From positions 1-64,000 of the forward strand of contig JAJDCX010000087.1 in the NCBI GenBank assembly GCA_029260615.1: a stretch of 64,000 nt of DNA. Reading direction: 5' to 3'. The first letter of the stretch is position 1. Each line of letters starts with the position of its first letter. The translations under genes were made by a program, and so were the position numbers. The notes under the pieces were generated by a model. It was not told where the DNA came from. It searched no databases and saw nothing but the letters and a program-made list of their open reading frames with translations. Positions 1 to 64,000 of the stretch are shown one piece after another. Source of the stretch: Phycisphaeraceae bacterium. GTDB taxonomy: Bacteria > Planctomycetota > Phycisphaerae > Phycisphaerales > Phycisphaeraceae.

Positions 1-356
1 GTCCTTTTAATCTTTGGATGCTCGGGGTAGCTGTCGATCGTCGCCGTGAGGTTGTCGGCAGACGCGACCGGTCCCGGATATTAGCCCGGGAATAAGTCAC
101 GCCTCCACTCTTAGATGATGCGACGGGTTTGTGCGCACAAAAGTGGTTTAGGGGGTCGGGGAAATGGTTGTAAAAGGTGGGGGTGCCTGGGGTAAAGAAA
201 ATTTGTTATTAGGGTGGTTTTTGTTTGGAGAATGGGTCAAAGTGTGCGCGCGAAAGTGGTAGCTGGGTGTGTACGAGGGATAGTTTGGAGCCTTGTGGAA
301 CGCGACAAGTCGTGGCGTTTCGTGTGGGCGGGATGATGCTGGGGGGGCTTTGGGTG
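1..356. other. Left-edge region without a recognisable gene
   Basis: No convincing complete gene is seen here. One plus-strand frame stays open from the window edge to a TAA at 93-95 and could be the last residues of a gene that begins to the left, but about 30 codons are too few to judge. A weak hairpin (CCGG arms) lies near 74-91. A segment near 193-207 (GGGTAAAGAAAATTT) repeats the sequence found upstream of the SGNH hydrolase gene near 20764-20778; read on the minus strand it gives a TTTACC -35-like box pointing out of the window to the left. Confidence 0.3.
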
Positions 357-1889
357 TTAGCGTCGTTGTCGGCGTAGGGTTGCGAGTGTGCCGAGGGTCA
401 GGAGTGAGAGTGTGGTGGGCTCGGGGATGAGAGATTCGATGGAGGGCGGGGGTGTGCCGGTGTTCCAACTACCGAGAACGATGTTGAGGTCCTCGATGCC
501 GATGAAGCCGTCGCCGGAGCCTGCGATGTCGCCCTGGTCGATGTCGCCGATGGCTACGTTGGTGTTCCAGTTGGCAAGGATGACGTTGAGGTCGCCGATG
601 CCGACGAAGCCGTCGGCGTTGACGTCTGCTTTGATGCGTGCGAGGGCTTTGAAGAAAGCGACGCCTACGTCTTTGCCGAGCTCTTCGTAGTAATCGACGC
701 CGCGGGTGGGGTGGAAGGCGGTTTCGAAGGTTGCGTCGAAGGCTGCTCCGAGTTCGATTTCGCCGAAGTTGGCGCTGGTGGGTCCGGTGCTGGTGGATTG
801 GAGGGAGAAGACGGTGGAGGTTTCTTTAAGGAAGTTGGTCCAGAAGGGGTCGGCGGTGTGTCCTTTTTCGGGGTGCAGGAACATGAAGTCGTCTGGGTCG
901 GCGAGGTTGCTGATGGTGGAGTGGTAGTCGATGAAGTACTCGGCTTCGCCGCCTGTGGCGGTTTGCAGGTCAGCCATCATGGCTTCGCCGGAGACCTTGA
1001 GGTCGGGCTTGTTCTGCCAATTGCTGGATGCGGTGGGGCTCCAGCAGCAGTTGGGGTCCTGGTTGGGGTTTTGGATGGTGGCGCGGTTGTTGCCGGCGAA
1101 GCGTCCGTCGGGGTTGAGCAGTGGGTAGACGAAGAACTCGGTGGTTTTTCGTAGTTCGGTGGCGCGTGGGTCGTTGCTGAGCAGGAAGTCGATGGTGCCT
1201 TCGAGTGTGTGGTTGCCCAGGACTTCGTTGGCGTGGAGTCCGCTGGTGAGGACGACCTGTGTTTTGCCTGCGCTGGGTACGGCGTTGTCGGTGAGTTTGA
1301 AACCCCACATGTCGCGTGGTGCGATGGTTCTACCGAGGTCATCGACGCCGCCGGGAGATTGTCCGATGACGAGGTTAGCGTCGGAGCTGATGGTGGGGCT
1401 GACGAAGGGGCTGAGTTTGTATTGTGCGACCTGGTCGGCAACTCGGCCGTAGGAGTAGGGGATGGAGTGTGCGATCCAGACGTCGTCCTGGGCGAAAGCG
1501 TTGTTGTTGGAGAATTGGAATGATCCGCCTGAGATGCCGTGGTTGTCGAAGGGGACCCAGTTTTCGTTATCGAGGCTGTAGCGGAAGTTGTGGTTGGCGA
1601 TGGCGCCAGATCCGCCGGCGAAGTTTGTGGAGATTTTGAAGTTGGGGTTAACGCCGTTGACGCCGGAGGCTTTGAAGTAGACCCATCGCCACTGGTTGGA
1701 TCCGTAGAAGTTATCTCGTCCGGCGAGGTTGACGGTGGAGCCTGCGGTGGAGAAGGATTGCAGTGAGCCGTGATCGAAGTCGGCGTCGAGGGTGATGACG
1801 GCGTGTGCTGGGAGGGTGGAGGTGGCGATGGCTGCACAGGCGATCATGCAGGGCCAAGCGGAACGGACAGCACGAAAAGAAAGCTGCAT
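357..1889 (-). CDS. Secreted M14-family zinc carboxypeptidase with dockerin-like repeats and PEP-CTERM anchor
   Basis: A 510-aa exported zinc peptidase expected to cleave residues from the C-terminus of peptides outside the cytoplasm. A signal peptide covers about residues 1-30 (ends PAHA). A beta-rich N-terminal domain (about 31-170) precedes the catalytic domain. Zinc ligands fit H219 and E222 in HANE and H323 in DYHS, with E389 in FETAF as catalytic glutamate; NPDGR is also typical of M14. After the enzyme come two EF-hand-like loops (NADGFVGIGDLN, GDGFIGIEDLN) and a PEP-CTERM tail (IPEPT, hydrophobic stretch, RRQRR). The start is supported by a GGGGAGGAG ribosome site 9 nt upstream. It stands alone and diverges from the atp operon. 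The exact M14 subfamily and substrate are not visible. Confidence 0.85.
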   Translation of the reverse strand: MQLSFRAVRSAWPCMIACAAIATSTLPAHAVITLDADFDHGSLQSFSTAGSTVNLAGRDNFYGSNQWRWVYFKASGVNGVNPNFKISTNFAGGSGAIANHNFRYSLDNENWVPFDNHGISGGSFQFSNNNAFAQDDVWIAHSIPYSYGRVADQVAQYKLSPFVSPTISSDANLVIGQSPGGVDDLGRTIAPRDMWGFKLTDNAVPSAGKTQVVLTSGLHANEVLGNHTLEGTIDFLLSNDPRATELRKTTEFFVYPLLNPDGRFAGNNRATIQNPNQDPNCCWSPTASSNWQNKPDLKVSGEAMMADLQTATGGEAEYFIDYHSTISNLADPDDFMFLHPEKGHTADPFWTNFLKETSTVFSLQSTSTGPTSANFGEIELGAAFDATFETAFHPTRGVDYYEELGKDVGVAFFKALARIKADVNADGFVGIGDLNVILANWNTNVAIGDIDQGDIAGSGDGFIGIEDLNIVLGSWNTGTPPPSIESLIPEPTTLSLLTLGTLATLRRQRR

Positions 1890-1988
1890 GATGAGTGACT
1901 CCTCCCCGGTATGGGTGTTGTGTTTGGGCCGATCCGCGGTTGAGTCAGGCGTGCTGAACCATGCCGGGAAAGACGTTAACTACTGCAT

Positions 1989-2016
1989 ATCATACTCGAA
2001 AATCGCTTTATGTCGA
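1989..2016 (-). promoter_or_regulatory. Candidate sigma70-type promoter for the M14 peptidase gene
   Basis: On the minus strand a TCGACA box (2016-2011) is followed after 16 nt by TATGAT (1994-1989), about 100 nt before the start codon. The surrounding 1975-2045 stretch is strikingly AT-rich for this genome. Inferred from motif match only. Confidence 0.4.
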
Positions 2017-2091
2017 TTTAATTATGTAATATCTAGTCAATACAATTGCTTAGGGTGCGGAGGGGGTGATTTTGGGGTGTTTAACGGTTGT

Positions 2092-2120
2092 TTGACACCC
2101 ATGTAACGCACCTCTAGGCT
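2092..2120 (+). promoter_or_regulatory. Candidate promoter of the atp operon
   Basis: A perfect TTGACA (-35, 2092-2097) is followed after 17 nt by TAGGCT (2115-2120), a weak -10. It lies about 115 nt upstream of the first operon gene, in the divergent gap with the M14 peptidase gene. The rest of 1890-2235 shows no gene. Confidence 0.45.
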
Positions 2121-2235
2121 ATCTGCCCCACCGGTAGGTCGTCGTCGGGGGCGAGCGGCCGGCGAAATGGATGTAAATAATTGTTTTACAAGCGGTTAGG
2201 CATTCGTCCCGGGTGGTCGGCCAAGGAGGCCGGCG

Positions 2236-2511
2236 ATGGTGAAAAAAGGAACGCAAGGCCCGTATGGGTATAGCCCGAGTGCTTGGCGGATGATCGGCCG
2301 AGGGTTGGAGGTCGGGGCGGTCATCGGCGGGCTGACGTATGTGGGGTACTTGGGGGATGAGCGGTATGGGACCGGGCCTTGGCTGACGCTGGCGGGTGCG
2401 TTGATGGCGACGGTTGGCGGTTGTTACAACCTGGCGAAGGACGCGCTGTATCCGAAGAAGGGCGAGGCTTCTAAAGATAAGCCACCGGGGCCGACGGATG
2501 ATGGCGAGTGA
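2236..2511 (+). CDS. atpZ: AtpZ/AtpI-family small membrane protein, first gene of the atp operon
   Basis: A 91-aa protein with two predicted membrane helices (about residues 24-41 and 48-68) and charged ends, matching the small AtpZ/AtpI-type proteins encoded ahead of F-type ATP synthase genes. In characterised members these assist c-ring or ATP synthase assembly and possibly Mg uptake; that role is inferred here from family and position. A strong AAGGAGG ribosome site sits 7 nt before the ATG. The tail is hydrophilic (KKGEASKDKPPGPTDDGE). It is followed by the AtpI-like gene 99 nt downstream. Confidence 0.75.
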   Translation: MVKKGTQGPYGYSPSAWRMIGRGLEVGAVIGGLTYVGYLGDERYGTGPWLTLAGALMATVGGCYNLAKDALYPKKGEASKDKPPGPTDDGE

Positions 2512-2610
2512 AAGCCGGGATGACTGAGTAGTTTGCTTAACTATATATGTAGCTTCGACACGGTTCTTCAAACGGACACACCGAAACACGAAACACGAAT
2601 CACTGATACG

Positions 2611-3054
2611 ATGACTCATTCGACCGAAAGCCCGCTGGTATTCCCGATCGTTAAGGCGTCGTTGACGCTGACGGCGGTGTTGCTGGCGTCGGCTGGTGCG
2701 GTGTTTGGATTGTTGGTGGGTGTGTTTGGGATGGATGCGCAGGCGAGGCTTAGTCTGATCGGTGCGTTTGTGAGTTTGGGGATTGGTTTGTCGGGGTTTG
2801 TGCCGGTGTGGCTGATGTCACGTAGGAGTTCATACGGGAGTGCGTATGGATTCTTGGTGAGTATTTTGGTGCGTAGCTTGGTTGGCTTGGGTGCGGTGGC
2901 TTGGCTTCGTTGGGGGGGGGTGCCCGGCGGCGCGGGGGCGTTGATGTGGGTAGCGGGGTGGTACATGCTGGTGTTGGGTGTTGAGGTGAAGTTGATATCA
3001 TCGCACGTCCTGGCTGCGACGAAGGTGTCGGGGCCCGTGCTGGAGACGAATTAG
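2611..3054 (+). CDS. atpI: AtpI-like four-helix membrane protein
   Basis: About 147 aa from the ATG at 2611; an in-frame upstream ATG at 2533 would add 26 residues that look non-coding. Four hydrophobic segments are visible (about residues 10-33, 42-62, 74-95 and 103-125), the layout of ATP synthase protein I. It ends in TAG immediately before the atpB start codon, so the two are probably translationally coupled. Sequence similarity to classical AtpI is weak, and the name rests mainly on topology and position between atpZ and atpB. Probable role: c-ring assembly factor in the inner membrane. Confidence 0.6.
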   Translation: MTHSTESPLVFPIVKASLTLTAVLLASAGAVFGLLVGVFGMDAQARLSLIGAFVSLGIGLSGFVPVWLMSRRSSYGSAYGFLVSILVRSLVGLGAVAWLRWGGVPGGAGALMWVAGWYMLVLGVEVKLISSHVLAATKVSGPVLETN

Positions 3055-3996
3055 ATGACGACGAGTTTATTGCTTGCCGCCGGTGCGAAGCTTGATCCGA
3101 TGAGCCATGTGCTGCCGCACACCTTGTTTGGTAGCGACTGGTTTACGAACCACCATTTCATGGCCTTGATGGTTTTTGTGGTGGGTATTGTAGCGTTGCT
3201 ATATGTGTCGATGCGTGTGCCGGTGAAGGCGGATACGGCGGAGGGATATGTTACGAAGGGGCGGGTCACGCAGGTCTTTGAGGTCTTGTGTGTGTTTCTT
3301 CGTGAGGAGATGACCCGGCCGTTGCTGGGTGACCTGACAGATAAATACATCAAGTACATCTGGTCTATTTTCTTTTTCGCGCTGTTTGGGAACCTGCTTG
3401 GGTTGCTGCCGATCAGTGCGTTCTTCCACCTGCTGGGTGTGGAGTCGCTGTCCCACGCGGGCGGGGCGATGACGGGGAACATCAATTTTACGGCGGGGCT
3501 GGCGTTGATCTCACTGTTCATGATGGTGTTTGTGGGGCTTAAAGAAAACGGTTTTGGTTTTATCAAGCACATGTGGCCCGTGCCGTTCAAGCCGTTGCCG
3601 CTGCTGCCGGTGATGTTGCCGGTGGGGCTGCTGGTGTTTGTGCTTGAGTTGGTGGGTTTGTTCATTAAGAGTTTTGCGTTGTGTGTTCGTTTGTTCGCGA
3701 ACATGGTGGCGGGGCACTTGGTGCTGGGGTCATTGATTATCCTTGCACTTACGGCACCGATGCTGGGTAAGAGTGCGAGTGTTCTGGGTGCGGCGGTGTT
3801 CAGCTTCTTGGAGCTGTTTGTGGCGTTCCTTCAGGCGTACATCTTCACGTTCCTGACGGTGATCTTTATCTCGCTTGGTGCGATCAGTCACGACGATCAT
3901 GATGAGCACCACGCGGGGCTGGATGAGGGGGCGATGCCTGGGGATTCGATGGATGAGATGTTGACTGTGACGGGGGGAGCCGGGGGCGGTCACTAA
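3055..3996 (+). CDS. atpB: F-type ATP synthase subunit a
   Basis: A 313-aa integral membrane subunit that forms the proton half-channels against the c-ring. The diagnostic helix with the essential arginine is present (LCVRLFANMVAGH, Arg near residue 212), followed by the long C-terminal helices. It is longer than the E. coli protein and ends in a His/Asp-rich tail (SHDDHDEHHAG) plus a glycine-rich end, a possible metal-binding or flexible extension. It starts directly after the TAG of the preceding gene. A GC-rich hairpin follows before atpE. Confidence 0.97.
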   Translation: MTTSLLLAAGAKLDPMSHVLPHTLFGSDWFTNHHFMALMVFVVGIVALLYVSMRVPVKADTAEGYVTKGRVTQVFEVLCVFLREEMTRPLLGDLTDKYIKYIWSIFFFALFGNLLGLLPISAFFHLLGVESLSHAGGAMTGNINFTAGLALISLFMMVFVGLKENGFGFIKHMWPVPFKPLPLLPVMLPVGLLVFVLELVGLFIKSFALCVRLFANMVAGHLVLGSLIILALTAPMLGKSASVLGAAVFSFLELFVAFLQAYIFTFLTVIFISLGAISHDDHDEHHAGLDEGAMPGDSMDEMLTVTGGAGGGH

Positions 3997-4006
3997 AATT
4001 GAAAAC

Positions 4007-4030
4007 GCTCGGGGACGCCGACGCCCGAGC
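4007..4030 (+). other. Intergenic hairpin between atpB and atpE
   Basis: A perfect 7-bp stem GCTCGGG/CCCGAGC with a 10-nt loop lies just after the atpB stop codon. It is followed by CACTTTAATC, so it is at best a weak terminator. An mRNA processing or stability element ahead of the highly needed subunit c cistron is a reasonable inference. Confidence 0.55.
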
Positions 4031-4078
4031 ACTTTAATCGTCGGCAAAATGATTCATACCTAGTTTGGAGACATAGAC

Positions 4079-4357
4079 ATGTTTGAAATGCTTACTTTGG
4101 CGGCTTTGGAAGGTTATGCGGGTATCGGCGCTGGTTTGGCGATTCTGGGGGCGGGCATCGGCATTGGTCTACTAGGCGCAGGTGCGGGCCGTGGTATCGG
4201 CAACATCGGCGGCAACGCGGTGCAGTCGGTTGCACGCCAGCCCGAGGCTGCGGGTCAGATCTTCGTGCAGATGATTATCTCGGCTGCCCTGATCGAAGGT
4301 TTTACCTTCTTCGGGATCATCTGGGCTGGGGGCCTTGCCGCAGGATTTTTTGAGTAA
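4079..4357 (+). CDS. atpE: F-type ATP synthase subunit c
   Basis: A 92-aa two-helix proteolipid that forms the rotor ring. Helix 1 carries the glycine repeat (GAGIGIGLLGAGAG), the polar loop is ARQPEA, and helix 2 carries the ion-binding carboxylate (ALIEGFTFFG, Glu near residue 73). The glutamine and the Ser/Thr after the Glu that mark sodium-binding rings are absent, so proton specificity is expected. The cistron is bracketed by two hairpins, consistent with expression separate from its neighbours. Confidence 0.97.
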   Translation: MFEMLTLAALEGYAGIGAGLAILGAGIGIGLLGAGAGRGIGNIGGNAVQSVARQPEAAGQIFVQMIISAALIEGFTFFGIIWAGGLAAGFFE

Positions 4358-4366
4358 TTACCCTTC

Positions 4367-4399
4367 CACGCCCCGGCCTGACCGCCGAGGCGTGATTTT
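4367..4399 (+). other. Terminator-like hairpin between atpE and atpF
   Basis: CACGCC (4367-4372) pairs with GGCGTG (4389-4394), with further GC pairing possible inside, followed by ATTTTG. It resembles a leaky intrinsic terminator inside the operon that could keep subunit c transcripts above those of the downstream genes. Confidence 0.45.
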
Positions 4400-4439
4400 G
4401 CTGGCCCGGATGTTCGGGCTTAACCAGGACACGAGAAAC

Positions 4440-5150
4440 ATGGGGCACCCCCTGATGCGTCACACCCGTTTATTTCAGATCGCAACCGTCTTTGTCTGCC
4501 TGATGATGACTGGCCCACTGTCCGCACAGGACCATGGCGAAGCGGCTGATGCAGCACACGCCGAAGTCGCCGAGCAGGTTCACGATGCAGCCGACCAGGT
4601 CGCTGGTCATGCCGCTGATGCAGCGGATGACGGTGGTCACGGCGAAGACCGTGAACTGATGACGATCAAGTGGCAGGAAGCGCTCTACACGATCATTGTC
4701 TTCGTCCTTTTCTTTGTGGTGCTGAGCGTTTTTGTTTGGCCGAAGATTTTGGCGTCGCTGAAGGCCCGTGAGGACAAGGTCCGGGGTGATCTTAAGGGTG
4801 CTGAGGACGCGGCGACGGCTGCGACGGCTACGCTGGCGGAGTACAAGCAGCAGTTGGCGGAGGCTCAGAAGGAGGCGCTGCAGATTGTTGATGAGAGCCG
4901 GGGTGCTGCGCAGCAGGTGGCGGCGCAGCTCAAGGAGCAGGCGCAGGCGGACATGTCGAAGATGCGTGAGCGTGCCGAGGCGGATATCAACGCTGCTAAG
5001 GAGCGTGCGGTTTCTGAGATTTATGAGCAGACGGCGGCGCTTGCGACGCAGGTGGCTGGGAAGATATTACGGCGTGAGATCAATGCGGGCGATCAGGAAT
5101 CGCTTGTGCGAGAATCGATCGCGAAACTTAATGACGCGGGTCAGAACTAA
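4440..5150 (+). CDS. atpF: F-type ATP synthase subunit b with N-terminal signal-like extension
   Basis: About 236 aa from the ATG at 4440, chosen because AGGA lies 10 nt upstream; an in-frame ATG at 4335 overlaps atpE and is less likely. The C-terminal two thirds are a normal b subunit: one membrane helix (about residues 77-97), then a long Ala/Glu/Gln-rich coiled-coil stalk. Before the anchor is an additional hydrophobic segment ending GPLSAQ, like a signal peptide, and an about 45-residue Asp/His/Ala-rich stretch. The extension would sit on the outer face of the membrane. Function of the extension is unknown. Confidence 0.92.
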   Translation: MGHPLMRHTRLFQIATVFVCLMMTGPLSAQDHGEAADAAHAEVAEQVHDAADQVAGHAADAADDGGHGEDRELMTIKWQEALYTIIVFVLFFVVLSVFVWPKILASLKAREDKVRGDLKGAEDAATAATATLAEYKQQLAEAQKEALQIVDESRGAAQQVAAQLKEQAQADMSKMRERAEADINAAKERAVSEIYEQTAALATQVAGKILRREINAGDQESLVRESIAKLNDAGQN

Positions 5151-5159
5151 ACAGACACG

Positions 5160-5861
5160 ATGGCCAACCGATTCAGTCGAATGTTGAAGAAGTTTGGGTT
5201 GGCGCTCGGTGCCGATGGCGGGGGGTCCCCCCGGAAAGATGGAGGAATGCGGTTGTCCGTAGATGTCGAACATAAGACAGACTCGGTGAGCCGGGTGTAC
5301 GCCCAGGCGTTGCTGGAGTTGGCGCTGGGCGATGGTGAGTCCGGGGGTCAGGCGGAAGCGCTGGCGGAGGAGGCTGGTGAGTTGCTTAGGTTGCTTGGCG
5401 ATGAGCCGGACCTTGGTGAGTTGCTGTCCAGCCGGGCGTTGAGCTCGTCGCAGAGGCGTGGCGTGGTTGAGCAGTTGTTTAAGGATAAGGTCAGCGATGT
5501 GTTGTACCGGTTTATCCAGGTGGTGAACCGCAAGGATCGGCTGGGTTCGCTTGCTGGGATATTGGTTGCTTACCGGTCGCTGGTGTCCGAGGCGCGGGGG
5601 GATCTGGGCGTGGATATTTTTGTTGCTGAGGCGCTTTCTGATGACGCTAGCCGGGGTGTTGCGGAATCGATTGGGCAGGCGATGGGCAAGCAGGTGCAGC
5701 TACGTCAGCATGTGGACGCTGAACTGATCGGGGGGTTGAAGGTTCGGGTGGGGGACCGTCTGATCGACGGGAGCGTGGCGACGCAGTTGCGGATCATGAA
5801 GCGTAAGCTGGTTGATGCGGGGCGTGAACGTGCGAGGTCGGGCGGTCAGTTGGAAGGTTGA
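5160..5861 (+). CDS. atpH: F-type ATP synthase subunit delta
   Basis: 233 aa from the ATG at 5160, 9 nt after atpF. The body from about residue 38 (SRVYAQALLELA) to the end matches OSCP/delta: an N-terminal six-helix domain and a C-terminal domain with the VRVGDRLIDGSV signature. It links the peripheral stalk (subunit b) to the alpha3beta3 head. The first 29 residues are not conserved-looking, and an ATG at 5247 is an alternative start, though GGAGG there is too close to it. It is followed by a 100-nt gap and then atpA. Confidence 0.92.
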   Translation: MANRFSRMLKKFGLALGADGGGSPRKDGGMRLSVDVEHKTDSVSRVYAQALLELALGDGESGGQAEALAEEAGELLRLLGDEPDLGELLSSRALSSSQRRGVVEQLFKDKVSDVLYRFIQVVNRKDRLGSLAGILVAYRSLVSEARGDLGVDIFVAEALSDDASRGVAESIGQAMGKQVQLRQHVDAELIGGLKVRVGDRLIDGSVATQLRIMKRKLVDAGRERARSGGQLEG

Positions 5862-5961
5862 GTCAATCAAACAAGAAGCGACCGGGCGGCCGAGTCGCAG
5901 GTAGATAATTGAACCAGGATTTTAGAAGCATTCACGGCGGGAGCCGTAACCGGAGTCAGCG

Positions 5962-7512
5962 ATGAAGATCAAAACGGATGAAATCACCGCGGTCATCAAG
6001 CAGGAGGTCGAGCGTTACTCGACGGAGCTAGAGGTCTCGCAGATCGGGACGGTGGTCGAGGTCGGCGATGGTATCGCGCGGATCTACGGCCTGGGCGAGG
6101 CGATGGCGGGTGAGATGCTGGAGTTCCAGATCGGCGAGGGCAAGACGGTCCGTGGGCAGGTGATGAACTTGGAGCAGGACATCGTCGGCGCGGTCATCTT
6201 CGGTGACTACCTGGGCATTAAGGAAGGCATGAGTGTGCGTTCCACGGGGGAGTTGATGGTGGTGCCTGTGGGTGACGCTTTGCTTGGCCGGGTGGTGAAT
6301 GCTCTGGGTGAGGCGATCGATGGCAAGGGCCCGATCCAGTCGGACCAGATGCGTAAGGTGGACATTATTGCCCCGGGCATCGCGGAGCGTCAGCCGGTGA
6401 CCCAGCCGATGCAGACGGGTGTCAAGGCGGTGGACTCGATGATCCCGATCGGGCGTGGTCAGCGTGAGCTGATTATTGGCGACCGTAAGACGGGTAAGAC
6501 GGCGGTGGCGCTCGACGCGATTATCAACCAGAAGAAATTCCTGGGGACCGACGACGAGATGGTCTGCATCTACGTTGCGGTCGGTCAGAAGGACTCGACG
6601 GTGGCGACGGTGGTTGATCAGTTGCGTGAAGCGGGTGCGATGGATTACACGATCGTGGTTAATGCGGGCTCCAGTGAGCCTGCCCCGATGCAATACATCG
6701 CGCCGTACACCGGGTGCGCGATGGGCGAGCACTTCATGTGGCAGGGCAAGCATGTGTTGTGTGTGTATGACGACCTCTCCAAGCAGGCGGTATCGTATCG
6801 GCAGTTGTCGCTGCTGCTGCGTCGTCCTCCGGGTCGTGAGGCTTATCCGGGTGACGTGTTCTACCTGCACTCTCGTTTGTTGGAGCGTGCGACGAAGCTG
6901 TCTGATGACAACGGCGGTGGTTCACTGACGGCGTTGCCGATTATCGAGACGCAGGAGGGTGACGTTTCGGCGTACATCCCGACGAATGTTATTTCGATTA
7001 CGGACGGTCAGATTTATCTTGAGCCTGACCTGTTTTTCGCGGGCGTGCGTCCGGCGATCAACGTGGGTATCAGTGTGTCGCGGGTGGGTGGCAACGCCCA
7101 GATCAAGGCGATGAAGCAGGTCGCTGGGACGCTGCGGCTGGACCTGGCGTCGTTCCGTGAGTTGGAGGCTTTCTCGCAACTGGGGACGGACCTGGATAAG
7201 GCGACGCAGCACCAGTTGGACCGTGGTGCGAGGATGGTTGAGTTGCTTAAGCAGCCACAGTTTGTGCCGATGGATGTGATCGACCAGGTGGTCCAGATCC
7301 TCGCGGGTGCGACGGGTGTGTTGGATGATTTGAAGATCGACCAGGTTCAGCCGTTCAGTACGGCGTTGGTGGAGCACTTTGCGGGGCCTGGCAAGGCGGT
7401 CCGTGACAGGCTGGTTTCTGCCAAGGCGTTGGACGATTCGCTGCGTGAAGACATCAAGAAATCGACGTCTGACTTCAAGACGGGCTGGGTGTCGGCGAAC
7501 GCTTCGTCCTGA
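5962..7512 (+). CDS. atpA: F-type ATP synthase subunit alpha
   Basis: 516 aa, normal length. The non-catalytic nucleotide-binding subunit of the F1 head. The N-terminal beta-barrel ([10 protein letters not shown]), the P-loop GDRKTGKT (residues 173-180) and the C-terminal helical domain with the conserved [14 protein letters not shown] segment are all present and intact. Unusually, it is the last atp gene here: the next plus-strand gene is citrate synthase, and atpG, atpD and atpC are not in this window. Confidence 0.98.
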
Positions 7513-7569
7513 CGCGGCGCGGGCCCAAGGGCCTGTACATGCCCGGTACGGGGGATAATTGAGCCGGTG

Positions 7570-7599
7570 TTGGCCGGGGGGGCGGAGGGGGCCTAGAAT
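7570..7599 (+). promoter_or_regulatory. Candidate promoter of the citrate synthase gene
   Basis: TTGGCC (7570-7575), an 18-nt G-rich spacer, and TAGAAT (7594-7599) lie about 45-70 nt upstream of the gltA start. Its presence suggests the gene is transcribed separately from the atp operon. Confidence 0.45.
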
Positions 7600-7641
7600 C
7601 GGGCTCTCTATATTTCTAACTAAATCGTGGGGTTAACCAAG

Positions 7642-8946
7642 ATGCCGGTGCAAGAAGTCATGAATCAAACAGCGAAGCTTCAACTAGGTGATAAGAGTAT
7701 TGATCTGCCGGTCGTGGTGGGCTCGGAGAACGAGCACGCGGTGGACATCAGCAAGCTCCGTAGCGAGACGGGGTACATCACCCTGGATAACGGGTTTGGA
7801 AATACGGGTGCTTGCCGATCTGCGATCACGTACATCGACGGGGAGAAGGGGATCCTGCGTTACCGGGGCTACTCGATGGAGACGCTTGCTGAGAACAGCA
7901 CGTTTCTGGAGGTCTCCTGGCTGCTGATCTTTGGTGAGTTGCCCAAGCCCGGTCAGGTTGAAGATTTGGCGGATCGGATCAAAGAGCACTCGTTGCTGCA
8001 CCAGGACATGCGGCACCATTTCGAGGGTTTCCCCGCGACTGCGCACCCGATGGCGGTGCTTAGTGCGATGATTAACGCCAGCAGTTGCTACCACCCGGAA
8101 CTGCTTGAGAACAATAGTATCGATGAGTCGTCGCTGGAGGTGGTGGCGATGCTGATGGCGAAGGTCTCGACCATTGCGGCGTTTAGTTACAAGAAATCGA
8201 TTGGTGATCCGCAGCGATATCCTGACCCGTCGTTGGATTACTGCAGCAACTTCCTGCACTGCATGTTCAGCAAGCCGTACGGTCGGTACTCCGCGGAGCC
8301 GGAGGTGGTGCGTGCGTTGGACCTGTTTTTGATGCTGCACGCGGACCACGAGCAGAACTGCTCGACATCGACGGCGCGGGTGGTCGGGTCGAGTGAGGCG
8401 AATCTGTTTGCATCCATGTCTGCCGCGGTGTGTGCCCTGTGGGGGCCGTTACACGGCGGGGCGAACCAGCGCTGTATCGAGATGCTTGAGGGTATCCGGC
8501 GGGACGGCCTGGACGTGAAGAAGGTTGTGGAGCGGGTGAAAAACCGCGAGTTCAAGCTGATGGGTTTTGGTCACCGGGTGTACAAGAACAGCGACCCGCG
8601 TGCGACGATCCTTAAGAAGGCCAGCGACGACCTGCTAAAGAAGCTGGGCGTGGATGATCCGTTGCTTCCGATTGCTCAGGAGCTTGAGGATGTGGCGAGG
8701 CACGACGAGTTTTTCCTGTCGCGTAACTTGTATCCGAATGTGGACTTCTACTCGGGGATTATTCTGCGTACGATCGGAATCCCGATCGAGATGTTCACGG
8801 TGATGTTCGCGATCGGTCGGATGCCCGGGTGGATCGCTCACTGGAAGGAACAGCACGAGAATCCTAACGGCCGGATTGCTCGGCCTCGGCAGGTGTATAC
8901 GGGCTCGCCGGAGCGCGATTACGTCGCGGCTGGTAGTCGCGGCTGA
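7642..8946 (+). CDS. gltA: Citrate synthase
   Basis: About 434 aa from the ATG at 7642; a GTG at 7627 and an ATG at 7660 are alternatives in the same frame. The enzyme condenses oxaloacetate and acetyl-CoA to citrate, entering the TCA cycle. The catalytic triad is visible as His271 (PLHGGANQ), His311 (GFGHRVYKNSDPRA) and Asp368 (NVDFYSGI). The N-terminal segment (LRYRGYSMETLAE) fits the bacterial type II enzyme with a beta-rich N-terminal part. It has its own promoter candidate and a strong intrinsic terminator, so it is probably a single-gene unit beside the truncated atp operon. Confidence 0.96.
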   Translation: MPVQEVMNQTAKLQLGDKSIDLPVVVGSENEHAVDISKLRSETGYITLDNGFGNTGACRSAITYIDGEKGILRYRGYSMETLAENSTFLEVSWLLIFGELPKPGQVEDLADRIKEHSLLHQDMRHHFEGFPATAHPMAVLSAMINASSCYHPELLENNSIDESSLEVVAMLMAKVSTIAAFSYKKSIGDPQRYPDPSLDYCSNFLHCMFSKPYGRYSAEPEVVRALDLFLMLHADHEQNCSTSTARVVGSSEANLFASMSAAVCALWGPLHGGANQRCIEMLEGIRRDGLDVKKVVERVKNREFKLMGFGHRVYKNSDPRATILKKASDDLLKKLGVDDPLLPIAQELEDVARHDEFFLSRNLYPNVDFYSGIILRTIGIPIEMFTVMFAIGRMPGWIAHWKEQHENPNGRIARPRQVYTGSPERDYVAAGSRG

Positions 8947-8978
8947 TACTTAGGCTCGTACATTTTTAAGAATGATCG

Positions 8979-9011
8979 GTGCCCGCGTTCGGTGAACGCG
9001 GGCACTTTTTT
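8979..9011 (+). terminator. Intrinsic terminator after gltA
   Basis: A perfect 12-bp stem (8979-8990 with 8994-9005; left arm begins GTGCCCGCG) closes a 3-nt GGT loop and is followed by six T. It is the clearest terminator in the window. The same GTTC-GGW-GAAC core recurs at 15466-15486. Confidence 0.93.
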
Positions 9012-9103
9012 GTGCGTGTGCAGCTGAAGGTATGCGGGTTGAATTGTCAATTTGTTCGTATGTGTGCTGGGTGAACTCGGCAGATAGGCCCGTTGGAGCA
9101 ACT

Positions 9104-9132
9104 CGCGGATCTGCGATCCACCGCTAAACGGC
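9104..9132 (+). repeat. Short interspersed double-hairpin repeat, copy A
   Basis: First of three copies (also 17413-17441 and 40081-40109). It begins CGCGGATCTGCGATCC, which folds as GGATC-TGC-GATCC, followed by a second small hairpin CCG-CTAAA-CGG. This copy lies in the 245-nt gap between the gltA terminator and the end of the sugar transferase gene. Confidence 0.8.
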
Positions 9133-9191
9133 AGGTCCAATCGCTATGCTTAAAGTTGATCTGGTGTAAGCCTGTTGTGCGAAGGGGTGGG

Positions 9192-10655
9192 TTATTCGGG
9201 CTTGGGGGGTGTGGGGCCGCAGGGGGAGCGTTTGATGCCTAAGAGGTGTCGGATGGTTTTGCAGATGATCCACATGTCCAAGCGCCAGCTTAGGTTTTCT
9301 ACATACTCGATGTCGTAGCGTATCCATTCCTGGAAGTCCAGGCCGTCTTCGCGGCTGCGCATGACCTGCCAGAGTCCGGTGATGCCTGGGCGGACGCTTA
9401 GTCGTGCTTCGCGCCAAGGCGGGCAGTACTGGTTTTCGCTGTGTGGGCTTGGCCTTGGTCCGACGATGGACATGTGACCGATCAGGACGTTGAAGAATTG
9501 TGGGAACTCGTCGATGTTGGCCATTCGCATGAGCTTGCCGAAGCGGGTGATGCGTGGGTCGTCTTCGATGAAGAACTGTGGGCCGTCGCACTTATTTTGT
9601 TCTGCGAGTTCTTGCTTGAGTTGTTCGGCGTTGTTGCGCATGGTGCGGAACTTGAAGCAGGGGAATTCTTTGCCGCCGCGTGTTTCTCTTCGGTGGGCGA
9701 AGAAGAAGGGGCGTCCGTCTTCGATCCAGATGAGGGCCAGGATCAGTGGGTACAGGGGTAGGGTGAGTGCGAGGCCTATGAGTGAGGCGACGATGTCGAA
9801 TGCGCGTTTGTTGACTTTTTGAATCTGGTTGAGTCTGCGTGGTGGTGTGATGGGCTGGCCGTCCTGGGCGTCTTGGTCGTCGGCGTTCCAGCGGATGTTG
9901 CCTGCTTTTGGGCGTGTTTTTGGGTTGTCCCAGAGGACGGCGGGTCCGACGACGCTGTCGATGTCGTTGAGTTTGCGTCCGGTGCCGACCCAGACGGGTC
10001 CGATGAAGCGTGTGTTGGAGTTGGTGTGTGTCTGGTGGTCGACCCAGACGTTGCCGTCGAGCAACTGTTTTGCGCGTCGTATGGCGGAGTCGGGCCTGCG
10101 CCAGATGGTGACGAGCTCGCGTATGAATTGGGTGCGTTCGTCTTTGCTGTGTTTGTAGTAGGCGCTGCCGTTGATGGAGATGGTGGTGCGGTGTACCTGT
10201 GCGACGTTTTGTCTTAGTAGTCTCCAGCCGGAGCGGTTGTCGGGAGCTGATCGCCAGAGTTCGGCGATTTGTGGGTCAGAGCAGACGGCGGTGCGTATGA
10301 GTCTGCAGTCGGCGCCGCCGTATTCTCTGTGGAATCGTATGAAGCGGTCCTGTTCGTCTGTGATGATTTGTTCGCGGTAGCCGTGTTCGTGGTGGTCGTG
10401 TACGCGTATGAAGAGGAGCTTGGGTTTGAGCCAGCTGAGAGTGTCGATGATCTGGTCGATGCGGAAGAGGCAGAAGTGCGAAGGCTCGACCATGAGGAAG
10501 AGTTCGGCGTCGTCGGTGACGGGTGTGTCATCGCCACGGCAGACCACCTGGACACCGCGAGCGGCCCAGAATCGTTCGTGGAGCTGGTTGGAGTCCAGCC
10601 CCCAGATGGTCTGGGTAGGTAGCGTGTCCGCGTCGTGTGCGGTTTGGCGGATCAT
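9192..10655 (-). CDS. Polyprenyl-phosphate sugar-1-phosphate transferase (exopolysaccharide priming enzyme)
   Basis: 487 aa. The C-terminal part from about residue 280 is a bacterial sugar transferase domain: membrane-inserting helix (KRAFDIVASLIGLALTLP), FFFAHRRETRGGKEF, CFKFRTMR, IDEFPQFFNVLIG, MSIVGPRP, and RPGITGLWQV. This family transfers sugar-1-phosphate from a nucleotide sugar to undecaprenyl phosphate to start a repeat unit at the inner membrane. The N-terminal 280 residues have no four-helix membrane domain; instead a segment near 215-255 (GPVWVGTGRKL, SVVGPAVLWD) looks like left-handed beta-helix turns of nucleotidyltransferases. It is the last gene of the minus-strand exopolysaccharide set. 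The sugar substrate cannot be told. Confidence 0.9.
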   Translation of the reverse strand: MIRQTAHDADTLPTQTIWGLDSNQLHERFWAARGVQVVCRGDDTPVTDDAELFLMVEPSHFCLFRIDQIIDTLSWLKPKLLFIRVHDHHEHGYREQIITDEQDRFIRFHREYGGADCRLIRTAVCSDPQIAELWRSAPDNRSGWRLLRQNVAQVHRTTISINGSAYYKHSKDERTQFIRELVTIWRRPDSAIRRAKQLLDGNVWVDHQTHTNSNTRFIGPVWVGTGRKLNDIDSVVGPAVLWDNPKTRPKAGNIRWNADDQDAQDGQPITPPRRLNQIQKVNKRAFDIVASLIGLALTLPLYPLILALIWIEDGRPFFFAHRRETRGGKEFPCFKFRTMRNNAEQLKQELAEQNKCDGPQFFIEDDPRITRFGKLMRMANIDEFPQFFNVLIGHMSIVGPRPSPHSENQYCPPWREARLSVRPGITGLWQVMRSREDGLDFQEWIRYDIEYVENLSWRLDMWIICKTIRHLLGIKRSPCGPTPPKPE

Positions 10656-10783
10656 AAGAGGGTCGCGGGTGGTTTAGATCAGATTCACTTGGTTCGTGGC
10701 GTTATATCAGCGGGTTGGTTCTAGTGGTGCGTCGCGTGGCCGTGATGGTTAAACCCCAATTGTTTTGTTGAAGCCGGGACTGT

Positions 10784-13030
10784 TTAGCCTTGGTTATCTT
10801 CGTCATCGTCGGTTTTTCGGCCGTAGGATGCGACGGCGGTGGCGAGCGGGCCGTAACGGTTGGAGGTATCGCGGTCGATCCATTGTACCTCGTTGAGCAC
10901 CGTGTCGTCCTGCCTGCGTGTTTGTGAGACGGTGACGCTGGCGTAGGTGGAGCGTTCGATATCGACCTGGTCGGCGTGATTGAAGACGACGCCTGCGAGG
11001 TCAGCGCCGATGGAGCGCAGGTGTGAGAGGCTCTTGGAGACGATGGGCTTCTGGTCTCCTCTGGAGACGATGACGACGGTTTTGTCGGCCTGCGCCGAGA
11101 CCATGGCTGCCTCGAGGCTGCCGAGGACGGGTCCGGTGTCGACGAGGACTGTGTCGTATTCGTCACGTGCTTTGGCGAGAAGTTTTTTGACGGCGGCGGG
11201 TGAGAGGTCGCCGGCTTGTGATGGGAGTGCGGAGCCGATGGGAAGGATATCGAGTTTGGGGAAGGCGGTGTGTATAACGCAGTCACTGAATGCGGTGCCG
11301 TTGCAGGCTTCGATAACGCCGGTAGATTGTTTGGTGTTATTGGGATCGAGCATGCGTCGTGTGAGTCCGCCGCCGACGATGTCGCAGTCGATCATGAGGG
11401 TTTTGGAGCCGCTGGAGGCGAAGGACATGCCCAGTGCCATGGTGAGGCTTGTTTTGCCAGAACCGGCGGCGGGTCCTGTGACGGAGAGGATGAAGCCGTC
11501 GGGTCCGCGGTCGATTTGCAGGAGTGTTCTGATCTGGTGAACGCAGTGAGAGGCTGTGACGGCCTGCTCTGGGTCGGTAAGGTCGTCGGGCAGTTCGGGT
11601 AGGACGCCGAGCATGCGTGCGCTGCCGAGTCCGACTTGTGCGTCTTCGAAGTGTCGGAGGCTGCGGTCGGACATGCCGAAGATGAGTACGAGTCCGAATC
11701 CTGTGCAGAGTCCTGCCATGGCACCGAGTGCTGCGAGTTGCTTGCGTTTATCGAGGTTGAAGGGTTTGAGGGGTAGTCCTCCGGTGCGTATGATTTTTGC
11801 GCGTCCGGCTGCTTGTCCTTCGACGCGGAGGTTATCCAGGAGCGTGATGGTGTGGGACAGCTCCTGGTCCCTGCGTTTGAGGTTGGTGGTGATGGTCTGC
11901 ATCTGGCCGTAGATCATGGCGAGGTGCTGTGTTTCGGCCTTGGCGTCTTCGTGCTGGGTTGAGAGGCGTTTTTCTTTGGATCTCAGTGCGAGTATGGGGG
12001 AGGTGGCGTCAGAATTGGAGTCGCCGTCGGGTGACCAAGATCCGTCGGGGGAGCCGCGTAGGCTGTTGGCGAGTCTTTCGATTTGAGAGTTGAGTGTGTC
12101 CAGGGCTGCCTGTGCGTCGCGGACTTCGTGGTGGCGTTCACCCATGCCCTTGTGGGTCATGTATTCGATGTCGGACTCGTACTTGTTTCGAGTCTGGAGC
12201 ATGTTGGCGAGTCGGGGGTCTTGAGTGGCGAGTTGTTCGAGGCTGAATTCGGAGGCGGGTGTTTCGCCGTTGGCGGAGACGCCTAGTTCTGCGAGTTCGA
12301 GCCTGGTGCGGTTGAGGTCTGCCTCGAGTTGGTCGCGTACGAGTGTGATGCGGTCGAGTTCATCGCCGATGGTTCGTTCGTTGTGCTCGGTGGAGAGTGC
12401 GCGTTTGTCGGCCTGTAGTTTTTCGATTTTACGTTGGAGGTCTAGTTTGCGGTTTTCGAGGACGCGTTGTCGTTGGGAGTCTTGTAGTTGTTCGCTGCGT
12501 TCGAGTTCGGCTTTGTAAGCGGCGGTGATAACGTTGGCGCCGACCTGTGCGAGTTCGGGTACGGGTGCGCGGTAGGAGATTGCGATGACTTCCTGTCCGC
12601 GTTTGTGGCTGACGGACAGGCCGCGGCCGAAGAGTTCGTAATTGGTGCGGTAGGCGGCGAAGGCGACGGTTTGCCATTCGTTGCTGGTCATGGCGGGTTC
12701 GAGGACCTTGGGTCCATCGATGATGGCGAGTTGTCGTTGTACCCAGGAGTCGAAATGGCTGGCGATGGAGACGTCGCCTCGGTCGCTTAGGATGCGTTGG
12801 CTGACGGGTGAGACACCGATGAGGCTGGTGCTTTGGTAGACGTCGCCCTGGCTGAAGAACCCGGCGAGTGCGCCCAGGGTGGCGAGGGTGAGTCCCAGAG
12901 CGATGGCCCAGCGGTATCGTCCGCGCATGAGGGAGTGCAGTTGCAGGGCGTGTGAGCCGGAGTCAGCTGCTGGGTGTTCGTCCAGGAAGAGTTCCTGGTC
13001 GAGCCGGGGGTCGTTGTTTTGTTGCATCAT
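10784..13030 (-). CDS. Wzz-type chain-length determinant fused to BY-kinase
   Basis: About 748 aa from the ATG pair at 13030; an upstream in-frame start at 13144 adds residues that look non-coding. It has an N-terminal Wzz domain with a membrane helix (about residues 45-65), a long periplasmic coiled-coil region (about 180-420), a second membrane helix (AALGAMAGLCTGFGLVLIF), and a cytoplasmic P-loop kinase (GPAAGSGKTS with K526, Walker A' LMIDCDI). The C-terminus carries scattered tyrosines (STYASV, NRYGPL, ASYGRK) rather than a dense cluster. Such proteins set polymer length and control export by autophosphorylation. It lies between the priming enzyme and the nucleotidyltransferase-like gene. 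Confidence 0.9.
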   Translation of the reverse strand: MMQQNNDPRLDQELFLDEHPAADSGSHALQLHSLMRGRYRWAIALGLTLATLGALAGFFSQGDVYQSTSLIGVSPVSQRILSDRGDVSIASHFDSWVQRQLAIIDGPKVLEPAMTSNEWQTVAFAAYRTNYELFGRGLSVSHKRGQEVIAISYRAPVPELAQVGANVITAAYKAELERSEQLQDSQRQRVLENRKLDLQRKIEKLQADKRALSTEHNERTIGDELDRITLVRDQLEADLNRTRLELAELGVSANGETPASEFSLEQLATQDPRLANMLQTRNKYESDIEYMTHKGMGERHHEVRDAQAALDTLNSQIERLANSLRGSPDGSWSPDGDSNSDATSPILALRSKEKRLSTQHEDAKAETQHLAMIYGQMQTITTNLKRRDQELSHTITLLDNLRVEGQAAGRAKIIRTGGLPLKPFNLDKRKQLAALGAMAGLCTGFGLVLIFGMSDRSLRHFEDAQVGLGSARMLGVLPELPDDLTDPEQAVTASHCVHQIRTLLQIDRGPDGFILSVTGPAAGSGKTSLTMALGMSFASSGSKTLMIDCDIVGGGLTRRMLDPNNTKQSTGVIEACNGTAFSDCVIHTAFPKLDILPIGSALPSQAGDLSPAAVKKLLAKARDEYDTVLVDTGPVLGSLEAAMVSAQADKTVVIVSRGDQKPIVSKSLSHLRSIGADLAGVVFNHADQVDIERSTYASVTVSQTRRQDDTVLNEVQWIDRDTSNRYGPLATAVASYGRKTDDDEDNQG

Positions 13031-13411
13031 CTTGGGTCGTCTCCCGAGCCGGTCATTTCGCCGTGCCCTGATTGGGTGGCCGGGCATCACGTCTTGCGGT
13101 GGTGTCAAGGCACGGTGTACACAGCCGTATGGGCCAGCCCCCACCCCCTATTGTATGCGGTTAGGGCCGGTTGGCGTTAACGGCCGGTTCCGGCATTTTA
13201 GGCGTCGCAGGGCACCTTATCAGCATCGGCACAATTGCAGATGCAATCGCGTCAGGGTTATTGGTTACGGGTGTACTCCTGAGCGGGTTCGTGGCCTGCT
13301 GGTGTTGCCTGTGCTTTGCCGCGGTTTCCCCTGATTTCCCCTGGTTATTCCCAAGATGCCCCTGGTGTGCCCGGGCGACGTGGTAGTTATGGGACTTGAT
13401 TACTTGTTGGG

Positions 13412-14479
13412 TCAGGAGGACCAGGAGAGGGGTCGTGGCTGGTTGTAGTTTTGCTGGTGTGCGGTGGCGATACATTCGACGGCGGACTCACCTTTGCCGA
13501 CGCGTCCCTGGGGCCCGACGATGGAGCGTACGAGGACGGCGTTGGCTTCGACGCGACCGCCGGCGAGAACGACGGAGTCGTGGATGACAGCGGAGGGGTC
13601 GACGGTGGCGCCGGGTTCGATGATGCCGAAGGTGGCGTTCCAGTCTTCGTCTGTCGCGTTGCCGGTGAGTTGGCAGCGGTTGTTGGCGCGCTGGTGGTAG
13701 GTCCTGACAGCGTCGAGATAGTTTTGCCGGGAGCGTATGGGCATGCTGGCGGGCTGGTCGTAGCGGCAGACCTTGACGGTGTGATTTTCCGCGATGGCGG
13801 GGAGTGCTTGCTCGTTGAGGTCGACAAACCCGACGTCGGGGATGCCGCGTAGGGCACCGCATCGGATGAGTGTCATGCCGTTGGGTCGGTGGTTTTTATC
13901 GCAGAGGAGGGTGACGTCTGCCTTCATCTGTGCCATGGCTTCGAGCAGGCGTGGTAGGGGTGTGAGCAGGACTTGTGCGGCGTTTGCGAGTATGAGGTAG
14001 TCGTCGTCGCCGTACTCCTTGGCGACATCGCTGGCGAGGCCGCCTGTGCCGCGGAAGGCACCGGGGTCTTGTTCTATTTGGACGTGGGATGGGCGCGAGC
14101 GGTTGGTGGCCTTGGTGGTACTGGAAGAGCGGTCGATCATGACGCGAGCGGGCAGGTGGTCGAGGCTCAACTCGAAAGCGAGGTCGTCGAGCTGGTCGTG
14201 CCAGCAATCCAGGACGGATTTTTGTGCGTCGATCGGCAGGTCCATGATGAAGCGGTCGGTGGCTTTGCGTAGGTTGGTGGCGCGTACGGAGCCTGCCAGC
14301 AGGACGACGGCGCGGACCTGTCCGAGCTGGTGGATGGCGTTTTGGGACCCTCGGTTGATTGTTGGGCCCTGGGGGATGGTTCGGTTGTGCTTATCGGAAT
14401 CCAGATACATCAGTTCGCCTTGCCCCGGAGATGTCGGGTGTGTGATTATATTGTGATGGCGGGGTTCTTGTTTGGCCAT
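13412..14479 (-). CDS. Degenerate sugar nucleotidyltransferase-like protein with beta-helix tail
   Basis: 355 aa. The order of elements follows sugar-phosphate nucleotidyltransferases: an N-terminal strand (AVVLLAGSVRATNLRKAT), a middle Rossmann-like region (DYLILANAAQVLLTPLPRLLEAM), and a C-terminal left-handed beta-helix (GIIEPGATVDPSAVIHDSVV and following repeats). The glycine-rich GGxGTRL nucleotide-binding loop is missing: the matching place reads LLAGSVRATNLR. This suggests loss of catalysis and a regulatory or scaffolding role, or a very divergent enzyme. It is flanked by the BY-kinase and the WecG-type transferase within the exopolysaccharide locus. An alternative start at 14410 is possible. 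Confidence 0.65.
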   Translation of the reverse strand: MAKQEPRHHNIITHPTSPGQGELMYLDSDKHNRTIPQGPTINRGSQNAIHQLGQVRAVVLLAGSVRATNLRKATDRFIMDLPIDAQKSVLDCWHDQLDDLAFELSLDHLPARVMIDRSSSTTKATNRSRPSHVQIEQDPGAFRGTGGLASDVAKEYGDDDYLILANAAQVLLTPLPRLLEAMAQMKADVTLLCDKNHRPNGMTLIRCGALRGIPDVGFVDLNEQALPAIAENHTVKVCRYDQPASMPIRSRQNYLDAVRTYHQRANNRCQLTGNATDEDWNATFGIIEPGATVDPSAVIHDSVVLAGGRVEANAVLVRSIVGPQGRVGKGESAVECIATAHQQNYNQPRPLSWSS

Positions 14480-14511
14480 GCTTGAGTCTTGGTGATGGGT
14501 CAGGGGCGATC

Positions 14512-15327
14512 CTAGCCCGGTTTGCCTGGTTTGGTTTGTGGCGTGTCTTTGGGTTTATGCAGTGCGGCCCCTAGTAGTAATCGGGCGGCGAAGGGTAGGC
14601 CATGCACAAGGTATCGCTTGGCAAGGCGTCCGGGCTCTTGATAGAGACGGTGCAACCATTCCAGTCCGAGTTTTTGTAACCATCGAGGCGCACGCCTGAC
14701 ATCTCCTGCGATGAAACTCAGGCTGATTCCAACCCCTAACCACCAGACATGTGGCAGTCTTACACGGACCTGCCGGATCAGCCTTTCTTGTTTCGGCGAT
14801 CCCAGACCAACATATACGATATCGGGGTTGGCATCCAGAACTTTTTGGAGAAGTTCTTCAATCTGGGCGGGGTTTTTGTCAAAACCGACCTGCGGGCAGT
14901 CTGTGCCGACGATTTGAAGGTCCGGATAACGTTTTTTGAGTACCTCGGCGGCTTTATCGGCGGCCCCGGGGTCTCCGCCGAGTAGGTAGAGGGACCGGCC
15001 TTTTTGGGCGGCGGCCTGGGCGAGCGACCAGACCAGGGAGGACCCGGCGACCCTTTGGGGCAGGGGTGTGCCCTGGAGTCGGCTGGCCCAGATCAGGGGT
15101 GTGCCATCGGCGACGACGAGGTCGGCTTCATCCAACATCTGTTTGAATTCGCGGTCGGTTTCGACGCGGCGCATGTGGTCGAGGTTGGGTGTGATGACCC
15201 AGCCGCCGCGGCCGGCGTCCAACTCGTTTAGGAGGTGATCGACGCAGCCAGTTTCGGTGACGGCGTGCAGGCGGATGCCACGGAGGGTGATGTGGTCGAG
15301 TTGGTGGGTTGGGTTTGGTTGGGTCAT
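14512..15327 (-). CDS. WecG/TagA/CpsF-family glycosyltransferase
   Basis: 271 aa, usual family length. Motifs fit GT26: VITPNLDHM, VVADGTPLIWAS, LGGDPGAADKA, VGLGSPKQE, and the end motif LGLEWLHRLYQEPGRLAKRYL. Family members transfer N-acetylmannosaminuronic acid, N-acetylmannosamine or glucose onto a lipid-linked sugar on the cytoplasmic face of the membrane. It likely adds the second or a later sugar of the exopolysaccharide repeat unit. It lies 32 nt upstream of the nucleotidyltransferase-like gene on the same strand, so cotranscription is likely. Confidence 0.9.
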   Translation of the reverse strand: MTQPNPTHQLDHITLRGIRLHAVTETGCVDHLLNELDAGRGGWVITPNLDHMRRVETDREFKQMLDEADLVVADGTPLIWASRLQGTPLPQRVAGSSLVWSLAQAAAQKGRSLYLLGGDPGAADKAAEVLKKRYPDLQIVGTDCPQVGFDKNPAQIEELLQKVLDANPDIVYVGLGSPKQERLIRQVRVRLPHVWWLGVGISLSFIAGDVRRAPRWLQKLGLEWLHRLYQEPGRLAKRYLVHGLPFAARLLLGAALHKPKDTPQTKPGKPG

Positions 15328-15465
15328 CGAGTAATTGGGGGTCGCGTAGTAGGAGTGTGTTGGAGAGTGGTTGAAACGTGTGTTATTTGTGAGGGATCCC
15401 CGGCAGTGCCGGGGGTTGGGGGGGCGGTCATTAGGGTGGGGGGTGAGTCTTTATAAACTTGCGGT

Positions 15466-15486
15466 CCCACGTTCGGAGAACGTGGG
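15466..15486. terminator. Intergenic hairpin, possible terminator, GTTC-hairpin family
   Basis: A 9-bp stem CCCACGTTC/GAACGTGGG with GGA loop lies between the GT39 gene and the WecG-type gene. It has the same architecture as the gltA terminator, with paired base changes. No clean T-run follows in either direction, so termination is uncertain. Confidence 0.5.
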
Positions 15487-15499
15487 CTTTGGGGTGGCA

Positions 15500-17005
15500 T
15501 TATGGTTTTTGGTCTGTGGTGTGAGTGGGAGTGTGGTAGTAGACCCTGATGGAGGCGAAGGGTTGGAGTATGCGCAGGTCGTAGTAGCGTTTGAGGTCGG
15601 CGCGGTCGTTGAGCCAGGGGAACAGTTCGCCGCGTGTTGCGGAGACGGCGGGGAGGACAAGCCAGGTGGGTTGGGTCAGTGCGTCGAGTTTTTCGGGTGA
15701 GGTGGGGAAGTCTGCGAAGGGCAGCAGGTCGTTTGTTTGCAGGTAGTAGCGTGCGATGGGTGTGCTTTGGGATGAGAGTGTGGCGACCGCTTCACCGGGT
15801 TGGCGGTGTTGTTGGACGTAGGTGAAGGCTTCGTCCCAGCGTCGGCGGTTGCCGTGGCCGTGGGTGTAGTAGGCGAGGTCGGTCCAGAGCATGGAGACGA
15901 CGATGGCTGCGGTGGTGGCGGCTGCTAGGGGTGTGCCGAAGTTTTGTTTAGCGGCGGCGTCCCAAGCGGCTGCGAGGCCCAGGGCTGCCAGTGCGAGCCA
16001 TGCGTAGTGGACGATGAAGTCGTAGCGTTCGTGGACGTACATGCCGTCTTTGAAGGTCAGGGCCATGAGTGCGAGTACGGGGAGGGTTGCGCCGGCGGCG
16101 AGGTAGAGGGTGAGTCGGGTTTTAGACCGTAGCAGGCCGATGGCGCTGAGGATGGCGAGAGTGACGATGACGGGGCCGTTGCGTAGGACCATGCTGGCGG
16201 CGATGACTTTCCAGGTGTGTCCCTGGAGCTTGCCCCAGGCGTCCCAATTCTCGGCGGAGTAGATGCTGTCGTAGAGATGCAGGCCGGTGCAGAGGGCGAC
16301 GGCGGCGATGCCTGCGATCCAGCCCAGGGGTGAGAGCTTGATGGGCTCTCGGCGGACCAGGCAGAGGATGACGTCGGCGGCGAGGACGAGGCTGATGAGT
16401 AAAGCGGGGGGTTGGGAGAGGTAGGCCAGGAGGATCGCCAGGCCGGCGAGGATGGGCAGACGGTTGGATCGCTCACGGCAGGTGCGCAGGTACCAGATGA
16501 GTGCGAAGTTGTAGAAGAGGAACTGGAGCGTGTAGAAGCGGGCGGCCTGTGACCAGAAGAGGTGCCAGGGGGAGACGGCGAGCAGGAGCGCGGCGATGAG
16601 TGTGGCGCGATCGCCTAAGAGTCTTCGGCCGACGAGGCACAGCAGGGGGATGGTGAGGATGCCGACGACGCAGGAACCGATGCGTGCGCCGAAGGGGCGG
16701 ACGCCCAAGGCTTGCCATTGGTCGACGTTGTCCCAGGTTATTTCGTTGATTTGGGCGCCGTCGGCCCAGAGGCCCAGGGTGGTGGGGATGTAGCCGAACT
16801 GCTTGGAGATCTGCCAGTTGCTTAGTGGGGCGGAGGCGGAACGGACGGAGTAGAGCTCGTCTTCCCAGAAGCTGTAGTCGGAAAGGTTGTAAAGCCGCAT
16901 CCCGCCGGCGAGGGTGGTGATAAGCAGGAGGCACAGCCAGAATAGCTTGAGCGGTGAGGGGCTGTCGTTGTCCTGGGTTATTGGGGTAGTCATCAAGGGA
17001 TTCAT
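15500..17005 (-). CDS. Multi-pass GT39/ArnT-like glycosyltransferase
   Basis: 501 aa with about 10-12 hydrophobic segments. The first external loop carries the acidic motif typical of GT-C fold enzymes (LSDYSFWEDELYSV, with adjacent Glu-Asp-Glu). Such enzymes use polyprenyl-phosphate sugars as donors and act on the periplasmic face, glycosylating proteins, lipids or polymers. The donor could be supplied by the GT2 polyprenyl-phosphate glycosyltransferase at 22663-23697 in the same locus. The acceptor is unknown. Confidence 0.8.
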   Translation of the reverse strand: MNPLMTTPITQDNDSPSPLKLFWLCLLLITTLAGGMRLYNLSDYSFWEDELYSVRSASAPLSNWQISKQFGYIPTTLGLWADGAQINEITWDNVDQWQALGVRPFGARIGSCVVGILTIPLLCLVGRRLLGDRATLIAALLLAVSPWHLFWSQAARFYTLQFLFYNFALIWYLRTCRERSNRLPILAGLAILLAYLSQPPALLISLVLAADVILCLVRREPIKLSPLGWIAGIAAVALCTGLHLYDSIYSAENWDAWGKLQGHTWKVIAASMVLRNGPVIVTLAILSAIGLLRSKTRLTLYLAAGATLPVLALMALTFKDGMYVHERYDFIVHYAWLALAALGLAAAWDAAAKQNFGTPLAAATTAAIVVSMLWTDLAYYTHGHGNRRRWDEAFTYVQQHRQPGEAVATLSSQSTPIARYYLQTNDLLPFADFPTSPEKLDALTQPTWLVLPAVSATRGELFPWLNDRADLKRYYDLRILQPFASIRVYYHTPTHTTDQKP

Positions 17006-17125
17006 CGGGTCCGGGGAGGGGGTGGGATGAATCGGCGGGGGTGGTTGACGGGTTCTAAGCGTGTGGGGTGGGTTTTCTTCGTCGTAGTTGGTCGGTGCGG
17101 AGGCGGCGGGCTTGGGGCCTGGAAT

Positions 17126-17165
17126 AATTTTAGCTTATATCTAATATAATATTTAAGTTAAAATT
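17126..17165. repeat. AT-rich imperfect palindrome
   Basis: Arms 17126-17140 and 17151-17165 (AATTTTAGCTTATAT against AATTTTAACTTAAAT on the other strand) form an AT-only inverted repeat in a GC-rich genome. It closely resembles the perfect palindrome at 53611-53664. It is followed by a tandem TCTTGGGTTTTTA pair. Confidence 0.6.
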
Positions 17166-17380
17166 GGTTTTTAGGTCTTGGGTTTTTATATCTTGGGTTT
17201 TTAGTTTTTGGTCATTGGGGTTTGAGGTGCGGGAGGTTTGTGGTTTGGGTGGGGTGGCGGTGGCGGTGGCGGGAGGTTGTGGGTTGGGGTTGGCAGGTGG
17301 CTGTGCCGGGTGGTGATGGGATTCGAGCGTTCTCATACCAATCTCATTTACCTCCTGTACGTTCAACCACGGCACGGTCT

Positions 17381-17595
17381 GCGTTGGGAAAGTTTGACCC
17401 GTAGGGCCAACGCGCGGATCTGCGATCCGCCGCTAAACGGCAAGCCTGGGTGCGGCGTGTATCAGTGAACTATTTGAGGACGTGGGCTTCGGAGGCGCAC
17501 GAGAATTAAATGGGATTGGTCTCAAACCAAGCATAGCGGCAGCTTGATCGGTGGTCGTGAACCGATAGGGAGAATCCGCCGGCTGTTAGCGGCGG
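17381..17595. other. Cluster of short hairpins in a 627-nt gene-free gap
   Basis: The gap 17006-17632 has no credible gene. Its right part holds six stem candidates in a row: GCGTTGG/CCAACGC (17381-17413), the repeat copy B, TTGGT/ACCAA (17516-17530), ATCGGT/ACCGAT (17547-17566), and CCGCCG/CGGCGG (17576-17595). It could be a repeat cluster or a structured RNA downstream of the GT4 gene. None of the hairpins is followed by a T-run. Confidence 0.45.
17413..17441 (+). repeat. Short interspersed double-hairpin repeat, copy B
   Basis: The best-formed copy: GCGGATC-TGC-GATCCGC gives a perfect 7-bp stem, then GCCG-CTAAA-CGGC gives a 4-bp stem. It is intergenic, between the GT39 gene and the GT4 gene. 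Confidence 0.82.
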
Positions 17596-17632
17596 CTATA
17601 AAAACGCTACGGTTGGATTGAGCATGCTCTAG

Positions 17633-19054
17633 TTAGCGTTTTGCTCGGCACTGGGCGTGGAAGCGGAGGTAGGAGTCTTTGTAGACCTGGAGCATGATTT
17701 TGCCCTTGGTGTCCCAATCGAAGTGTTCGACGACCTTGTTGCGGCCGGCCTTGCCCATCTGTAGGCGTAGTTGGGGGGATTGGGCGAGTGTGGTCATGGC
17801 GTGGGCGAGTCCCTTGACGAGGTCGGGGTGGGAGCTTGGTTCGACCAGGAAGCCGCAGGTCTGGTCGAGGTAGTCCACGGGGCCTCCCCATTGGGTGGCG
17901 ATCACGGGTAGGCTCATGGCCATGGCTTCGAGGACGACGGCGCCGCCGCATTCCAAGAGGCTTGGGAGGACCAGGGTGTCGGCGTGAGCCAGGCGCGCGG
18001 CGCACTGTTCTTGTGTGAGCCAGCCGGTGAATCGAACGGCACAGTCTTCGGGGAGGTCCAGGGCTTTTGCCTGGGCTTCCAGGGCGTGGCGGTCTTCGCC
18101 GTCGCCGATGATTTCGAGTACGGCGGGAGTTTGTTTGACGGTGATCTGGAAGGCTTCGAGCAGGAGATTGACGGCTTTCCAGTCGACGAGTCGGCCCAGG
18201 TATGCGAAGCGAGCGGGTCGGTCGGGGTCGTTGAGGTCGTCTGGGCGTGTTGGGCTTTGCCAGACGGACAAGTCCACGCCGTTTTCGACGAGTTCGTGTA
18301 CCTGGCCGCTGAGGCATGAGGGGAGTGCGAGGTTGGTGCGTTGGTTGGCGACCAAGAGGGTTTGGGCCTGGCATTTGCCTGGGACGATGCGGTTGAGCAT
18401 GTTGGAGAAGAGTCGTCCGAGCCACATGCCGGTATCGACGGTTTTGTTCTGCATCTGCCGGAAGGGTTCGGGGTAGTCCATGCCGCCGTTCATGGGGCCG
18501 ATGACTAGTGGGACGCCCAGGCCAAAGAGTGCGGAGGGCTCGCGGGGCGAGACGGGTGTGGGCTGGTGGACCAGATCGATCTTGTGAAGTTTGATGGTGT
18601 CGATCACACGCCTGCGTTGTTTGAGTTGTGTGATTAATCTCAGGAGCAGGCCGAAGGTGAAGTGGCCGAGCCTGCCGGGGATGGCCTTTCGGCATCGCCA
18701 GATCAAGCAGTGCAGGCGTGTGTTTTGGATGTAGTCGATCCTGTCCTGTGCGTCAGGGAAGCACTCGTTGAGTTCTTCTCGGCAGCGTTCGTGGACGACC
18801 AGTCGGCAGCAGACGCCTTGGCCAAGTAGGAAGCGGAAGTAGTGCAGCGGGAGGGCGGCCTCGCCACCGAAGCGGAGTGATGCGCTGTCGCAGGCGATGA
18901 GGATGCGTAGGGGCTGGTCGTGCCCGGTCTGTTGCAGGGGTGTGGTTGATTGGGGGTCGTGGCCGGGGTCGCCGTTGTTTGGCAGGGCGCATGGGTCAAC
19001 GTTGTCCGGTGCGGTATCGGCCGGAGATTGCGGTATTGTTGTCCCTTCGGTCAC
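17633..19054 (-). CDS. Glycosyltransferase family 4 (GT-B fold)
   Basis: 473 aa. An N-terminal acceptor domain (SLRFGGEAALPLHYF) and a C-terminal GT1-type domain with FAYLGRLVDWKAVNLLLEAF, RFTGWLTQEQC and LPSLLECGGAVVLEAMAMSLPVIA, which includes the E-x7-E element for the nucleotide sugar. A retaining cytoplasmic sugar transferase, probably for the exopolysaccharide repeat unit. The first 50 residues are proline/asparagine-rich and the true start may be further in. It stands between two gene-free gaps. Confidence 0.87.
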   Translation of the reverse strand: MTEGTTIPQSPADTAPDNVDPCALPNNGDPGHDPQSTTPLQQTGHDQPLRILIACDSASLRFGGEAALPLHYFRFLLGQGVCCRLVVHERCREELNECFPDAQDRIDYIQNTRLHCLIWRCRKAIPGRLGHFTFGLLLRLITQLKQRRRVIDTIKLHKIDLVHQPTPVSPREPSALFGLGVPLVIGPMNGGMDYPEPFRQMQNKTVDTGMWLGRLFSNMLNRIVPGKCQAQTLLVANQRTNLALPSCLSGQVHELVENGVDLSVWQSPTRPDDLNDPDRPARFAYLGRLVDWKAVNLLLEAFQITVKQTPAVLEIIGDGEDRHALEAQAKALDLPEDCAVRFTGWLTQEQCAARLAHADTLVLPSLLECGGAVVLEAMAMSLPVIATQWGGPVDYLDQTCGFLVEPSSHPDLVKGLAHAMTTLAQSPQLRLQMGKAGRNKVVEHFDWDTKGKIMLQVYKDSYLRFHAQCRAKR

Positions 19055-19256
19055 AGACTAACCCCCAACAGGCGTGTTCCTGGATTGCGGCCCCCACCAG
19101 GGCCACGGTCATACGGTTGTGCTGGTCTACTTGATTCAGTCCAGCGTAGTGTAACGCAAGCCCTTGCGGGGCTGATCGGAATCTCCCCCGTATCTATCAG
19201 GTCGGCAGAAAAGCGGTTCGGTTTCAGGCGATTTTGTCGGTGGCCCTAGGGTCTTG

Positions 19257-20570
19257 CTATCGGACTCGGCGGAAGAGGGTGAGTGACATCGCCAGGCCGA
19301 TCAAGAAACTGGAGGGTTCGGGGGTGATGGCGACGGGTGGCGGGGGCGGTGTGCCGGCGTTCCAGTTGCTGAGAATGACGTTGAGGTCTTCGATCCCTAC
19401 AAAGCCGTCGTTGGTGAGTTCGCCTAGGGTTTCGTCGCCGGGTGTGACGTTCTGGTTCCAGTTGCTGAGGACGAAGTTGATATCGGAGAGGCCTACGAAC
19501 CCGTCGCCGTCGATGTCGCCGAGGATGAGGTCCAGGCCGTTGTCGAACCAGATTTGTGCCATGACGGCGTAGCCCAAGTCGCCTGGGTGTATGACATCGC
19601 CTGGTGCGAAGAGGTCGAGGTTGACGCCGTCGGTCCCGGGTCCGAAGGCGTTGTTGACTTCGTCGTAGTTCAGGACCCAGTCGACCCAGTCCGAGGGATT
19701 GCCGTTGAGCAGGTCGTCTTCTGGGCTGAGTATGCCGCGCATTTCGGAGGTGGTGGTGATGCCTAGAGAGGTGCCGAACTCGTCGAGGAGGAACTGAAGG
19801 TTGAGTGTATCGACATCGATGCGGAACATGTCAACGAGGCTGACCCGGCCGATGTATTGGGAGCGAGCGGTGGCGACGGTTTCGATGCCGTTGGCCCAGT
19901 TGAGGTTAGAGGGGCCGCCGTAGTTGTAGTCGAAGCTGGACTTGACGCGTGCCCGGTGCTGTGTGAGCGCGGAGTAGATGCCGCCGTCGGTATTGGCACT
20001 TAGTGGGTTGCCAGCCTTTGGGAGTATGCGTGCGAGGATGATGTCGTGGTTGCCATCGGCACCGATGTAGTGGGCGCTGCCCGGGTCGGTGGTGGTTAGA
20101 GCACGTAGCAGGCGGTCCAGTTCGACGCCCGCGGGGTCGCCGCCGCCGCCGCCGTTGAAGCTGTTGGTTCCGATGTGTAGCAGGACCTTGTCGGGGGCGT
20201 TGCCTGCGCCGGCGAGAGTCGGGAAGACGGTGTTGATGTCGAGCTGATCTCGCAGGCTCTTGTTGGGGTCGCCGAAGTCGTGGGCCTTGATGCCTGAGAT
20301 GCCGAAGTGGTCGGGGTCGATGTCGGGCGTGCCGTTTTGGAGCGTGCCGACGATGTCGTAGTCGGTATTGGTTCCGTCGAGGAGAGCTTGTAGGGGGCCG
20401 CGGTAGCCGTTGCCTGTGGACGAGCCTACGCCGAAGGTGATGGAGTCGCCCAAGGGCATGATGCGCATCGCGGCGTCGGCGTGGGATGTGCAGGTGATGG
20501 CTGTGACCAACGCTGCGGCGGAGATCATGGGCGTGAATTTTGAAGTAACTGGACCGATACGAAAACTCAT
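19257..20570 (-). CDS. Secreted SGNH/GDSL hydrolase with dockerin-like repeats and PEP-CTERM anchor
   Basis: About 437 aa from the ATG at 20570, chosen for an AGAGGGG ribosome site; an in-frame start at 20609 is less likely. A signal peptide ends near SHADA. The SGNH esterase block I (MPLGDSITFG) and a later LLHIGTNSF block (Gly-x-Asn) are seen; the family includes carbohydrate esterases and lipases. The C-terminus has two EF-hand-like loops (DGDGFVGLSDIN, NDGFVGIEDLN) and a PEP-CTERM tail (TPEPSS, FRRVR). An enzyme that removes acyl groups from the exopolysaccharide is a plausible inference from position. Confidence 0.85.
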   Translation of the reverse strand: MSFRIGPVTSKFTPMISAAALVTAITCTSHADAAMRIMPLGDSITFGVGSSTGNGYRGPLQALLDGTNTDYDIVGTLQNGTPDIDPDHFGISGIKAHDFGDPNKSLRDQLDINTVFPTLAGAGNAPDKVLLHIGTNSFNGGGGGDPAGVELDRLLRALTTTDPGSAHYIGADGNHDIILARILPKAGNPLSANTDGGIYSALTQHRARVKSSFDYNYGGPSNLNWANGIETVATARSQYIGRVSLVDMFRIDVDTLNLQFLLDEFGTSLGITTTSEMRGILSPEDDLLNGNPSDWVDWVLNYDEVNNAFGPGTDGVNLDLFAPGDVIHPGDLGYAVMAQIWFDNGLDLILGDIDGDGFVGLSDINFVLSNWNQNVTPGDETLGELTNDGFVGIEDLNVILSNWNAGTPPPPPVAITPEPSSFLIGLAMSLTLFRRVR

Positions 20571-20741
20571 AATTGTTTCAACCCCTCTGTGTCGTTGAAG
20601 GCGGGCCACATACAGTTAAGGGCCTGCGGCTGCTGCACAGGCCCCGTCATATAGGTCTCATAACCCCCTGATGAGTTGTATCGGGGCTCACAATCGGATC
20701 ACCGGCCAACAAGGCCTATATCAAGAGTCAACACTGATTTA

Positions 20742-20770
20742 ATTCTAATCTATGAATCGGGTTGGGTAAA
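20742..20770 (-). promoter_or_regulatory. Candidate promoter of the SGNH hydrolase gene
   Basis: On the minus strand TTTACC (20770-20765), 17 nt, TAGAAT (20747-20742), about 170 nt before the start. The AAATTTTCTTTACCC context just upstream recurs at the left edge of the window (193-207). The gap 20571-20885 shows nothing else. Confidence 0.45.
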
Positions 20771-20885
20771 GAAAATTTTGGGCTAGATGTGGGCAAAATT
20801 GGCTTCAAAATCGTTGTAATTGGTGTAACGGGGTACTTCATCGGAGAAGATCGTATCCGAGGTGGCTGGACCGGGCGGTGTTAAT

Positions 20886-22637
20886 TTAGGGGGTTTGATC
20901 GGGTGACAGGCCTCGGCGTTGGTAGGCTTCGCGGACTATATCGACTTCCCGACGGGTCTGGTCGGGGTCCCACGACAGCTCATCGGCGAGCACTTGGGCG
21001 CAGCGTTCTACGAAGCGGTCGCCTGGGTATCCCAGGAACCCTGCGTCGGTCCGGTGGAACAGCACGTCCAACAGGGTCATGGCCATCTCGTGTCGGGCGG
21101 CGTGGACGATCTGTACGAGGATTGTTGGGCGGTGAACATCGATCGGTTCTTGGAGGTGGGGGTCGGCGTCGGCTAAGGCGAGGACTTGGGTGAGTTCTGT
21201 GCCGTAGGTGTCGAAGAGGTGGGTGATGAGTTGCTCGGTGGCCCAGTTAGGTTTGGCATTGATTGCAGCGGCGAGGGCTTTGGCGGGGTCAGCGGATGGT
21301 GCGCCTTGGAGGAGGGTATGGGCGGTGCGGCAGGGGGGGGCGGGGTGTTGGAGTTTGTGGGCAGCGAGTGTGACGGCCTGTTGAGCGACGTCGCGTGCGG
21401 TGGTCCATTTCACGCCGAACACGGTGACTAATCCGTCGATGCTGTCGGTCTTGGCGTGGTCGATCAGTTGGTAGCGTTTGTCGCAGACGGGTTCGCCGGT
21501 GGTGTTCCCAGGGACTTTGGGGAGTAGGCCCATGAAGGTGAAGCGCACATCGTCGTAGTTAAGATCGGCGTTTGGGTAGGCTTGGTTGAACTCGTCGAGG
21601 AACCCGCGGATTTCGTTGGGGGTGACGGAGAGGTTGTCGGGGTCGTCGGTGTAGTCGGTGTAGAACGTGCCGATGAGTGATCGGCCTGACCATGAAGTGA
21701 CGAAGAGGTTGCGGTAGCCCTTTCCGAGGAGTTCCTTGTTGTCTTTGTAGGTTTTGCGTGAGGGGACGGCCAGGCCCATGCCGTTGAAGAGGTCTTTGGT
21801 GACCAGGGCGACGGCGCGGAGGACTTGGAAATGTTTGGGTTTTGCGGGTGCTTGATCCGGGCAGAGCATGGAGTGGGTGCGTTGTGTCCAGGGGCCGGCG
21901 CAGCAGAGGGTGAGTTTGCTTTGGATGGTCAGGGACTTGCCGGTGAGTCGGTCTTGGGCGGTGACGCCGGTGACTTGGTTGCCGTTTCGGAGTAAGCCGG
22001 TGACGCGGAGGTGGTTGGCGGCCTGCGCGCCTGCGGTGGCGGCGGATTGTACGACGGCGAGGGCGAGTCGTTCGGAGTTGTTGACCTGTGCGTCGTAGAA
22101 GACGGCGCCGCCTGTGAGGCCTGAGGGTTCGATGCCGGGAGCCATGGCGAGGCAGTTGGTGTTAGAGACGAGTCGGCCGTTGGGGAGTTGTCGGGAGGCG
22201 GAGAGGCCTTGGTTGCGGTCGGCGCTGATGGCGTCGTTGAGTTTCATCGCGGTGAACATGGCGGGTCTGCCGCGGAGCCCTAGGCCGTAGGTCGGGACGA
22301 GGAATGGCATGGGCTGGACGAGGTGTCCTGCGGCGCGCAGGAGTGTGCTGCGTTCCCGGATGGATTCTCGCATCCGTTTGAGGTTGCCGTGTTGGAGGTA
22401 GCGTAGTCCGCCGTGGACGACACGTTGGCTGTTGGCGCTTGCGCCTGAGCCGAAGTCGTTTTGTTCCAGTAGTGCGACGGAGAGGCCGCGTTGTGCGGCG
22501 TCGAGTGCGGCCCACACGCCGTAGATCCCGCCGCCGACGATGACCAGATCAAACCGGGTCGATGCCAGCTTGTCGAGGTCGCGGGTTAGCGGGGGTGCGG
22601 TGGAGTCGTTGGTAGCGTGGGGCATGGTCGGTCCCAC
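20886..22637 (-). CDS. glpD: FAD-dependent glycerol-3-phosphate dehydrogenase (GlpD-like)
   Basis: 583 aa, somewhat longer than E. coli GlpD. The FAD-binding motif (LVIVGGGIYGVWAALDAAQRG), the SQRVVHGGLRYLQHGN signature and a C-terminal helical DAO_C-type domain (FLGYPGDRFVERC) are present. The enzyme oxidises sn-glycerol-3-phosphate to dihydroxyacetone phosphate and passes electrons to quinone at the membrane. It sits only about 25 nt after the end of a polyprenyl-phosphate glycosyltransferase gene, as the apparent last gene of the exopolysaccharide block. That is an unusual place; no glpF or glpK is seen nearby. A start at 22625 is an alternative. Confidence 0.88.
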   Translation of the reverse strand: MGPTMPHATNDSTAPPLTRDLDKLASTRFDLVIVGGGIYGVWAALDAAQRGLSVALLEQNDFGSGASANSQRVVHGGLRYLQHGNLKRMRESIRERSTLLRAAGHLVQPMPFLVPTYGLGLRGRPAMFTAMKLNDAISADRNQGLSASRQLPNGRLVSNTNCLAMAPGIEPSGLTGGAVFYDAQVNNSERLALAVVQSAATAGAQAANHLRVTGLLRNGNQVTGVTAQDRLTGKSLTIQSKLTLCCAGPWTQRTHSMLCPDQAPAKPKHFQVLRAVALVTKDLFNGMGLAVPSRKTYKDNKELLGKGYRNLFVTSWSGRSLIGTFYTDYTDDPDNLSVTPNEIRGFLDEFNQAYPNADLNYDDVRFTFMGLLPKVPGNTTGEPVCDKRYQLIDHAKTDSIDGLVTVFGVKWTTARDVAQQAVTLAAHKLQHPAPPCRTAHTLLQGAPSADPAKALAAAINAKPNWATEQLITHLFDTYGTELTQVLALADADPHLQEPIDVHRPTILVQIVHAARHEMAMTLLDVLFHRTDAGFLGYPGDRFVERCAQVLADELSWDPDQTRREVDIVREAYQRRGLSPDQTP

Positions 22638-22662
22638 GGCCGGGGGCCATGGGCTTTTGGGG

Positions 22663-23697
22663 TTAGGCGGCGTTTGTTTCGTCGGCGTGGGAGCCGGGGG
22701 TGCTGAGGTAGGTGTTGCGTATTTTGTAGGGTTTGCGGTCCTGGCTTTCGTGGTAGATGCGTGACATCAGCTCGGCGAGTATGCCGATCATCAGGAAGAT
22801 GACGCTCATGAGGAAGGTCATCATGGCGAAGAGGACCAGGACGTTGCGGTTGAGCATGACGGGCTGGCCGTGCTCGGTGATGTACCCGAATTTTTGGATG
22901 ATGGCCCACGTCAGGGAGAGGAACGAGATAACCAGGGACATCATGGCGACCTTGCCGAAGAAGTAGATCGGCTTGGCGAGGTAGTCTCCGAGGAACTTGA
23001 CGGTGAGCAGGTCCAGGAGGACTTTGAAGGTTCGTTTCAGGCCGTACTTGCTGACGCCCGCGGTGCGTGCGCGGTGGTTGACGACTTGTTCGGTGATTCG
23101 TGCGCCGCGCCACTTACAGATGGCGGGGAGGAAGCGGTGCATCTCGCCGTAGAGTCTGACGTCCTCGAGGACTTCGCGTCGGTAGGCTTTCATGGAGCAG
23201 CCGAAGTCGTGTATCTCGGTGGTCCAGGTGAGTTTTTTAATCAGTCGGTTGGCGAGGATGGAGGGGAGCCTGCGGCTCAAGAGTTTGTCTTGGCGGTTTT
23301 TGCGCCAGCCGCTGACGATGTCCCATCCGGAGTCGTCGTCGAGCTTGGCGACGAGTGCCGGGATGTCGTGGGGGTCGTTCTGCATGTCTCCGTCCATGGG
23401 GACGATGACGCTGCCTCGTGCCTGGTCGATGCCGGCGGCGGTGGAGGCGGTCTGGCCGAAGTTTTTGGTGAACTCGATGATGGTGACGCGGGGGTCGGTG
23501 CCGGAGACATCGCGGAGTTTGGCGACGGTCTGGTCGCGGCTGCCGTCGTCGATGAAGATGACCTCGTAGCGGAGTGTCTGGGCGTCCATGACCTCGGCGA
23601 TCTCGCGGTACAACGGCTGGACGTTGTCCTCTTCGTTGTAGAGCGGGATGACGATCGAGATGTCTATCTTGCTACTGCTTTGGATCGGTTGATTCAT
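22663..23697 (-). CDS. GT2 polyprenyl-phosphate glycosyltransferase (DPM1/ArnC-like)
   Basis: About 344 aa from the ATG at 23697; a GTG at 23712 would add five residues. The GT2 domain shows SIVIPLYNEEDNVQPL, FIDDGSRDQT, PMDGDMQNDP and the CSMKAYRRE segment, followed by two C-terminal membrane helices (about residues 228-252 and 262-288). This architecture makes polyprenyl-phosphate sugars that serve as donors for GT-C enzymes on the periplasmic side, such as the GT39 protein at 15500-17005. It is cotranscribed with the flanking minus-strand genes. Confidence 0.9.
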   Translation of the reverse strand: MNQPIQSSSKIDISIVIPLYNEEDNVQPLYREIAEVMDAQTLRYEVIFIDDGSRDQTVAKLRDVSGTDPRVTIIEFTKNFGQTASTAAGIDQARGSVIVPMDGDMQNDPHDIPALVAKLDDDSGWDIVSGWRKNRQDKLLSRRLPSILANRLIKKLTWTTEIHDFGCSMKAYRREVLEDVRLYGEMHRFLPAICKWRGARITEQVVNHRARTAGVSKYGLKRTFKVLLDLLTVKFLGDYLAKPIYFFGKVAMMSLVISFLSLTWAIIQKFGYITEHGQPVMLNRNVLVLFAMMTFLMSVIFLMIGILAELMSRIYHESQDRKPYKIRNTYLSTPGSHADETNAA

Positions 23698-23762
23698 TGT
23701 CTGATACCCCACAATCGAGTTGGCCTGTGTCGGGCCTGATAAGGTTTTATCATCGTCCGTCT

Positions 23763-25028
23763 TTAGCCGTCACTTGTGCTTTTGCCGGGGGCCCCGGAAG
23801 TACCGGAGGTGTTGGTATGTTCGGTGTCGCGTTCGGTGCGGACCCATGATTTTTCTCGGCCGATAATGAACTTTGCGTAGATCGGGAGTTTCCAGAGAAT
23901 GTACCCGGGTATGGCCAGGGCCGCGCTGATGGGGATCATGGATCGTCCAAAGCGTGCCCAGACGAGTATGAGTGAGAATGTGGCGAGTGCGAGTGATATT
24001 GCCAGCAGACAGGCGGGGGCGGGGGTGTTGATGAACCATCCGATAACCGCGGTCAGACCAAGGGCGGCAACCGATCCCATGACCAGCAGGGACAAAGGGG
24101 GGACGGCGAGATCGATCGCTGCGGCGATGAGGGTTGGGCGGAGGGTGAAGAGGCCTTTGATGAGTAAGCCGGGCGCGCGGGTGAGTAGTGTGGAGAGGTA
24201 GCCGTGTTCCCAGCGTGTGCGTTGTGTGACGGCGGCGTCGCCGGCGGTGGGCAGTGCGCCGGTGATTTTTGCGGCGTCGCAGAGGACTGGGCCGTAGCCT
24301 TGCTCTGCGAGTTCCAGTCCCAGCGCCAGATCTTCGACGATGTTGCCGGTGGCGAGGTTGGCGTTTTTGAGTAGTGCATAGGGGAAGGCCATGCCTGAGC
24401 CGGTTAAGGGGATCGGGAGGTTCAGCAGGTCCATGCCGCGGGGGCGGGCCTGGTTTTTGACTAGAAAGGCGAAAGCGGAGACGACGGCTTTGGTGTCGCG
24501 TTTGTCTGGTGGGGTCAGGAGGTAGACGCCCTGAACGGGTCGTGCTGTGGCTAGCGCAGTTTGGGCGAGATCGGTGAGTGTGGTGGGTGAGACGGTGCAG
24601 TCGGCATCGACAATGATAACGGTGTCGGGCGGGTCGGATTGACGGGACGTCAGGCCGGCGGCGAGTGCGAAGCCTTTGCCGCGGTTGGTGGCGTCGTGTC
24701 GTTCGATGACGGTGACGCCGTGGTCTCTGGCGATCGAGGCGGTTTGGTCGGTGCAGTTGTCGGCGATGACGACGATCTTGCCATTCTCGGGCAGTGCGCG
24801 TTTGAGTGAATCGAGCGTGGCGGGGATGACAGTTTGCTCGTTGTGTGCGGGGACGAGGACGGCGAGCGTGTGCCCCGCGCCCGGGGTTGGTGCGTGTGCG
24901 TCTTGGTTATTTTGGGTTCGGTTTCGTGGGGCGAGCAGGCCCAGCAGGCATTGGATGGATAGCACCCAGAGCGGCGCGGCGATCATGCAAGCGAGAACCC
25001 ATAGCAGGATGTGAATCGTTGGTGTCAA
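23763..25028 (-). CDS. Membrane GT2 glycosyltransferase (processive type)
   Basis: 421 aa. An N-terminal helix, a cytoplasmic GT2 domain (VLVPAHNEQTVIPATL, VDADC as DxD, GSGMAFP, NIVEDLALG with the ED motif, TQRTRWEHGY as the Q/RxxRW motif), and three C-terminal helices. This set of motifs is that of synthases such as PgaC/hyaluronan/cellulose-like enzymes, so a polymerising or multi-residue activity is possible. It starts 15 nt after the upstream GT4 gene ends. Confidence 0.87.
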   Translation of the reverse strand: MTPTIHILLWVLACMIAAPLWVLSIQCLLGLLAPRNRTQNNQDAHAPTPGAGHTLAVLVPAHNEQTVIPATLDSLKRALPENGKIVVIADNCTDQTASIARDHGVTVIERHDATNRGKGFALAAGLTSRQSDPPDTVIIVDADCTVSPTTLTDLAQTALATARPVQGVYLLTPPDKRDTKAVVSAFAFLVKNQARPRGMDLLNLPIPLTGSGMAFPYALLKNANLATGNIVEDLALGLELAEQGYGPVLCDAAKITGALPTAGDAAVTQRTRWEHGYLSTLLTRAPGLLIKGLFTLRPTLIAAAIDLAVPPLSLLVMGSVAALGLTAVIGWFINTPAPACLLAISLALATFSLILVWARFGRSMIPISAALAIPGYILWKLPIYAKFIIGREKSWVRTERDTEHTNTSGTSGAPGKSTSDG

Positions 25029-25043
25029 CGTGGTTCCTGGTGA

Positions 25044-26330
25044 TTAGGACGCGGCTGGGTCGAGGGGCTCGTTGGCATGAGTGCTGTCTTGTGCGATGGA
25101 TCGGTTTGGGCGTGTGGATTCGGTGTGGCCAGCCAGTGCGGCGGCCATGACTTGTCGGAGCCAGGCGGATTCTTTGGCAATGTTGAATTCGGCGTCGACT
25201 TTTTGATGGCCGGCGTGTCCGAAGGCGGCGCGTTTGTCGGGGTCATTTAGGAGGTCGTCGATGGCGTCGGAGAGTGCGCCGGTGTTGCCGGGGGGTACGA
25301 GTGTGCCGGCTTGGCCGTCGTCTACGAGTTCGGCGATGCCTGCAATGCGTGTTGTGACGACGGGGACACCGGCGGCCATGGCTTCCATGAGGACGACGGG
25401 GACGCCCTCCGCGAAGCTGGGGAGTACGAAGAGGTCGGTGTTGTTCAGGTGTTCGCGTACTTGCGATTGTGATTGGTAGCCGACGAATTTGATGTTGTTG
25501 TGGATGCCTAAGTCGTCGGCGTGTTGCTCAAAGTCTTTGCGCTCCGGGCCTTCGCCGACGACGGTGAGGGTTAGGTTTGGGTGATTGGGCAGGAGTGATT
25601 TGATTGCGTCAAGGAGGATGGGGATGCCTTTGACGGAGGCCATCCGGCCGACGGTGAGCAGGCGTGTGCCTTGGCCTGAGTGTGTGGCGGGTTTGAATAA
25701 TTTGGGGTCAACGCCACAGTGGATGATGTGCAGGCGGTCCCATCGGTTGGGTGGGCAGAAGATCATGGCCTGGCTTCTGCAGAAGTGGCTGATGTTGGAG
25801 ACGAACAGGGCGCGTTTGAGTTTTTCGTCTAAGCGCCAGCGGTGTGGCTCGAAGAAGATGCCCGGGCCGTGGAGGCTGAAACTGAAGGTGAAGCCTCCCA
25901 ACTCGGCGGCGAGCATGGCGACGGTGCAGCTCGAGTCGCCGAAGTGGTTGTGCAGGTGTGTGAGTTTTTCCTTGCGCATGGTGTCGGCGATGATGCCTGC
26001 TTCCATGTGGTAGAAGACGCTGTATAAGAGGCCTTTTAAGCCGGCCTGACGGGTGCGTAGTGCGAGTAGGAAGGCGCGGAGGTAGCGCAGCGGTGAGCCG
26101 AACTTGAGTCTACCCAATGCAAGGATTGCGCTGATGAATGAGGGTGGGAGGATGTAGGTGGTGCGGTCGCGTTCGGCCTGTTGTTCGGGGCCGACGTTTT
26201 CGTTGATCGGGGGTTTGCGTATGGAGAAGGTTTGCACATGGATGCCGGCGTCGCGCAGTGCGGCGACCTCACGTTGGATGAAGGTGTCGGTGGCGCGGGG
26301 GTATTGGCCTGTGAGGTAGGCTATGCGCAT
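25044..26330 (-). CDS. Glycosyltransferase family 4
   Basis: 428 aa, GT-B fold. Seen: MRIAYLTGQYPRATDTFIQRE start, THLHNHFGDSS, LLTVGRMASVKGIPILLDAI, and LPSFAEGVPVVLMEAMAAGVPVVTT with the E-x7-E element. Typical of colanic-acid-like WcaL/amsK transferases, but the sugar is not predictable. Its start codon overlaps the end of the upstream SDR gene by 10 nt, so the two are translated from one message. Confidence 0.88.
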   Translation of the reverse strand: MRIAYLTGQYPRATDTFIQREVAALRDAGIHVQTFSIRKPPINENVGPEQQAERDRTTYILPPSFISAILALGRLKFGSPLRYLRAFLLALRTRQAGLKGLLYSVFYHMEAGIIADTMRKEKLTHLHNHFGDSSCTVAMLAAELGGFTFSFSLHGPGIFFEPHRWRLDEKLKRALFVSNISHFCRSQAMIFCPPNRWDRLHIIHCGVDPKLFKPATHSGQGTRLLTVGRMASVKGIPILLDAIKSLLPNHPNLTLTVVGEGPERKDFEQHADDLGIHNNIKFVGYQSQSQVREHLNNTDLFVLPSFAEGVPVVLMEAMAAGVPVVTTRIAGIAELVDDGQAGTLVPPGNTGALSDAIDDLLNDPDKRAAFGHAGHQKVDAEFNIAKESAWLRQVMAAALAGHTESTRPNRSIAQDSTHANEPLDPAAS

Positions 26331-27394
26331 GTGCGTGCTTCTTGATCGGCGTCGGTGTTGGTTTGATTAGATGCGGATTCGGGTGCGAGGGCTGCGGGGT
26401 CGTGGTCGGTGACGCTGCGGTTAAACGCTTCTTCCAGGTCGTATTGCGGGGACCAGCCCAGGGTGTCTTTGATCCGCTTGTTGGTGTAGGTCGCGGGCTT
26501 GCAGCGTGCGTGCAGGGCGGCGGGGCGGAGGATGGAGGGTATCTTTGCTTGTCGGCCCAGGAAAAGCTTGTTGACGCCCAGGGCGAGCGCTGCGAGGAAG
26601 CGCATGATGAGCCAGGGCATGGGGAGCGACTTCATCTTGGGTGTGCGGTGTTTATTCAGTACGGTGAGGTATTGGCGGTGTGTGGGGAGGTTGTCATCGA
26701 CGATGTTGTAGGTTTGGCCGATGGCCTCGTCTTTTTCTGCGGAGAGGACGATGGCTTGGGCGCAGTTCTCGACGTAGGTGACCGGGAGGATCGTGCTTGG
26801 GCCGACGATCAGGCAGCGGTCGGTGCCTAGTTCCATGCCGATGCGTGCGGTCCAGAGGTTGTCTTGGCCGAAGATCACGCCGGGGCGGATGAGGGTGACT
26901 TTGCCCTGGTGTTCTGTGGTGAATTCCTGGGCTAGTGCTTCCTGGACGAGCTTGGTTTGTGCGTATTCGTCGCGGTCGATGGGGTCTTCATCGATGGGGG
27001 ATGTTTCGTGGAGGAGTTCGCCGCCGCGCATCTTTAAGAAGCCGTAGACGGAGAAGGTGCTGATGGCGACGAGACGTTTGACGCCTGTGTTAGCCATGGA
27101 TTGCAGGAGGTTTTCGGTGGTGATGACGGTGCCTGCGAACTGGGTGTAGAAGTCCCCTGCTTTGCAGGCGGCATTGCTGATGACGGTGTCGACGCCTGCG
27201 ACCAGATCGTCGAGGCCTGCTTTGCTGCGCAGGTCGGTTCGGATGATCTCGACACGCGGGTGGTTTTCCCAGCCGAGTGATTTGATGTTTGAAGCGGGTC
27301 GGATTTGGGCGCGGACGTTGTGGCCGCGTTGGATGGCTTGTGCGACGAGGTGTCGGCCGAGGAACCCTGATGCGCCTGTGATTAGGAGTTTCAT
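26321..27394 (-). CDS. Extended SDR: NAD-dependent sugar epimerase/dehydratase
   Basis: 357 aa. Rossmann motif LLITGASGFLGRHL at the N-terminus and the catalytic YAQTK (YxxxK), with ISTFSVYG upstream as the Ser region. Extended SDRs modify nucleotide sugars or related substrates. It overlaps the upstream oxidoreductase gene by 4 nt and the downstream GT4 by 10 nt. A second, similar SDR is found at 45829-46836. Exact substrate unknown. Confidence 0.85.
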   Translation of the reverse strand: MKLLITGASGFLGRHLVAQAIQRGHNVRAQIRPASNIKSLGWENHPRVEIIRTDLRSKAGLDDLVAGVDTVISNAACKAGDFYTQFAGTVITTENLLQSMANTGVKRLVAISTFSVYGFLKMRGGELLHETSPIDEDPIDRDEYAQTKLVQEALAQEFTTEHQGKVTLIRPGVIFGQDNLWTARIGMELGTDRCLIVGPSTILPVTYVENCAQAIVLSAEKDEAIGQTYNIVDDNLPTHRQYLTVLNKHRTPKMKSLPMPWLIMRFLAALALGVNKLFLGRQAKIPSILRPAALHARCKPATYTNKRIKDTLGWSPQYDLEEAFNRSVTDHDPAALAPESASNQTNTDADQEARTCA

Positions 27395-28443
27395 ACTCGG
27401 TTGCCCTCCAACAGCATCTGGTCGATCAGTCGGCTGGTGCGGTCCATGTCGTCGAAGGTGACCGGGGGCTCGGCGTCGTTATTGAGGGCTTGGTAGGTTT
27501 GATCTAAGAAGGTGTGCAGGCCCTCGTAGGGGGAGCGTTGCATGAGTTTGTTGGTGAGGGTGGTTAAGGATGAGCCGACGAGGCTCAGTCCGTTGGCGAG
27601 CTGGTTGACGACGGGGGAGAGTTTTTCGCCGCCGGTGCGTGGCTTGATGAGCCTGGTAAACGGGTGGAAGAGGTCCGTTTGGACTTCGGCACGGGTGCCG
27701 CGGACGGTCAGCGTGAAGCAGTCGGGTGCGGTGCGGCAGCTAAAGCGTATGCGTGCGTGCTTGTTGCCTGCGATGAGTAGGGCGTCGAGGTCGTCGAACT
27801 TGAAGAGGTCGTCGTTTCCGTGGTTGGTCCATGCGGCGGAGACCTTGTCGGGGTCGGGGATGAACCGGAGGACGAGGTAGCTTAGGTGTGTGATAAAGTC
27901 GTGGATGACGCCTGCGGGGAGGTTGTGTGCGGGGTTTGGGAGGTTGGTGTCGGCGAAGCGTCCGCCGCCGCGGATGGCCAGTGCCATGCGGATATCGACT
28001 TCCATCACGTCACCCAAGACGCCATCAGCGATGAGTTTTTCGATGTGGAGGATGGGGCGGTTGAAGCGGTAGTTGTGGTCTTCGATGAGCTTGCGGTTTT
28101 TACTTGTGGCGTGTTTGTAGAGGTCGGTGAAGCGGTCGTGGCCGAGTGTGATGGGCTTTTCGCAGATGACGTGTGCGCCGGCGTCCAGGCAGTCTGTGGT
28201 GATGGGGACGTGGGACTGGGGTGGTGTGAGGACGTGGACGACGGCGGGCTTGGCCTGGTCGAGCATCTGCTTGTAGTCGGTGTAGAAATTTTCTGCGCCG
28301 AAGGTTTTGGCGGCGTAGCGTGCGGCGGCGCGTGAGAGGTCACACACGCCGACGAGTTGTGTGGCGTTGGAGTTTGCGAGGAACTTGAGGTGTTCGGCGG
28401 AAATTTCGCCTGTTCCGATGACGGCCGACTTCACTTTATGCAT
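27391..28443 (-). CDS. Gfo/Idh/MocA-family oxidoreductase
   Basis: 350 aa. N-terminal Rossmann fold (AVIGTGEISAEHLKFL), the EKP motif (VICEKPITLG), and a C-terminal domain with the conserved aspartate/histidine region (IHDFITHLSYL). Family members oxidise or reduce sugars and inositols, often nucleotide-sugar derivatives in polysaccharide loci. It is in the overlapping block between the GT2 and SDR genes (8-nt and 4-nt overlaps). It could act together with the acyltransferase at 29485-30048 in making an amino or uronic sugar; this is inference. Confidence 0.87.
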   Translation of the reverse strand: MHKVKSAVIGTGEISAEHLKFLANSNATQLVGVCDLSRAAARYAAKTFGAENFYTDYKQMLDQAKPAVVHVLTPPQSHVPITTDCLDAGAHVICEKPITLGHDRFTDLYKHATSKNRKLIEDHNYRFNRPILHIEKLIADGVLGDVMEVDIRMALAIRGGGRFADTNLPNPAHNLPAGVIHDFITHLSYLVLRFIPDPDKVSAAWTNHGNDDLFKFDDLDALLIAGNKHARIRFSCRTAPDCFTLTVRGTRAEVQTDLFHPFTRLIKPRTGGEKLSPVVNQLANGLSLVGSSLTTLTNKLMQRSPYEGLHTFLDQTYQALNNDAEPPVTFDDMDRTSRLIDQMLLEGNRV

Positions 28444-29488
28444 CTCCGGTGTGTGGTGTGTTGCCCGTGGGTTTGTATTCGATGATGGTTGCTTGTTTGC
28501 CGCGGAGGCGAGTGATCCAGTACTGGGCTTGGCCGAGGGCTTCGGGGAACTTGGCGACGGTTGCCAGCTTGGCGTAGGCCAGTGCGTGGGAGCGTTCGTC
28601 GCCTCGTTGGATGCGGTCGTTTCGGACTCTCCAGATGTGGCGGACGTAAATGGCCAGGAACAATGCCAGGCTGATGCCGTAGGTTATCCACCCCAGCCCA
28701 AGGAGGGCTATCGGCAATATGGCCCCGTAAAGCCAGGTATTTCGGGACTGTCTGGCGCAGTGTCGCTCGGGTGGTTTGCCGTGCATGGCAGCGCCTTGTG
28801 CGTAGGCCCAGCCGCCTCGGACGGAGCGTTTCCAGAACTGGTTGAAGGTGGTCATCTTGGCGTCGTGTAGGGTCATCTCTGCGTCGAGTCGTTGGATGGT
28901 CCAGCCGGCCTGGCGGAGGCGGATGCAGAGCTCGGGCTCTTCGCCACAGATGAGTGTGGTGTTGAAGCCGTGGATTTGTTGGTAGGCGTTGATGCGCATC
29001 ATGGCGTCGCCGCCACAGGCTTTGGCTTCTCCGACGGGGGTGTTCCATTCCATGTCGCAGTGGCGGTTGTAGGGGGTGGCGTCGGGGAAGCGTTCGCGTC
29101 GTCGTCCGCAGACCACGGCGAGTTTTTCGCCCCCGGGGGTGCCGGGATCGGTGAGTGTGGTGTGTGCGGTGTCGAGCCAGTGTTCATCCACCTCGCAGTC
29201 ACCGTCGACGAATTGGACGAAGGTCAGGTTGGGGTGAAGCTCGAGGAGTTTTAGCAGGCCGGTGTGGCGTGCACGAGCGGCGGTGAAGGGGGTGGAGGTG
29301 TCGAGCTCGACGACGTGTACGTCTTGATCTTTGGCGAATGCGACGGAGTCGTCGGTTGAGCCGGAGTCTACATAGACGGTGGCTGAGACGCGGGGTGCGG
29401 TGCTGTAGAGGCAGGCGTGGAGTGCTGCGCCTTCGTTTCGGCCGATGACGACTGCGCCGACGTCTTGCAGGGGAGGGAGGGGGCTCAT
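28436..29488 (-). CDS. Glycosyltransferase family 2 with C-terminal membrane segment
   Basis: 350 aa. GT2 motifs: GAVVIGRNEGAALHACL, VYVDSGSTDDSV, FVDGDCEVDEHWL (DxD-like). A long hydrophobic stretch near residues 245-285 suggests one or two membrane helices. A sugar transferase of the exopolysaccharide repeat unit acting at the inner membrane. It overlaps both neighbours (8 nt and 4 nt). Confidence 0.86.
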   Translation of the reverse strand: MSPLPPLQDVGAVVIGRNEGAALHACLYSTAPRVSATVYVDSGSTDDSVAFAKDQDVHVVELDTSTPFTAARARHTGLLKLLELHPNLTFVQFVDGDCEVDEHWLDTAHTTLTDPGTPGGEKLAVVCGRRRERFPDATPYNRHCDMEWNTPVGEAKACGGDAMMRINAYQQIHGFNTTLICGEEPELCIRLRQAGWTIQRLDAEMTLHDAKMTTFNQFWKRSVRGGWAYAQGAAMHGKPPERHCARQSRNTWLYGAILPIALLGLGWITYGISLALFLAIYVRHIWRVRNDRIQRGDERSHALAYAKLATVAKFPEALGQAQYWITRLRGKQATIIEYKPTGNTPHTGDA

Positions 29489-30048
29489 GATGTGGAGGCC
29501 TCCCGGGGAGTTTTGATGGTGGCGGGGATGCCGACGGCGAGCGCGTTGGAGGGGACGTCGGTTAGCACGACGGCGTTTGCGCCGATGACGGCATTGTCAC
29601 CGATGGTGAGTTTGCCGAGTATTTTTGCGCCTGCGCCGACGTTGACGTTGTTGCCGAGGGTCGGTGCATCCAGTGGTTTGTCGAGTGTGCGGTTACCGAT
29701 GGTGACGCCCTGGCGGATGATGCAGCCGTCGCCGAGGGTTGCGCAGCCGTGGATGACGACGGCGCCCTGGTGTTCGAAGACGACGTTTCGTCCCAGCTGG
29801 GTGCTGTAGGGCAGTTCGATGCCGTAGACGTTGCGGACCCTGCGGTAGAGGATGCGGTAGAGGATGCTGAGGGGGGCGCGCAGGGGTTTGGGTTTGACGT
29901 TCATGCGCCATTGGCCGAAGCGTGCGACGGCGACGGCGCGGAAGCCTGGGAGTGTCCAGTCTTTGCCGTGTGCGATCCAGTCTTCGCGGATCTGCGAGCA
30001 GAGGCCGGGGGAACCGGGGGTGTTGGTTTGTTTAGCCTGATCGGTCAA
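29485..30048 (-). CDS. CysE-like hexapeptide-repeat acetyltransferase
   Basis: 187 aa. Left-handed beta-helix hexapeptides after residue about 75 (ELPYSTQLGRNVVFEHQGAVV, GDGCIIRQGVTIGN, LGNNVNVGAGAKILG, IGDNAVIGANAVV) with the NALAVGIPA end, as in serine acetyltransferase. In this context, embedded between two GT2 genes with 4-nt overlaps, O- or N-acetylation of a sugar is more likely than cysteine synthesis. Confidence 0.83.
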   Translation of the reverse strand: MTDQAKQTNTPGSPGLCSQIREDWIAHGKDWTLPGFRAVAVARFGQWRMNVKPKPLRAPLSILYRILYRRVRNVYGIELPYSTQLGRNVVFEHQGAVVIHGCATLGDGCIIRQGVTIGNRTLDKPLDAPTLGNNVNVGAGAKILGKLTIGDNAVIGANAVVLTDVPSNALAVGIPATIKTPREASTS

Positions 30049-31007
30049 ACCTTGGCGCCTTTCAGGAGCACGCTGTGACGGATGAAATCATAGAGTAGTT
30101 TGGGCGGGTCGGTGTCGGGCTTGCGTTGGATGAGCCTGCGGAGGCGGTAGGTGGCGTAACCGAGGGCCCATGCGGCGTCAGTGGTGGCGGCGTGGATCAG
30201 GCCGTGGTTCTTGACGAAGTATCGGCGTCGTGAGTCGAACCAGTAGTCGGGCCTGCGTTTGGGTCGTGTGTTTTTGACGGTGACGCCCGAGGCTTGGCCG
30301 ACGAGGTGGACGACGCGGCTGTCGGGGACGTAGAAGCAGGGCCAGCCAGCGCGGAGGGCTCGGAGGCAGAAATCAACTTCTTCATAGTACATGAAGTAGC
30401 CCTCGTCCATGAGGCCTGCGTCGGTGAAGACCTGTCGGCGGACGATCATGGAGGCGCCTGCGACCCAGTCTGTTTGGTGCTGGTCGTCGCGGATGGGGGG
30501 CGCGATGCAGGCGTTGACCAGGAGGCGGGAGACGAGGCCGAGTCTTAGGCCGTCGTCGAGTTCGGAGCGTGTGGTGGGGAAGCGGAAGGCGGATCGTTGG
30601 GGTGTGCCGTCGGGGTCTTCCAGTCGGCTGCCTGCGATGCCGGCCTTGAGGTTTTGTTGCATGAAGTCGATGAGTTTGGCGACTGCGCCGGGGCGTATGA
30701 CGGTGTCGGGGTTCAGCAATAACACGAAGTCGGGTGGGGCGTTGCTATCGAGAGCGGGGCGGATGGCCTGGTTGTTGCCGTAGGCGAATCCGCCGTTGCG
30801 TTCCAGGGGCATGAGCGTGGCCCATGTGTGCCAGTTGTTGTCTTTGATGGCTTGTTGGATCTGCTGAGGGGAGTCGTCGGCGGAGTGGTTGTCGGTGATG
30901 ACGACGTTTACGTTGGGGAGCGATTTAACCTCGGCATCGAGAGAGCGCAGGCAATCGACGGTGAGGTCGGCGGTGCGGTAGTTCACGATGACGATGAGGG
31001 TGCTCAT
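30045..31007 (-). CDS. GT2 rhamnosyltransferase-like protein
   Basis: 320 aa. Motifs: VIVNYRTADLTVDCLRSL, GNNQAIRP, LLLNPDTVIRPGA, GASMIVRRQVF, MYYEEVDFCLRALRAGW. This pattern is that of WbbL/RfbF-type rhamnosyl and related transferases. Cytoplasmic, membrane-associated, adding one sugar to the lipid-linked unit. First gene of the overlapping block after the Wzy-like gene (31-nt gap). Confidence 0.86.
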   Translation of the reverse strand: MSTLIVIVNYRTADLTVDCLRSLDAEVKSLPNVNVVITDNHSADDSPQQIQQAIKDNNWHTWATLMPLERNGGFAYGNNQAIRPALDSNAPPDFVLLLNPDTVIRPGAVAKLIDFMQQNLKAGIAGSRLEDPDGTPQRSAFRFPTTRSELDDGLRLGLVSRLLVNACIAPPIRDDQHQTDWVAGASMIVRRQVFTDAGLMDEGYFMYYEEVDFCLRALRAGWPCFYVPDSRVVHLVGQASGVTVKNTRPKRRPDYWFDSRRRYFVKNHGLIHAATTDAAWALGYATYRLRRLIQRKPDTDPPKLLYDFIRHSVLLKGAKV

Positions 31008-31038
31008 GGGTTTGGTTGCGGGGTCAAGGGGGGTGGGG

Positions 31039-32487
31039 TCAGTGTGTTTGGGCTGCTGCGTGGGTGTTGGGTGTTGGGTTTGGGGGCGTTTTGCTGGTGG
31101 TGGGTGTGTGTTGGGTGGGTCTTCGTATTTTTGCTTTGCGTGTTTTGATGGCCTGCTGTCCAGCGAGTGCGCCTGCGACGAGCATGAAGACGGGGTTAAT
31201 CATGGCGTTGAGTAGGTTGTCGATCATGTAGAGGGTTAGGACGACGGCCATGGCTGCGGCGGGGGCGACGCGGGGGTGTGCCCAGAAGCGTATGGGGAAG
31301 CGTTTGAGAGTGAGCCAGACGGGCAGGAGGATGGCGGCGGTGAAGGAGAACAGGCCGACCAGGCCGTTTTGTCCCACTGCGATGACCCATTGGCCGTCGG
31401 TGATGGAGATGTCTTTTCCGTAGCGGTCGTAGACGCGAGATCGGCCCCAGCCTGCCCAGCCGAAGACGGGTTTTTGGAAGGCGCGTTCGTTGAGTAGGTT
31501 TTCGTTGATGAAGCGTGTTTCAAGTGATTCTGCGCGTTTTTCGCCTGCGACGGTGGTGATGAGGCTGACGAGGTTCATGCCGTCCCATGCGCCGGTGGCG
31601 CGGAGGGTCATGTAGCAGGGGGCGACGGCGATGAGTGCGATGATGGGCCAGCGTGTGCGTGTTCGTGTGGCGAGGTAGAGGGCGGCGAGTCCTGCGGACA
31701 TCAGCATGAGTGATGCGAGTGATTTGCTGGCGATGGTGATGAGAAGCAGGGGTGCGGCGAGCAGAGCGACAGGGATGCCGGAGAGTTTTTTAAGTGAGCC
31801 GCTGAACCAGAGCCACCAGCCGATGAGTGTGGCGGACGCCATCCAGATGGCGACCATGAGGCCGTGTGCCATGAAGACGGTGGGTCGGTATCCGCCGGCG
31901 CGCATGGCTTGTCGGAAGTCGACGTGAGGGTGTTCGCCGTAGACCAGGAAGTGTAGTTGCGGGCTCATCTTCAGTTCAAAGAGGCACAGGGGGATGTAGA
32001 CGAGTCCGCCGACGAAGATGCCGATAGCCAGTTCGCGCAGAGCGGTGAGGTTGTTGAAGTAGACCCTTCCGATGAGGTAGGGGAGGCCCCAGGTGACGGA
32101 TTGTTTGAGGACTTCGCTTAGGCCGTCGTAGAGCGGGTTGGGGATTGGGGGGTGGTCGTAGATGGTGGTGTCGTTGTTCGTTAATGAGGAGAACAGTGGG
32201 ACAAGGCACCAGAGGATCATGGGGATGTCGAAGCGTTTGAATCGCAAGGAGAGCAGTCGGCTTGGGTCGAAGAAGACGGTGCCCAGGAGGACGGCCAGGC
32301 AGGTGACGGTCATCTTGTCCAGTTCGGGGAGGCCTCGGATGATCAGGGCGTCGGGGACGTTGACCGGGAGGAAGAGCCAGGCTGCGATGAACGCGCAGAT
32401 GACGGCCCGTCTGGGGGGCATCACCAGGAACAGCAGCAGGACGATCGGGGTCCAGGCTAGTAGTGAGAGTGGGACCAGTGCGGCCAT
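31039..32487 (-). CDS. O-antigen ligase/Wzy polymerase-like membrane protein
   Basis: 482 aa with about 11-12 hydrophobic segments and a larger polar loop around residues 315-370 (containing RAFQKPVFGWAGWGRSRVYDRYG), the layout of the Wzy/WaaL family. It would join repeat units or attach polymer on the periplasmic face. Between the Wzx-like and GT2 genes on the same strand, so a Wzx/Wzy-dependent pathway together with the Wzz-kinase is the simplest reading. Sequence motifs cannot separate polymerase from ligase. Confidence 0.8.
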   Translation of the reverse strand: MAALVPLSLLAWTPIVLLLFLVMPPRRAVICAFIAAWLFLPVNVPDALIIRGLPELDKMTVTCLAVLLGTVFFDPSRLLSLRFKRFDIPMILWCLVPLFSSLTNNDTTIYDHPPIPNPLYDGLSEVLKQSVTWGLPYLIGRVYFNNLTALRELAIGIFVGGLVYIPLCLFELKMSPQLHFLVYGEHPHVDFRQAMRAGGYRPTVFMAHGLMVAIWMASATLIGWWLWFSGSLKKLSGIPVALLAAPLLLITIASKSLASLMLMSAGLAALYLATRTRTRWPIIALIAVAPCYMTLRATGAWDGMNLVSLITTVAGEKRAESLETRFINENLLNERAFQKPVFGWAGWGRSRVYDRYGKDISITDGQWVIAVGQNGLVGLFSFTAAILLPVWLTLKRFPIRFWAHPRVAPAAAMAVVLTLYMIDNLLNAMINPVFMLVAGALAGQQAIKTRKAKIRRPTQHTPTTSKTPPNPTPNTHAAAQTH

Positions 32488-32522
32488 TGGGTCTGTGGAT
32501 CTCGGTTTGGGTGGTTATCGGG

Positions 32523-32580
32523 CGTACTACAGCACCCCCGGCACAGTCCCCCGTTACAGCCCCCGCAAGGGGATAGTACG
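32523..32580. repeat. Stem-closed short tandem repeat upstream of the Wzy-like gene
   Basis: Arms CGTACTA (32523-32529) and TAGTACG (32574-32580) enclose three imperfect copies of an ACAGYCCCCCG unit and a CCCC-GCAA-GGGG tetraloop hairpin (32561-32572). It lies about 36-95 nt ahead of the minus-strand Wzy-like start codon, so it would be in the mRNA leader between wzx and wzy. Confidence 0.55.
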
Positions 32581-32715
32581 TTCATCGGCGATTGGGGTTT
32601 GGTGCTGCGGGAAAAAAATGGAGGCCCCGGGGTGTGTTCTGCGGCCTTCGCTGCGAGTATCCGGGTTTTGGACCCACTTGGAGGGCTTGAGGCTCCGGCG
32701 TTGAATGGTTTGAGA

Positions 32716-34233
32716 CTAGAGCCAGGGGAGTGCGGAGCTGATGAGCCAGCCTGCGGCGAATCCTAGAGCGACGAAGAGGACGGCGAGTGCTTCGCGTGGG
32801 AGTGAGAGGAGGCTGTGGGAGTGCATGCGCCACCAGAGGATGGGCAGTGAGCCAAGTTCCGATAACGCGATGACCCAGATGATGCCGTGCATCTGGCCGT
32901 AGTGCCAGCCCAGGGGGATGCCAATGAGGAGGGTGATGGTTTTTCCGAGGTTGCCTGCGAAGACGCTCTTGGAGTCGCCGATGGCCAGGAGGCAGGAGAC
33001 GGCGGTGGGGAGGGTGCAGGCGAAGGCGATGCGGATGGCGAGGATCTGGAGCATCCAGCCGGCTTCGGCGTACTCGTCGGGGAATAGCAGATCGACGATG
33101 TCCGACCCCAGGACCATTAAGGCACCTGCGGCGGGGAGTGTCAGGGCGTCGAGGCGGAGGCGGACCTTGTAGTAATTTTTGCGGAGGCGGTCGGGGTTAT
33201 CACGGGCGACGCGGCTGAATGCGGGGAGGAAGACGCGGCGTGTGACGAAGGCGATCATCTGGGCGAGTGCTTCGCTGAGGAAGTAGGCTCTGCTGTAGAC
33301 GCCCAGAACGGTTTTGCTGACGTAGATGCCAAGCAGGAGGCGGTCACCCTGGGAGGCGATGAATAGGGCCGAGGTGCTAAGGAAGATCCATCTGCCGAAA
33401 CGGATCAGTTCGTTAAAGGCATCGCGTTCGAAGTGGAAGCGGTTGGGGTGGCCGGGTAGTACGGCGTGGCTCAGGAGCATCTTCATCCAGGAGGTGACCA
33501 GGGTCCCGCAGACCAGGGCCCAGACGCTTTGGAAGTACCAGGCCCAACTGGCCATGGCGATGACGCCCATAGCCTGCACGCTGACATCTATCATGGTCAC
33601 GCGTCCGAGCGCCAGTCGGCGGTTGGCGGTGAACAGCTTGGTGGAGTTAAACCCGCTAAATACGGCTGACAGGGCACCGACGCAGATCAAAGGCAGCAAC
33701 TGAGGGTCGCTATAGACCGACTGGTCGCCGTCGGTTGCGTATGACGCCATCAGCCCGCCGAGGAAGTGGATGGCGGGGACGACCAGAACGACGGCGACGA
33801 TTCCCAGGACGAATCCACGGATGACTTGGATGGTCCATGCGGTGTTGTAGAAGGCGGGTTCTTCGCCGCGTTTGTGTTGGATGATGCTTGGGCCGATGCC
33901 GATGTCGGAAAACAACTGGAGGCCGGTGAGTACGACGTTGACGACGGTCATCAGGCCGAAGGCTTCTGGCAGCAACAGCCAGGTGAGGACAAGGGTGCTG
34001 GCAAAGCGTATGCCCTGCTGTGCAATGTTGCCGCCGAGTGCCCAGGCGGAGCCACGGACGGCGAGGGCTTTGACGCTTTGCTCTTTGGCCGGTTTGGTCG
34101 GGTCTTTTGTGTCGGTATTGGTGGGTGGTATTTGGCCGACCGCCCCCGTGTCACCCTCGTGTGTGGGGGTGACCGGGGGCGGCGTTGTGTTGGCCCGACC
34201 CTTTAGGTTGTCGTTGACGTTCCCTGGGTCCAA
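32716..34233 (-). CDS. Wzx-type lipid-linked oligosaccharide flippase (MOP superfamily)
   Basis: 505 aa with about 12-14 membrane segments starting near residue 60 (GSAWALGGNIAQQGIRFAST), after a hydrophilic N-terminal tail rich in Thr/Pro/Asp. The pattern is that of polysaccharide biosynthesis flippases (RfbX/Wzx/ WzxC type) that move undecaprenyl-linked units across the inner membrane. Upstream of the Wzy-like gene and 13 nt downstream of the large secreted glycosidase-like gene. Confidence 0.88.
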   Translation of the reverse strand: MDPGNVNDNLKGRANTTPPPVTPTHEGDTGAVGQIPPTNTDTKDPTKPAKEQSVKALAVRGSAWALGGNIAQQGIRFASTLVLTWLLLPEAFGLMTVVNVVLTGLQLFSDIGIGPSIIQHKRGEEPAFYNTAWTIQVIRGFVLGIVAVVLVVPAIHFLGGLMASYATDGDQSVYSDPQLLPLICVGALSAVFSGFNSTKLFTANRRLALGRVTMIDVSVQAMGVIAMASWAWYFQSVWALVCGTLVTSWMKMLLSHAVLPGHPNRFHFERDAFNELIRFGRWIFLSTSALFIASQGDRLLLGIYVSKTVLGVYSRAYFLSEALAQMIAFVTRRVFLPAFSRVARDNPDRLRKNYYKVRLRLDALTLPAAGALMVLGSDIVDLLFPDEYAEAGWMLQILAIRIAFACTLPTAVSCLLAIGDSKSVFAGNLGKTITLLIGIPLGWHYGQMHGIIWVIALSELGSLPILWWRMHSHSLLSLPREALAVLFVALGFAAGWLISSALPWL

Positions 34234-34246
34234 GTCTGCTCCATGC

Positions 34247-37200
34247 TTAATCGAAGGTGGTGAGTTCCAGGCGTTTCTGCGAGGTTGGGTAATCGATCAT
34301 GGCCTTGAACTTCTGTGCGTTGTCGGTGGGCTCGTCCTGGTATTGGAGGTGTCCCCATGAGCCCCATTGGTCGCGGCGGCCGACGTAGTTGAACATGACG
34401 TTGGCTGAGCCGCCGGCCCGTTCGAACTCGAGCATGTTCTGCTGATACAGATCATACATCTTTGGGTGGTCCTGCGCCGCGATCAAGGCGTTTTTGTGTG
34501 GTTTGTTTTGTCCGCCGTCGGCGAGGTGCTGTCCGCCTTCGTAGGCGACGAGCTTGATGTGTCGGCCGGTGGCCTGTGACCACTCGCTGGCCAGGGCGTT
34601 GTGCTCTGAGTAGTAGCGGCGGTTATCGGTCACGATATTTTCTTCGAGGATGGCGATGATGTCATTGGCGGAGGTGGAGCTGGTGAGCTCACGTTCTTCG
34701 AAGGAGCGTAGGCCGAAGTAGGTCGCCAGTGCGATGGCGTCGAAGTCGCCGTTCATGCGGTCCAGGAGCTTGCCTGTGCCCCATGAGAGTGCGGCCTGGC
34801 CAGCGGCGACGCGGACAACGCGGTCGGAGTCGTTGCCCCAGACGTCCATCCAGATGGCGAAGTCGCGTTTGGCTTCGGCGGCCCACTTGTCGAAGAAGGG
34901 CATGGACAGGGACTGGTTATCTGTCTCCTGCTTGATCCACTTGTGGACCTCGAACTGGGTGTTCCAGACTTCGTTGGACCATTCGACGTAGACCTTGGCA
35001 CCGGGGTGCAGGCGGTCCTTGACGAGCTGGGCGAAGCGGCGGATGTAGTCGTCGTCGGCCTGTGCGGGCATGCAGACCCAGGCGTCGGCGTTGAGTTCAT
35101 TGGCCAGCTCGATCAGGAGTTCGATGGCGACGCCGTTGCGTTCGGCCTGGGTGGCGCTGGCGGTGGTGTTGCGGTCTGACCAGTGGATCTGGTGGGTGGT
35201 GTTGGTCCGCTGCCAGTCCATGAAGCGCAGGGTCTTGAAGGGTTTTAAGCGTTCGACGAAGAGGGGGTGGAATGAGCTTGGGTGATCGACGAGGTCTTCG
35301 TGGACCAGTTTCATGTTGCGGATGGGGTTGGCGGGGTTGGAGTTTTCGATCCGCATGTAGATGCCGGTGTCGGTGGGGGTGACGTTGACTTCGATCCGGC
35401 CGGGCTGGCTGGAGGCGGCTTTGGCGTCCCAGGAGAAGACGACATCGCCATCGCCGTCGTAGGTGCAGATGTATTTGCCGCCGGGGTAGTGGCCGTCGGT
35501 GGCGTTGAGCATGTAGGTGGCGGCGGCTTGTCCGGGCTTGAGCAGGGGCCAGCCGTTGGCGTCGGTGTCGACGGAGTCGCCGTTGTCCCAGGGGTTGCCG
35601 CCGGTGTTGGTGGAGATCCATCCCCTTGATTGACGCAGGACGTTGGTGAAGACCCATTCGCGTGACCAGTAGGTGACGAATGAGAGGTTCATGCCCAGGA
35701 CGGGGTGCTGGTCGGCGTTGACGACGTCGGCGGGTGGCGGTGGGGTGGTGCCGGAGTCGCTGCCCCCGGTAGTGTCGCTGCCCCCGCTTGTGGTACCGCC
35801 GGTGGTCGAACCGCCGGTGTCGGTGCCTGTGTCACCGCTGTCTGCAACGGGGGGGTCAACGGGGGGTGTGTCAGAGCCGGTGTTGGTGGTGTCGTCTGTG
35901 CCGGTGCCGCTGGTGCCTGTGTTCCCGCCGTTATCGACGACGGGCTCATCGACGGGTTCGTCGCCGTAGGCTGGGAGGATTTCCAGGTCGTGCGTGCGTT
36001 TGTAGATGGTTTTGTTATCGACGCGGTAGAGGAGTTGGAGTTGCGTGCGTCCGGGCGGGAGGAGTGCGAGTTTGTCGGCGTTGATCTGCCAGGGGCCGTT
36101 AGCGTTGAAGTGTGCGAACGCATCGACCATGCCCCAGGTTGTCGAGGACCAGGCGAGGGCCAGGACGGTGGCGTTGTCGGGGAGGTCGCGATCGACGGTG
36201 TAGGGGATGTCGATGCCTTCGCCCAGGCGGTAGGTGTCTGGGGTATTAGTTGGGAATGCGACGATGGGGTCGGGGAGGGTGATGTGGTTTTCGACGGTGA
36301 AGTGGATGGTTTGCGTGTCGGTCTGGTTGCCGTTGGTGAGGACGGCGATCGTGAGTGCGTATGCGCCGTTGGGGTATTTGGTGGTGTCCCAGCCGCCAAG
36401 GCCGCTTAGGAAGAGGTAGGGTGCGTCGGTCACGATCTGTGACAGTTCGCTTGGGCCGTCGACGTTGAAAATAACCTGATCGGGTGTGCCGCCTGTGGTG
36501 GTGACCTGGACCTGGACGGTCCCGTTGACGACGGTGCTGTCTACGATGCCGGTGATGCCGGTGATTTTGGCTGGGTCGGCGACTGGGTCGGGTTGATCGT
36601 TGCCGAGGTCGACCGAGCCTGCGGGCGTGACGACGGTGAGGTCGTGGAGTTTTTTGTATTGGATGACGGAGTTTTCGCGGAAGAGCAGTTGGATCTGGAT
36701 GCGGCCGTCGGGGAGGAGGTCGAGTTTTTCAGATGTGATGCGTAGGTCGGTCTTATCCACGTTGTGTGCGAACTGGGAGACGATCTGCTGGCGGTCGTGG
36801 TCCCACGCGATGGCGAGGATGTTGTCGCTGTCGGTCATGGTGCCTGAGACATTGATGCCCAGGGACTCGCCGGAGCCGCGTTCGTGTGTGTCTGCTGAGC
36901 CGCTGGCGAAGTCCACGACGGGTTGGGTGGACCGTGTATCGACGATGTCTGAGCTGTCGCTGTTGGCCGTGGTAGTTGATTCGGCCACGGTCGATGCACT
37001 CATGAGGCTGGTGCGGGCACGCTGCTTACGGGGGAGAGTGTTCTGCTTGACGGCGGTGTGGTCTATCGTGAAATTGACGACGATGGAGTCTGCGACCAGG
37101 CCGTCCTTGATCGCCTTGACGCGCATGGTGTAGGCGCCCTCGGGGGCGTTGGCGGTGTTCCAGTATCGTGGGTTGCCTTGTTTGTTGCTCAGGAAGAAGT

Positions 37201-37471
37201 AGGGGGAGGTGGTCCGTACGGAGGTGCGTGAAATGGGGCCGCTGAGTGCGAAGATCACCTGGTCGGGGTCTCCGCCAATGCGAGCGGTGATATTGACTCG
37301 TCCGCTGATGGCGGCGTCGTGATCGATCCCCAGAATCTGGCGGATCACGGGCGTGGCGGCGTGAACGGGGCTGGCGGTCATGGCGACCGTCGCGAGTGCC
37401 AACAGGGCCAGCGCCACGGGCTTGCAGAGCAACCGGGATACAAACATTTGGCTGGTGGAGAAACGACTCAT
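34247..37471 (-). CDS. Large secreted glycoside-hydrolase-like protein with duplicated Ig-type modules
   Basis: 1074 aa. A signal peptide (about residues 1-38, ends SPVHA) is followed by a module of two Ig-like domains that occurs twice (about 40-290 and 300-500; each copy has a DPDQVIF/TPDQVIF strand and a QIQLLFRENS/QLQLLYRVDN strand). A low-complexity Thr/Gly/Asp/Pro linker (about 505-585) leads to a C-terminal domain (about 590-1074) with VEWSNEVWN (Glu near 833) and AYEGGQHL (Glu near 979), the acid/base and nucleophile pattern of clan GH-A type folds. No PEP-CTERM. First gene of the exopolysaccharide block, so cleaving or trimming the exported polymer is likely. No named GH family can be assigned by eye. 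Confidence 0.75.
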   Translation of the reverse strand: MSRFSTSQMFVSRLLCKPVALALLALATVAMTASPVHAATPVIRQILGIDHDAAISGRVNITARIGGDPDQVIFALSGPISRTSVRTTSPYFFLSNKQGNPRYWNTANAPEGAYTMRVKAIKDGLVADSIVVNFTIDHTAVKQNTLPRKQRARTSLMSASTVAESTTTANSDSSDIVDTRSTQPVVDFASGSADTHERGSGESLGINVSGTMTDSDNILAIAWDHDRQQIVSQFAHNVDKTDLRITSEKLDLLPDGRIQIQLLFRENSVIQYKKLHDLTVVTPAGSVDLGNDQPDPVADPAKITGITGIVDSTVVNGTVQVQVTTTGGTPDQVIFNVDGPSELSQIVTDAPYLFLSGLGGWDTTKYPNGAYALTIAVLTNGNQTDTQTIHFTVENHITLPDPIVAFPTNTPDTYRLGEGIDIPYTVDRDLPDNATVLALAWSSTTWGMVDAFAHFNANGPWQINADKLALLPPGRTQLQLLYRVDNKTIYKRTHDLEILPAYGDEPVDEPVVDNGGNTGTSGTGTDDTTNTGSDTPPVDPPVADSGDTGTDTGGSTTGGTTSGGSDTTGGSDSGTTPPPPADVVNADQHPVLGMNLSFVTYWSREWVFTNVLRQSRGWISTNTGGNPWDNGDSVDTDANGWPLLKPGQAAATYMLNATDGHYPGGKYICTYDGDGDVVFSWDAKAASSQPGRIEVNVTPTDTGIYMRIENSNPANPIRNMKLVHEDLVDHPSSFHPLFVERLKPFKTLRFMDWQRTNTTHQIHWSDRNTTASATQAERNGVAIELLIELANELNADAWVCMPAQADDDYIRRFAQLVKDRLHPGAKVYVEWSNEVWNTQFEVHKWIKQETDNQSLSMPFFDKWAAEAKRDFAIWMDVWGNDSDRVVRVAAGQAALSWGTGKLLDRMNGDFDAIALATYFGLRSFEERELTSSTSANDIIAILEENIVTDNRRYYSEHNALASEWSQATGRHIKLVAYEGGQHLADGGQNKPHKNALIAAQDHPKMYDLYQQNMLEFERAGGSANVMFNYVGRRDQWGSWGHLQYQDEPTDNAQKFKAMIDYPTSQKRLELTTFD

Positions 37472-37817
37472 TACTAACTCCCTAACTTCTGGGGTGTGTC
37501 CCGGGACCTCGCCTCATGGGGCGTGGTATCGGGGGAAGTGACGAATCTGTTGGGTGTGCTTGCAACCCGTAGCCCCCAAACTCGCCAAGTTGTTTTTACC
37601 CCGCCGTTTTCCTGACCGTCATACCCTGTGCGATCGTTTCAGGTGGCCGATGGGGTTTGGGTTATAGGACCAGGGCGGCGCCAGGCGAGGTGGGGGTCTT
37701 GATGGAGTTGGGGACGATAGGGAATTGAGTGACCTAGGGTGTGGTGCCGATGATTCATTAAGGGGCTTGTCGTGGGTCGGGGGTAGACATCGTTGCCACG
37801 TTGGCGTGTGTCTGACG
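37472..37817. promoter_or_regulatory. Divergent intergenic region of the exopolysaccharide locus
   Basis: 346 nt between the minus-strand block and the plus-strand GT2 gene; promoters for both directions are expected here. An AT-rich patch is seen near 37580-37625. No convincing -35/-10 pair, operator or RNA was recognised. Confidence 0.35.
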
Positions 37818-39053
37818 ATGACAGATAGCTGGGTAACTGATTGGGATGCATTGACACAGAAACCCCGCCATGACAGCGAGCCGGGCCCGTGTGTGGTCGC
37901 CTCTGAGGCGGTGGGATTTCCTACGGATGTGTCGGCTGCGGTCATTTCCTATAACGGGATGGGGACGCTTGGGAAGTGTTTGGGCGGGTTGGCTGACGCT
38001 GGTTGTTCTGACCATCTGATTACGGTGTACGACGTAGCGAGTACGGACGGCACGGGCGACTGGCTGGCGGAGCATCACCCGGGTGTCAAGGTGGTGCGTC
38101 TGGAAGAAAACTTAGGGCCCAACCCCGCGAGGAACCTGGCGTTGATTCGGGGGGAGACACCTTTTGTGCTGGTGGTCGATGTCGATGTGCAACTTCTGCC
38201 GGGGACGGCGGGGACGTTGCGCGAGGCGATCGGGGATGACGAGTCGATCGCGGTGGCGACGCCGGTGGTGCTGTACGCGGATCGGCCTGACACGGTGCAG
38301 TACAGCCGGACGTTTGTGCATTTCCTGGCTGAGGCGAGCGCGGAGGTGGATGACAAACCCCTGACGCAACTGAATGGAGAGACGGCTGGGGTGGGTCTGG
38401 CCAGCGGGTGTTCGCCGATGATTCGGCGGGAGGCGGCGGCGCAGGTGGGGCTATTCGATGAGCGGTACTTCTTTGGTAAGACTGATGGCGAGTTCGCCTA
38501 TCGCCTGACGTTGGCGGGGTGGCAGATCGTTGAGCCTGCCAGCGCGCAGGTGCTGCACCACCACCACAAGCGCGGCAGCACTTACTTTATGCAGCAGGTC
38601 CGAAACCGTTGGCACTTTATGCTTAAGGATTTTCAGTGGCGGACGTTGATCGCGATACTCCCGGTGCTGATGGTGCATGAGCCGGCGTTGTTTGTGCTGT
38701 TGCTGGTTAAGGGGCGGGTGGTTGATTACTTCCGTGCGTTGGGTTCGATGTCTAAGCTATTGCCGGGTGTGCGGGGTGACCGCAAGGATGTTGCGAGTAT
38801 CAGGCGTGTGCACGATTGGGAGGTATTGCGAGGAGAAAAGTTGGTGATCCCAGCGGAAATTGGTGGCGGGGCGCTGGGAGTTCTGCTGTCGCTGTACCGT
38901 GTGGTGCTGGGGGGGTACTGGGTTTTGGCTAGAGGGGTGCTGAAATTATTAAGTTCAGGATATCCGGGTGTTAGGTCGTCGGCCAAGGGCTTGGGACGGA
39001 TGCCAGAAAAGGGATTGGATGGCGGGTTATCCCCACGAAACAATACGGCCTAA
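37818..39053 (+). CDS. Glycosyltransferase family 2
   Basis: About 411 aa from the ATG at 37818; an in-frame ATG at 37725 would add residues that look non-coding. GT2 signs: SAAVISYNGMGTLGKCL, NLGPNPARNLAL, VVDVDVQLLPG (DxD), GCSPMIRREAAAQVG, FFGKTDGEFAYRL, then a hydrophobic C-terminal third. It shows clear resemblance to the decayed GT2 fragment at 40130-40465. Its end overlaps the next gene by about 35 nt. Confidence 0.84.
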   Translation: MTDSWVTDWDALTQKPRHDSEPGPCVVASEAVGFPTDVSAAVISYNGMGTLGKCLGGLADAGCSDHLITVYDVASTDGTGDWLAEHHPGVKVVRLEENLGPNPARNLALIRGETPFVLVVDVDVQLLPGTAGTLREAIGDDESIAVATPVVLYADRPDTVQYSRTFVHFLAEASAEVDDKPLTQLNGETAGVGLASGCSPMIRREAAAQVGLFDERYFFGKTDGEFAYRLTLAGWQIVEPASAQVLHHHHKRGSTYFMQQVRNRWHFMLKDFQWRTLIAILPVLMVHEPALFVLLLVKGRVVDYFRALGSMSKLLPGVRGDRKDVASIRRVHDWEVLRGEKLVIPAEIGGGALGVLLSLYRVVLGGYWVLARGVLKLLSSGYPGVRSSAKGLGRMPEKGLDGGLSPRNNTA

Positions 39054-40104
39054 GGGGCGGCCTGAGGTCTCGCAGCCGGGTGCTGCCTCGGATGATGCGT
39101 CAGCTTCACGCGGTGCGCCTCGGCGGTCCCGTGGACGGTGGCTTGGGAAGGTGCTGGGGTTGGCGCTGACCGTGGGGATTCTTATTTATATTTTTGGTTG
39201 GCGTATCCAGTACACAGACCTGACCGGTGCGCTTGGGCGGGTGTCAATTGGGTGGGTTGTGGTGGCGGTGGCGCTGGTGTTATTTAACCGTGTGTTGATG
39301 TCGTTTAAGTGGTGGATTCTGCTGCGGGCGCAGGGGGTCCGTATCAGCCCGTGGACGCTGGTTTCCGTACAGTTCACGAGTTATTTTCTGGGCGTGGTGC
39401 TGCCGGGCGTTTTTGGGTCGGATGTGATGCGGTCGTGGATACTGGTGAAGTCGCAGGGGAAGGCTGCAGCGGCGTTGGCGTCGGTGCTGGTGGATCGTGT
39501 AACGGGCCTGGTGTCATTGGCGCTGGTGGCTGCGGGTGGGCTGTGGTGGGTCGGCGATGGTTTGCCTGGGCGTTGGGTAATCATTGGGTTGGCGTTGCTG
39601 GGTTGTGTGGGTTTTTTGGTGGCGGCGGTGATGGCGCGGCCGTTATGTGGGGTGTTGCAGAACATATCGAACCGGTCGCATGGTCGATTGGGACGTGGGG
39701 CACACAAGGCGAAGCGTCTTCTGGATGCGGTGCGGATTTATAATGCCCGGCCGGGGGTGGTGGCGTTGGCGCTTGGGTGGGGGGTGGCTGTTCAGGTGGT
39801 TCGTTGCATGGGGATTTATGTGTTGTTCCTGGCGCTTGGTCACGGTGAGCTGCTAGTCGAGTGTTTCGCGTTGGTCCCGGTGGTCGCGTTTGTGGGGATG
39901 TTCCCCCCGGCGATGTCACATCTGGCGGTGAATGCGGGGACGACGGTGGCGTTGTTTGGGAGGTACGGTGTGCCGGAGGCGGATGCGTTAGTGGTCTCGG
40001 TGATTAACTCGGGGGCGATTTTGTTGTTGATTCCGATTGGCGCGGCGTGTTACTGGCTTGGGCCTGGGGTTAAGCCAACGCGCGGATCTGCGATCCACCG
40101 TTAA
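39019..40104 (+). CDS. Flippase-like/LPG-synthase transmembrane domain protein (UPF0104 type)
   Basis: About 361 aa from the ATG at 39019, overlapping the GT2 gene. Eight or so membrane helices, with YFLGVVLPGVFGSDVMRSWIL, ASVLVDRVTGLVSL and FPPAMSHLAVNAGTTVALFGRYG, as in the AglD/MprF N-terminal family. These proteins are found with glycosyltransferases and may move or bind lipid-linked sugars. The last eight residues (RGSAIHR region) and the stop codon are encoded by the interspersed repeat copy C, so the native C-terminus was probably replaced. Confidence 0.82.
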   Translation: MAGYPHETIRPKGRPEVSQPGAASDDASASRGAPRRSRGRWLGKVLGLALTVGILIYIFGWRIQYTDLTGALGRVSIGWVVVAVALVLFNRVLMSFKWWILLRAQGVRISPWTLVSVQFTSYFLGVVLPGVFGSDVMRSWILVKSQGKAAAALASVLVDRVTGLVSLALVAAGGLWWVGDGLPGRWVIIGLALLGCVGFLVAAVMARPLCGVLQNISNRSHGRLGRGAHKAKRLLDAVRIYNARPGVVALALGWGVAVQVVRCMGIYVLFLALGHGELLVECFALVPVVAFVGMFPPAMSHLAVNAGTTVALFGRYGVPEADALVVSVINSGAILLLIPIGAACYWLGPGVKPTRGSAIHR

Positions 40105-40109
40105 ACGGT
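40081..40109 (+). repeat. Short interspersed double-hairpin repeat, copy C
   Basis: Same core as copies A and B, with the second hairpin changed on both arms (CCACCG-TTAAA-CGGTGG, 6 bp with flank). It overlaps the end of the membrane protein gene and contributes its TAA stop. Confidence 0.8.
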
Positions 40110-40129
40110 GGCGTGCGGAGATTGGTGTG

Positions 40130-40465
40130 GAAGCGTCGTGGGGGTCTATCAAACCAGGGGGCTGATGCAGGACCAATAGATGCGTAGCAGGGCGTCGATA
40201 GCCTGGTGTGCCAGCCGGGCCGATGAAGTGAAGCGATACGCCGTCGAGTTGGATGGAGTCGGTGTCTTGTTCGTAGCAGACCCTGGGTGGCCAGATGGAT
40301 GCGTCGGGAAGGTTGTGACTGCGTCGGCGAGAACTTCCAGGCAGCGGGTGTGCAGCACGACATCATGATCGACGATCATGGCGTGTTGGTGCTTGGGCTT
40401 GTGGAGTTGGAGGTTGCATCCGCCGCTGCACCCGCCGTTGGTTTTGCCGCTGGGGCAGGGGCGAA
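40130..40465 (-). pseudogene. Decayed glycosyltransferase family 2 fragment
   Basis: On the minus strand one frame reads GGCNLQLHKPKHQHAMIVDHDVVLH up to TTFP near 40307, and after a one-base loss continues as DASIWPPRVCYEQDTDSI and LDGVSLHFIG. The order (Asn-rich strand, DxD-like DHD, PRVCYE, SLHFIG) matches the middle of the GT2 protein encoded at 37818-39053. Both ends are missing and a stop codon precedes the fragment. It lies in the 368-nt gap between the flippase-like and acyltransferase genes, antisense to the former's direction. Confidence 0.6.
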
Positions 40466-40472
40466 TAGGGGG

Positions 40473-41318
40473 CTAAGCCTTGGTGGCTTTGCGGTCGCGT
40501 AGCACCTTGGCGGGGACGCCGCCGACGATGTGGTACTCGGGGACGGGCTTAGTGACGACCGACCCTGCGGCGGCGACGGAGTCTCGTCCTATGGTTACGC
40601 CGTCCAGCACGGTGACGTTAGCGCCGAGCCAGCAGTGTTCTTTGATGTCGATGCCGCCTTTTTCGATGAGGGGTTGTTCGAGGATGGGGATGTCGGTGCG
40701 GTCCAGGCCGTGGTTTCCGCCGGCGATGAGGTAGCAGTGGCCAGCGATCAGGACGTTTTCGCCGATGCTCAGGAGCGTCTCGGAGATCAGTGTGCAGTTA
40801 ACGGAGATGTTGACTTTGTCTGCGAGGCGGATCGACCCGCCCTTGCAGGTAAGGATGCTGTTGCGTCCGATGATCGAGCCGGAGCCGATCTCGATGGTCA
40901 CGTCGGCGTCGCCCTTGCCGTCCAACACTGCATTGTCGTCGATGATGACGTTGTCTGCGAACCTGATCCGGTGTGGGTGGCGTATGGTGACGTTGCGGCC
41001 GAAGACGACCTTCCGCCCGCAGTCGGCGAACATGTGGCGGTAGAGTTTTTGACGAAGGAGCAGCCCCAGCGCGCCGGGTAGCGATGCGAGTAGGCCCAGG
41101 AGCAGTTCGTATTTGAATAGCGCCAGCCAAGACGTACGCCCGACGGTGAGCCACATGTATTTTTTGATCGCGGAGCCCTGCTCGTCCTTCATCATCCGTC
41201 GGATCTCGGAGTCGGCGTGGACCACGCTGACCTTGCCTGCCATGTCGGCGGAGGGTCGGGACGTGTCGCTTGGATTAGCGGTGTTCGGTGCGGTGTCGGG
41301 CAAGGGGCGAATCCTCAT
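40473..41318 (-). CDS. Hexapeptide-repeat acyltransferase (WcaF/maltose O-acetyltransferase type)
   Basis: 281 aa. The C-terminal 180 residues are left-handed beta-helix repeats (IRFADNVIIDDNAVLDG, IEIGSGSIIGRNSIL, IGENVLIAGHCYLIAGGNHG with the catalytic-type His, WLGANVTVLDGVTIG, IVGGVPAKVL). The N-terminal 90 residues include a hydrophobic patch (ALFKYELLLGLLASLPGALGLLL) that probably binds the membrane. It likely acetylates a sugar of the polymer. The first 25-40 residues may not be translated. Confidence 0.84.
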   Translation of the reverse strand: MRIRPLPDTAPNTANPSDTSRPSADMAGKVSVVHADSEIRRMMKDEQGSAIKKYMWLTVGRTSWLALFKYELLLGLLASLPGALGLLLRQKLYRHMFADCGRKVVFGRNVTIRHPHRIRFADNVIIDDNAVLDGKGDADVTIEIGSGSIIGRNSILTCKGGSIRLADKVNISVNCTLISETLLSIGENVLIAGHCYLIAGGNHGLDRTDIPILEQPLIEKGGIDIKEHCWLGANVTVLDGVTIGRDSVAAAGSVVTKPVPEYHIVGGVPAKVLRDRKATKA

Positions 41319-41859
41319 GACGGAGCCGAAACAGGTTTGCCTATATGGCCGATATTCTACCCGTTTCTTTCATCATCGCCTGACCGTGGATGCTGCTTAA
41401 GGCACAGCCCGGAGAGGAATACGCGAATGCCGGAGCGATTTGATCCTGGCTTAGAAGACATGCATTTGTCCACCGTTTCTGCAAGCCGACATCCAGAGCC
41501 GATGCAAGCCCCGATTTATGACAAGATCTGAAAGCCGGTTTTCCTATATCTTTGAATCGTCGTTATCGGATGTCTAGGAGCCTTTACCTCATAGACGGGT
41601 TCACATGCCGTGCAGATCAAGACGATAACCTCTTTAAGGTTGGTGGACCTATACGTTTTTTCGAGTGTATGCCCATGGTATTCAAGAAGCCGAATCTCGG
41701 CCAGCGATCGGGGCGTGCGCTAGCGTTCTCTGGGGGAATCGCTGCTGCTTGTTTAAGTGATGTCGACGCGACACAGACCAACCCGTTTACTGCACTTGGT
41801 TGGGGAATCAATTGTTTGGATCCAACGATGTTCAAAGCCGGGGAAGTTTGCAGAGGTAC
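41319..41859. other. Gene-poor region at the left border of the c-di-GMP pair
   Basis: 541 nt with lower GC than its surroundings. A 34-codon ORF at 41427-41531 with a GGAGAGG ribosome site about 11 nt upstream is the only candidate; a 103-codon frame at 41552-41863 runs into the start of the next gene and has no recognisable features. Probably the promoter region of the binding-protein gene plus a junction of foreign DNA. Confidence 0.35.
41427..41531 (+). CDS. Possible 34-aa peptide or truncated gene start
   Basis: ATG to TGA, beginning MPERFDPGLEDMHL and ending APIYDKI, with a purine-rich GGAGAGG upstream. Composition is protein-like but no family is recognised. It could be the surviving start of a gene cut off by an insertion, or a chance ORF. 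Confidence 0.25.
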   Translation: MPERFDPGLEDMHLSTVSASRHPEPMQAPIYDKI

Positions 41860-43074
41860 ATGATGGAGAGGCCCAGAACCTTGGCGCTGTTTGTGGCAAC
41901 GGTTGTAATCCTGGCCTGGGTGCCTGTGTGGGGGGCGTCATCTGAGGGGACCGAGGAGATTAGTTTTGGCATGTCGACGTCCTTGACGGGTCCGGCGGCG
42001 CAGCTGGGGCTGAACATGCGCATCGGTGTCAGTGCGGCCTTTGACGAGGCAAACCGATCGGGTGGGGTCCATGGAAGGAAACTACGTCTGATCTCTCTGG
42101 ACGATGGGTATGAACCATCACGCACCGCACCCAACATGCATGAGTTGATCGATGTGCATGAGGTTCTTGCGGTGATCGGGAACGTGGGAACGCCCACCGC
42201 TGTTGCGGCTATCCCCATAGCAAACGCTAAGAAAACCGCCTTGTTCGGGGCTTACACGGGGGCCGGTGCACTGCGGAAGACACCAGCTGATCGGTATGTC
42301 ATCAACTACCGCGCGAGTTACGCCGAGGAGACGGCGGCGATGGTGGACGCGCTGGTGAACGAAGGCGGGGTGAGGGTCGATGAGATCGCGTTCTTCACGC
42401 AACGCGACGCCTACGGCGATGCGGGCTACATCGGCGGCATCACCGCCCTGAAGCGGCATGGGCTGACCGACGATACGTCTGTTGTACACGGCCGATACGA
42501 GCGGAACACCACGGCCGTGGAGAACGGCCTGGCGGATATCCTGGGGGTAAAGACGCCCGCCCGGGTGGTCATCATGGTCGGCGCGTATGAGCCGTGCGCG
42601 GCGTTTATCAAGCTCGCACGAGAGTTCGATTATCACCCGATCTTCTTGAATGTTTCTTTTGTCGGTTCCGCCCCGTTGTCCAGATCGCTGGGATCGGACG
42701 GCGACGGTGTGATCATCACGCAGGTCGTCCCGCATTTCCAGACCGATCTGCCAATCACGGAGGCCTACCGCGAAGCGATTGGGGGGTATGACGGCGGATC
42801 AGCCCCGTGCTTCGGATCGCTCGAGGGGTACATCGCGGGCAGGATCCTGATCCTCGCCCTGCAAGACATCTCTGAGATGCCCACGCGCGAGACGGTTATC
42901 GATGCGCTCGAGGGCATGGGCAAATTCGACATCGGCCTTGGGCATGAATTGGAACTTGGCAGCGGTAACCACCAGGCCTGTCACGGTGTGTGGCCCACGG
43001 TGATCCGCAACGGCCGGGTAGTCCCGTTTGCATGGTCCGAGTTGGCAAGCCTTGTGGGAGGTACGGGCCCGTGA
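41860..43074 (+). CDS. Periplasmic amino-acid-type binding protein (Peripla_BP_6 family), orphan
   Basis: About 404 aa. AGAGG lies a few nt before a double ATG at 41860/41863. A signal peptide (ALFVATVVILAWVPVWGAS) is followed by a type I periplasmic binding fold: FGMSTSLTGPAAQLGLNMRIG, LDDGYEPSRTAPNM, VLAVIGNVGTPTA, FFTQRDAYGDAGY, ARVVIMVGAYEPCAAFIK. This family normally delivers branched-chain amino acids, amides or urea to an ABC transporter. No permease or ATPase gene is nearby; instead the stop overlaps the start of a GGDEF-EAL gene, so it probably works as a ligand sensor. Codons prefer C/G third positions unlike the neighbours. Confidence 0.85.
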   Translation: MMERPRTLALFVATVVILAWVPVWGASSEGTEEISFGMSTSLTGPAAQLGLNMRIGVSAAFDEANRSGGVHGRKLRLISLDDGYEPSRTAPNMHELIDVHEVLAVIGNVGTPTAVAAIPIANAKKTALFGAYTGAGALRKTPADRYVINYRASYAEETAAMVDALVNEGGVRVDEIAFFTQRDAYGDAGYIGGITALKRHGLTDDTSVVHGRYERNTTAVENGLADILGVKTPARVVIMVGAYEPCAAFIKLAREFDYHPIFLNVSFVGSAPLSRSLGSDGDGVIITQVVPHFQTDLPITEAYREAIGGYDGGSAPCFGSLEGYIAGRILILALQDISEMPTRETVIDALEGMGKFDIGLGHELELGSGNHQACHGVWPTVIRNGRVVPFAWSELASLVGGTGP

Positions 43075-45608
43075 TCTTGAAGCCTCGCGAACACCGTGGT
43101 TCGGGGAGGTTTTCCAGGCTGGTCTGGACGCTCGCCTGCGTCGGGCTGGGTGCCGGCATGCTGGCGATGGGTATCCAGTTCAGGGCCCTGACGATCGTCG
43201 ATCGACAGTACGAATGGACGAAAGACACCGAAGAGCGGGCCGCCAGATCGCTTCAATCGCTTCGGCTGGAGCGTGCGGCTGTCTTCCGAGACATGGAGGC
43301 CCACATCGTGACCATTTCGGACGAGGACCGCCCCGAGCGGCGCGATCCGGCCAGCTTGAACCGGTTGGTTGCCCAGTGTGTCAGCGAGCTTGCCTTTCTT
43401 GACGGTGAGGAGGCGGCCACCCGTTACGCGGCGGTGACATTGGAGGAGGCGTTCGGACTTTTAGCCTTGTTCCACCAGGAACTCGAGCGGTTCGAGGTGG
43501 ACAGCAACCTCACGAACAGTCAGCTCCATGAGGCCTGGGAGGCCCTGCGGGCCGAGCTCGTTCATACGCGTGAAGCGACGGACAAGCTTGAGGGACGTCA
43601 GCGGCTGCAGCTGCAGTTGCTGCTGCGTCGATACCACAACGCCTCGGGGGCTGACGCGGCGGAGCTCGCATCCAGGTACATCTACGAGATGGAATCACTC
43701 AGGGAGCTGCGCACACTCGCGTCGGAGCTGACCGACTTGGCGCTGCTCGCCGAACGTCTTCACGGGGAAACCGAAATCGACCAGCTCGTCAGCCTGAAGG
43801 ACAACGAGATACGGCAGACGCTGATGCGCCTGAACCGTGCGACCCATGAGATGGCCGGGAGCGACCGTGAAACGCTCGCCTCACACATCGCCATGCTGGT
43901 GAAATCGATGTTCGGCGAGGGCGCGGTAGACGATGAGGCGCACCAGACCCTGTTGATCGGGGAGGGAGGCCTCTTCCGGCGCAAGTTAAAATCACTTTCA
44001 CTGGAAAGGGATGGGATACACCTCCGCAAGGACGTCATCACCCAGCTGAGCGAATGCCTGGAAGCCGAGCGCGCATTCAACCACGCGTTCGGTGTAGCGG
44101 TGGATGCCAACGCCATCCGCGCCGACAAGGTATTCCGTGCGGCTTGGCGGGACACCTTCATCTCGGGGGTCGCCGTGTCGGTCGTATTCATTATCCTTGC
44201 CTGGCGGCTGGCGGGTCTGGGGAGATCGGCCGAAGACGAACTGCGATCGAAGAACGATTCGCTAGAGGCGGCGATGGACGAGTTGGAGGTTTCCGCCACC
44301 ACGGACAAGTTGACCGGCTTGTCGAACCGGGCGGTCTTCCTGGACCGTCTGGGTAAAGCAATCAAGCGGTCGCGTCACGATGGGAGTCGCTACGCGGTGC
44401 TTTTCTTGGATTTCGACCGATTCAAGGTGGTCAATGACAGCCTGGGTCACAAGGTCGGCGACGCCCTGCTCTGTGATATCGCGAAGATCTTACGCCGGGT
44501 GTTACACGGATCGGACACGTTGGCGCGGTTTGGAGGCGACGAGTTCGTCGTCCTGCTGGGGGATCTGAAGAGTTGGGCAGACGCCGAGAAGAAGGCCGTG
44601 GAGCTATTGGATATCCTGGCCGCGCCCCATCAACTCGGCGACCACCTGATCGTCTCCACCGCCAGCATCGGTTTGGTGACTAATGAGCGTGTTTACGAGT
44701 ACCCCGGAGACATGATCCGTGACGCCGACGCGGCGATGTATCAGGCCAAGGAGAGCGGTAAGGCGCAGGTCGTCGTGTTTGACCGGGTGATGTATGCGAA
44801 GGCACTGGAGCGCCTCTCGCTGGAGACAGACCTGCGAACGGCCGTGACGACGGGCGACCAGTTCCGCCTGATGTACCAGCCGATTGTTGAATTGGAGACC
44901 GGTCGGGTCACGGGGTTTGAGGCGCTGATCCGCTGGGACCACCCCAACCATGGCGTGGTCAGCCCCGCGGAGTTCATCCCGATCGCGGAAGACACAGGCC
45001 TGATCATACAGATCGGCAATTGGGCTCTTGGGACCGCGGCCGCGCAGCTCACCGACTGGAAAAAGAGGCTGGGGCCGGGGTATCAGCTGAAAGTCAATGT
45101 CAACGTGTCCAAGCGGCAGCTGCAGGACCCGTCATTCATGGACGATGTCCTTGAATGCCAGCGTGACTATGGCCTGCAACCGGGAGACCTCTGTCTGGAA
45201 ATCACCGAGAGCACCATCGCCGATGACCGCAGCGATGTGATCATGCTGCTCCGCCAGCTGCGTGAGCTCGGGTTCCCGATCGCCATGGACGATTTTGGGA
45301 CCGGGGTGTCATCGCTAAGCACACTCCACGAGTACCCGATCGACGTGTTGAAGATCGATCAGGCCTTCATCCGCGTGCTTGATCGTGACCGATCGCTCCT
45401 GGCGGTGGTGATGTCGATCACCAACCTCGCGGAGAATCTGGGCATCAAGACCGTTGCGGAGGGTATTGAAACGGCCGACATCGTCGGGGCGCTGCAATCG
45501 ATCAACTGTACATGGGGGCAGGGTTATCACTTCGCAAGACCATTGTCGGCCTCCGACGCCGAGGCTTACATCCTCAATGATACTCAGCAGGGCACGGATG
45601 CCGCGTAG
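43071..45608 (+). CDS. Membrane GGDEF-EAL protein (c-di-GMP synthesis and breakdown)
   Basis: 845 aa from GTG 43071, chosen because it overlaps the previous stop by 4 nt (GTGA) with GGAGG 10 nt upstream. A first membrane helix (about 15-36) and a second (about 360-383) frame a large helical periplasmic domain of about 320 aa. Then GGDEF (488-492, intact) and EAL (617-619, FEALIRWDHPN) domains with NVNVSKRQLQD, EITEST, DDFGTG, KIDQAFI and AEGIET, so both activities look possible. The RxxD inhibitory site before GGDEF is absent (LHGSD). The partner binding protein probably docks on the periplasmic domain to tune c-di-GMP, and thereby exopolysaccharide output. Confidence 0.92.
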   Translation: MILKPREHRGSGRFSRLVWTLACVGLGAGMLAMGIQFRALTIVDRQYEWTKDTEERAARSLQSLRLERAAVFRDMEAHIVTISDEDRPERRDPASLNRLVAQCVSELAFLDGEEAATRYAAVTLEEAFGLLALFHQELERFEVDSNLTNSQLHEAWEALRAELVHTREATDKLEGRQRLQLQLLLRRYHNASGADAAELASRYIYEMESLRELRTLASELTDLALLAERLHGETEIDQLVSLKDNEIRQTLMRLNRATHEMAGSDRETLASHIAMLVKSMFGEGAVDDEAHQTLLIGEGGLFRRKLKSLSLERDGIHLRKDVITQLSECLEAERAFNHAFGVAVDANAIRADKVFRAAWRDTFISGVAVSVVFIILAWRLAGLGRSAEDELRSKNDSLEAAMDELEVSATTDKLTGLSNRAVFLDRLGKAIKRSRHDGSRYAVLFLDFDRFKVVNDSLGHKVGDALLCDIAKILRRVLHGSDTLARFGGDEFVVLLGDLKSWADAEKKAVELLDILAAPHQLGDHLIVSTASIGLVTNERVYEYPGDMIRDADAAMYQAKESGKAQVVVFDRVMYAKALERLSLETDLRTAVTTGDQFRLMYQPIVELETGRVTGFEALIRWDHPNHGVVSPAEFIPIAEDTGLIIQIGNWALGTAAAQLTDWKKRLGPGYQLKVNVNVSKRQLQDPSFMDDVLECQRDYGLQPGDLCLEITESTIADDRSDVIMLLRQLRELGFPIAMDDFGTGVSSLSTLHEYPIDVLKIDQAFIRVLDRDRSLLAVVMSITNLAENLGIKTVAEGIETADIVGALQSINCTWGQGYHFARPLSASDAEAYILNDTQQGTDAA

Positions 45609-45828
45609 CTCACGCTGGGGGTGAGATGGTGCGGATGAAAGAGAGAGATTATTGATCCTGTCGGAGGCCCCCGTAGGAACTCTTCGCGTGGCATCTATAC
45701 GGGTACCGACTGCACGGTAACGGTGGGCTGACAGCCGGGGAATCTGCCGCGTGTTCCCAGCTAGTTATTGATTCTAAAACAGAGCACCGAGCGATACCGT
45801 TCTGGTTCGCCGGGCATCTGGGAGAGAG

Positions 45829-46836
45829 TTACGCTGCGCTGATGTTGCCGCGGTGGTCGGTGAGGTGGCCGTTCTTGAAGTACCACTCGGCGGTTTGTTT
45901 GACGCCTTCTGCGGTGCTGAATTTGGGTTCGTAGCCCAGTGCGTTCTGTGCTTTGGCGTAGGTGAACGAGCGGTTCTTGGTGAAGAAGCCTACGCGGCGG
46001 CGGTGTAGGGGTGGCTCGATGCGCAGTGGGATGCAGAGGGCTTCGCAGAGGACGGCGGCCGCGTAGACGGGTGCGAGGGGGATGTGGCCTCGCGGGGGTT
46101 TGACGCCGACGGCGTCGGCAACCAAGGTAACCAACTCGCTTAGCGCGACGTATTTGGGTCCGCAGAGGATGAAGGTGTCTCCGAGGGCTTCTTGTTTTTC
46201 ACCGCAGAGGATGATGCCATCGACCAGGTCGTCGATGTAGACCATGTGGAAGTTAACTTTGCCGGGGCCGACCATGCGGAATTTGCCTGAGTGGATGGTT
46301 TTGAAGAGTTTGAGGAGGCGCATGTCGCCTGGGCCGTAGATCCCGGCGGGTCGGAAGATGGAGACGGGTTGGCCGGCGTCCTGGCGTTCTCTGGCGAGTT
46401 TTTCGCCTGCGAGCTTGGTGCGTTGATAGATGTCGCAGGGCGCGAAAGGTGCGGTCTCGTCGGAGGGGATGTCTTTGACCGAGCCGTGTACGCCGATGGT
46501 GCTGCAGTGGGCGACGCGTTCGCAGTTGTGTTTCTTGGCGGCGTCGAGGATGTATTGCGCGCCGGTGTAGTTGACGTCGTGGTAGTAGCTGTCGGGGTGT
46601 CCGGCTGTGCGGAAGCAGGCGGCGATGTGGAAGATTTTTTCGCAGCCGTTGACGGCGCGGTCGACGGCGTCCTGGTCGGTGATGTCGCCTTCGAATAGCT
46701 CGATGCCATGGCCGTCGAGGAAGGAGCGGTCCGAGCCTTTGCGGACCATGGCCCGGACGTTGTAGCCCTGGGAGGCGAGTTCGACGGCAAGCCGACCGCC
46801 TGTGAATCCTGTTGCGCCTGTGACGAGAACCTGCAT
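45829..46836 (-). CDS. Extended SDR: NAD-dependent epimerase/reductase
   Basis: 335 aa. MQVLVTGATGFTGGRLA nucleotide-binding start, HCSTIGVHG (Ser) and YQRTK (YxxxK). Resembles dihydroflavonol-4-reductase/HpnA-like SDRs as much as sugar epimerases. It is related to the SDR at 26321-27394. It is followed on the same strand order by the GT4 gene upstream at 46918, and is probably cotranscribed with it (81-nt gap). Confidence 0.84.
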   Translation of the reverse strand: MQVLVTGATGFTGGRLAVELASQGYNVRAMVRKGSDRSFLDGHGIELFEGDITDQDAVDRAVNGCEKIFHIAACFRTAGHPDSYYHDVNYTGAQYILDAAKKHNCERVAHCSTIGVHGSVKDIPSDETAPFAPCDIYQRTKLAGEKLARERQDAGQPVSIFRPAGIYGPGDMRLLKLFKTIHSGKFRMVGPGKVNFHMVYIDDLVDGIILCGEKQEALGDTFILCGPKYVALSELVTLVADAVGVKPPRGHIPLAPVYAAAVLCEALCIPLRIEPPLHRRRVGFFTKNRSFTYAKAQNALGYEPKFSTAEGVKQTAEWYFKNGHLTDHRGNISAA

Positions 46837-46917
46837 TGAATGAGTCTCACATACCCGGGGTTGTTGTCGCGTCGTGGTGTCTGTGTCGTCGTGGTCTGGG
46901 GTTGCCTTGGTGTCGGA

Positions 46918-48156
46918 TCAGGCGGCGTTGGTTTGGTGGTCGCCGTTTGGGTTAGATCGGTCCGATCCGGTGCGGCAGGGGAGATTATTGTAGAAGTCCT
47001 GGAGCCTTTGTCGAAACCGCTGCTCACTGAACTCGCGTTGGACGTATTCCCGGCCGGCGTCGCCTATTTTCTGGCGTGTGTCGGGTGATTCGATCAGTTG
47101 TGTCATGCCGTCGGCCATGGCGTTGGGGTCGGGCTCGACCAGGACGCAGACGTCGTCGCCCATGACTTGGGTGTGGGTTGCCAGGCGGGTTGCTACCACG
47201 GGCTTGCCGGACTGGAGGTAGCTGTAGACCTTCATGGGTGTATTGTTGCCTTGTGTCCGGGGTGAGACAAGGATGTCGGCGAATCCCAGCACGGCCCCGA
47301 GGCTGTCGATGGGGACTGGGCCGACGAAGACGACGCGGCCCTGTGTGCATAAAGCGGCGGTCTTGGTTTTGTATTGTCCGATGTGTTCTGGGGAGCCGCC
47401 GACGATCAGGAGTACGGCGTCGTGGTGTGTGTCCGCGACCTTGGCGAAGGCGTCGAGCATGAGGTCGATGCCCTGGTAGGTTTCGAGGTTGCCGACGTAC
47501 ATCAGTCGTGTGCCGGTGGCTTGGGTGAGAGCCTCGGGGAGGTTGTCTGCTTCGCTACCGGTGAAGGGGATGTCCGGGAGCAGTGCGACGTTGCCGGTGG
47601 GGTGGTGTCGCATGGCTTCATCAACCAGTGCGGGGCAGACGGCGAGGACGCCTTGGGACCGTTTGACGGTGCGCCGCTCCATCCAACTGAATGCCCAGGC
47701 GATGGGTGTGAGCAGCTTGTTTTTTTCGATGATCTGCAGGCTCATCAGCGAATCCATATCGAAGATGTAGGGGACGCCGAAGAGCGGTCGGATGAGCCAG
47801 GCGATGAAGGCGGATTCTTCGACGGCGTGGACGACGTCGTAGCTGTTGCGTCGGGCCATGGAGATGGCTTTGAATGTCATGGCCAGATCGCAGAGCGCCT
47901 TTTGCCAACTCGGTCCGATGGGGACGCGTTTGACGAAGGGGGGTTTGGCGGTGCGGTGATGGGTGACAGATTCGATCTGAACGTCTTGACCTTCGTGGTA
48001 GGAAAGGACATCGACGGTGTGGCCCTGTGCGGCGAGGGCCTGCAGGGCGGCGCGCACAGCGATGGGTGTGCCGCGGTTGGTGAAGAAGGGTTGGGGTGCC
48101 AGGAAAAGGATCTTCAAGCGATCGGCTCCGTTGTCGTGATCGTTTGGCCGGTTCAA
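46918..48156 (-). CDS. Glycosyltransferase family 4
   Basis: 412 aa. GT-B fold: KILFLAPQPFFTNRGTPIAVRAAL, DVVHAVEESAFIAWL, YVGNLETYQGIDLMLDAF, LLIVGGSPEHI, VSPRTQGNNTPMKVYSYLQSGKPVVAT. The donor-binding E-x7-E region is replaced by PMKVYSYLQSGKPV, as in some WcaL/EpsD-like transferases. Probably adds a sugar in exopolysaccharide or glycolipid assembly. Confidence 0.84.
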   Translation of the reverse strand: MNRPNDHDNGADRLKILFLAPQPFFTNRGTPIAVRAALQALAAQGHTVDVLSYHEGQDVQIESVTHHRTAKPPFVKRVPIGPSWQKALCDLAMTFKAISMARRNSYDVVHAVEESAFIAWLIRPLFGVPYIFDMDSLMSLQIIEKNKLLTPIAWAFSWMERRTVKRSQGVLAVCPALVDEAMRHHPTGNVALLPDIPFTGSEADNLPEALTQATGTRLMYVGNLETYQGIDLMLDAFAKVADTHHDAVLLIVGGSPEHIGQYKTKTAALCTQGRVVFVGPVPIDSLGAVLGFADILVSPRTQGNNTPMKVYSYLQSGKPVVATRLATHTQVMGDDVCVLVEPDPNAMADGMTQLIESPDTRQKIGDAGREYVQREFSEQRFRQRLQDFYNNLPCRTGSDRSNPNGDHQTNAA

Positions 48157-48310
48157 TTCGGCGGGTGTGGGCTATTTTAGCCGGGGTAAGCCGGTTTGTG
48201 GGCAGGTTTTGCCGTCGCCGATGATCTTTATCGACTGGTCGCAGTTGGGTCACGACCCGGCTGGTCGGTTCCGATAATAAAATTGTTTGTGGGTCGTAGG
48301 ATGATACGGC

Positions 48311-48631
48311 TTACGATTTACACAGGCGGTTGCGGACCTGCATCGCGGTTTGCAGTTTCAGGAAGCTTATCAGGCCATCGGGTTGGCCGAAGGTGGCGGG
48401 CTGTTTGCCCCCGGCCTGGATCAACTGTTTGATTGAAGCTGCCGGGGATATGCGATTGACGGCACCATCCAGTACCAGGCCGTATCGGCCGACCCGCGTT
48501 GATTGCGACCGGAATGGTAGCGTGCCGCTGCCGGGCAGGACCCAGATGCCGCGTTGTTCTGCCTCGATGAAGTGTCTGGGTGTTGGTCGCTGTGTTGTCC
48601 GTTTGTGGGTGAGCTCATACGGCCTGCCAGG
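48311..48631 (-). pseudogene. Truncated duplicate of the C-terminal third of the adjacent HxH protein
   Basis: A minus-strand frame with no start codon ends at TAA 48311-48313 and reads RGIWVLPGSGTLPF, PAASIKQLI, PATFGQPDGLISFLKLQT and AMQVRNRL. The neighbouring intact gene reads RNMWVLPGTDPLPL, PAASIKRCL, PITYGKPTGPLDFLKCQT and TMQIRKRL at the matching places. It abuts the stop of that gene, and a stop codon lies upstream in frame. Most likely the remains of a tandem paralog whose N-terminal two thirds were lost. Confidence 0.7.
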
Positions 48632-49480
48632 TCAGTGTTTTTTCAGCCTTTTACGGATTTGCATGGTGGTTTGGCATTTCAGGAAGTCAAGCGGGCCGGT
48701 CGGTTTACCGTAGGTGATGGGTTGTATTTTTGTATCCAGTAGGCAGCGCTTGATCGAGGCCGCGGGTGCTTGGCTGTCAGGGACGATGTCGAGCAGCAGG
48801 CCGAAGCTGGCGACACGTGCTGCTTGTGATGCCAGCGGCAGTGGGTCGGTCCCGGGGAGGACCCACATGTTTCGCTGGCGTGCGATCGCAAATTGTTTGG
48901 GCTCCCCCGCCAGCGCCAGTCGGCCGGCGTTGTCTCCGAGCATCAGTGGGTTTGTCTGTGGGCTGTTCAGGAGGCGGTCGATGACCTTGCCGCGTTTGCC
49001 ACTCCACTTTCCCACGCCGAAGGGAAGCACAGGCAGGGCGTCGGCGTCGATGATTTTTTCGATTGTTTGTTCTATGGCGAGCCCGTCGGCGAATATGTCG
49101 TTGCAGCACAGAGCCAAGACTTCCAGGCCTTCTTTGGTAACGACCTGTCGGCCGGCGATGACGGTCAAGATGTCTTGGCCGTCGCGTGAGACGATGAGTG
49201 ATCGGCCATCACCAGCCGGGTTGAAACGCCACCGGCCGTCGTCGAGTTCGCGTTGGGCGATGAGTGATTCGAAGGCGTGGTCTTTGGCTGTCTCGGTCAG
49301 CATCAGGCAGCCGGGTGTGTCTGGGGGCAGGTCAAGGGATTTAGCGGCGTGTTGGAAGTTGTTTGATGCGGCGTCGAAGAATGTAGATCGGTCGAAGCAG
49401 TCGTAGAGGTGGACGTGTGCGTCAAGGAGCAGCGATCCGCCGCTTTGCCGCCCACTGCCCGACTGTTGCTGTGCTGTCAT
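48632..49480 (-). CDS. Uncharacterised HxH-motif (PHP/amidohydrolase-like) protein
   Basis: 282 aa. The N-terminus has LLLDAHVHLYDCFD, where HVH is like the first metal-binding strand of PHP or amidohydrolase folds. The rest has no further recognised metal ligands. The C-terminal part (WVLPGTDPLPLASQAARVASFGLLLD, then FLKCQTTMQIRKRL) is the piece duplicated next door. Cytoplasmic: no signal peptide or membrane helix. It sits at the edge of the exopolysaccharide locus, beside a GT4 gene. The function is unknown. Confidence 0.65.
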   Translation of the reverse strand: MTAQQQSGSGRQSGGSLLLDAHVHLYDCFDRSTFFDAASNNFQHAAKSLDLPPDTPGCLMLTETAKDHAFESLIAQRELDDGRWRFNPAGDGRSLIVSRDGQDILTVIAGRQVVTKEGLEVLALCCNDIFADGLAIEQTIEKIIDADALPVLPFGVGKWSGKRGKVIDRLLNSPQTNPLMLGDNAGRLALAGEPKQFAIARQRNMWVLPGTDPLPLASQAARVASFGLLLDIVPDSQAPAASIKRCLLDTKIQPITYGKPTGPLDFLKCQTTMQIRKRLKKH

Positions 49481-49857
49481 GAAATATCCTCAGGCGTGAC
49501 TGAACCACCCTCCGTCAACAGTACCCGCAACGTGAGACTGCCTCAATATTCGGATCGGTGTGGCTCTTAGGGCTCGTTACCCCGAGTTTTCAAGGGATGG
49601 CTCAGATTTTCTGGCACTTTACTGGGATTTATCTGGTAATGACGGCGGGCACAGGTATAATCGTTCATCGAATGGGATAATCAAATTTTCGGCTATATTT
49701 TAGTTATCTTTCGGCCGTCGATTGGTGGCTGAAAGTGGTGAGGGGTATCCTTGGGTGCTGCCAGAACGTAGGTGGTATCGATGAGCGTAACCGTCAAATG
49801 GGTGGGGTTTGACCGGGCCTGAATCTGATGTGGCTTGGTTGGGAGGAGATTCTACTC
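49481..49857. promoter_or_regulatory. AT-rich upstream region of the FG-GAP protein gene
   Basis: 377 nt without a gene. A perfect TATAAT at 49656-49661 and AT-rich tracts to about 49715 suggest one or more promoters for the plus-strand gene at 49858, but no good -35 is aligned with it. It also serves the divergent HxH protein gene. Confidence 0.35.
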
Positions 49858-51642
49858 ATGCGGGTTCACCATCTGGGTTTTAAAGCGAAGCTATATGAGC
49901 ACACAGGGCTCATTTTTGCATTGACTACTTTGTCCGTGGCGTTGGTTGCCCCGGCACGGGCGGCGGACACGATCATTTTTACTGACATCACCGCCTCTGC
50001 GGGTGTGGGGCAGCCTGGTGTCCTTAACGAGTCGGTTGCCTGGGGTGATTACAACAACGACGGCGCACCTGACCTGTACCTGACCAACAACGGAGCGAAT
50101 AAACTCTTCCGCAACGATGGCGGGGGCGCGTTCACCGATGTGACCGCCACGACCGGCGTGGGGAATGCCGGCTTCAGCGTCGGCACCGCTTTTGGGGATA
50201 TGGATAACGACGGTGACTTGGACCTGTATGTCGTCAATTTCGGCATAGGCCCGGACGCCTTCTATCGAAACGACGGGCCCGTCGGTGTCGGCGGGGAGTA
50301 CCAGTTCACCGACGTCACGGCTAGTGCTGGTGTGACGAACGAGGACAGCAGCCGAGGTATGGCTCTGATCGACTACGACCGCGACGGGCTTCTGGATGTC
50401 TACGTCAACGCCATCGGCGACGATATTCTGTATCACAACGATGGGAACCTGCAGTTCTCCAATACCGCTGCCGCGGTCGGTATCACCGGGGTCAGCGGGC
50501 AGGGCGTAGGCGTGGTTGCTACCGATATCAATAACGACGGCTGGGTCGATTTGTTTACCGGCAACCGCTCGGGCCAGCCCAACCGATTGTTCATCAACAA
50601 CCAGGGCACTTTCATCGATGAAAGTGTCTCGGCGGGGATCGACAAGGTCGGCCTGGGCATGGGTGTGGCCTCCCTGGACTACGACAACGATCTGGACATG
50701 GATCTGGTCTGGACGACTTGGCCCGGCGCGACAACCAATCCCAACGCGTTTTATGAAAACACCTCCACGCCCGGCAACGTGAGCTTTACCGATGTGGCGG
50801 TTGCGTCGGGTACAACCGATCCCGGCGGCTGGGGCATCAGTACCAACGCTGGCGATATCGACAACGATGGCTGGATGGACTTTTTTGTGACCAACGGGTT
50901 CTCTGATACCACCACCCCCAACGTGCTTTTCCGCAACAAGGCCGACGGGACGTTTGAGGACATCACCGCGACGTTGCAGGGTGGGGCCGCATTCGATGGC
51001 AGGGGGGTCGCCTTTGCCGACATAGACGGCGACGGCGACCTGGATCTGGTGATAACCGGGGACGACACGGCCTCGACCCGGCTGTGGCGCAACGACTCGA
51101 TCCTCGAAGGCCATTGGGCCACGCTCAAACTCGTGGGGACCGATGGCAACCGCAGCGCGATCGGCGCACGGGTCGAGGTCACAACTAATTTGGGTACGAC
51201 TGTACAAGAGGTCAGCGGCGGCGCTGGGCGGGGCTCCTTCAATGACTTGCCACTAGAGTTTGGGCTCGGATCGGCGACCACGATCGATCAGATATTGATC
51301 CGTTGGACCAACGGCTTCACGCAAGTGGTTTCCGGGGCGGCGTTGGATCAGATCACGACCATCACCCAGGCGATCGCGGGCGACCTTAATGGTGATGGGT
51401 TCGTCGGGATCGCCGACCTGAACATCGTGCTGGCTAATTGGAACACCGATGGGACCGCCGACCCACGGGCGAATCCCAATGGTGATGGGTTGGTGGGGAT
51501 CGAGGACTTGAACTTTGTATTGGGCAACTGGAACGCCGGCACCCCGCCGCCTCCCGAGGCATTGGCCACGGTGCCCGAGCCTGCTTCTGTGGTGCTGCTG
51601 GGTGGTGCTGGCTTGGTATGGATCGGTCGGCGCAAGTCATAA
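49858..51642 (+). CDS. Secreted FG-GAP/ASPIC-UnbV protein with dockerin-like repeats and PEP-CTERM anchor
   Basis: 594 aa from the ATG at 49858 (GGGAGGAG ribosome site 9 nt upstream; an ATG at 49828 is less likely). A signal peptide ends PARAA. Seven or so FG-GAP/VCBS repeats follow, each with a calcium-loop DxDxDGxxD core (DYNNDGAPDLYL, DMDNDGDLDLYV, DYDRDGLLDVYV, DINNDGWVDLF and others), forming a beta-propeller. Then an ASPIC/UnbV domain (SAIGARVEVTT, LEFGLGSATTIDQILIRW), two EF-hand-like loops (NGDGFVGIADLN, NGDGLVGIEDLN) and a PEP-CTERM tail (VPEPAS, GRRKS). Probably a cell-surface adhesion or binding protein. Confidence 0.88.
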   Translation: MRVHHLGFKAKLYEHTGLIFALTTLSVALVAPARAADTIIFTDITASAGVGQPGVLNESVAWGDYNNDGAPDLYLTNNGANKLFRNDGGGAFTDVTATTGVGNAGFSVGTAFGDMDNDGDLDLYVVNFGIGPDAFYRNDGPVGVGGEYQFTDVTASAGVTNEDSSRGMALIDYDRDGLLDVYVNAIGDDILYHNDGNLQFSNTAAAVGITGVSGQGVGVVATDINNDGWVDLFTGNRSGQPNRLFINNQGTFIDESVSAGIDKVGLGMGVASLDYDNDLDMDLVWTTWPGATTNPNAFYENTSTPGNVSFTDVAVASGTTDPGGWGISTNAGDIDNDGWMDFFVTNGFSDTTTPNVLFRNKADGTFEDITATLQGGAAFDGRGVAFADIDGDGDLDLVITGDDTASTRLWRNDSILEGHWATLKLVGTDGNRSAIGARVEVTTNLGTTVQEVSGGAGRGSFNDLPLEFGLGSATTIDQILIRWTNGFTQVVSGAALDQITTITQAIAGDLNGDGFVGIADLNIVLANWNTDGTADPRANPNGDGLVGIEDLNFVLGNWNAGTPPPPEALATVPEPASVVLLGGAGLVWIGRRKS

Positions 51643-51817
51643 CCGGGAAGATGGTTCCGCAACTGTTAAAAGGCGGGATATTTCGTTGTACGTCAGGCTT
51701 CGATTGGATTTTCCTTGTTATTGGGTTGGGTTCAAAATAGAGTGGGTGGTGTGAACAGCCGCTGGGCCAACTGATATTTTGATCTAAGCGAGGCCGGGCT
51801 GTTCGAGGACACAAAAG

Positions 51818-52768
51818 ATGCATGTGGTGACACGGAGTTTGGTTTTATTCCTGGCGGTGCTGTTGGTTGGCTTCTGGCCGGCTTGGGCTGACGCGCAGAC
51901 GGGGACGATCAAGTACAACTTCACCGTTGACAACACATGGAGCCCGGAGACTCATCCCAACGGGTATCCGGATGGTCTGAACCCACACTTCTCATTGCTG
52001 GGCATTATCAATCACGACGATCAGGTATCGTTCTGGCAGCCGGGCACACTGGCGAGCCCGGCGATCAAGCAGATGGCGGAGACCGGGGACCTGATAAAAC
52101 TTCAAGCGGAGGCGCAGGCGTCGCTGAACGCCGGGTACGTCAATTACCATTTTGTTGGGCCGCCCACGGCCGCGCCTAGCACGCTTTCGCCGTTGCTTCT
52201 GAATGTTTCCGATCAGCACCCGTTGCTAACCGTCGTTTCCATGCTCGGGCCCACACCGGACTGGTTCATTGGTGTGGACGATCTGGACCTTCGTGAGAAC
52301 GGAATATGGCGTAACAAGGTTGTCGTCGATCTTTTTGTCTACGACGGTGGCACGCGATCAGCGGAGGCGTTTGCGCTGGGTGGCCCGCTGTCGAGACCAC
52401 AAGAACCCGTCCACTTGCTGGATAACACGTTGATGCCCGGGTCCGTCTCGGTCGGCAGTTTCACCTTCGAGATATGGACTACTTTTCTCGATGGCGATCT
52501 GGATCACGACGGGTTTGTTGGGATCGAAGACCTGAACCTAGTGCTGAGCAATTGGAACCAGGTCGTCCCGGCGGGGAATCAGGTCCGTGGCGACATTACC
52601 GGAGACGGGTTCGTCGGGATCGAAGACCTGAATCTGGTGCTGGGTAATTGGAACGCTGGTTCGACTCCGCCTGCCGAGGCGCTGGCGAATGTTCCTGAGC
52701 CGACAGCCGCCTGGTGGTTGTTCGCTGGGGCAGCGTCTGTTTGGTTGTTGCGTGGTGTGCGGGCTTAG
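51818..52768 (+). CDS. Secreted spondin-domain protein with dockerin-like repeats and PEP-CTERM anchor
   Basis: 316 aa. A signal peptide ends WADAQ. The middle (about 27-215) fits the spondin N domain: FTVDNTWSPETHP, PHFSLLGIINHDD, FWQPGTLASPAIKQMAE, HPLLTVVSMLGPTPDWFIGVDDLDL, LFVYDGGTRSA. The fold is known from eukaryotic extracellular matrix proteins and some bacteria. Two EF-hand-like loops (DHDGFVGIEDLN, TGDGFVGIEDLN) and a PEP-CTERM tail (VPEPTA, LRGVRA) complete it. GAGGAC lies upstream of the ATG. Function probably in matrix or surface attachment; not demonstrable here. Confidence 0.85.
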   Translation: MHVVTRSLVLFLAVLLVGFWPAWADAQTGTIKYNFTVDNTWSPETHPNGYPDGLNPHFSLLGIINHDDQVSFWQPGTLASPAIKQMAETGDLIKLQAEAQASLNAGYVNYHFVGPPTAAPSTLSPLLLNVSDQHPLLTVVSMLGPTPDWFIGVDDLDLRENGIWRNKVVVDLFVYDGGTRSAEAFALGGPLSRPQEPVHLLDNTLMPGSVSVGSFTFEIWTTFLDGDLDHDGFVGIEDLNLVLSNWNQVVPAGNQVRGDITGDGFVGIEDLNLVLGNWNAGSTPPAEALANVPEPTAAWWLFAGAASVWLLRGVRA

Positions 52769-53337
52769 AACACCCACCAGATGAGCAGTCCCTCGATGGC
52801 GAGAAGCACGCTCAGCAGCGCGGCGATGGTCAGGCTGTAGCGGGATCGGATCAGTTGGCGGAAGGATCTTTGGCGAGGTGGGGTGACCATTTGGAGCTGG
52901 TGTACGCCGGCGGTGGGGCAGAGTTGTGGAGCGATGCCTCGACGGGCCTGGTCCTGGACGATGGCGATAATCATGTTGGCGTCGAAGGGCGTGAGGTTGA
53001 ACATCCGGCCGAGGTGGATGATCCGTTCACGGCACTGGGGTGTGATGATGTCGCCTTGCAATAGCTCGGCGGTGCGCACAGCCAGGACCCATCGCGGGTC
53101 GGCGGAGCCTTGCAGGGGTGAGGGGCGAGGGGCCTTTTTGACGGTGGGAGGCGGCGTGTTGGTCAGGTGTAGGCGCGGGGAGCGCGGGTGTCTTGCTTGC
53201 GGGGGCGAGGCTGTGCGTTGTGTTGAGTTGGTGGGGCGTGTTTGTTTTCTACGCGCGCTGGATCGCTGTGACCCACGGCCGGTGCTGGCGGGTGTGGGCG
53301 CATCCTGCCCGGGTTGGCGCGGCGGGGGCGCTGACAT
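52765..53337 (-). CDS. Hypothetical protein with one C-terminal membrane helix
   Basis: 190 aa. A Pro/Arg/Ser/Thr-rich disordered N-terminal half, a compact helical middle (WVLAVRTAELLQGDIITPQCRERIIHLGRMFNLTPFDANMIIAIVQDQARRG, residues about 82-133), and a single C-terminal membrane helix (LTIAALLSVLLAIEGLLIWWVF). The tail-anchored layout puts the soluble part in the cytoplasm. It overlaps the end of the convergent spondin gene by 4 nt. No family recognised. Confidence 0.6.
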   Translation of the reverse strand: MSAPPPRQPGQDAPTPASTGRGSQRSSARRKQTRPTNSTQRTASPPQARHPRSPRLHLTNTPPPTVKKAPRPSPLQGSADPRWVLAVRTAELLQGDIITPQCRERIIHLGRMFNLTPFDANMIIAIVQDQARRGIAPQLCPTAGVHQLQMVTPPRQRSFRQLIRSRYSLTIAALLSVLLAIEGLLIWWVF

Positions 53338-53610
53338 GCTCCTTGTCCTTTAAATGTATTTGGCCCGAATGGATGACGGGGCCCACCAGACTAACCATAG
53401 CACGGTTTTACGGGTATCCAAGCGCGGATGAACTTAGTTCAAGAAATTGTTGTTCGAGCGGTCCGATAACCGGAACGGCGAGGGTTTTGGGTGTGCGGTT
53501 GAAGGTGAATTGAGAGTAGGAAACGGGAGGGCGCACAGCGTTTTGCGTCGAATTATTCGTTGGCCCGGTTGCACCATTGCCGGCTGTATTTTTAAGCATT
53601 TGGGAATCAT

Positions 53611-53664
53611 CAAGACCAATTATAACTTATATTTAACATCAAATATAAGTTATAATTGGTCTTG
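53611..53664. repeat. Perfect 24-bp AT-rich palindrome
   Basis: Arms 53611-53634 and 53641-53664 are exact reverse complements (left arm begins CAAGACCAATTATAAC) around a 6-nt AACATC loop. It is in a 435-nt gap (53338-53772) that otherwise holds no gene. Related to the imperfect palindrome at 17126-17165. As an RNA it would make a very stable hairpin; no T-run of terminator type follows. Confidence 0.85.
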
Positions 53665-53772
53665 GGGGTTTGTGGGATGGGTTGTGAAACGTGGCGATGC
53701 TGCGTGTAGTTGATGGCGGGCAGGCGGGCAGTGGCCGGTAGTCTGATGGTGGGTGTCGAGTTGCGTGAGGCG

Positions 53773-55305
53773 TCAGGGGAGGATGGTTAGGGGGGTGGTT
53801 TTGTTTAGCTCGTCGATGGGGGCGGCGATGAGGTCGTAGTCATTGTAGGCGATGATTTTGCAGCGGATGAGTTCGCCGGGAGTGAGGTTGTTTTGAGATT
53901 GGACGTAGGTGATGCCATCGACCTGGGGGGCCTGGGCGTGTGTTCGACCTTCGTAGAGCCGACCGCCGGGGGTCACACCCTCGGTTGCTTCGATGACGCT
54001 GTCGGTGGTCGCGTCAATCAGGACGTCTACTTCGGGCTGTTGTTCGGAGATATTTGCGTGGCGATCGAAGACGACGTTTTGCTGGGTGGTCATCAGTTCG
54101 TCGAAGCGGTGTTGGATAACATCGTCGGTGATGGCTTCGCGGTCGTGGAGCGAGCCAGCGGGTGTGCCGGGTTCTGGGGAGTAGGGGAAGACGCCGAGGT
54201 TGTCGAAGCGAAAGTCGCGGATGAAGTCGACGAGTTCGCGGTGTTCGGCGTCTGTTTCGCCGGGGAATCCGGTGATGAAGGTGGTGCGTAGGGCGATGCC
54301 GGGGACGCGGTCGCGGAGCTTGTTTAGCAGGGTTTCGATGAGTTTTCGGCTGGTGTGTCGGCGCATCTGATCGAGGACGCGGTCGTTGATGTGTTGCAAC
54401 GGCATGTCGATGTATTTGACGACGTTGGGGAGGCTGGCGATGGCGTCGATCATCTCGTCGGTGAACTTGGATGGGTAGGCGTACATGAGTCGTAGCCATG
54501 CGCTGCCGTGTTCCGTGGCGAGTTTGTCGAGTGCGGTGAGAAGGCCGACGAGTCCATCTGTGTAGCCGGTGTCCTGTCCGTAGCTGGTGGTGTCTTGGCC
54601 GATGATGTTTAATTCAAAAGCGCCGTCGGCGAATAGTTCGCGTGCTTCTTTGAGGAAGGCGTCGACGGGTTTGGATCGCATCTTGCCACGGATTGAGGGG
54701 ATGGTGCAGAAGGTGCAGTTCTGGTTGCAGCCCTCACTCATGCGGATGTAGGCGTAGTGTCGTGGAGTGAGTCTGAGTCGTGCGCCGTCGTCTTCGTAGT
54801 AGCCGTCGTTGTTGATGCCGCGTGCCTGCTTGGCGAGTGTGGCGTTGGCGGCGATGCTGGAGTAGATCGGCAGGTCGATGCTGGCGTCTTTTTGAGCGGG
54901 TTGGTTGCCGCGTACGGCCTGTGTGATCCGGTCGCGGTCGAAGACGCCGATGAGAGCGTCGATGTCCGGGCACCACTCGAGCATTTTTGCGCGGTGTCGT
55001 TGGACGAGGCAGCCGGCGACGATGAGGCGTTTGAGTTTGCCTTGTTGCTTGAGTTCGGCGGCGCGTTGGATCTCCTGCATGGACTCGTCTTTGGAGGCTT
55101 CGAGGAATCCACAGGTGTTGACGACGACGGCGTCGGCGGGTTCGCCATCCGGGACCGGGATCAACCCGTCCTGTGCCAGCAAGCCGAGCATCTTTTCGGA
55201 ATCGACCAGGTTCTTTGGGCAGCCGAGGCTGACAAAGGAGACGGTTTTGACGTTTGATGGGGCGTCGGTGAGGTTGTGGGGGTCGGTCTGTGGCAAGCCG
55301 CCCAT
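53773..55305 (-). CDS. rimO: Ribosomal protein S12 methylthiotransferase RimO
   Basis: About 510 aa from the ATG at 55305 (a start at 55317 is possible), longer than the usual 440. A radical-SAM enzyme that adds a methylthio group to an aspartate of ribosomal protein S12. An N-terminal UPF0004 domain with three Cys (SLGCPKN, NTCGFLEASK, AGCLVQR), the radical-SAM cluster CNQNCTFC, and a C-terminal TRAM domain (near RCKIIAYNDYDLIAAPID). An insertion of about 30 residues precedes the radical-SAM motif (AKQARGINNDGYYEDDGA). Single gene between the palindrome gap and the LEPR protein gene. Confidence 0.93.
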   Translation of the reverse strand: MGGLPQTDPHNLTDAPSNVKTVSFVSLGCPKNLVDSEKMLGLLAQDGLIPVPDGEPADAVVVNTCGFLEASKDESMQEIQRAAELKQQGKLKRLIVAGCLVQRHRAKMLEWCPDIDALIGVFDRDRITQAVRGNQPAQKDASIDLPIYSSIAANATLAKQARGINNDGYYEDDGARLRLTPRHYAYIRMSEGCNQNCTFCTIPSIRGKMRSKPVDAFLKEARELFADGAFELNIIGQDTTSYGQDTGYTDGLVGLLTALDKLATEHGSAWLRLMYAYPSKFTDEMIDAIASLPNVVKYIDMPLQHINDRVLDQMRRHTSRKLIETLLNKLRDRVPGIALRTTFITGFPGETDAEHRELVDFIRDFRFDNLGVFPYSPEPGTPAGSLHDREAITDDVIQHRFDELMTTQQNVVFDRHANISEQQPEVDVLIDATTDSVIEATEGVTPGGRLYEGRTHAQAPQVDGITYVQSQNNLTPGELIRCKIIAYNDYDLIAAPIDELNKTTPLTILP

Positions 55306-55363
55306 GGTAGCACACACGTAGTCACCGATTCAACGGGTGAGGTTCGAAGCACGTGTCGAACCC

Positions 55364-58354
55364 TCAATCTTCGTCCGCATCTTCCCAGAGCCCAAGCAGC
55401 CCGGGCCGGTCACTTGAAAGTACGGACCAGGGGACGAAACCGGTGCCCGCGTCTATGTTTGATGCCCGCTGTTGGCCCCGCATGTGTGATGCAATCGCGG
55501 CGTGGTTGTTCAGGTTATGTGCGGGAGTTTCCTGCCGGGTGGGTCGAGTGTTTTTCTTACCCGCTTGAGTCGATCCGGCACTTGAATCCGTGATCTGTTC
55601 GACCGCAGATTCGTTGGCAGACGCGGCTTGGGATTCAACCACAGTCTCGGTTGCTCCGGAAGTGACGCCTGAGGCCGACGCATCCTGCACCGGCGGCGTG
55701 CCGGCGTTCCAGTTGCCCAAGATCGCGTTGAGATCTTCGATCCCGACGAAGCCATCGCCGGAGGGGTCGGCCAGGGGATCGGCGGGGGGCACGTTCAGGT
55801 TCCAATTGCCCAGGACGATGTTCAGGTCCGTGATGCCGACAAATCCGTCACCGTTGAGGTCGCCGGGCACCGCTGACAGGTCGCCTTCATTGAAGTTCAG
55901 GAACTGATCGGTGTTGACGGTCATCGTGTGTTCGCGTCCGCTGCCCCAGACGATCCGCAGGTCCGCTGTGGTTGCACGGCCGACACCGAACTCCAGCGCC
56001 AGGCTGCTGGTCGACGCGGCCTGGCTGTGGCCGGAGAGGACCTCTTCCATCCGCGTCTCGTTGGCCGCGATGGTGCCGTTGCCGTCGAAGTCCGCGGTGA
56101 CGTAGACTCTCGCGCCGATCGCGTCCCGGGTGGACTTGATCGCTCCGGTCAGCGTGGGGTCGCCCTCGAGCGTGATATTCAGGAAGTGGGAGTTGGGGTT
56201 CAGCGCTGCGGAGTCGTTGTGATACAACTCGACGCCAAGGGGGTTGGCGCCGGACTTGATGATGTTGTGGATGAAGATGTCGCTGAACCCGTCGCGGTCG
56301 TAGTCGGCGATAACGACCCCGCGGTGGGCGTTGGTGGTGGTCAGCCCCGCGGGGGTGGCGAGATCGGTCATCACGCCGTCGGTGTCCTGCATGTAAAGCA
56401 GGGGTTGCCTGGTGTTCTGTGTCCCGACGAGCAGGTCGGCCCGGCCGTTGTTGTCGAAGTCGTGGAAGTTGGCGCCCCAGGCGAAGACGGCGGGGATGAA
56501 GGTCTCCACGAAAGTCAAAGAACCGGTGTCGGCGAACTGGTTGAGCCAGATCGAGTGGGCGGTCCCGCCGTCGGTGGAGTAGTAATCCAGGTCGCCGTCG
56601 TTATCGATGTCGGTGACGGTGACGCCCATGTCGCCGCTGTCGTTGCCGCCGAACCCGATCTCCCAGGAGATCAGGTGGTAGCCCAGCCAGTCGCCGGTCG
56701 GGTCGTTGCCCCTGTTGACGTAGAGCATGTCCCGGTTGGGCCCGACACCGCCGCCGCCCATGGTGGCGACGATGATGTCCTGCCAGCCGTCGTTGTTGAA
56801 GTCGGCGAACTGCATGGCGTTGAGCCCGGAGAACTCGCCGGGGAGGCCGGTATCATTAAAACCAAAATCATCAAAGGCCCAGCCGCCGACCTGTTCCCAG
56901 CCCGCTGGTGTACCGCCGCCCGTGCCAGCAAGCTCGAGTACGAAGTTATCCATCAGGACCGATTGCGAAGGGCCGGGCGCGGGCACCGTGGCGTTAATCA
57001 TCTCGACCAGGACGGTCAGTTGATCCCCAGCGGTGACGCCGAAAAGCGATAGCGTGTACCCGTTGAAGGTATTGAAGCTGGGTGTCGCGGTCAGGATGTC
57101 GACCGAATCGCTGCCGCCGGTGCCGTTGGAACTGAGCGTGATTTTAAACTCGGCCGCCTCAAAGTTAATTTCGACATTGGCATCGAATGTCAGGTTGTAA
57201 TCACCGGAATCGGCCACGGTGACCGTCTGTGTCAGGGTCGCGTTGGCGGGGTTGGCGGCGGTCCCTAAAAATCCTTGGAACCATACGCCACCCGCGCCCT
57301 GCGTCGCCGCCCACGGCGCGGTTTGGAAGACGGCCGATGGGGTTGGAGCCCCCGGATTCAGGACCCAGTTGCTGTTGCTTGTCTGTGTGCCGGAAGCAGC
57401 CGATTCAAAGCTGCCATCATCAAGAAGCGACACACCGGAAGGCTGTGGGGTGATGAATACCCCGTCGGGCCCCATGGTGACGTCGGTGAACGTGCCGTCG
57501 CCGTTATTCAGGTACAGGGTATCGCGTTCGCCGAGTTGTCCGTCACGTGCCGTACTCGGATCGCCGTTGGTCCCGTCCCAGTTACCGACGTAGAGGTCTA
57601 CGAAGCCGTCGCGGTTGACATCGGCCCAGGCGGCGGCGAGCGAGCCGTCCAGCCGATCGTTCCCGAAGAAGGGGTCGGGGTTCTGAAAGGTGGCGAAGCC
57701 CACGCCGTGTTGGATATCTCCCCCGGGGTCTGTGGGGGTGGGGTCGGTCAGCGCGGTGACGTCGGTAAAGCGCAGGTCGGTCGGGCTGCCGCCGCCGGCG
57801 GGGTGGTCCTCGACCCACATGTTCTTGTAGAGGATGTTGTCCTGCTGGTAGTTGATGACGTAGATGTCCAGGTCGCCGTCGTTGTCGTAGTCTGCGGCGA
57901 CGGCGCCGTTGGTATTGGGGGAAGAACCGCCTGCGCCGCCGTCATTGACCACGCGAGTAAACGTCCTGCCGCCCAGGCCGTCGGGGATGTTGACGTGAAG
58001 CGAGTTCGTGATGCCGCCGGTAAAAACGCTGCCGGCGATGTCATAGATGTCTGCGTAGCCGTCGTTGGTGAGGTCGGTGAAGACGGCCCCGCCGGAGTGA
58101 AACTCCCCCGACCCGCCGGGTAGCGTGTTCAGGCCGTGCTGCGCCGTCACGTCGGAGAACAGGGCGGCGACCGGGTCGGCCGCGAGCAGCAGTCGGGCCT
58201 CAAGCGGCTCGAGAATGATCTGGCATTGTGAGTGTTGGTGCCCGTGTTGCTGTTGGCCGGTGCGATGGGTCGGCTCTAGACCAGAGACACGCTTGCGCAA
58301 CATAGCGAACAGGTGGGGCATGGGGTCAGTTCGGCTTTTACTACGAAACACCAT
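55364..58354 (-). CDS. Large secreted LEPR/FG-GAP/ASPIC-UnbV protein with dockerin-like repeats
   Basis: 996 aa. The N-terminus has the planctomycete LEPR-type motif (ILEPLEARLLLAAD) instead of a plain signal peptide. FG-GAP/VCBS repeats are spread over about residues 60-730 (DLTNDGYADIYD, DYDNDGDLDIYV, DVNRDGFVDLYV, DFNNDGWQDIIV, DYDRDGFSDIFI), interrupted by a beta-sandwich domain (about 325-490) of CBM-like appearance. An ASPIC/UnbV domain (DAIGARVYVTADFDGNGTI, LEFGVGRATTADLRIVWGSG) and two EF-hand-like loops (NGDGFVGITDLN, SGDGFVGIEDLN) follow. The last 100 residues are polar and lack a PEP-CTERM. Likely a large cell-surface protein. Confidence 0.85.
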   Translation of the reverse strand: MVFRSKSRTDPMPHLFAMLRKRVSGLEPTHRTGQQQHGHQHSQCQIILEPLEARLLLAADPVAALFSDVTAQHGLNTLPGGSGEFHSGGAVFTDLTNDGYADIYDIAGSVFTGGITNSLHVNIPDGLGGRTFTRVVNDGGAGGSSPNTNGAVAADYDNDGDLDIYVINYQQDNILYKNMWVEDHPAGGGSPTDLRFTDVTALTDPTPTDPGGDIQHGVGFATFQNPDPFFGNDRLDGSLAAAWADVNRDGFVDLYVGNWDGTNGDPSTARDGQLGERDTLYLNNGDGTFTDVTMGPDGVFITPQPSGVSLLDDGSFESAASGTQTSNSNWVLNPGAPTPSAVFQTAPWAATQGAGGVWFQGFLGTAANPANATLTQTVTVADSGDYNLTFDANVEINFEAAEFKITLSSNGTGGSDSVDILTATPSFNTFNGYTLSLFGVTAGDQLTVLVEMINATVPAPGPSQSVLMDNFVLELAGTGGGTPAGWEQVGGWAFDDFGFNDTGLPGEFSGLNAMQFADFNNDGWQDIIVATMGGGGVGPNRDMLYVNRGNDPTGDWLGYHLISWEIGFGGNDSGDMGVTVTDIDNDGDLDYYSTDGGTAHSIWLNQFADTGSLTFVETFIPAVFAWGANFHDFDNNGRADLLVGTQNTRQPLLYMQDTDGVMTDLATPAGLTTTNAHRGVVIADYDRDGFSDIFIHNIIKSGANPLGVELYHNDSAALNPNSHFLNITLEGDPTLTGAIKSTRDAIGARVYVTADFDGNGTIAANETRMEEVLSGHSQAASTSSLALEFGVGRATTADLRIVWGSGREHTMTVNTDQFLNFNEGDLSAVPGDLNGDGFVGITDLNIVLGNWNLNVPPADPLADPSGDGFVGIEDLNAILGNWNAGTPPVQDASASGVTSGATETVVESQAASANESAVEQITDSSAGSTQAGKKNTRPTRQETPAHNLNNHAAIASHMRGQQRASNIDAGTGFVPWSVLSSDRPGLLGLWEDADED

Positions 58355-58457
58355 CGGGTGCCTTCTCCACTCAACCCACAGACGGGTGTAATCGTTTACA
58401 CTCTGACATTACCACATCAAGATAAGATTGCAAGGGTTTTCTGCAGGAATGAGTCCT

Positions 58458-59525
58458 TCAGTGCCCGTGCGGTTGGTCGGGGGGTTCTTGTGAGTGATCG
58501 GTGCTGGAGTCGCCTAGACCGTGTGGGTCGCCAGGTGTTTCAAGATACTGCACAGGGTTTTGTATCTCGTGGTTGTGTCTGTCGTGGCCTTGGTCGTGTG
58601 CGCCGGCCTCGAAGTGGCTGGCGGCCCAGGCCATGGCGACTCCCAAGAGGAGTGCGGCGGAGAGCTTGCCGCGGTCATGGTGGTGGAACTGAAGCTCGGG
58701 GAGCAGGTCGCTTAGGGAGATGACCAGGAAGACACCGGCACTGAAGGCGACGGCGGCACCGACGGCGTAGCTTTCGTGGAGGTTGGCACTGGCGAGCCCG
58801 AACTGGAAGAGCAGTGCGCCCAGTGGGACGGCCAGTGCGAACAGTGCGTTGACCAGGTGGCGTGCCGGGACGGACCATCCGCCGGCGGCCATGAGTGTGC
58901 CCAGCGTGAGCGAGTCGAATGGTTTGTGTAGGACGATGACCATGAAGACCGCGAGCCCCGGCCAGCCTATACCGGCTGATACGCCCCCGGATAAGTTCCC
59001 GCTTGCGGTTGTGTCGACGAGTACTTGCGAACTCATGGCGGCGGAGAGTGCGACACCTGCGAGGATGCTGTGGATGGTGAGTCCGACGGCAGCGCCGCCC
59101 CAGCCCAGGCGGTGTTCCTGGGCTTCGCCGAGGGTTGATGCGGCGTGGTGGTGTCCGCAGGTGTGTTCGTGATCGTGGTTGTGTGTCTGTTCGTTGTGTT
59201 GGGAGGTTTCACTTTGGGTGTGTTCATCGACCGGGGGGTTTTCTGCGGGAGCGTCGTGGTGGTGGAAGCAGAAGAAGCGTTCGAGGAAGAACATGGCCAG
59301 GAGCCCGACGATCAGCCAGCGTGCGGCGGCGGCGGGTTGGATGGTCATCAGTGCGTGTGGCAGGAGGTGCAGGACGGCGACGCCGAGCATGAAGCCGGCG
59401 ACGAGGCTGATAGCCAGTTGCATACGTTTATGTGTGAGCTTGACGATCAGGGGGACCAACCCACCTGCGAGGGAAGCCAGAAGGATCAACAGGCAGTAGA
59501 CCAGAAGGACGCTGGTGATTGTCAT
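58458..59525 (-). CDS. ZIP-family divalent metal transporter
   Basis: About 355 aa from the ATG at 59525. Eight membrane helices with a His-rich cytoplasmic loop (HTQSETSQHNEQTHNHDHEHTCGHHH in two shorter parts, about residues 115-150) and the family helix with metal-binding residues (LTIHSILAGVALSAA; HKPFDSLTLG). The C-terminal tail is also His/Asp-rich. Imports zinc or iron into the cytoplasm. Stands between the LEPR protein and the rho leader. Metal specificity cannot be read from sequence. Confidence 0.88.
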   Translation of the reverse strand: MTITSVLLVYCLLILLASLAGGLVPLIVKLTHKRMQLAISLVAGFMLGVAVLHLLPHALMTIQPAAAARWLIVGLLAMFFLERFFCFHHHDAPAENPPVDEHTQSETSQHNEQTHNHDHEHTCGHHHAASTLGEAQEHRLGWGGAAVGLTIHSILAGVALSAAMSSQVLVDTTASGNLSGGVSAGIGWPGLAVFMVIVLHKPFDSLTLGTLMAAGGWSVPARHLVNALFALAVPLGALLFQFGLASANLHESYAVGAAVAFSAGVFLVISLSDLLPELQFHHHDRGKLSAALLLGVAMAWAASHFEAGAHDQGHDRHNHEIQNPVQYLETPGDPHGLGDSSTDHSQEPPDQPHGH

Positions 59526-60287
59526 CGGGTAAGCACCTACACAACATAGAGAAACCAAGGGGTCTGGATATAACAGATACGCCGTGCGTGTGCGAGGGGT
59601 TCCCTCCCGGTTACTCCTGCGGTGTCCCTCGGTGTTTCCCCGGTCCTTCCCCGGGCCCCCGAGCCGGGTGGGGTTATCGGCCGGGTTTTGGCGTGTTGCG
59701 AGGCGGTTGGTGGGGTGTATATTTGTTTGAAGGGTGGGGTAGGGCTGGGCCCCTTGCTTGATTTGGCCGAAGGGGGTACAAATGGGGCATCTCCCATACG
59801 GCTCAACACTCCCCTAGGCCTTTGGAAATCCATGGCAGGGGTCGGGCCGAACCGTCAGGACAAGCGGGTCGCTGAATCGAGTGCGGCAGTTGGGTGTCCT
59901 TGAGGGCGGGGCAGGGGGGCAACCGTGTGGCGTGCGGGCTTGATAGAGCCGCCTAAGCCGGTACCCGGAGGAAATACGGCGGATACCAGAATAGTGACTG
60001 GTGAGGGTCAATAGGGCCCGCGAACGCCGGATATTCAACAGCCCAGATATCGGAGAAAGGGCGCGAGCCTAAGTCCAGGGCGTTTCCCAAGAGATCGACA
60101 TCGTGTCAGCAGGACCCCTGGCCGAATGCGGCCCGAGTTAGGGCAACTGACGCACCCCGTTGGATTTATTTTTTTGTTGGGGCGTATCGCCCCTGGGCCG
60201 CCCCCGGAATGTGCCGGATCGGCAAAGCCTTTTATCTTTCGCCTCGGCGTTGCGGGTAAACCGTGGTGCCTCTCACGAGCGACATCT
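59526..60287 (+). other. Long gene-free leader region ahead of rho
   Basis: 762 nt with no credible gene. Several GC-rich stems can be drawn, such as CCGCC/GGCGG (59949-59982) around CCGG-TAC-CCGG (59958-59968), and GGGGCG-TAT-CGCCCC (60179-60193) preceded by a T-rich tract. An in-frame open stretch from 60126 to the rho start exists but does not look like protein. Probable contents are the rho promoter and a structured rho leader; no RNase P, tmRNA or SRP RNA signature was found. Confidence 0.4.
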
Positions 60288-61571
60288 ATGCAAACGACGA
60301 CCGGGATCCTAGAGATCGGTAAGCGGGCGGACGGCCGGCTTCGGCAACTGGACCAGACCTATATATCCTCGCCGACGGACCCGGTGGTTCTGGCGAAGGA
60401 CATCGACCGCTTCGGCTTACGCTCCGGGCTGCTCCTGGAAGTGGAGTTGGGCAAGCCGATGGGCGGCGGCGGTGGGAATAACCAGCAGCCGCAGGGCCGA
60501 AAAGGCAAGGGCAAGAACCGTAAGACCAAGAAGCCCAAGTTCGATGCAATTGCGCCCAACGCGCTGCGGGTGAACAAGGTGATCTCGGTCGAGGGCGAAG
60601 ACCCCGAAGCGTTTCTCAAGAAGGCACGCAAGTTTGAGGATCTGACGACGGTGGACCCTGAGCCGAGGATGACCCTTGAATATCCTGATTGTCCCCCGGC
60701 CTGCCGATTGATCGATCTGTTCTGCCCGATCGGGTACGGGCAGCGCGGCATGATCGTCAGCCCGCCTAAGGCCGGCAAGACCACGCTGCTTCAGAATATC
60801 GCGGCCTCGTGTGAGAAGAATCACCCGGAGGTCACCACGATTGCGCTGTTGATCGACGAGCGCCCGGAGGAAGTTACCGACTTTAGGCGCAACGTTCCTT
60901 GTATCGTCTGGGCCTCCAGCAACGACCACACGGCCGAGAAGCACTGTGCGATGGCGATGCTGGCGATCGATCGCTGCAAGCGTTGGACGGAGATGGGTAA
61001 GGATGTGGTGGTCGTGATGGACTCGTTGACCCGGTTGGGTCGGGCGTTCAACACTGCGCCGGGTATGCAGAACACAGGCAGGACACTTTCGGGCGGACTC
61101 GACGCCGGTGCGTTGGCAATTCCCAAGCAACTCTTCGGTGCTGCACGGCGCTTTGAGGAAGGTGGGTCGTTGACCATCATCGCCACCGCGCTGGTCGATA
61201 CCGGCAGCCGAGGCGACCAGGTTATCTTTGAAGAGTTCAAAGGTACCGGCAACATGGAGTTGATCCTCGACCGTAAGATCGCCGAGCAACGCATTTTCCC
61301 CGCGATCGACCTCGCCGCAAGCGGCACCCGTAAGGAAGACAAGCTCATCCCCGAGCACGAGCTGAATACGATGAACGCTCTGCGCCGTCGGCTGTTGAAC
61401 ATGCCACCGCCCCAGCAGGTCGAGCAACTGCTCAAGGCCCTGGAACGTTTCAAGACCAACGCAGACCTGGTGGGTAACCCGCAATCTCCCGGCGCGGCGC
61501 CGAGTCCCGATCAGGAGAAGCGTGGGCCGTTGGGGCCGGGTCGGCGTAAGCAGCGGACGGGGACGATCTGA
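60288..61571 (+). CDS. rho: Transcription termination factor Rho
   Basis: About 427 aa from the ATG at 60288. A hexameric RNA helicase that terminates transcription. The RNA-binding OB domain starts almost at residue 1 (GILEIGKRADGRLRQL, then DPVVLAKDIDRFGLRSG), so the usual N-terminal three-helix bundle is missing. A Gly/Asn/Gln and Lys/Arg-rich insert (about 69-95) interrupts the OB domain. The motor is intact: PPKAGKTT Walker A, LLIDERPEEVTD, VVVMDSLTRLGRAFN, ATALVDTGSRGDQVIFEEFKGTGN and the R-loop/arginine region. The C-terminal tail is Pro/Arg-rich. A long leader precedes it and an intrinsic terminator follows. Confidence 0.95.
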   Translation: MQTTTGILEIGKRADGRLRQLDQTYISSPTDPVVLAKDIDRFGLRSGLLLEVELGKPMGGGGGNNQQPQGRKGKGKNRKTKKPKFDAIAPNALRVNKVISVEGEDPEAFLKKARKFEDLTTVDPEPRMTLEYPDCPPACRLIDLFCPIGYGQRGMIVSPPKAGKTTLLQNIAASCEKNHPEVTTIALLIDERPEEVTDFRRNVPCIVWASSNDHTAEKHCAMAMLAIDRCKRWTEMGKDVVVVMDSLTRLGRAFNTAPGMQNTGRTLSGGLDAGALAIPKQLFGAARRFEEGGSLTIIATALVDTGSRGDQVIFEEFKGTGNMELILDRKIAEQRIFPAIDLAASGTRKEDKLIPEHELNTMNALRRRLLNMPPPQQVEQLLKALERFKTNADLVGNPQSPGAAPSPDQEKRGPLGPGRRKQRTGTI

Positions 61572-61594
61572 CCGCACAGCGTTGATGGGTACAA

Positions 61595-61634
61595 AAAAAG
61601 AACCCCACGCCGTGGCCGGTGTGGGGTTCTTTTT
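61595..61634. terminator. Bidirectional intrinsic terminator after rho
   Basis: AAAAAGAACCCCAC (61595-61608) pairs fully with GTGGGGTTCTTTTT (61621-61634), giving a GC core flanked by A and T runs on both strands. It serves rho (+) and the convergent thioredoxin-like gene (-). Confidence 0.92.
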
Positions 61635-61651
61635 ATGTTTGTGCGTCACGG

Positions 61652-61891
61652 CTACTTCAGTGCAGATATATCTGCGCCGTGGTTGATGTGATATGCCTGA
61701 CCGTCAATCACAAGGGCGGGGACCGACTTGACGCCCGCTGTCTCGGCGTCCCCCAGCCGACTTGAATCCTCGCCCAGGTGGACAATCTCGACATCAAAAC
61801 GCTGTTTGTCCAGCGCCGCAGTGATGCCCTGCTCTGCCGAGATGCATACCGGGCAGCCCGCGTGGTAGAAAACCGCTTTGCTCTTCATCAT
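61652..61891 (-). CDS. Small thioredoxin/glutaredoxin-like protein
   Basis: 79 aa. A single thioredoxin fold with active site CPVC (AGCPVCISAEQG), the cis-Pro (KSVPALVIDGQ), normal for small redox proteins of this size. AAGGAG lies 4 nt before the first and 7 nt before the second of two tandem ATGs (61891, 61888); the second is better spaced. Divergent from an HxlR regulator over a 138-nt gap with a palindrome, so redox-responsive coregulation is likely. Confidence 0.83.
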   Translation of the reverse strand: MMKSKAVFYHAGCPVCISAEQGITAALDKQRFDVEIVHLGEDSSRLGDAETAGVKSVPALVIDGQAYHINHGADISALK

Positions 61892-61922
61892 GATACTCCT
61901 TTGTGTTGCGGATTATTGTTTG

Positions 61923-61939
61923 CAAGACACGTTGTCTTG
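61923..61939. promoter_or_regulatory. Palindromic operator candidate between trx-like and hxlR-like genes
   Basis: CAAGACA-CGT-TGTCTTG is a perfect 7+7 palindrome in the divergent gap. A second inverted pair, CATGATAC (61889-61896) and GTATCATG (61945-61952), frames it, one arm covering the thioredoxin-like start region. Likely the binding site of the HxlR-type regulator. Confidence 0.6.
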
Positions 61940-62029
61940 ATGAGGTATCATGCCTTGGATAGCTTACGGATCAACCGGGTACCGATCGGTGGGGTGGGTA
62001 CTTTTTGGTACAAGTTCAGGAACGACCGG

Positions 62030-62374
62030 ATGCAGAAAAAAAAATTGGATTCAGGATTATCTTCAACCCACGCCGGCAAGCAGCCTGTTGTGGGGATGGT
62101 TGAAAGTATTGTTGGCTGTAAATGGTCCCTGCATGTGCTGGCTCAGTTGCGCGGCGGCGTTAACCGGCCTGGGGCGTTGGCGCGCACCGATCCGGGGCTG
62201 ACAACCAAAGTGTTAAATGAACGCCTTGCTAAGATGGTCCGTTTCGGGATCGTGGAGAAATGTGTCTACCCCGAATCCCCGCCCCGGGTTGAGTACCATT
62301 TCACCGGATTTGGTGAGAAATTTCTGGGTATCCTGGATGCGATCGAACAGTTGCAGGCCGACGTAGGAAACTAA
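62030..62374 (+). CDS. HxlR-family winged-helix transcriptional regulator
   Basis: About 114 aa from the ATG at 62030, with AGGA 8 nt upstream; an in-frame start at 61778 would run through the divergent promoter. HxlR signs: VGCKWSLHVLAQLRGG (helix after the wing start), RPGALARTDPGLTTKVLNERLAKMVRFGIVEK, and the wing PPRVEYHFTGFGEKFL. There is a Cys within the DNA-binding domain (VGCKW), as in redox- or aldehyde-sensing HxlR/HypR/YodB proteins, and another at EKCVYP. Probably controls itself and the divergent CxxC protein. Confidence 0.88.
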   Translation: MQKKKLDSGLSSTHAGKQPVVGMVESIVGCKWSLHVLAQLRGGVNRPGALARTDPGLTTKVLNERLAKMVRFGIVEKCVYPESPPRVEYHFTGFGEKFLGILDAIEQLQADVGN

Positions 62375-62396
62375 TACCCCTCTTTAAGAATAAGGG

Positions 62397-63431
62397 CTAA
62401 GGTTCGATCTGATTCAGTAGAGAGACTACACACTTCCGGGCGTTATCTGATACGCAGACTGTAGAACTCACAGCGATGCCTTGGGCTCCTACGCTGGTCA
62501 GTCTTGGGAGGTTCGTCTGGTTGATCCCGCCGATGGCGAGGTGGGGGAGTTGGTTCCAGGCGAGGTATTCTTCTAGATACTTTGGGCCTGCGATGATGGG
62601 TTTGTGTTTGGTGGTGGTGGGGAACATGGGGCCGACACCGCAGTAGTCGGCGCCGTCGCGGTGGGCCTGTCTGGCTTGGCCGAGGTTGGATGTGCTGATA
62701 CCGATGAGCAGTTGATTGCCGACGAGTTTTCGGACCTCGGGGCAGGGGATGTCTGTTTGGCCCAGGTGTACGCCGTCGGCGTTGGCGAGCAGTGCGATGT
62801 CGGGGCGGTCGTTGAGGATGACGGCGACGCCTTTGGGCCGGCACAGTGCGACGAGTTGTTGTGTGCGGGTCAAGAGTTCGCCGGCGTCGAGTTGTTTTTC
62901 TCGTAGTTGGATGCAGTCGGCACCGCCGGAAATGGCGGCTTTGGTAACGGAGAGCCAGTCTTGGTTGGGGCAGAGTGATTCGCTGATGAGAACGCAGAGG
63001 CGCCATTGTTTGGCGCGGCCGGTGGCTAGGGCGGTGTTGAGTTGTTGTTCGAGTGAGTAGCCGCGGTAGCGCAGGGACTCGATGGTTGCCGCGAAGCCGG
63101 GGGCGGTGGTGCCGAGTGTTTTACCGAATTCTTCGAGTGAGCGTAGTGCTTCGCTTAGTCGTTTGCCGGCGGCGGCGGCGGTATCTGATACGCCGGCACG
63201 GTCCATCTCGCTTTTGGTGGTGATGGATGTGCCGACATCGTTGGGGGTGTCGCGGTTGGCGGTCAGGGCTTGGATTGTTGAGAGTGCGTCGGCGAGGTCG
63301 TGCCGTAGTTGTTTGAGTTGTTGTGAGAGTTTTTTGTTGTCGAGGATGAAGCGTGCGGCGTCTTCCATGACGCGTAGTGCTTCACGGGCGCGGTTGGCGT
63401 TGGCGTCGAGTATGCGTTTGACGCCGGGCAT
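62397..63431 (-). CDS. thiE: Thiamine-phosphate synthase with N-terminal extension domain
   Basis: 344 aa. The C-terminal 200 residues form the ThiE TIM barrel: CIQLREKQLDAGELL, VILNDRPDIALLANADGVHLGQTD, IGISTSNLGQA, YCGVGPMFPTTTK, LAIGGINQTN. It joins the thiazole and pyrimidine phosphates to make thiamine phosphate. The N-terminal 140 residues are a helical domain (ILDANANRAREALRVMEDAARF) seen on ThiE of planctomycetes and some other bacteria. It overlaps neither neighbour; the LAB_N gene is 1 nt upstream, so one message is likely. Confidence 0.9.
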   Translation of the reverse strand: MPGVKRILDANANRAREALRVMEDAARFILDNKKLSQQLKQLRHDLADALSTIQALTANRDTPNDVGTSITTKSEMDRAGVSDTAAAAGKRLSEALRSLEEFGKTLGTTAPGFAATIESLRYRGYSLEQQLNTALATGRAKQWRLCVLISESLCPNQDWLSVTKAAISGGADCIQLREKQLDAGELLTRTQQLVALCRPKGVAVILNDRPDIALLANADGVHLGQTDIPCPEVRKLVGNQLLIGISTSNLGQARQAHRDGADYCGVGPMFPTTTKHKPIIAGPKYLEEYLAWNQLPHLAIGGINQTNLPRLTSVGAQGIAVSSTVCVSDNARKCVVSLLNQIEP

Positions 63432-63432
63432 G

Positions 63433-63987
63433 TCAGCTGCCCTCGGTCTTGCGTGGGTGGTAGATCATCCAGAGGTTTCGGCCGTAGATCAGCCATCCGG
63501 TGCCTTGGCCGAGGAACCCGACGATGTCTTTACGCCAGATGAAGTAGGCGATGAGCATGGACGCGCCGAACAGGCTCATCCACCAGAAGGCGGGGGGGAC
63601 GACGGATTGTTTTTTCTTTTCGCTGACGAGCCATTGGACGATCATGCGGCCGGTGAAGAGGACCTGGCCGAGCAGCCCGAGTACGACCCAGGCGATGCCG
63701 ATGGGTGTGGAGATATTCAGGAGCTTGAAGGTGAATGAGCGTGAGTCGTCTTTTTGCAGCAGCAGCAGTGCGTACTGCTCGGGGGTCATGCGTTGTGTTT
63801 CGCCGTTGAGGTAGGTGATGTGGTAGGTGGGCGAGGGGTTGTCGCTGTCTGCGGCGGCGAGTGTGGCGGATTCGACCATGGCGGGTGTGTCGTTGATCCT
63901 GACGCCGGGGGACCATTCGCCTGTGCGCATCTGCCAGGCGAGATAACTTACGCCCAGCACGGCGATCAGGATGAAGCCCATGACCAT
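63433..63987 (-). CDS. LAB_N-domain membrane protein, possibly cut by the window edge
   Basis: At least 184 aa. One N-terminal hydrophobic segment, a polar region (about 20-85), then the LAB_N (lipid A biosynthesis N-terminal) domain with GQVLFTGRMIVQWLVSEKKKQSVVPPAFWWMSLFGASMLIAYF split over three helices. Upstream of the ATG at 63987 the frame stays open to the window end, so the real start may be outside. The family is linked to lipid or sugar modification at the inner membrane, but the role is not established. Confidence 0.82.
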   Translation of the reverse strand: MVMGFILIAVLGVSYLAWQMRTGEWSPGVRINDTPAMVESATLAAADSDNPSPTYHITYLNGETQRMTPEQYALLLLQKDDSRSFTFKLLNISTPIGIAWVVLGLLGQVLFTGRMIVQWLVSEKKKQSVVPPAFWWMSLFGASMLIAYFIWRKDIVGFLGQGTGWLIYGRNLWMIYHPRKTEGS

Positions 63988-64000
63988 GTACCTACGTTTC

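Follow-up and report, generated by a model that had tools for sequence, protein, structure and literature searches.

The gene pair at the locus

The stretch of DNA that was analysed, hereafter called the window, comprises 64,000 nucleotides of a contig (C87) belonging to the 3.76 Mb draft genome of a Phycisphaeraceae bacterium, which is 93.75% complete. The window harbours two overlapping genes that may form a signalling unit (Table 1). The first gene starts with the ATG at position 41860, with another ATG in the same frame at 41863, and ends with the TGA stop codon at 43072-43074. The encoded periplasmic binding protein has a signal-peptide-like N-terminus and its best Pfam match is PF13458 (3e-53), and the Pfam search gave no match of this protein to the SBP_bac family, the polyamine or PotD-like class. 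The second gene encodes a putative membrane-bound receptor with GGDEF and EAL domains.

Table 1. Coordinates of the features of the gene pair (positions refer to the window)
Feature	Position	Strand	Remarks
Periplasmic binding protein, PF13458 (HAAT/LIV fold class)	41860..43074	+	404 aa (403 aa from second ATG)
Shine-Dalgarno-like GGGAGGT	43056..43062	+	within binding-protein gene, ~9 nt before partner GTG; read directly
GTGA start/stop overlap, 4 nt	43071..43074	+	binding-protein stop / partner start
Membrane GGDEF-EAL receptor (putative), 845 aa	43071..45608	+	GTG start at 43071
Transmembrane helix 1, residues 17-35	43119..43175	+	hydropathy
Periplasmic all-helical sensor domain, residues 37-360	43179..44150	+	TorS-like fold (model), no Pfam match
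Transmembrane helix 2, residues 363-381	44157..44213	+	hydropathy
Graft junction (putative), codon 399	44265..44267	+	downstream part 74% identical to congener GGDEF-EAL protein with different sensor
GGDEF domain, residues 409-565	44295..44765	+	GGDEF active site intact; HGSD at the I-site instead of RxxD
EAL phosphodiesterase domain, residues 587-824	44829..45542	+	listed catalytic motifs intact

An earlier note on this DNA had described a binding-protein gene that overlaps a GGDEF-EAL gene by the sequence GTGA, and this is borne out by the reading frames, the Pfam matches and the position of the overlap. Hydropathy, Pfam and a check of the motifs also agree with its description of the partner as a two-helix membrane protein with a large periplasmic domain and intact GGDEF and EAL domains; the periplasmic part comprises about 325 residues. 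The catalytic motifs that are present include GGDEF, EAL, the EITES glutamate, DDFGTG, the lysine of LKID, AEGIE and GQG. The product-inhibition I-site (RxxD, five residues before GGDEF) reads HGSD in the window and SESD at the locus L054 of a congener, and the same position reads RDTD in a congener GGDEF-EAL protein that has a different sensor.

The overlap of four nucleotides is also found at L054 (686-1897 and 1894 onwards). Since a good ribosome-binding sequence precedes the GTG of the partner gene, translational coupling of the window pair can reasonably be inferred. A scan for promoters and terminators revealed nothing exceeding chance. The congener carrying L054 (G294) appears to be the Phycisphaeraceae isolate OFTM29. 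Since the pair is conserved in this congener, the possibility raised in the earlier note that it is conserved in no other genome does not apply. The exact pair is known from two genomes of one genus, and it was not found in four other congeners, one of which is only 79% complete.

Probable signalling partners of the binding-protein clade

A relative of the window binding protein (E 1e-20) is present in 26 of 294 genomes of the phylum and absent from those members of the same family and the same order that were sampled. When 85,000 species were scanned by a pattern, 40 loci with the binding-protein clade came to light. These loci are distributed over at least eight phyla (Planctomycetota, Nitrospirota, Thermodesulfobacteriota, Myxococcota, Pseudomonadota, Bacteroidota, Verrucomicrobiota and Chlamydiota), of which single assignments may be wrong because many source genomes are metagenome-binned drafts. 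The Pseudomonadota with clade members are Legionella, Halomonas, Kiloniella and Methylophaga. The sporadic presence of the clade together with identities of 45-65% between phyla suggests that it has been spread horizontally.

Open reading frames were called at all clade loci and scanned with output-domain queries and with Pfam. A signalling gene was counted as adjacent if it was located on the same strand at a distance of at most 150 bp. The count covered the 63 clade members with usable flanks, the window being left out, and the same test was applied to a control set of 146 other genes from the same loci coding for 300-500 aa. A signalling output was adjacent or fused in 45 of the 63 clade members, as compared with 9 of the 146 control genes. 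Forty of these outputs are encoded by adjacent genes, and in five clade members the binding protein follows a protein kinase domain within one chain. According to Pfam, the outputs comprise histidine kinases, hybrid and HisKA_3 histidine kinases, methyl-accepting chemotaxis proteins (MCPs), guanylate/adenylate cyclases, GGDEF-EAL proteins and the Pkinase-PBP fusions with a Ser/Thr kinase. For instance, Legionella possesses operons that combine a class III cyclase with a histidine kinase and a response regulator, and cyclase or response-regulator genes lie upstream of the clade member in Chlamydiota and Verrucomicrobiota. GGDEF-EAL partners are present in the window, at L054 and in two Methylophaga. 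For 18 of the 63 members no adjacent output was detected; several of these members have partners that are disrupted or in which no output domain is recognised. Receptors that are driven by solute-binding proteins (SBPs) are widespread, and adjacency of the genes is no proof of docking because neighbouring SBPs and kinases of P. aeruginosa have been tested and did not interact (PMC11113362).

In the tree of the binding proteins, the proteins of the window and of L054 group together as sister to two planctomycete proteins coupled to histidine kinases (support 95/86) and are nested within the kinase-coupled group. The coupling to GGDEF-EAL proteins has probably arisen at least twice because the Methylophaga proteins are placed apart from the window and L054.

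The predicted helical sensor domain of the partner

No Pfam model matched residues 1-400 of the partner. By profile iteration starting from ten sensors, the sensors of kinases, chemoreceptors and the Methylophaga GGDEF-EAL proteins were recruited, and the best of the reversed-sequence controls reached E 0.07. All TorS-type partners have helices near residues 12-35 and 355-380, and the motif DxLxxLKDN, which corresponds to residues 237-245 of the window sensor, is common to the aligned sensors of histidine kinase, MCP and GGDEF-EAL partners. Profile-profile comparisons of the seed sensors gave E 1.5e-8 with the Legionella sensors, E 3.9e-8 with the Halomonas-type sensors and E 2.1e-15 (98.5%) with the pooled gammaproteobacterial sensors. 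The Methylophaga sensor alone matched the seed profile weakly (13.5%), its match being significant only after iteration or when pooled with the gammaproteobacterial sensors. The sensors of other GGDEF-EAL proteins in the genus do not match the window sensor family. The clade must have at least two kinds of partner because most MCP partners in planctomycetes have larger sensors (~450 aa), which also lie outside the family.

A search of the PDB sequences with the sensor profile yielded only coiled-coil noise, and the likeness to TorS became visible solely through structure models. With an AF2 model of the window sensor (pLDDT 84), the top Foldseek match was TorS in TorS-TorT complexes (E 2.6e-4). 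TorS of a TorS-TorT complex was also the top match of VIA-align (Z 17.6, rmsd 2.9, 262/273 residues), the margin being modest because helical bundles have a high background that reaches up to ~15 here. A second model, for which only gammaproteobacterial partners were used, again ranked TorS first (Z 18.6, 16-17% identity). TorS is the one helical sensor high in the match list whose structure has been solved with a bound binding protein.

Helical domains of the McpS type have a related fold, and McpS with malate/succinate is among the matches of the window sensor model (Z ~12-13). It is therefore conceivable that the TorS-fold domain binds the ligand directly, as do the helical bimodular domains of the McpS type, and that the binding protein delivers it or plays some other accessory part. 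However, this explanation is unlikely because the TorS-TorT complex is the best match and scores clearly higher than McpS. Moreover, both proteins travel together as products of overlapping or adjacent genes and the distances between the binding proteins correlate with those between the sensors (r 0.70, 0/5000 permutations), although this correlation may reflect shared ancestry.

Direct sequence homology to the E. coli TorS was considered and rejected, as it was undetectable in one profile comparison and reached E 0.0016 at 16% probability in another. Furthermore, the Pfam model PF21689 (TorS_sensor_domain) did not match the window partner at E 0.1, whereas the E. coli TorS matches at 2.6e-89. 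The E. coli sensor is likewise all-helical and shows the same fold, and its structure was determined as a complex with the binding protein. However, TorT belongs to PF00532 (Peripla_BP_1) and TorS combines PF21689 with a kinase output, and the window proteins match neither family. Because the sequence homology is weak or undetectable and the Pfam TorS model is silent on the window protein, the window sensor, which according to the models may work like TorT-TorS, is not classed as a member of this system.

Ligand, origin and working model of the probable receptor

Members of the PF13458 family mostly participate in the uptake of branched-chain amino acids (PMC9602780). The window protein could thus be an orphan uptake protein that serves a distant transporter, and its neighbourhood with the GGDEF-EAL gene would be incidental or merely co-regulatory; the permease gene could be missing from a draft genome that may lack six per cent of its sequence. 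However, the window genome encodes one PF13458 protein and lacks a LivH/LivM-type permease (PF02653), and the same search was positive in 12 of 14 control genomes. The observation in the earlier note that transporter genes are lacking therefore holds for the whole genome at its present completeness, a cognate LIV transporter can be rejected, and the reading as a two-part receptor, against which the note would have counted a cognate permease elsewhere, survives. In the entire clade, LivH/LivM-like open reading frames occur at one locus only (L061), where they belong to an operon that diverges from the clade member and has a binding protein of its own. Since the clade is also coupled to signalling outputs across phyla, kinase fusions included, and since the residues anchoring amino acids have been lost, a role in uptake is very unlikely.

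The loss of these residues became apparent from an alignment of the pockets of 66 clade sequences with E. coli LivJ and LivK. We take Glu226, Thr102 and Asp121 of LivK to be the residues that anchor the amino acid. The position of Glu226 is occupied by Ser and that of Thr102 by Gly in 66/66 sequences, with Thr, Ser or Ala one residue before the latter, and Tyr replaces Asp121 in 60 of the 66. Moreover, residues specific to the clade, for instance N148, R150, E156, Q180 and D182, do not vary among the 54 members of the main clade. The replaced anchors and the invariant clade-specific residues argue for one conserved ligand that is unlikely to be a branched-chain amino acid; the sensing of branched-chain amino acids is weakened as a candidate function. 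The label 'branched-chain-amino-acid-type' given in the earlier note is thus appropriate for the PF13458 fold but not for the pocket, in which the ligand-anchoring residues of LivJ and LivK are replaced throughout the clade. The closest solved structure is 4kv7 (E 1e-129), a 'probable leucine/isoleucine/valine-binding protein' of Rhodopirellula baltica that is orthologous to the window protein. A literature search on 4kv7 returned only false matches to potassium channels and no paper on the structure. In another planctomycete (L032), the gene for the 4kv7 orthologue is followed by that for a TorS-fold histidine kinase.

The genes around the pair code for two glycosyltransferases, one of family 2 and one of the PEP-CTERM type, as well as for a flippase-like protein, an acyltransferase resembling WcaF and an epimerase resembling HpnA, and the order of these genes is largely kept in the genus. 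The assignment of the pair to an exopolysaccharide locus in the earlier note agrees with these sugar-polymer-like flanks, and what is generally known of c-di-GMP makes a connection with matrix formation plausible. However, control of the matrix finds no support beyond proximity because the pair occupies a variable slot between genes of the opposite strand, which in two congeners is taken up by unrelated genes. A nutrient sensor for branched-chain amino acids that controls exopolysaccharide formation from the neighbouring genes would be in line with the PF13458 family and with the flanking functions, but it is highly improbable in view of the substitutions at Glu226, Thr102 and, in most sequences, Asp121 and of the variable, oppositely oriented slot that holds other genes in congeners.

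The slot itself provides a hint as to the origin of the pair. In a congener (G295), a gene beside the same acyltransferase gene encodes a GGDEF-EAL output that is 74% identical to that of the window from residue 399, and this output is preceded by dCache_3 and PAS domains (Pfam). No match to the binding protein was found in that GGDEF-EAL protein or in the preceding stretch, and no match to the sensor in the entire G295 genome. Unrelated genes fill the slot in two further congeners (G296 and G297). The closest relatives of the window GGDEF-EAL output belong to the same genus and carry other sensors, and the window sensor shares ~20% identity with its kinase relatives. Because the G295 output is so close to that of the window, its sensor is of the dCache-PAS type and a binding protein is lacking, the front end of the window pair has the appearance of an exchanged cassette. 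The simplest reading of these sequences is a swap of front ends at a single locus, for which the order of events is presumed and any direction or donor would be tentative in view of the low identity to the kinase relatives.

Taken together, it is very probable that the pair constitutes a two-part receptor with TorS-fold docking and c-di-GMP output, in which the front end has been joined to a GGDEF-EAL protein resident in the genus. The reading as a two-part receptor, which the earlier note had already proposed, is well supported by comparative evidence, namely the adjacency or fusion to outputs, the shared sensor family and the TorS fold in two models. The secreted binding protein would capture a small periplasmic ligand and, in a ligand-dependent conformation, would dock on the TorS-fold helical sensor of its partner. 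The resulting movement may travel along both membrane helices and a short coiled linker and reach the GGDEF-EAL module, where it would presumably shift the balance between synthesis and breakdown of c-di-GMP in one or the other direction. The front end consisting of the binding protein and the TorS-fold sensor, which elsewhere is mostly found on histidine kinases, would thus have been joined to a GGDEF-EAL output that was resident in the genus.

By analogy, the pair is most likely a TorT/TorS-like receptor with c-di-GMP output that resembles NspS-MbaA and ScrB-ScrC in function. The statement of the earlier note that no characterised pair has this make-up has to be revised because pairs of binding proteins and GGDEF-EAL proteins are known. 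One of them, NspS-MbaA of Vibrio cholerae, contains with NspS a polyamine-type, PotD-like binding protein. This system senses polyamines, and the binding protein tunes c-di-GMP via a periplasmic domain (PMC8079147). As in the window, the binding-protein gene is located directly upstream of a gene for a membrane GGDEF-EAL protein. However, NspS does not belong to PF13458, the motifs of MbaA read SGDEF and EVL, and the sensors are likened by description. In Vibrio parahaemolyticus, the periplasmic binding protein ScrB switches the dual-function GGDEF-EAL enzyme ScrC (PMC10269520). The scrB-scrC operon also encodes the signal-making ScrA, whereas the window pair has no such co-directional third gene, and this likeness is again one of description. 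In mycobacteria, a binding protein is reported to control protein kinase G (PMC6069109). There, the proteins are separate, in contrast to the fused Pkinase-PBP chains of the clade, for which the system is an analogue by description. A literature search for Peripla_BP_6 together with receptors yielded no relevant paper. According to a review on c-di-GMP, SBP_bac_3 was the only one of the PBP-clan domains in GGDEF, EAL and HD-GYP proteins that had been studied (PMC8846402). The novel elements are thus the family of the binding protein, the unnamed sensor family common to several outputs and the apparent front-end swap.

Few c-di-GMP receptors driven by binding proteins have been characterised, and the locus adds another binding-protein family to them. 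Moreover, the TorS-fold partner suggests how docking could work, and a single output lineage apparently records an exchange between this front end and a dCache-PAS sensor. It is a tentative proposal, with slightly less than even chances, that an unnamed cassette, consisting of a PF13458 protein with a rebuilt pocket and the TorS-fold sensor outside Pfam, detects one conserved signal other than an amino acid in at least eight phyla. The cassette would have been connected to histidine kinases, chemoreceptors, nucleotide cyclases and Ser/Thr kinases, and on at least two independent occasions to GGDEF-EAL proteins. Because the pocket is conserved in the clade and the structure of an orthologue has been solved by crystallography, the identification of one ligand could provide an annotation for kinases and chemoreceptors as well as for c-di-GMP enzymes in many phyla, among them those of Legionella, Halomonas and Nitrospirota.

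Putative receptor architectures around the clade binding proteins

In planctomycetes, the PF13458 binding proteins related to that of the window also occur at the C-terminus of fusion proteins that carry an N-terminal Ser/Thr protein kinase domain (five loci). These fusions are apparently single-chain receptors. In the Legionella operon, a clade binding protein is encoded together with a hybrid histidine kinase, a small response regulator and a protein that combines a receiver with a class III nucleotide cyclase. The partner at L033, a 392-aa member of the TorS-fold sensor family, terminates past the second membrane helix and lacks an output domain. A chemoreceptor partner in a Halomonas genome is apparently split by an ORF inserted on the opposite strand. 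Directly 5' of the clade binding protein in Nitrospirota and in one Saprospiraceae genome lies a gene for a dCache protein of about 710 aa, which has several membrane helices at its C-terminal end and in which no recognised output domain was found.

Coordinates of the features
Feature	Locus	Position
Kinase-binding protein fusion	L038	6495-8873
	L039	8482-11040
	L040	7350-9770
	L041	8147-10525
	L047	6747-9173
Legionella operon	L065-L068, L070, L074, L075, L078	
Legionella operon (example)	L069	7896-14099
Output-less sensor family partner	L033	7646-8824
Apparently interrupted chemoreceptor partner	L080	9202-12175
dCache protein	L062	1587-3719
	L064	5864-7996
	L072	5811-7949
	L076	5826-7958
G297 slot genes (recognised by eye)	L109	5679-6923; 6946-8316
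FG-GAP/UnbV_ASPIC protein	Window	49828-51642
Genus GGDEF-EAL output family	Window	44271-45605
	L054, L114, L128-L133	

Observations within the genus

In the congener G297, the variable slot that the pair occupies in the window contains a CdaA-type diadenylate cyclase-like gene and an MgtE-type transporter-like gene, both assigned by eye. The window also encodes an FG-GAP/UnbV_ASPIC protein; its GDGFVGIEDLN repeats are dockerin-like, and its tail resembles a PEP-CTERM sequence. The GGDEF-EAL outputs of the window, L054, L114 and L128-L133, which are 65-80% identical, form a family specific to the window's genus, and their N-terminal sensors are quite different. This family is an apparent recent radiation via sensor swapping.
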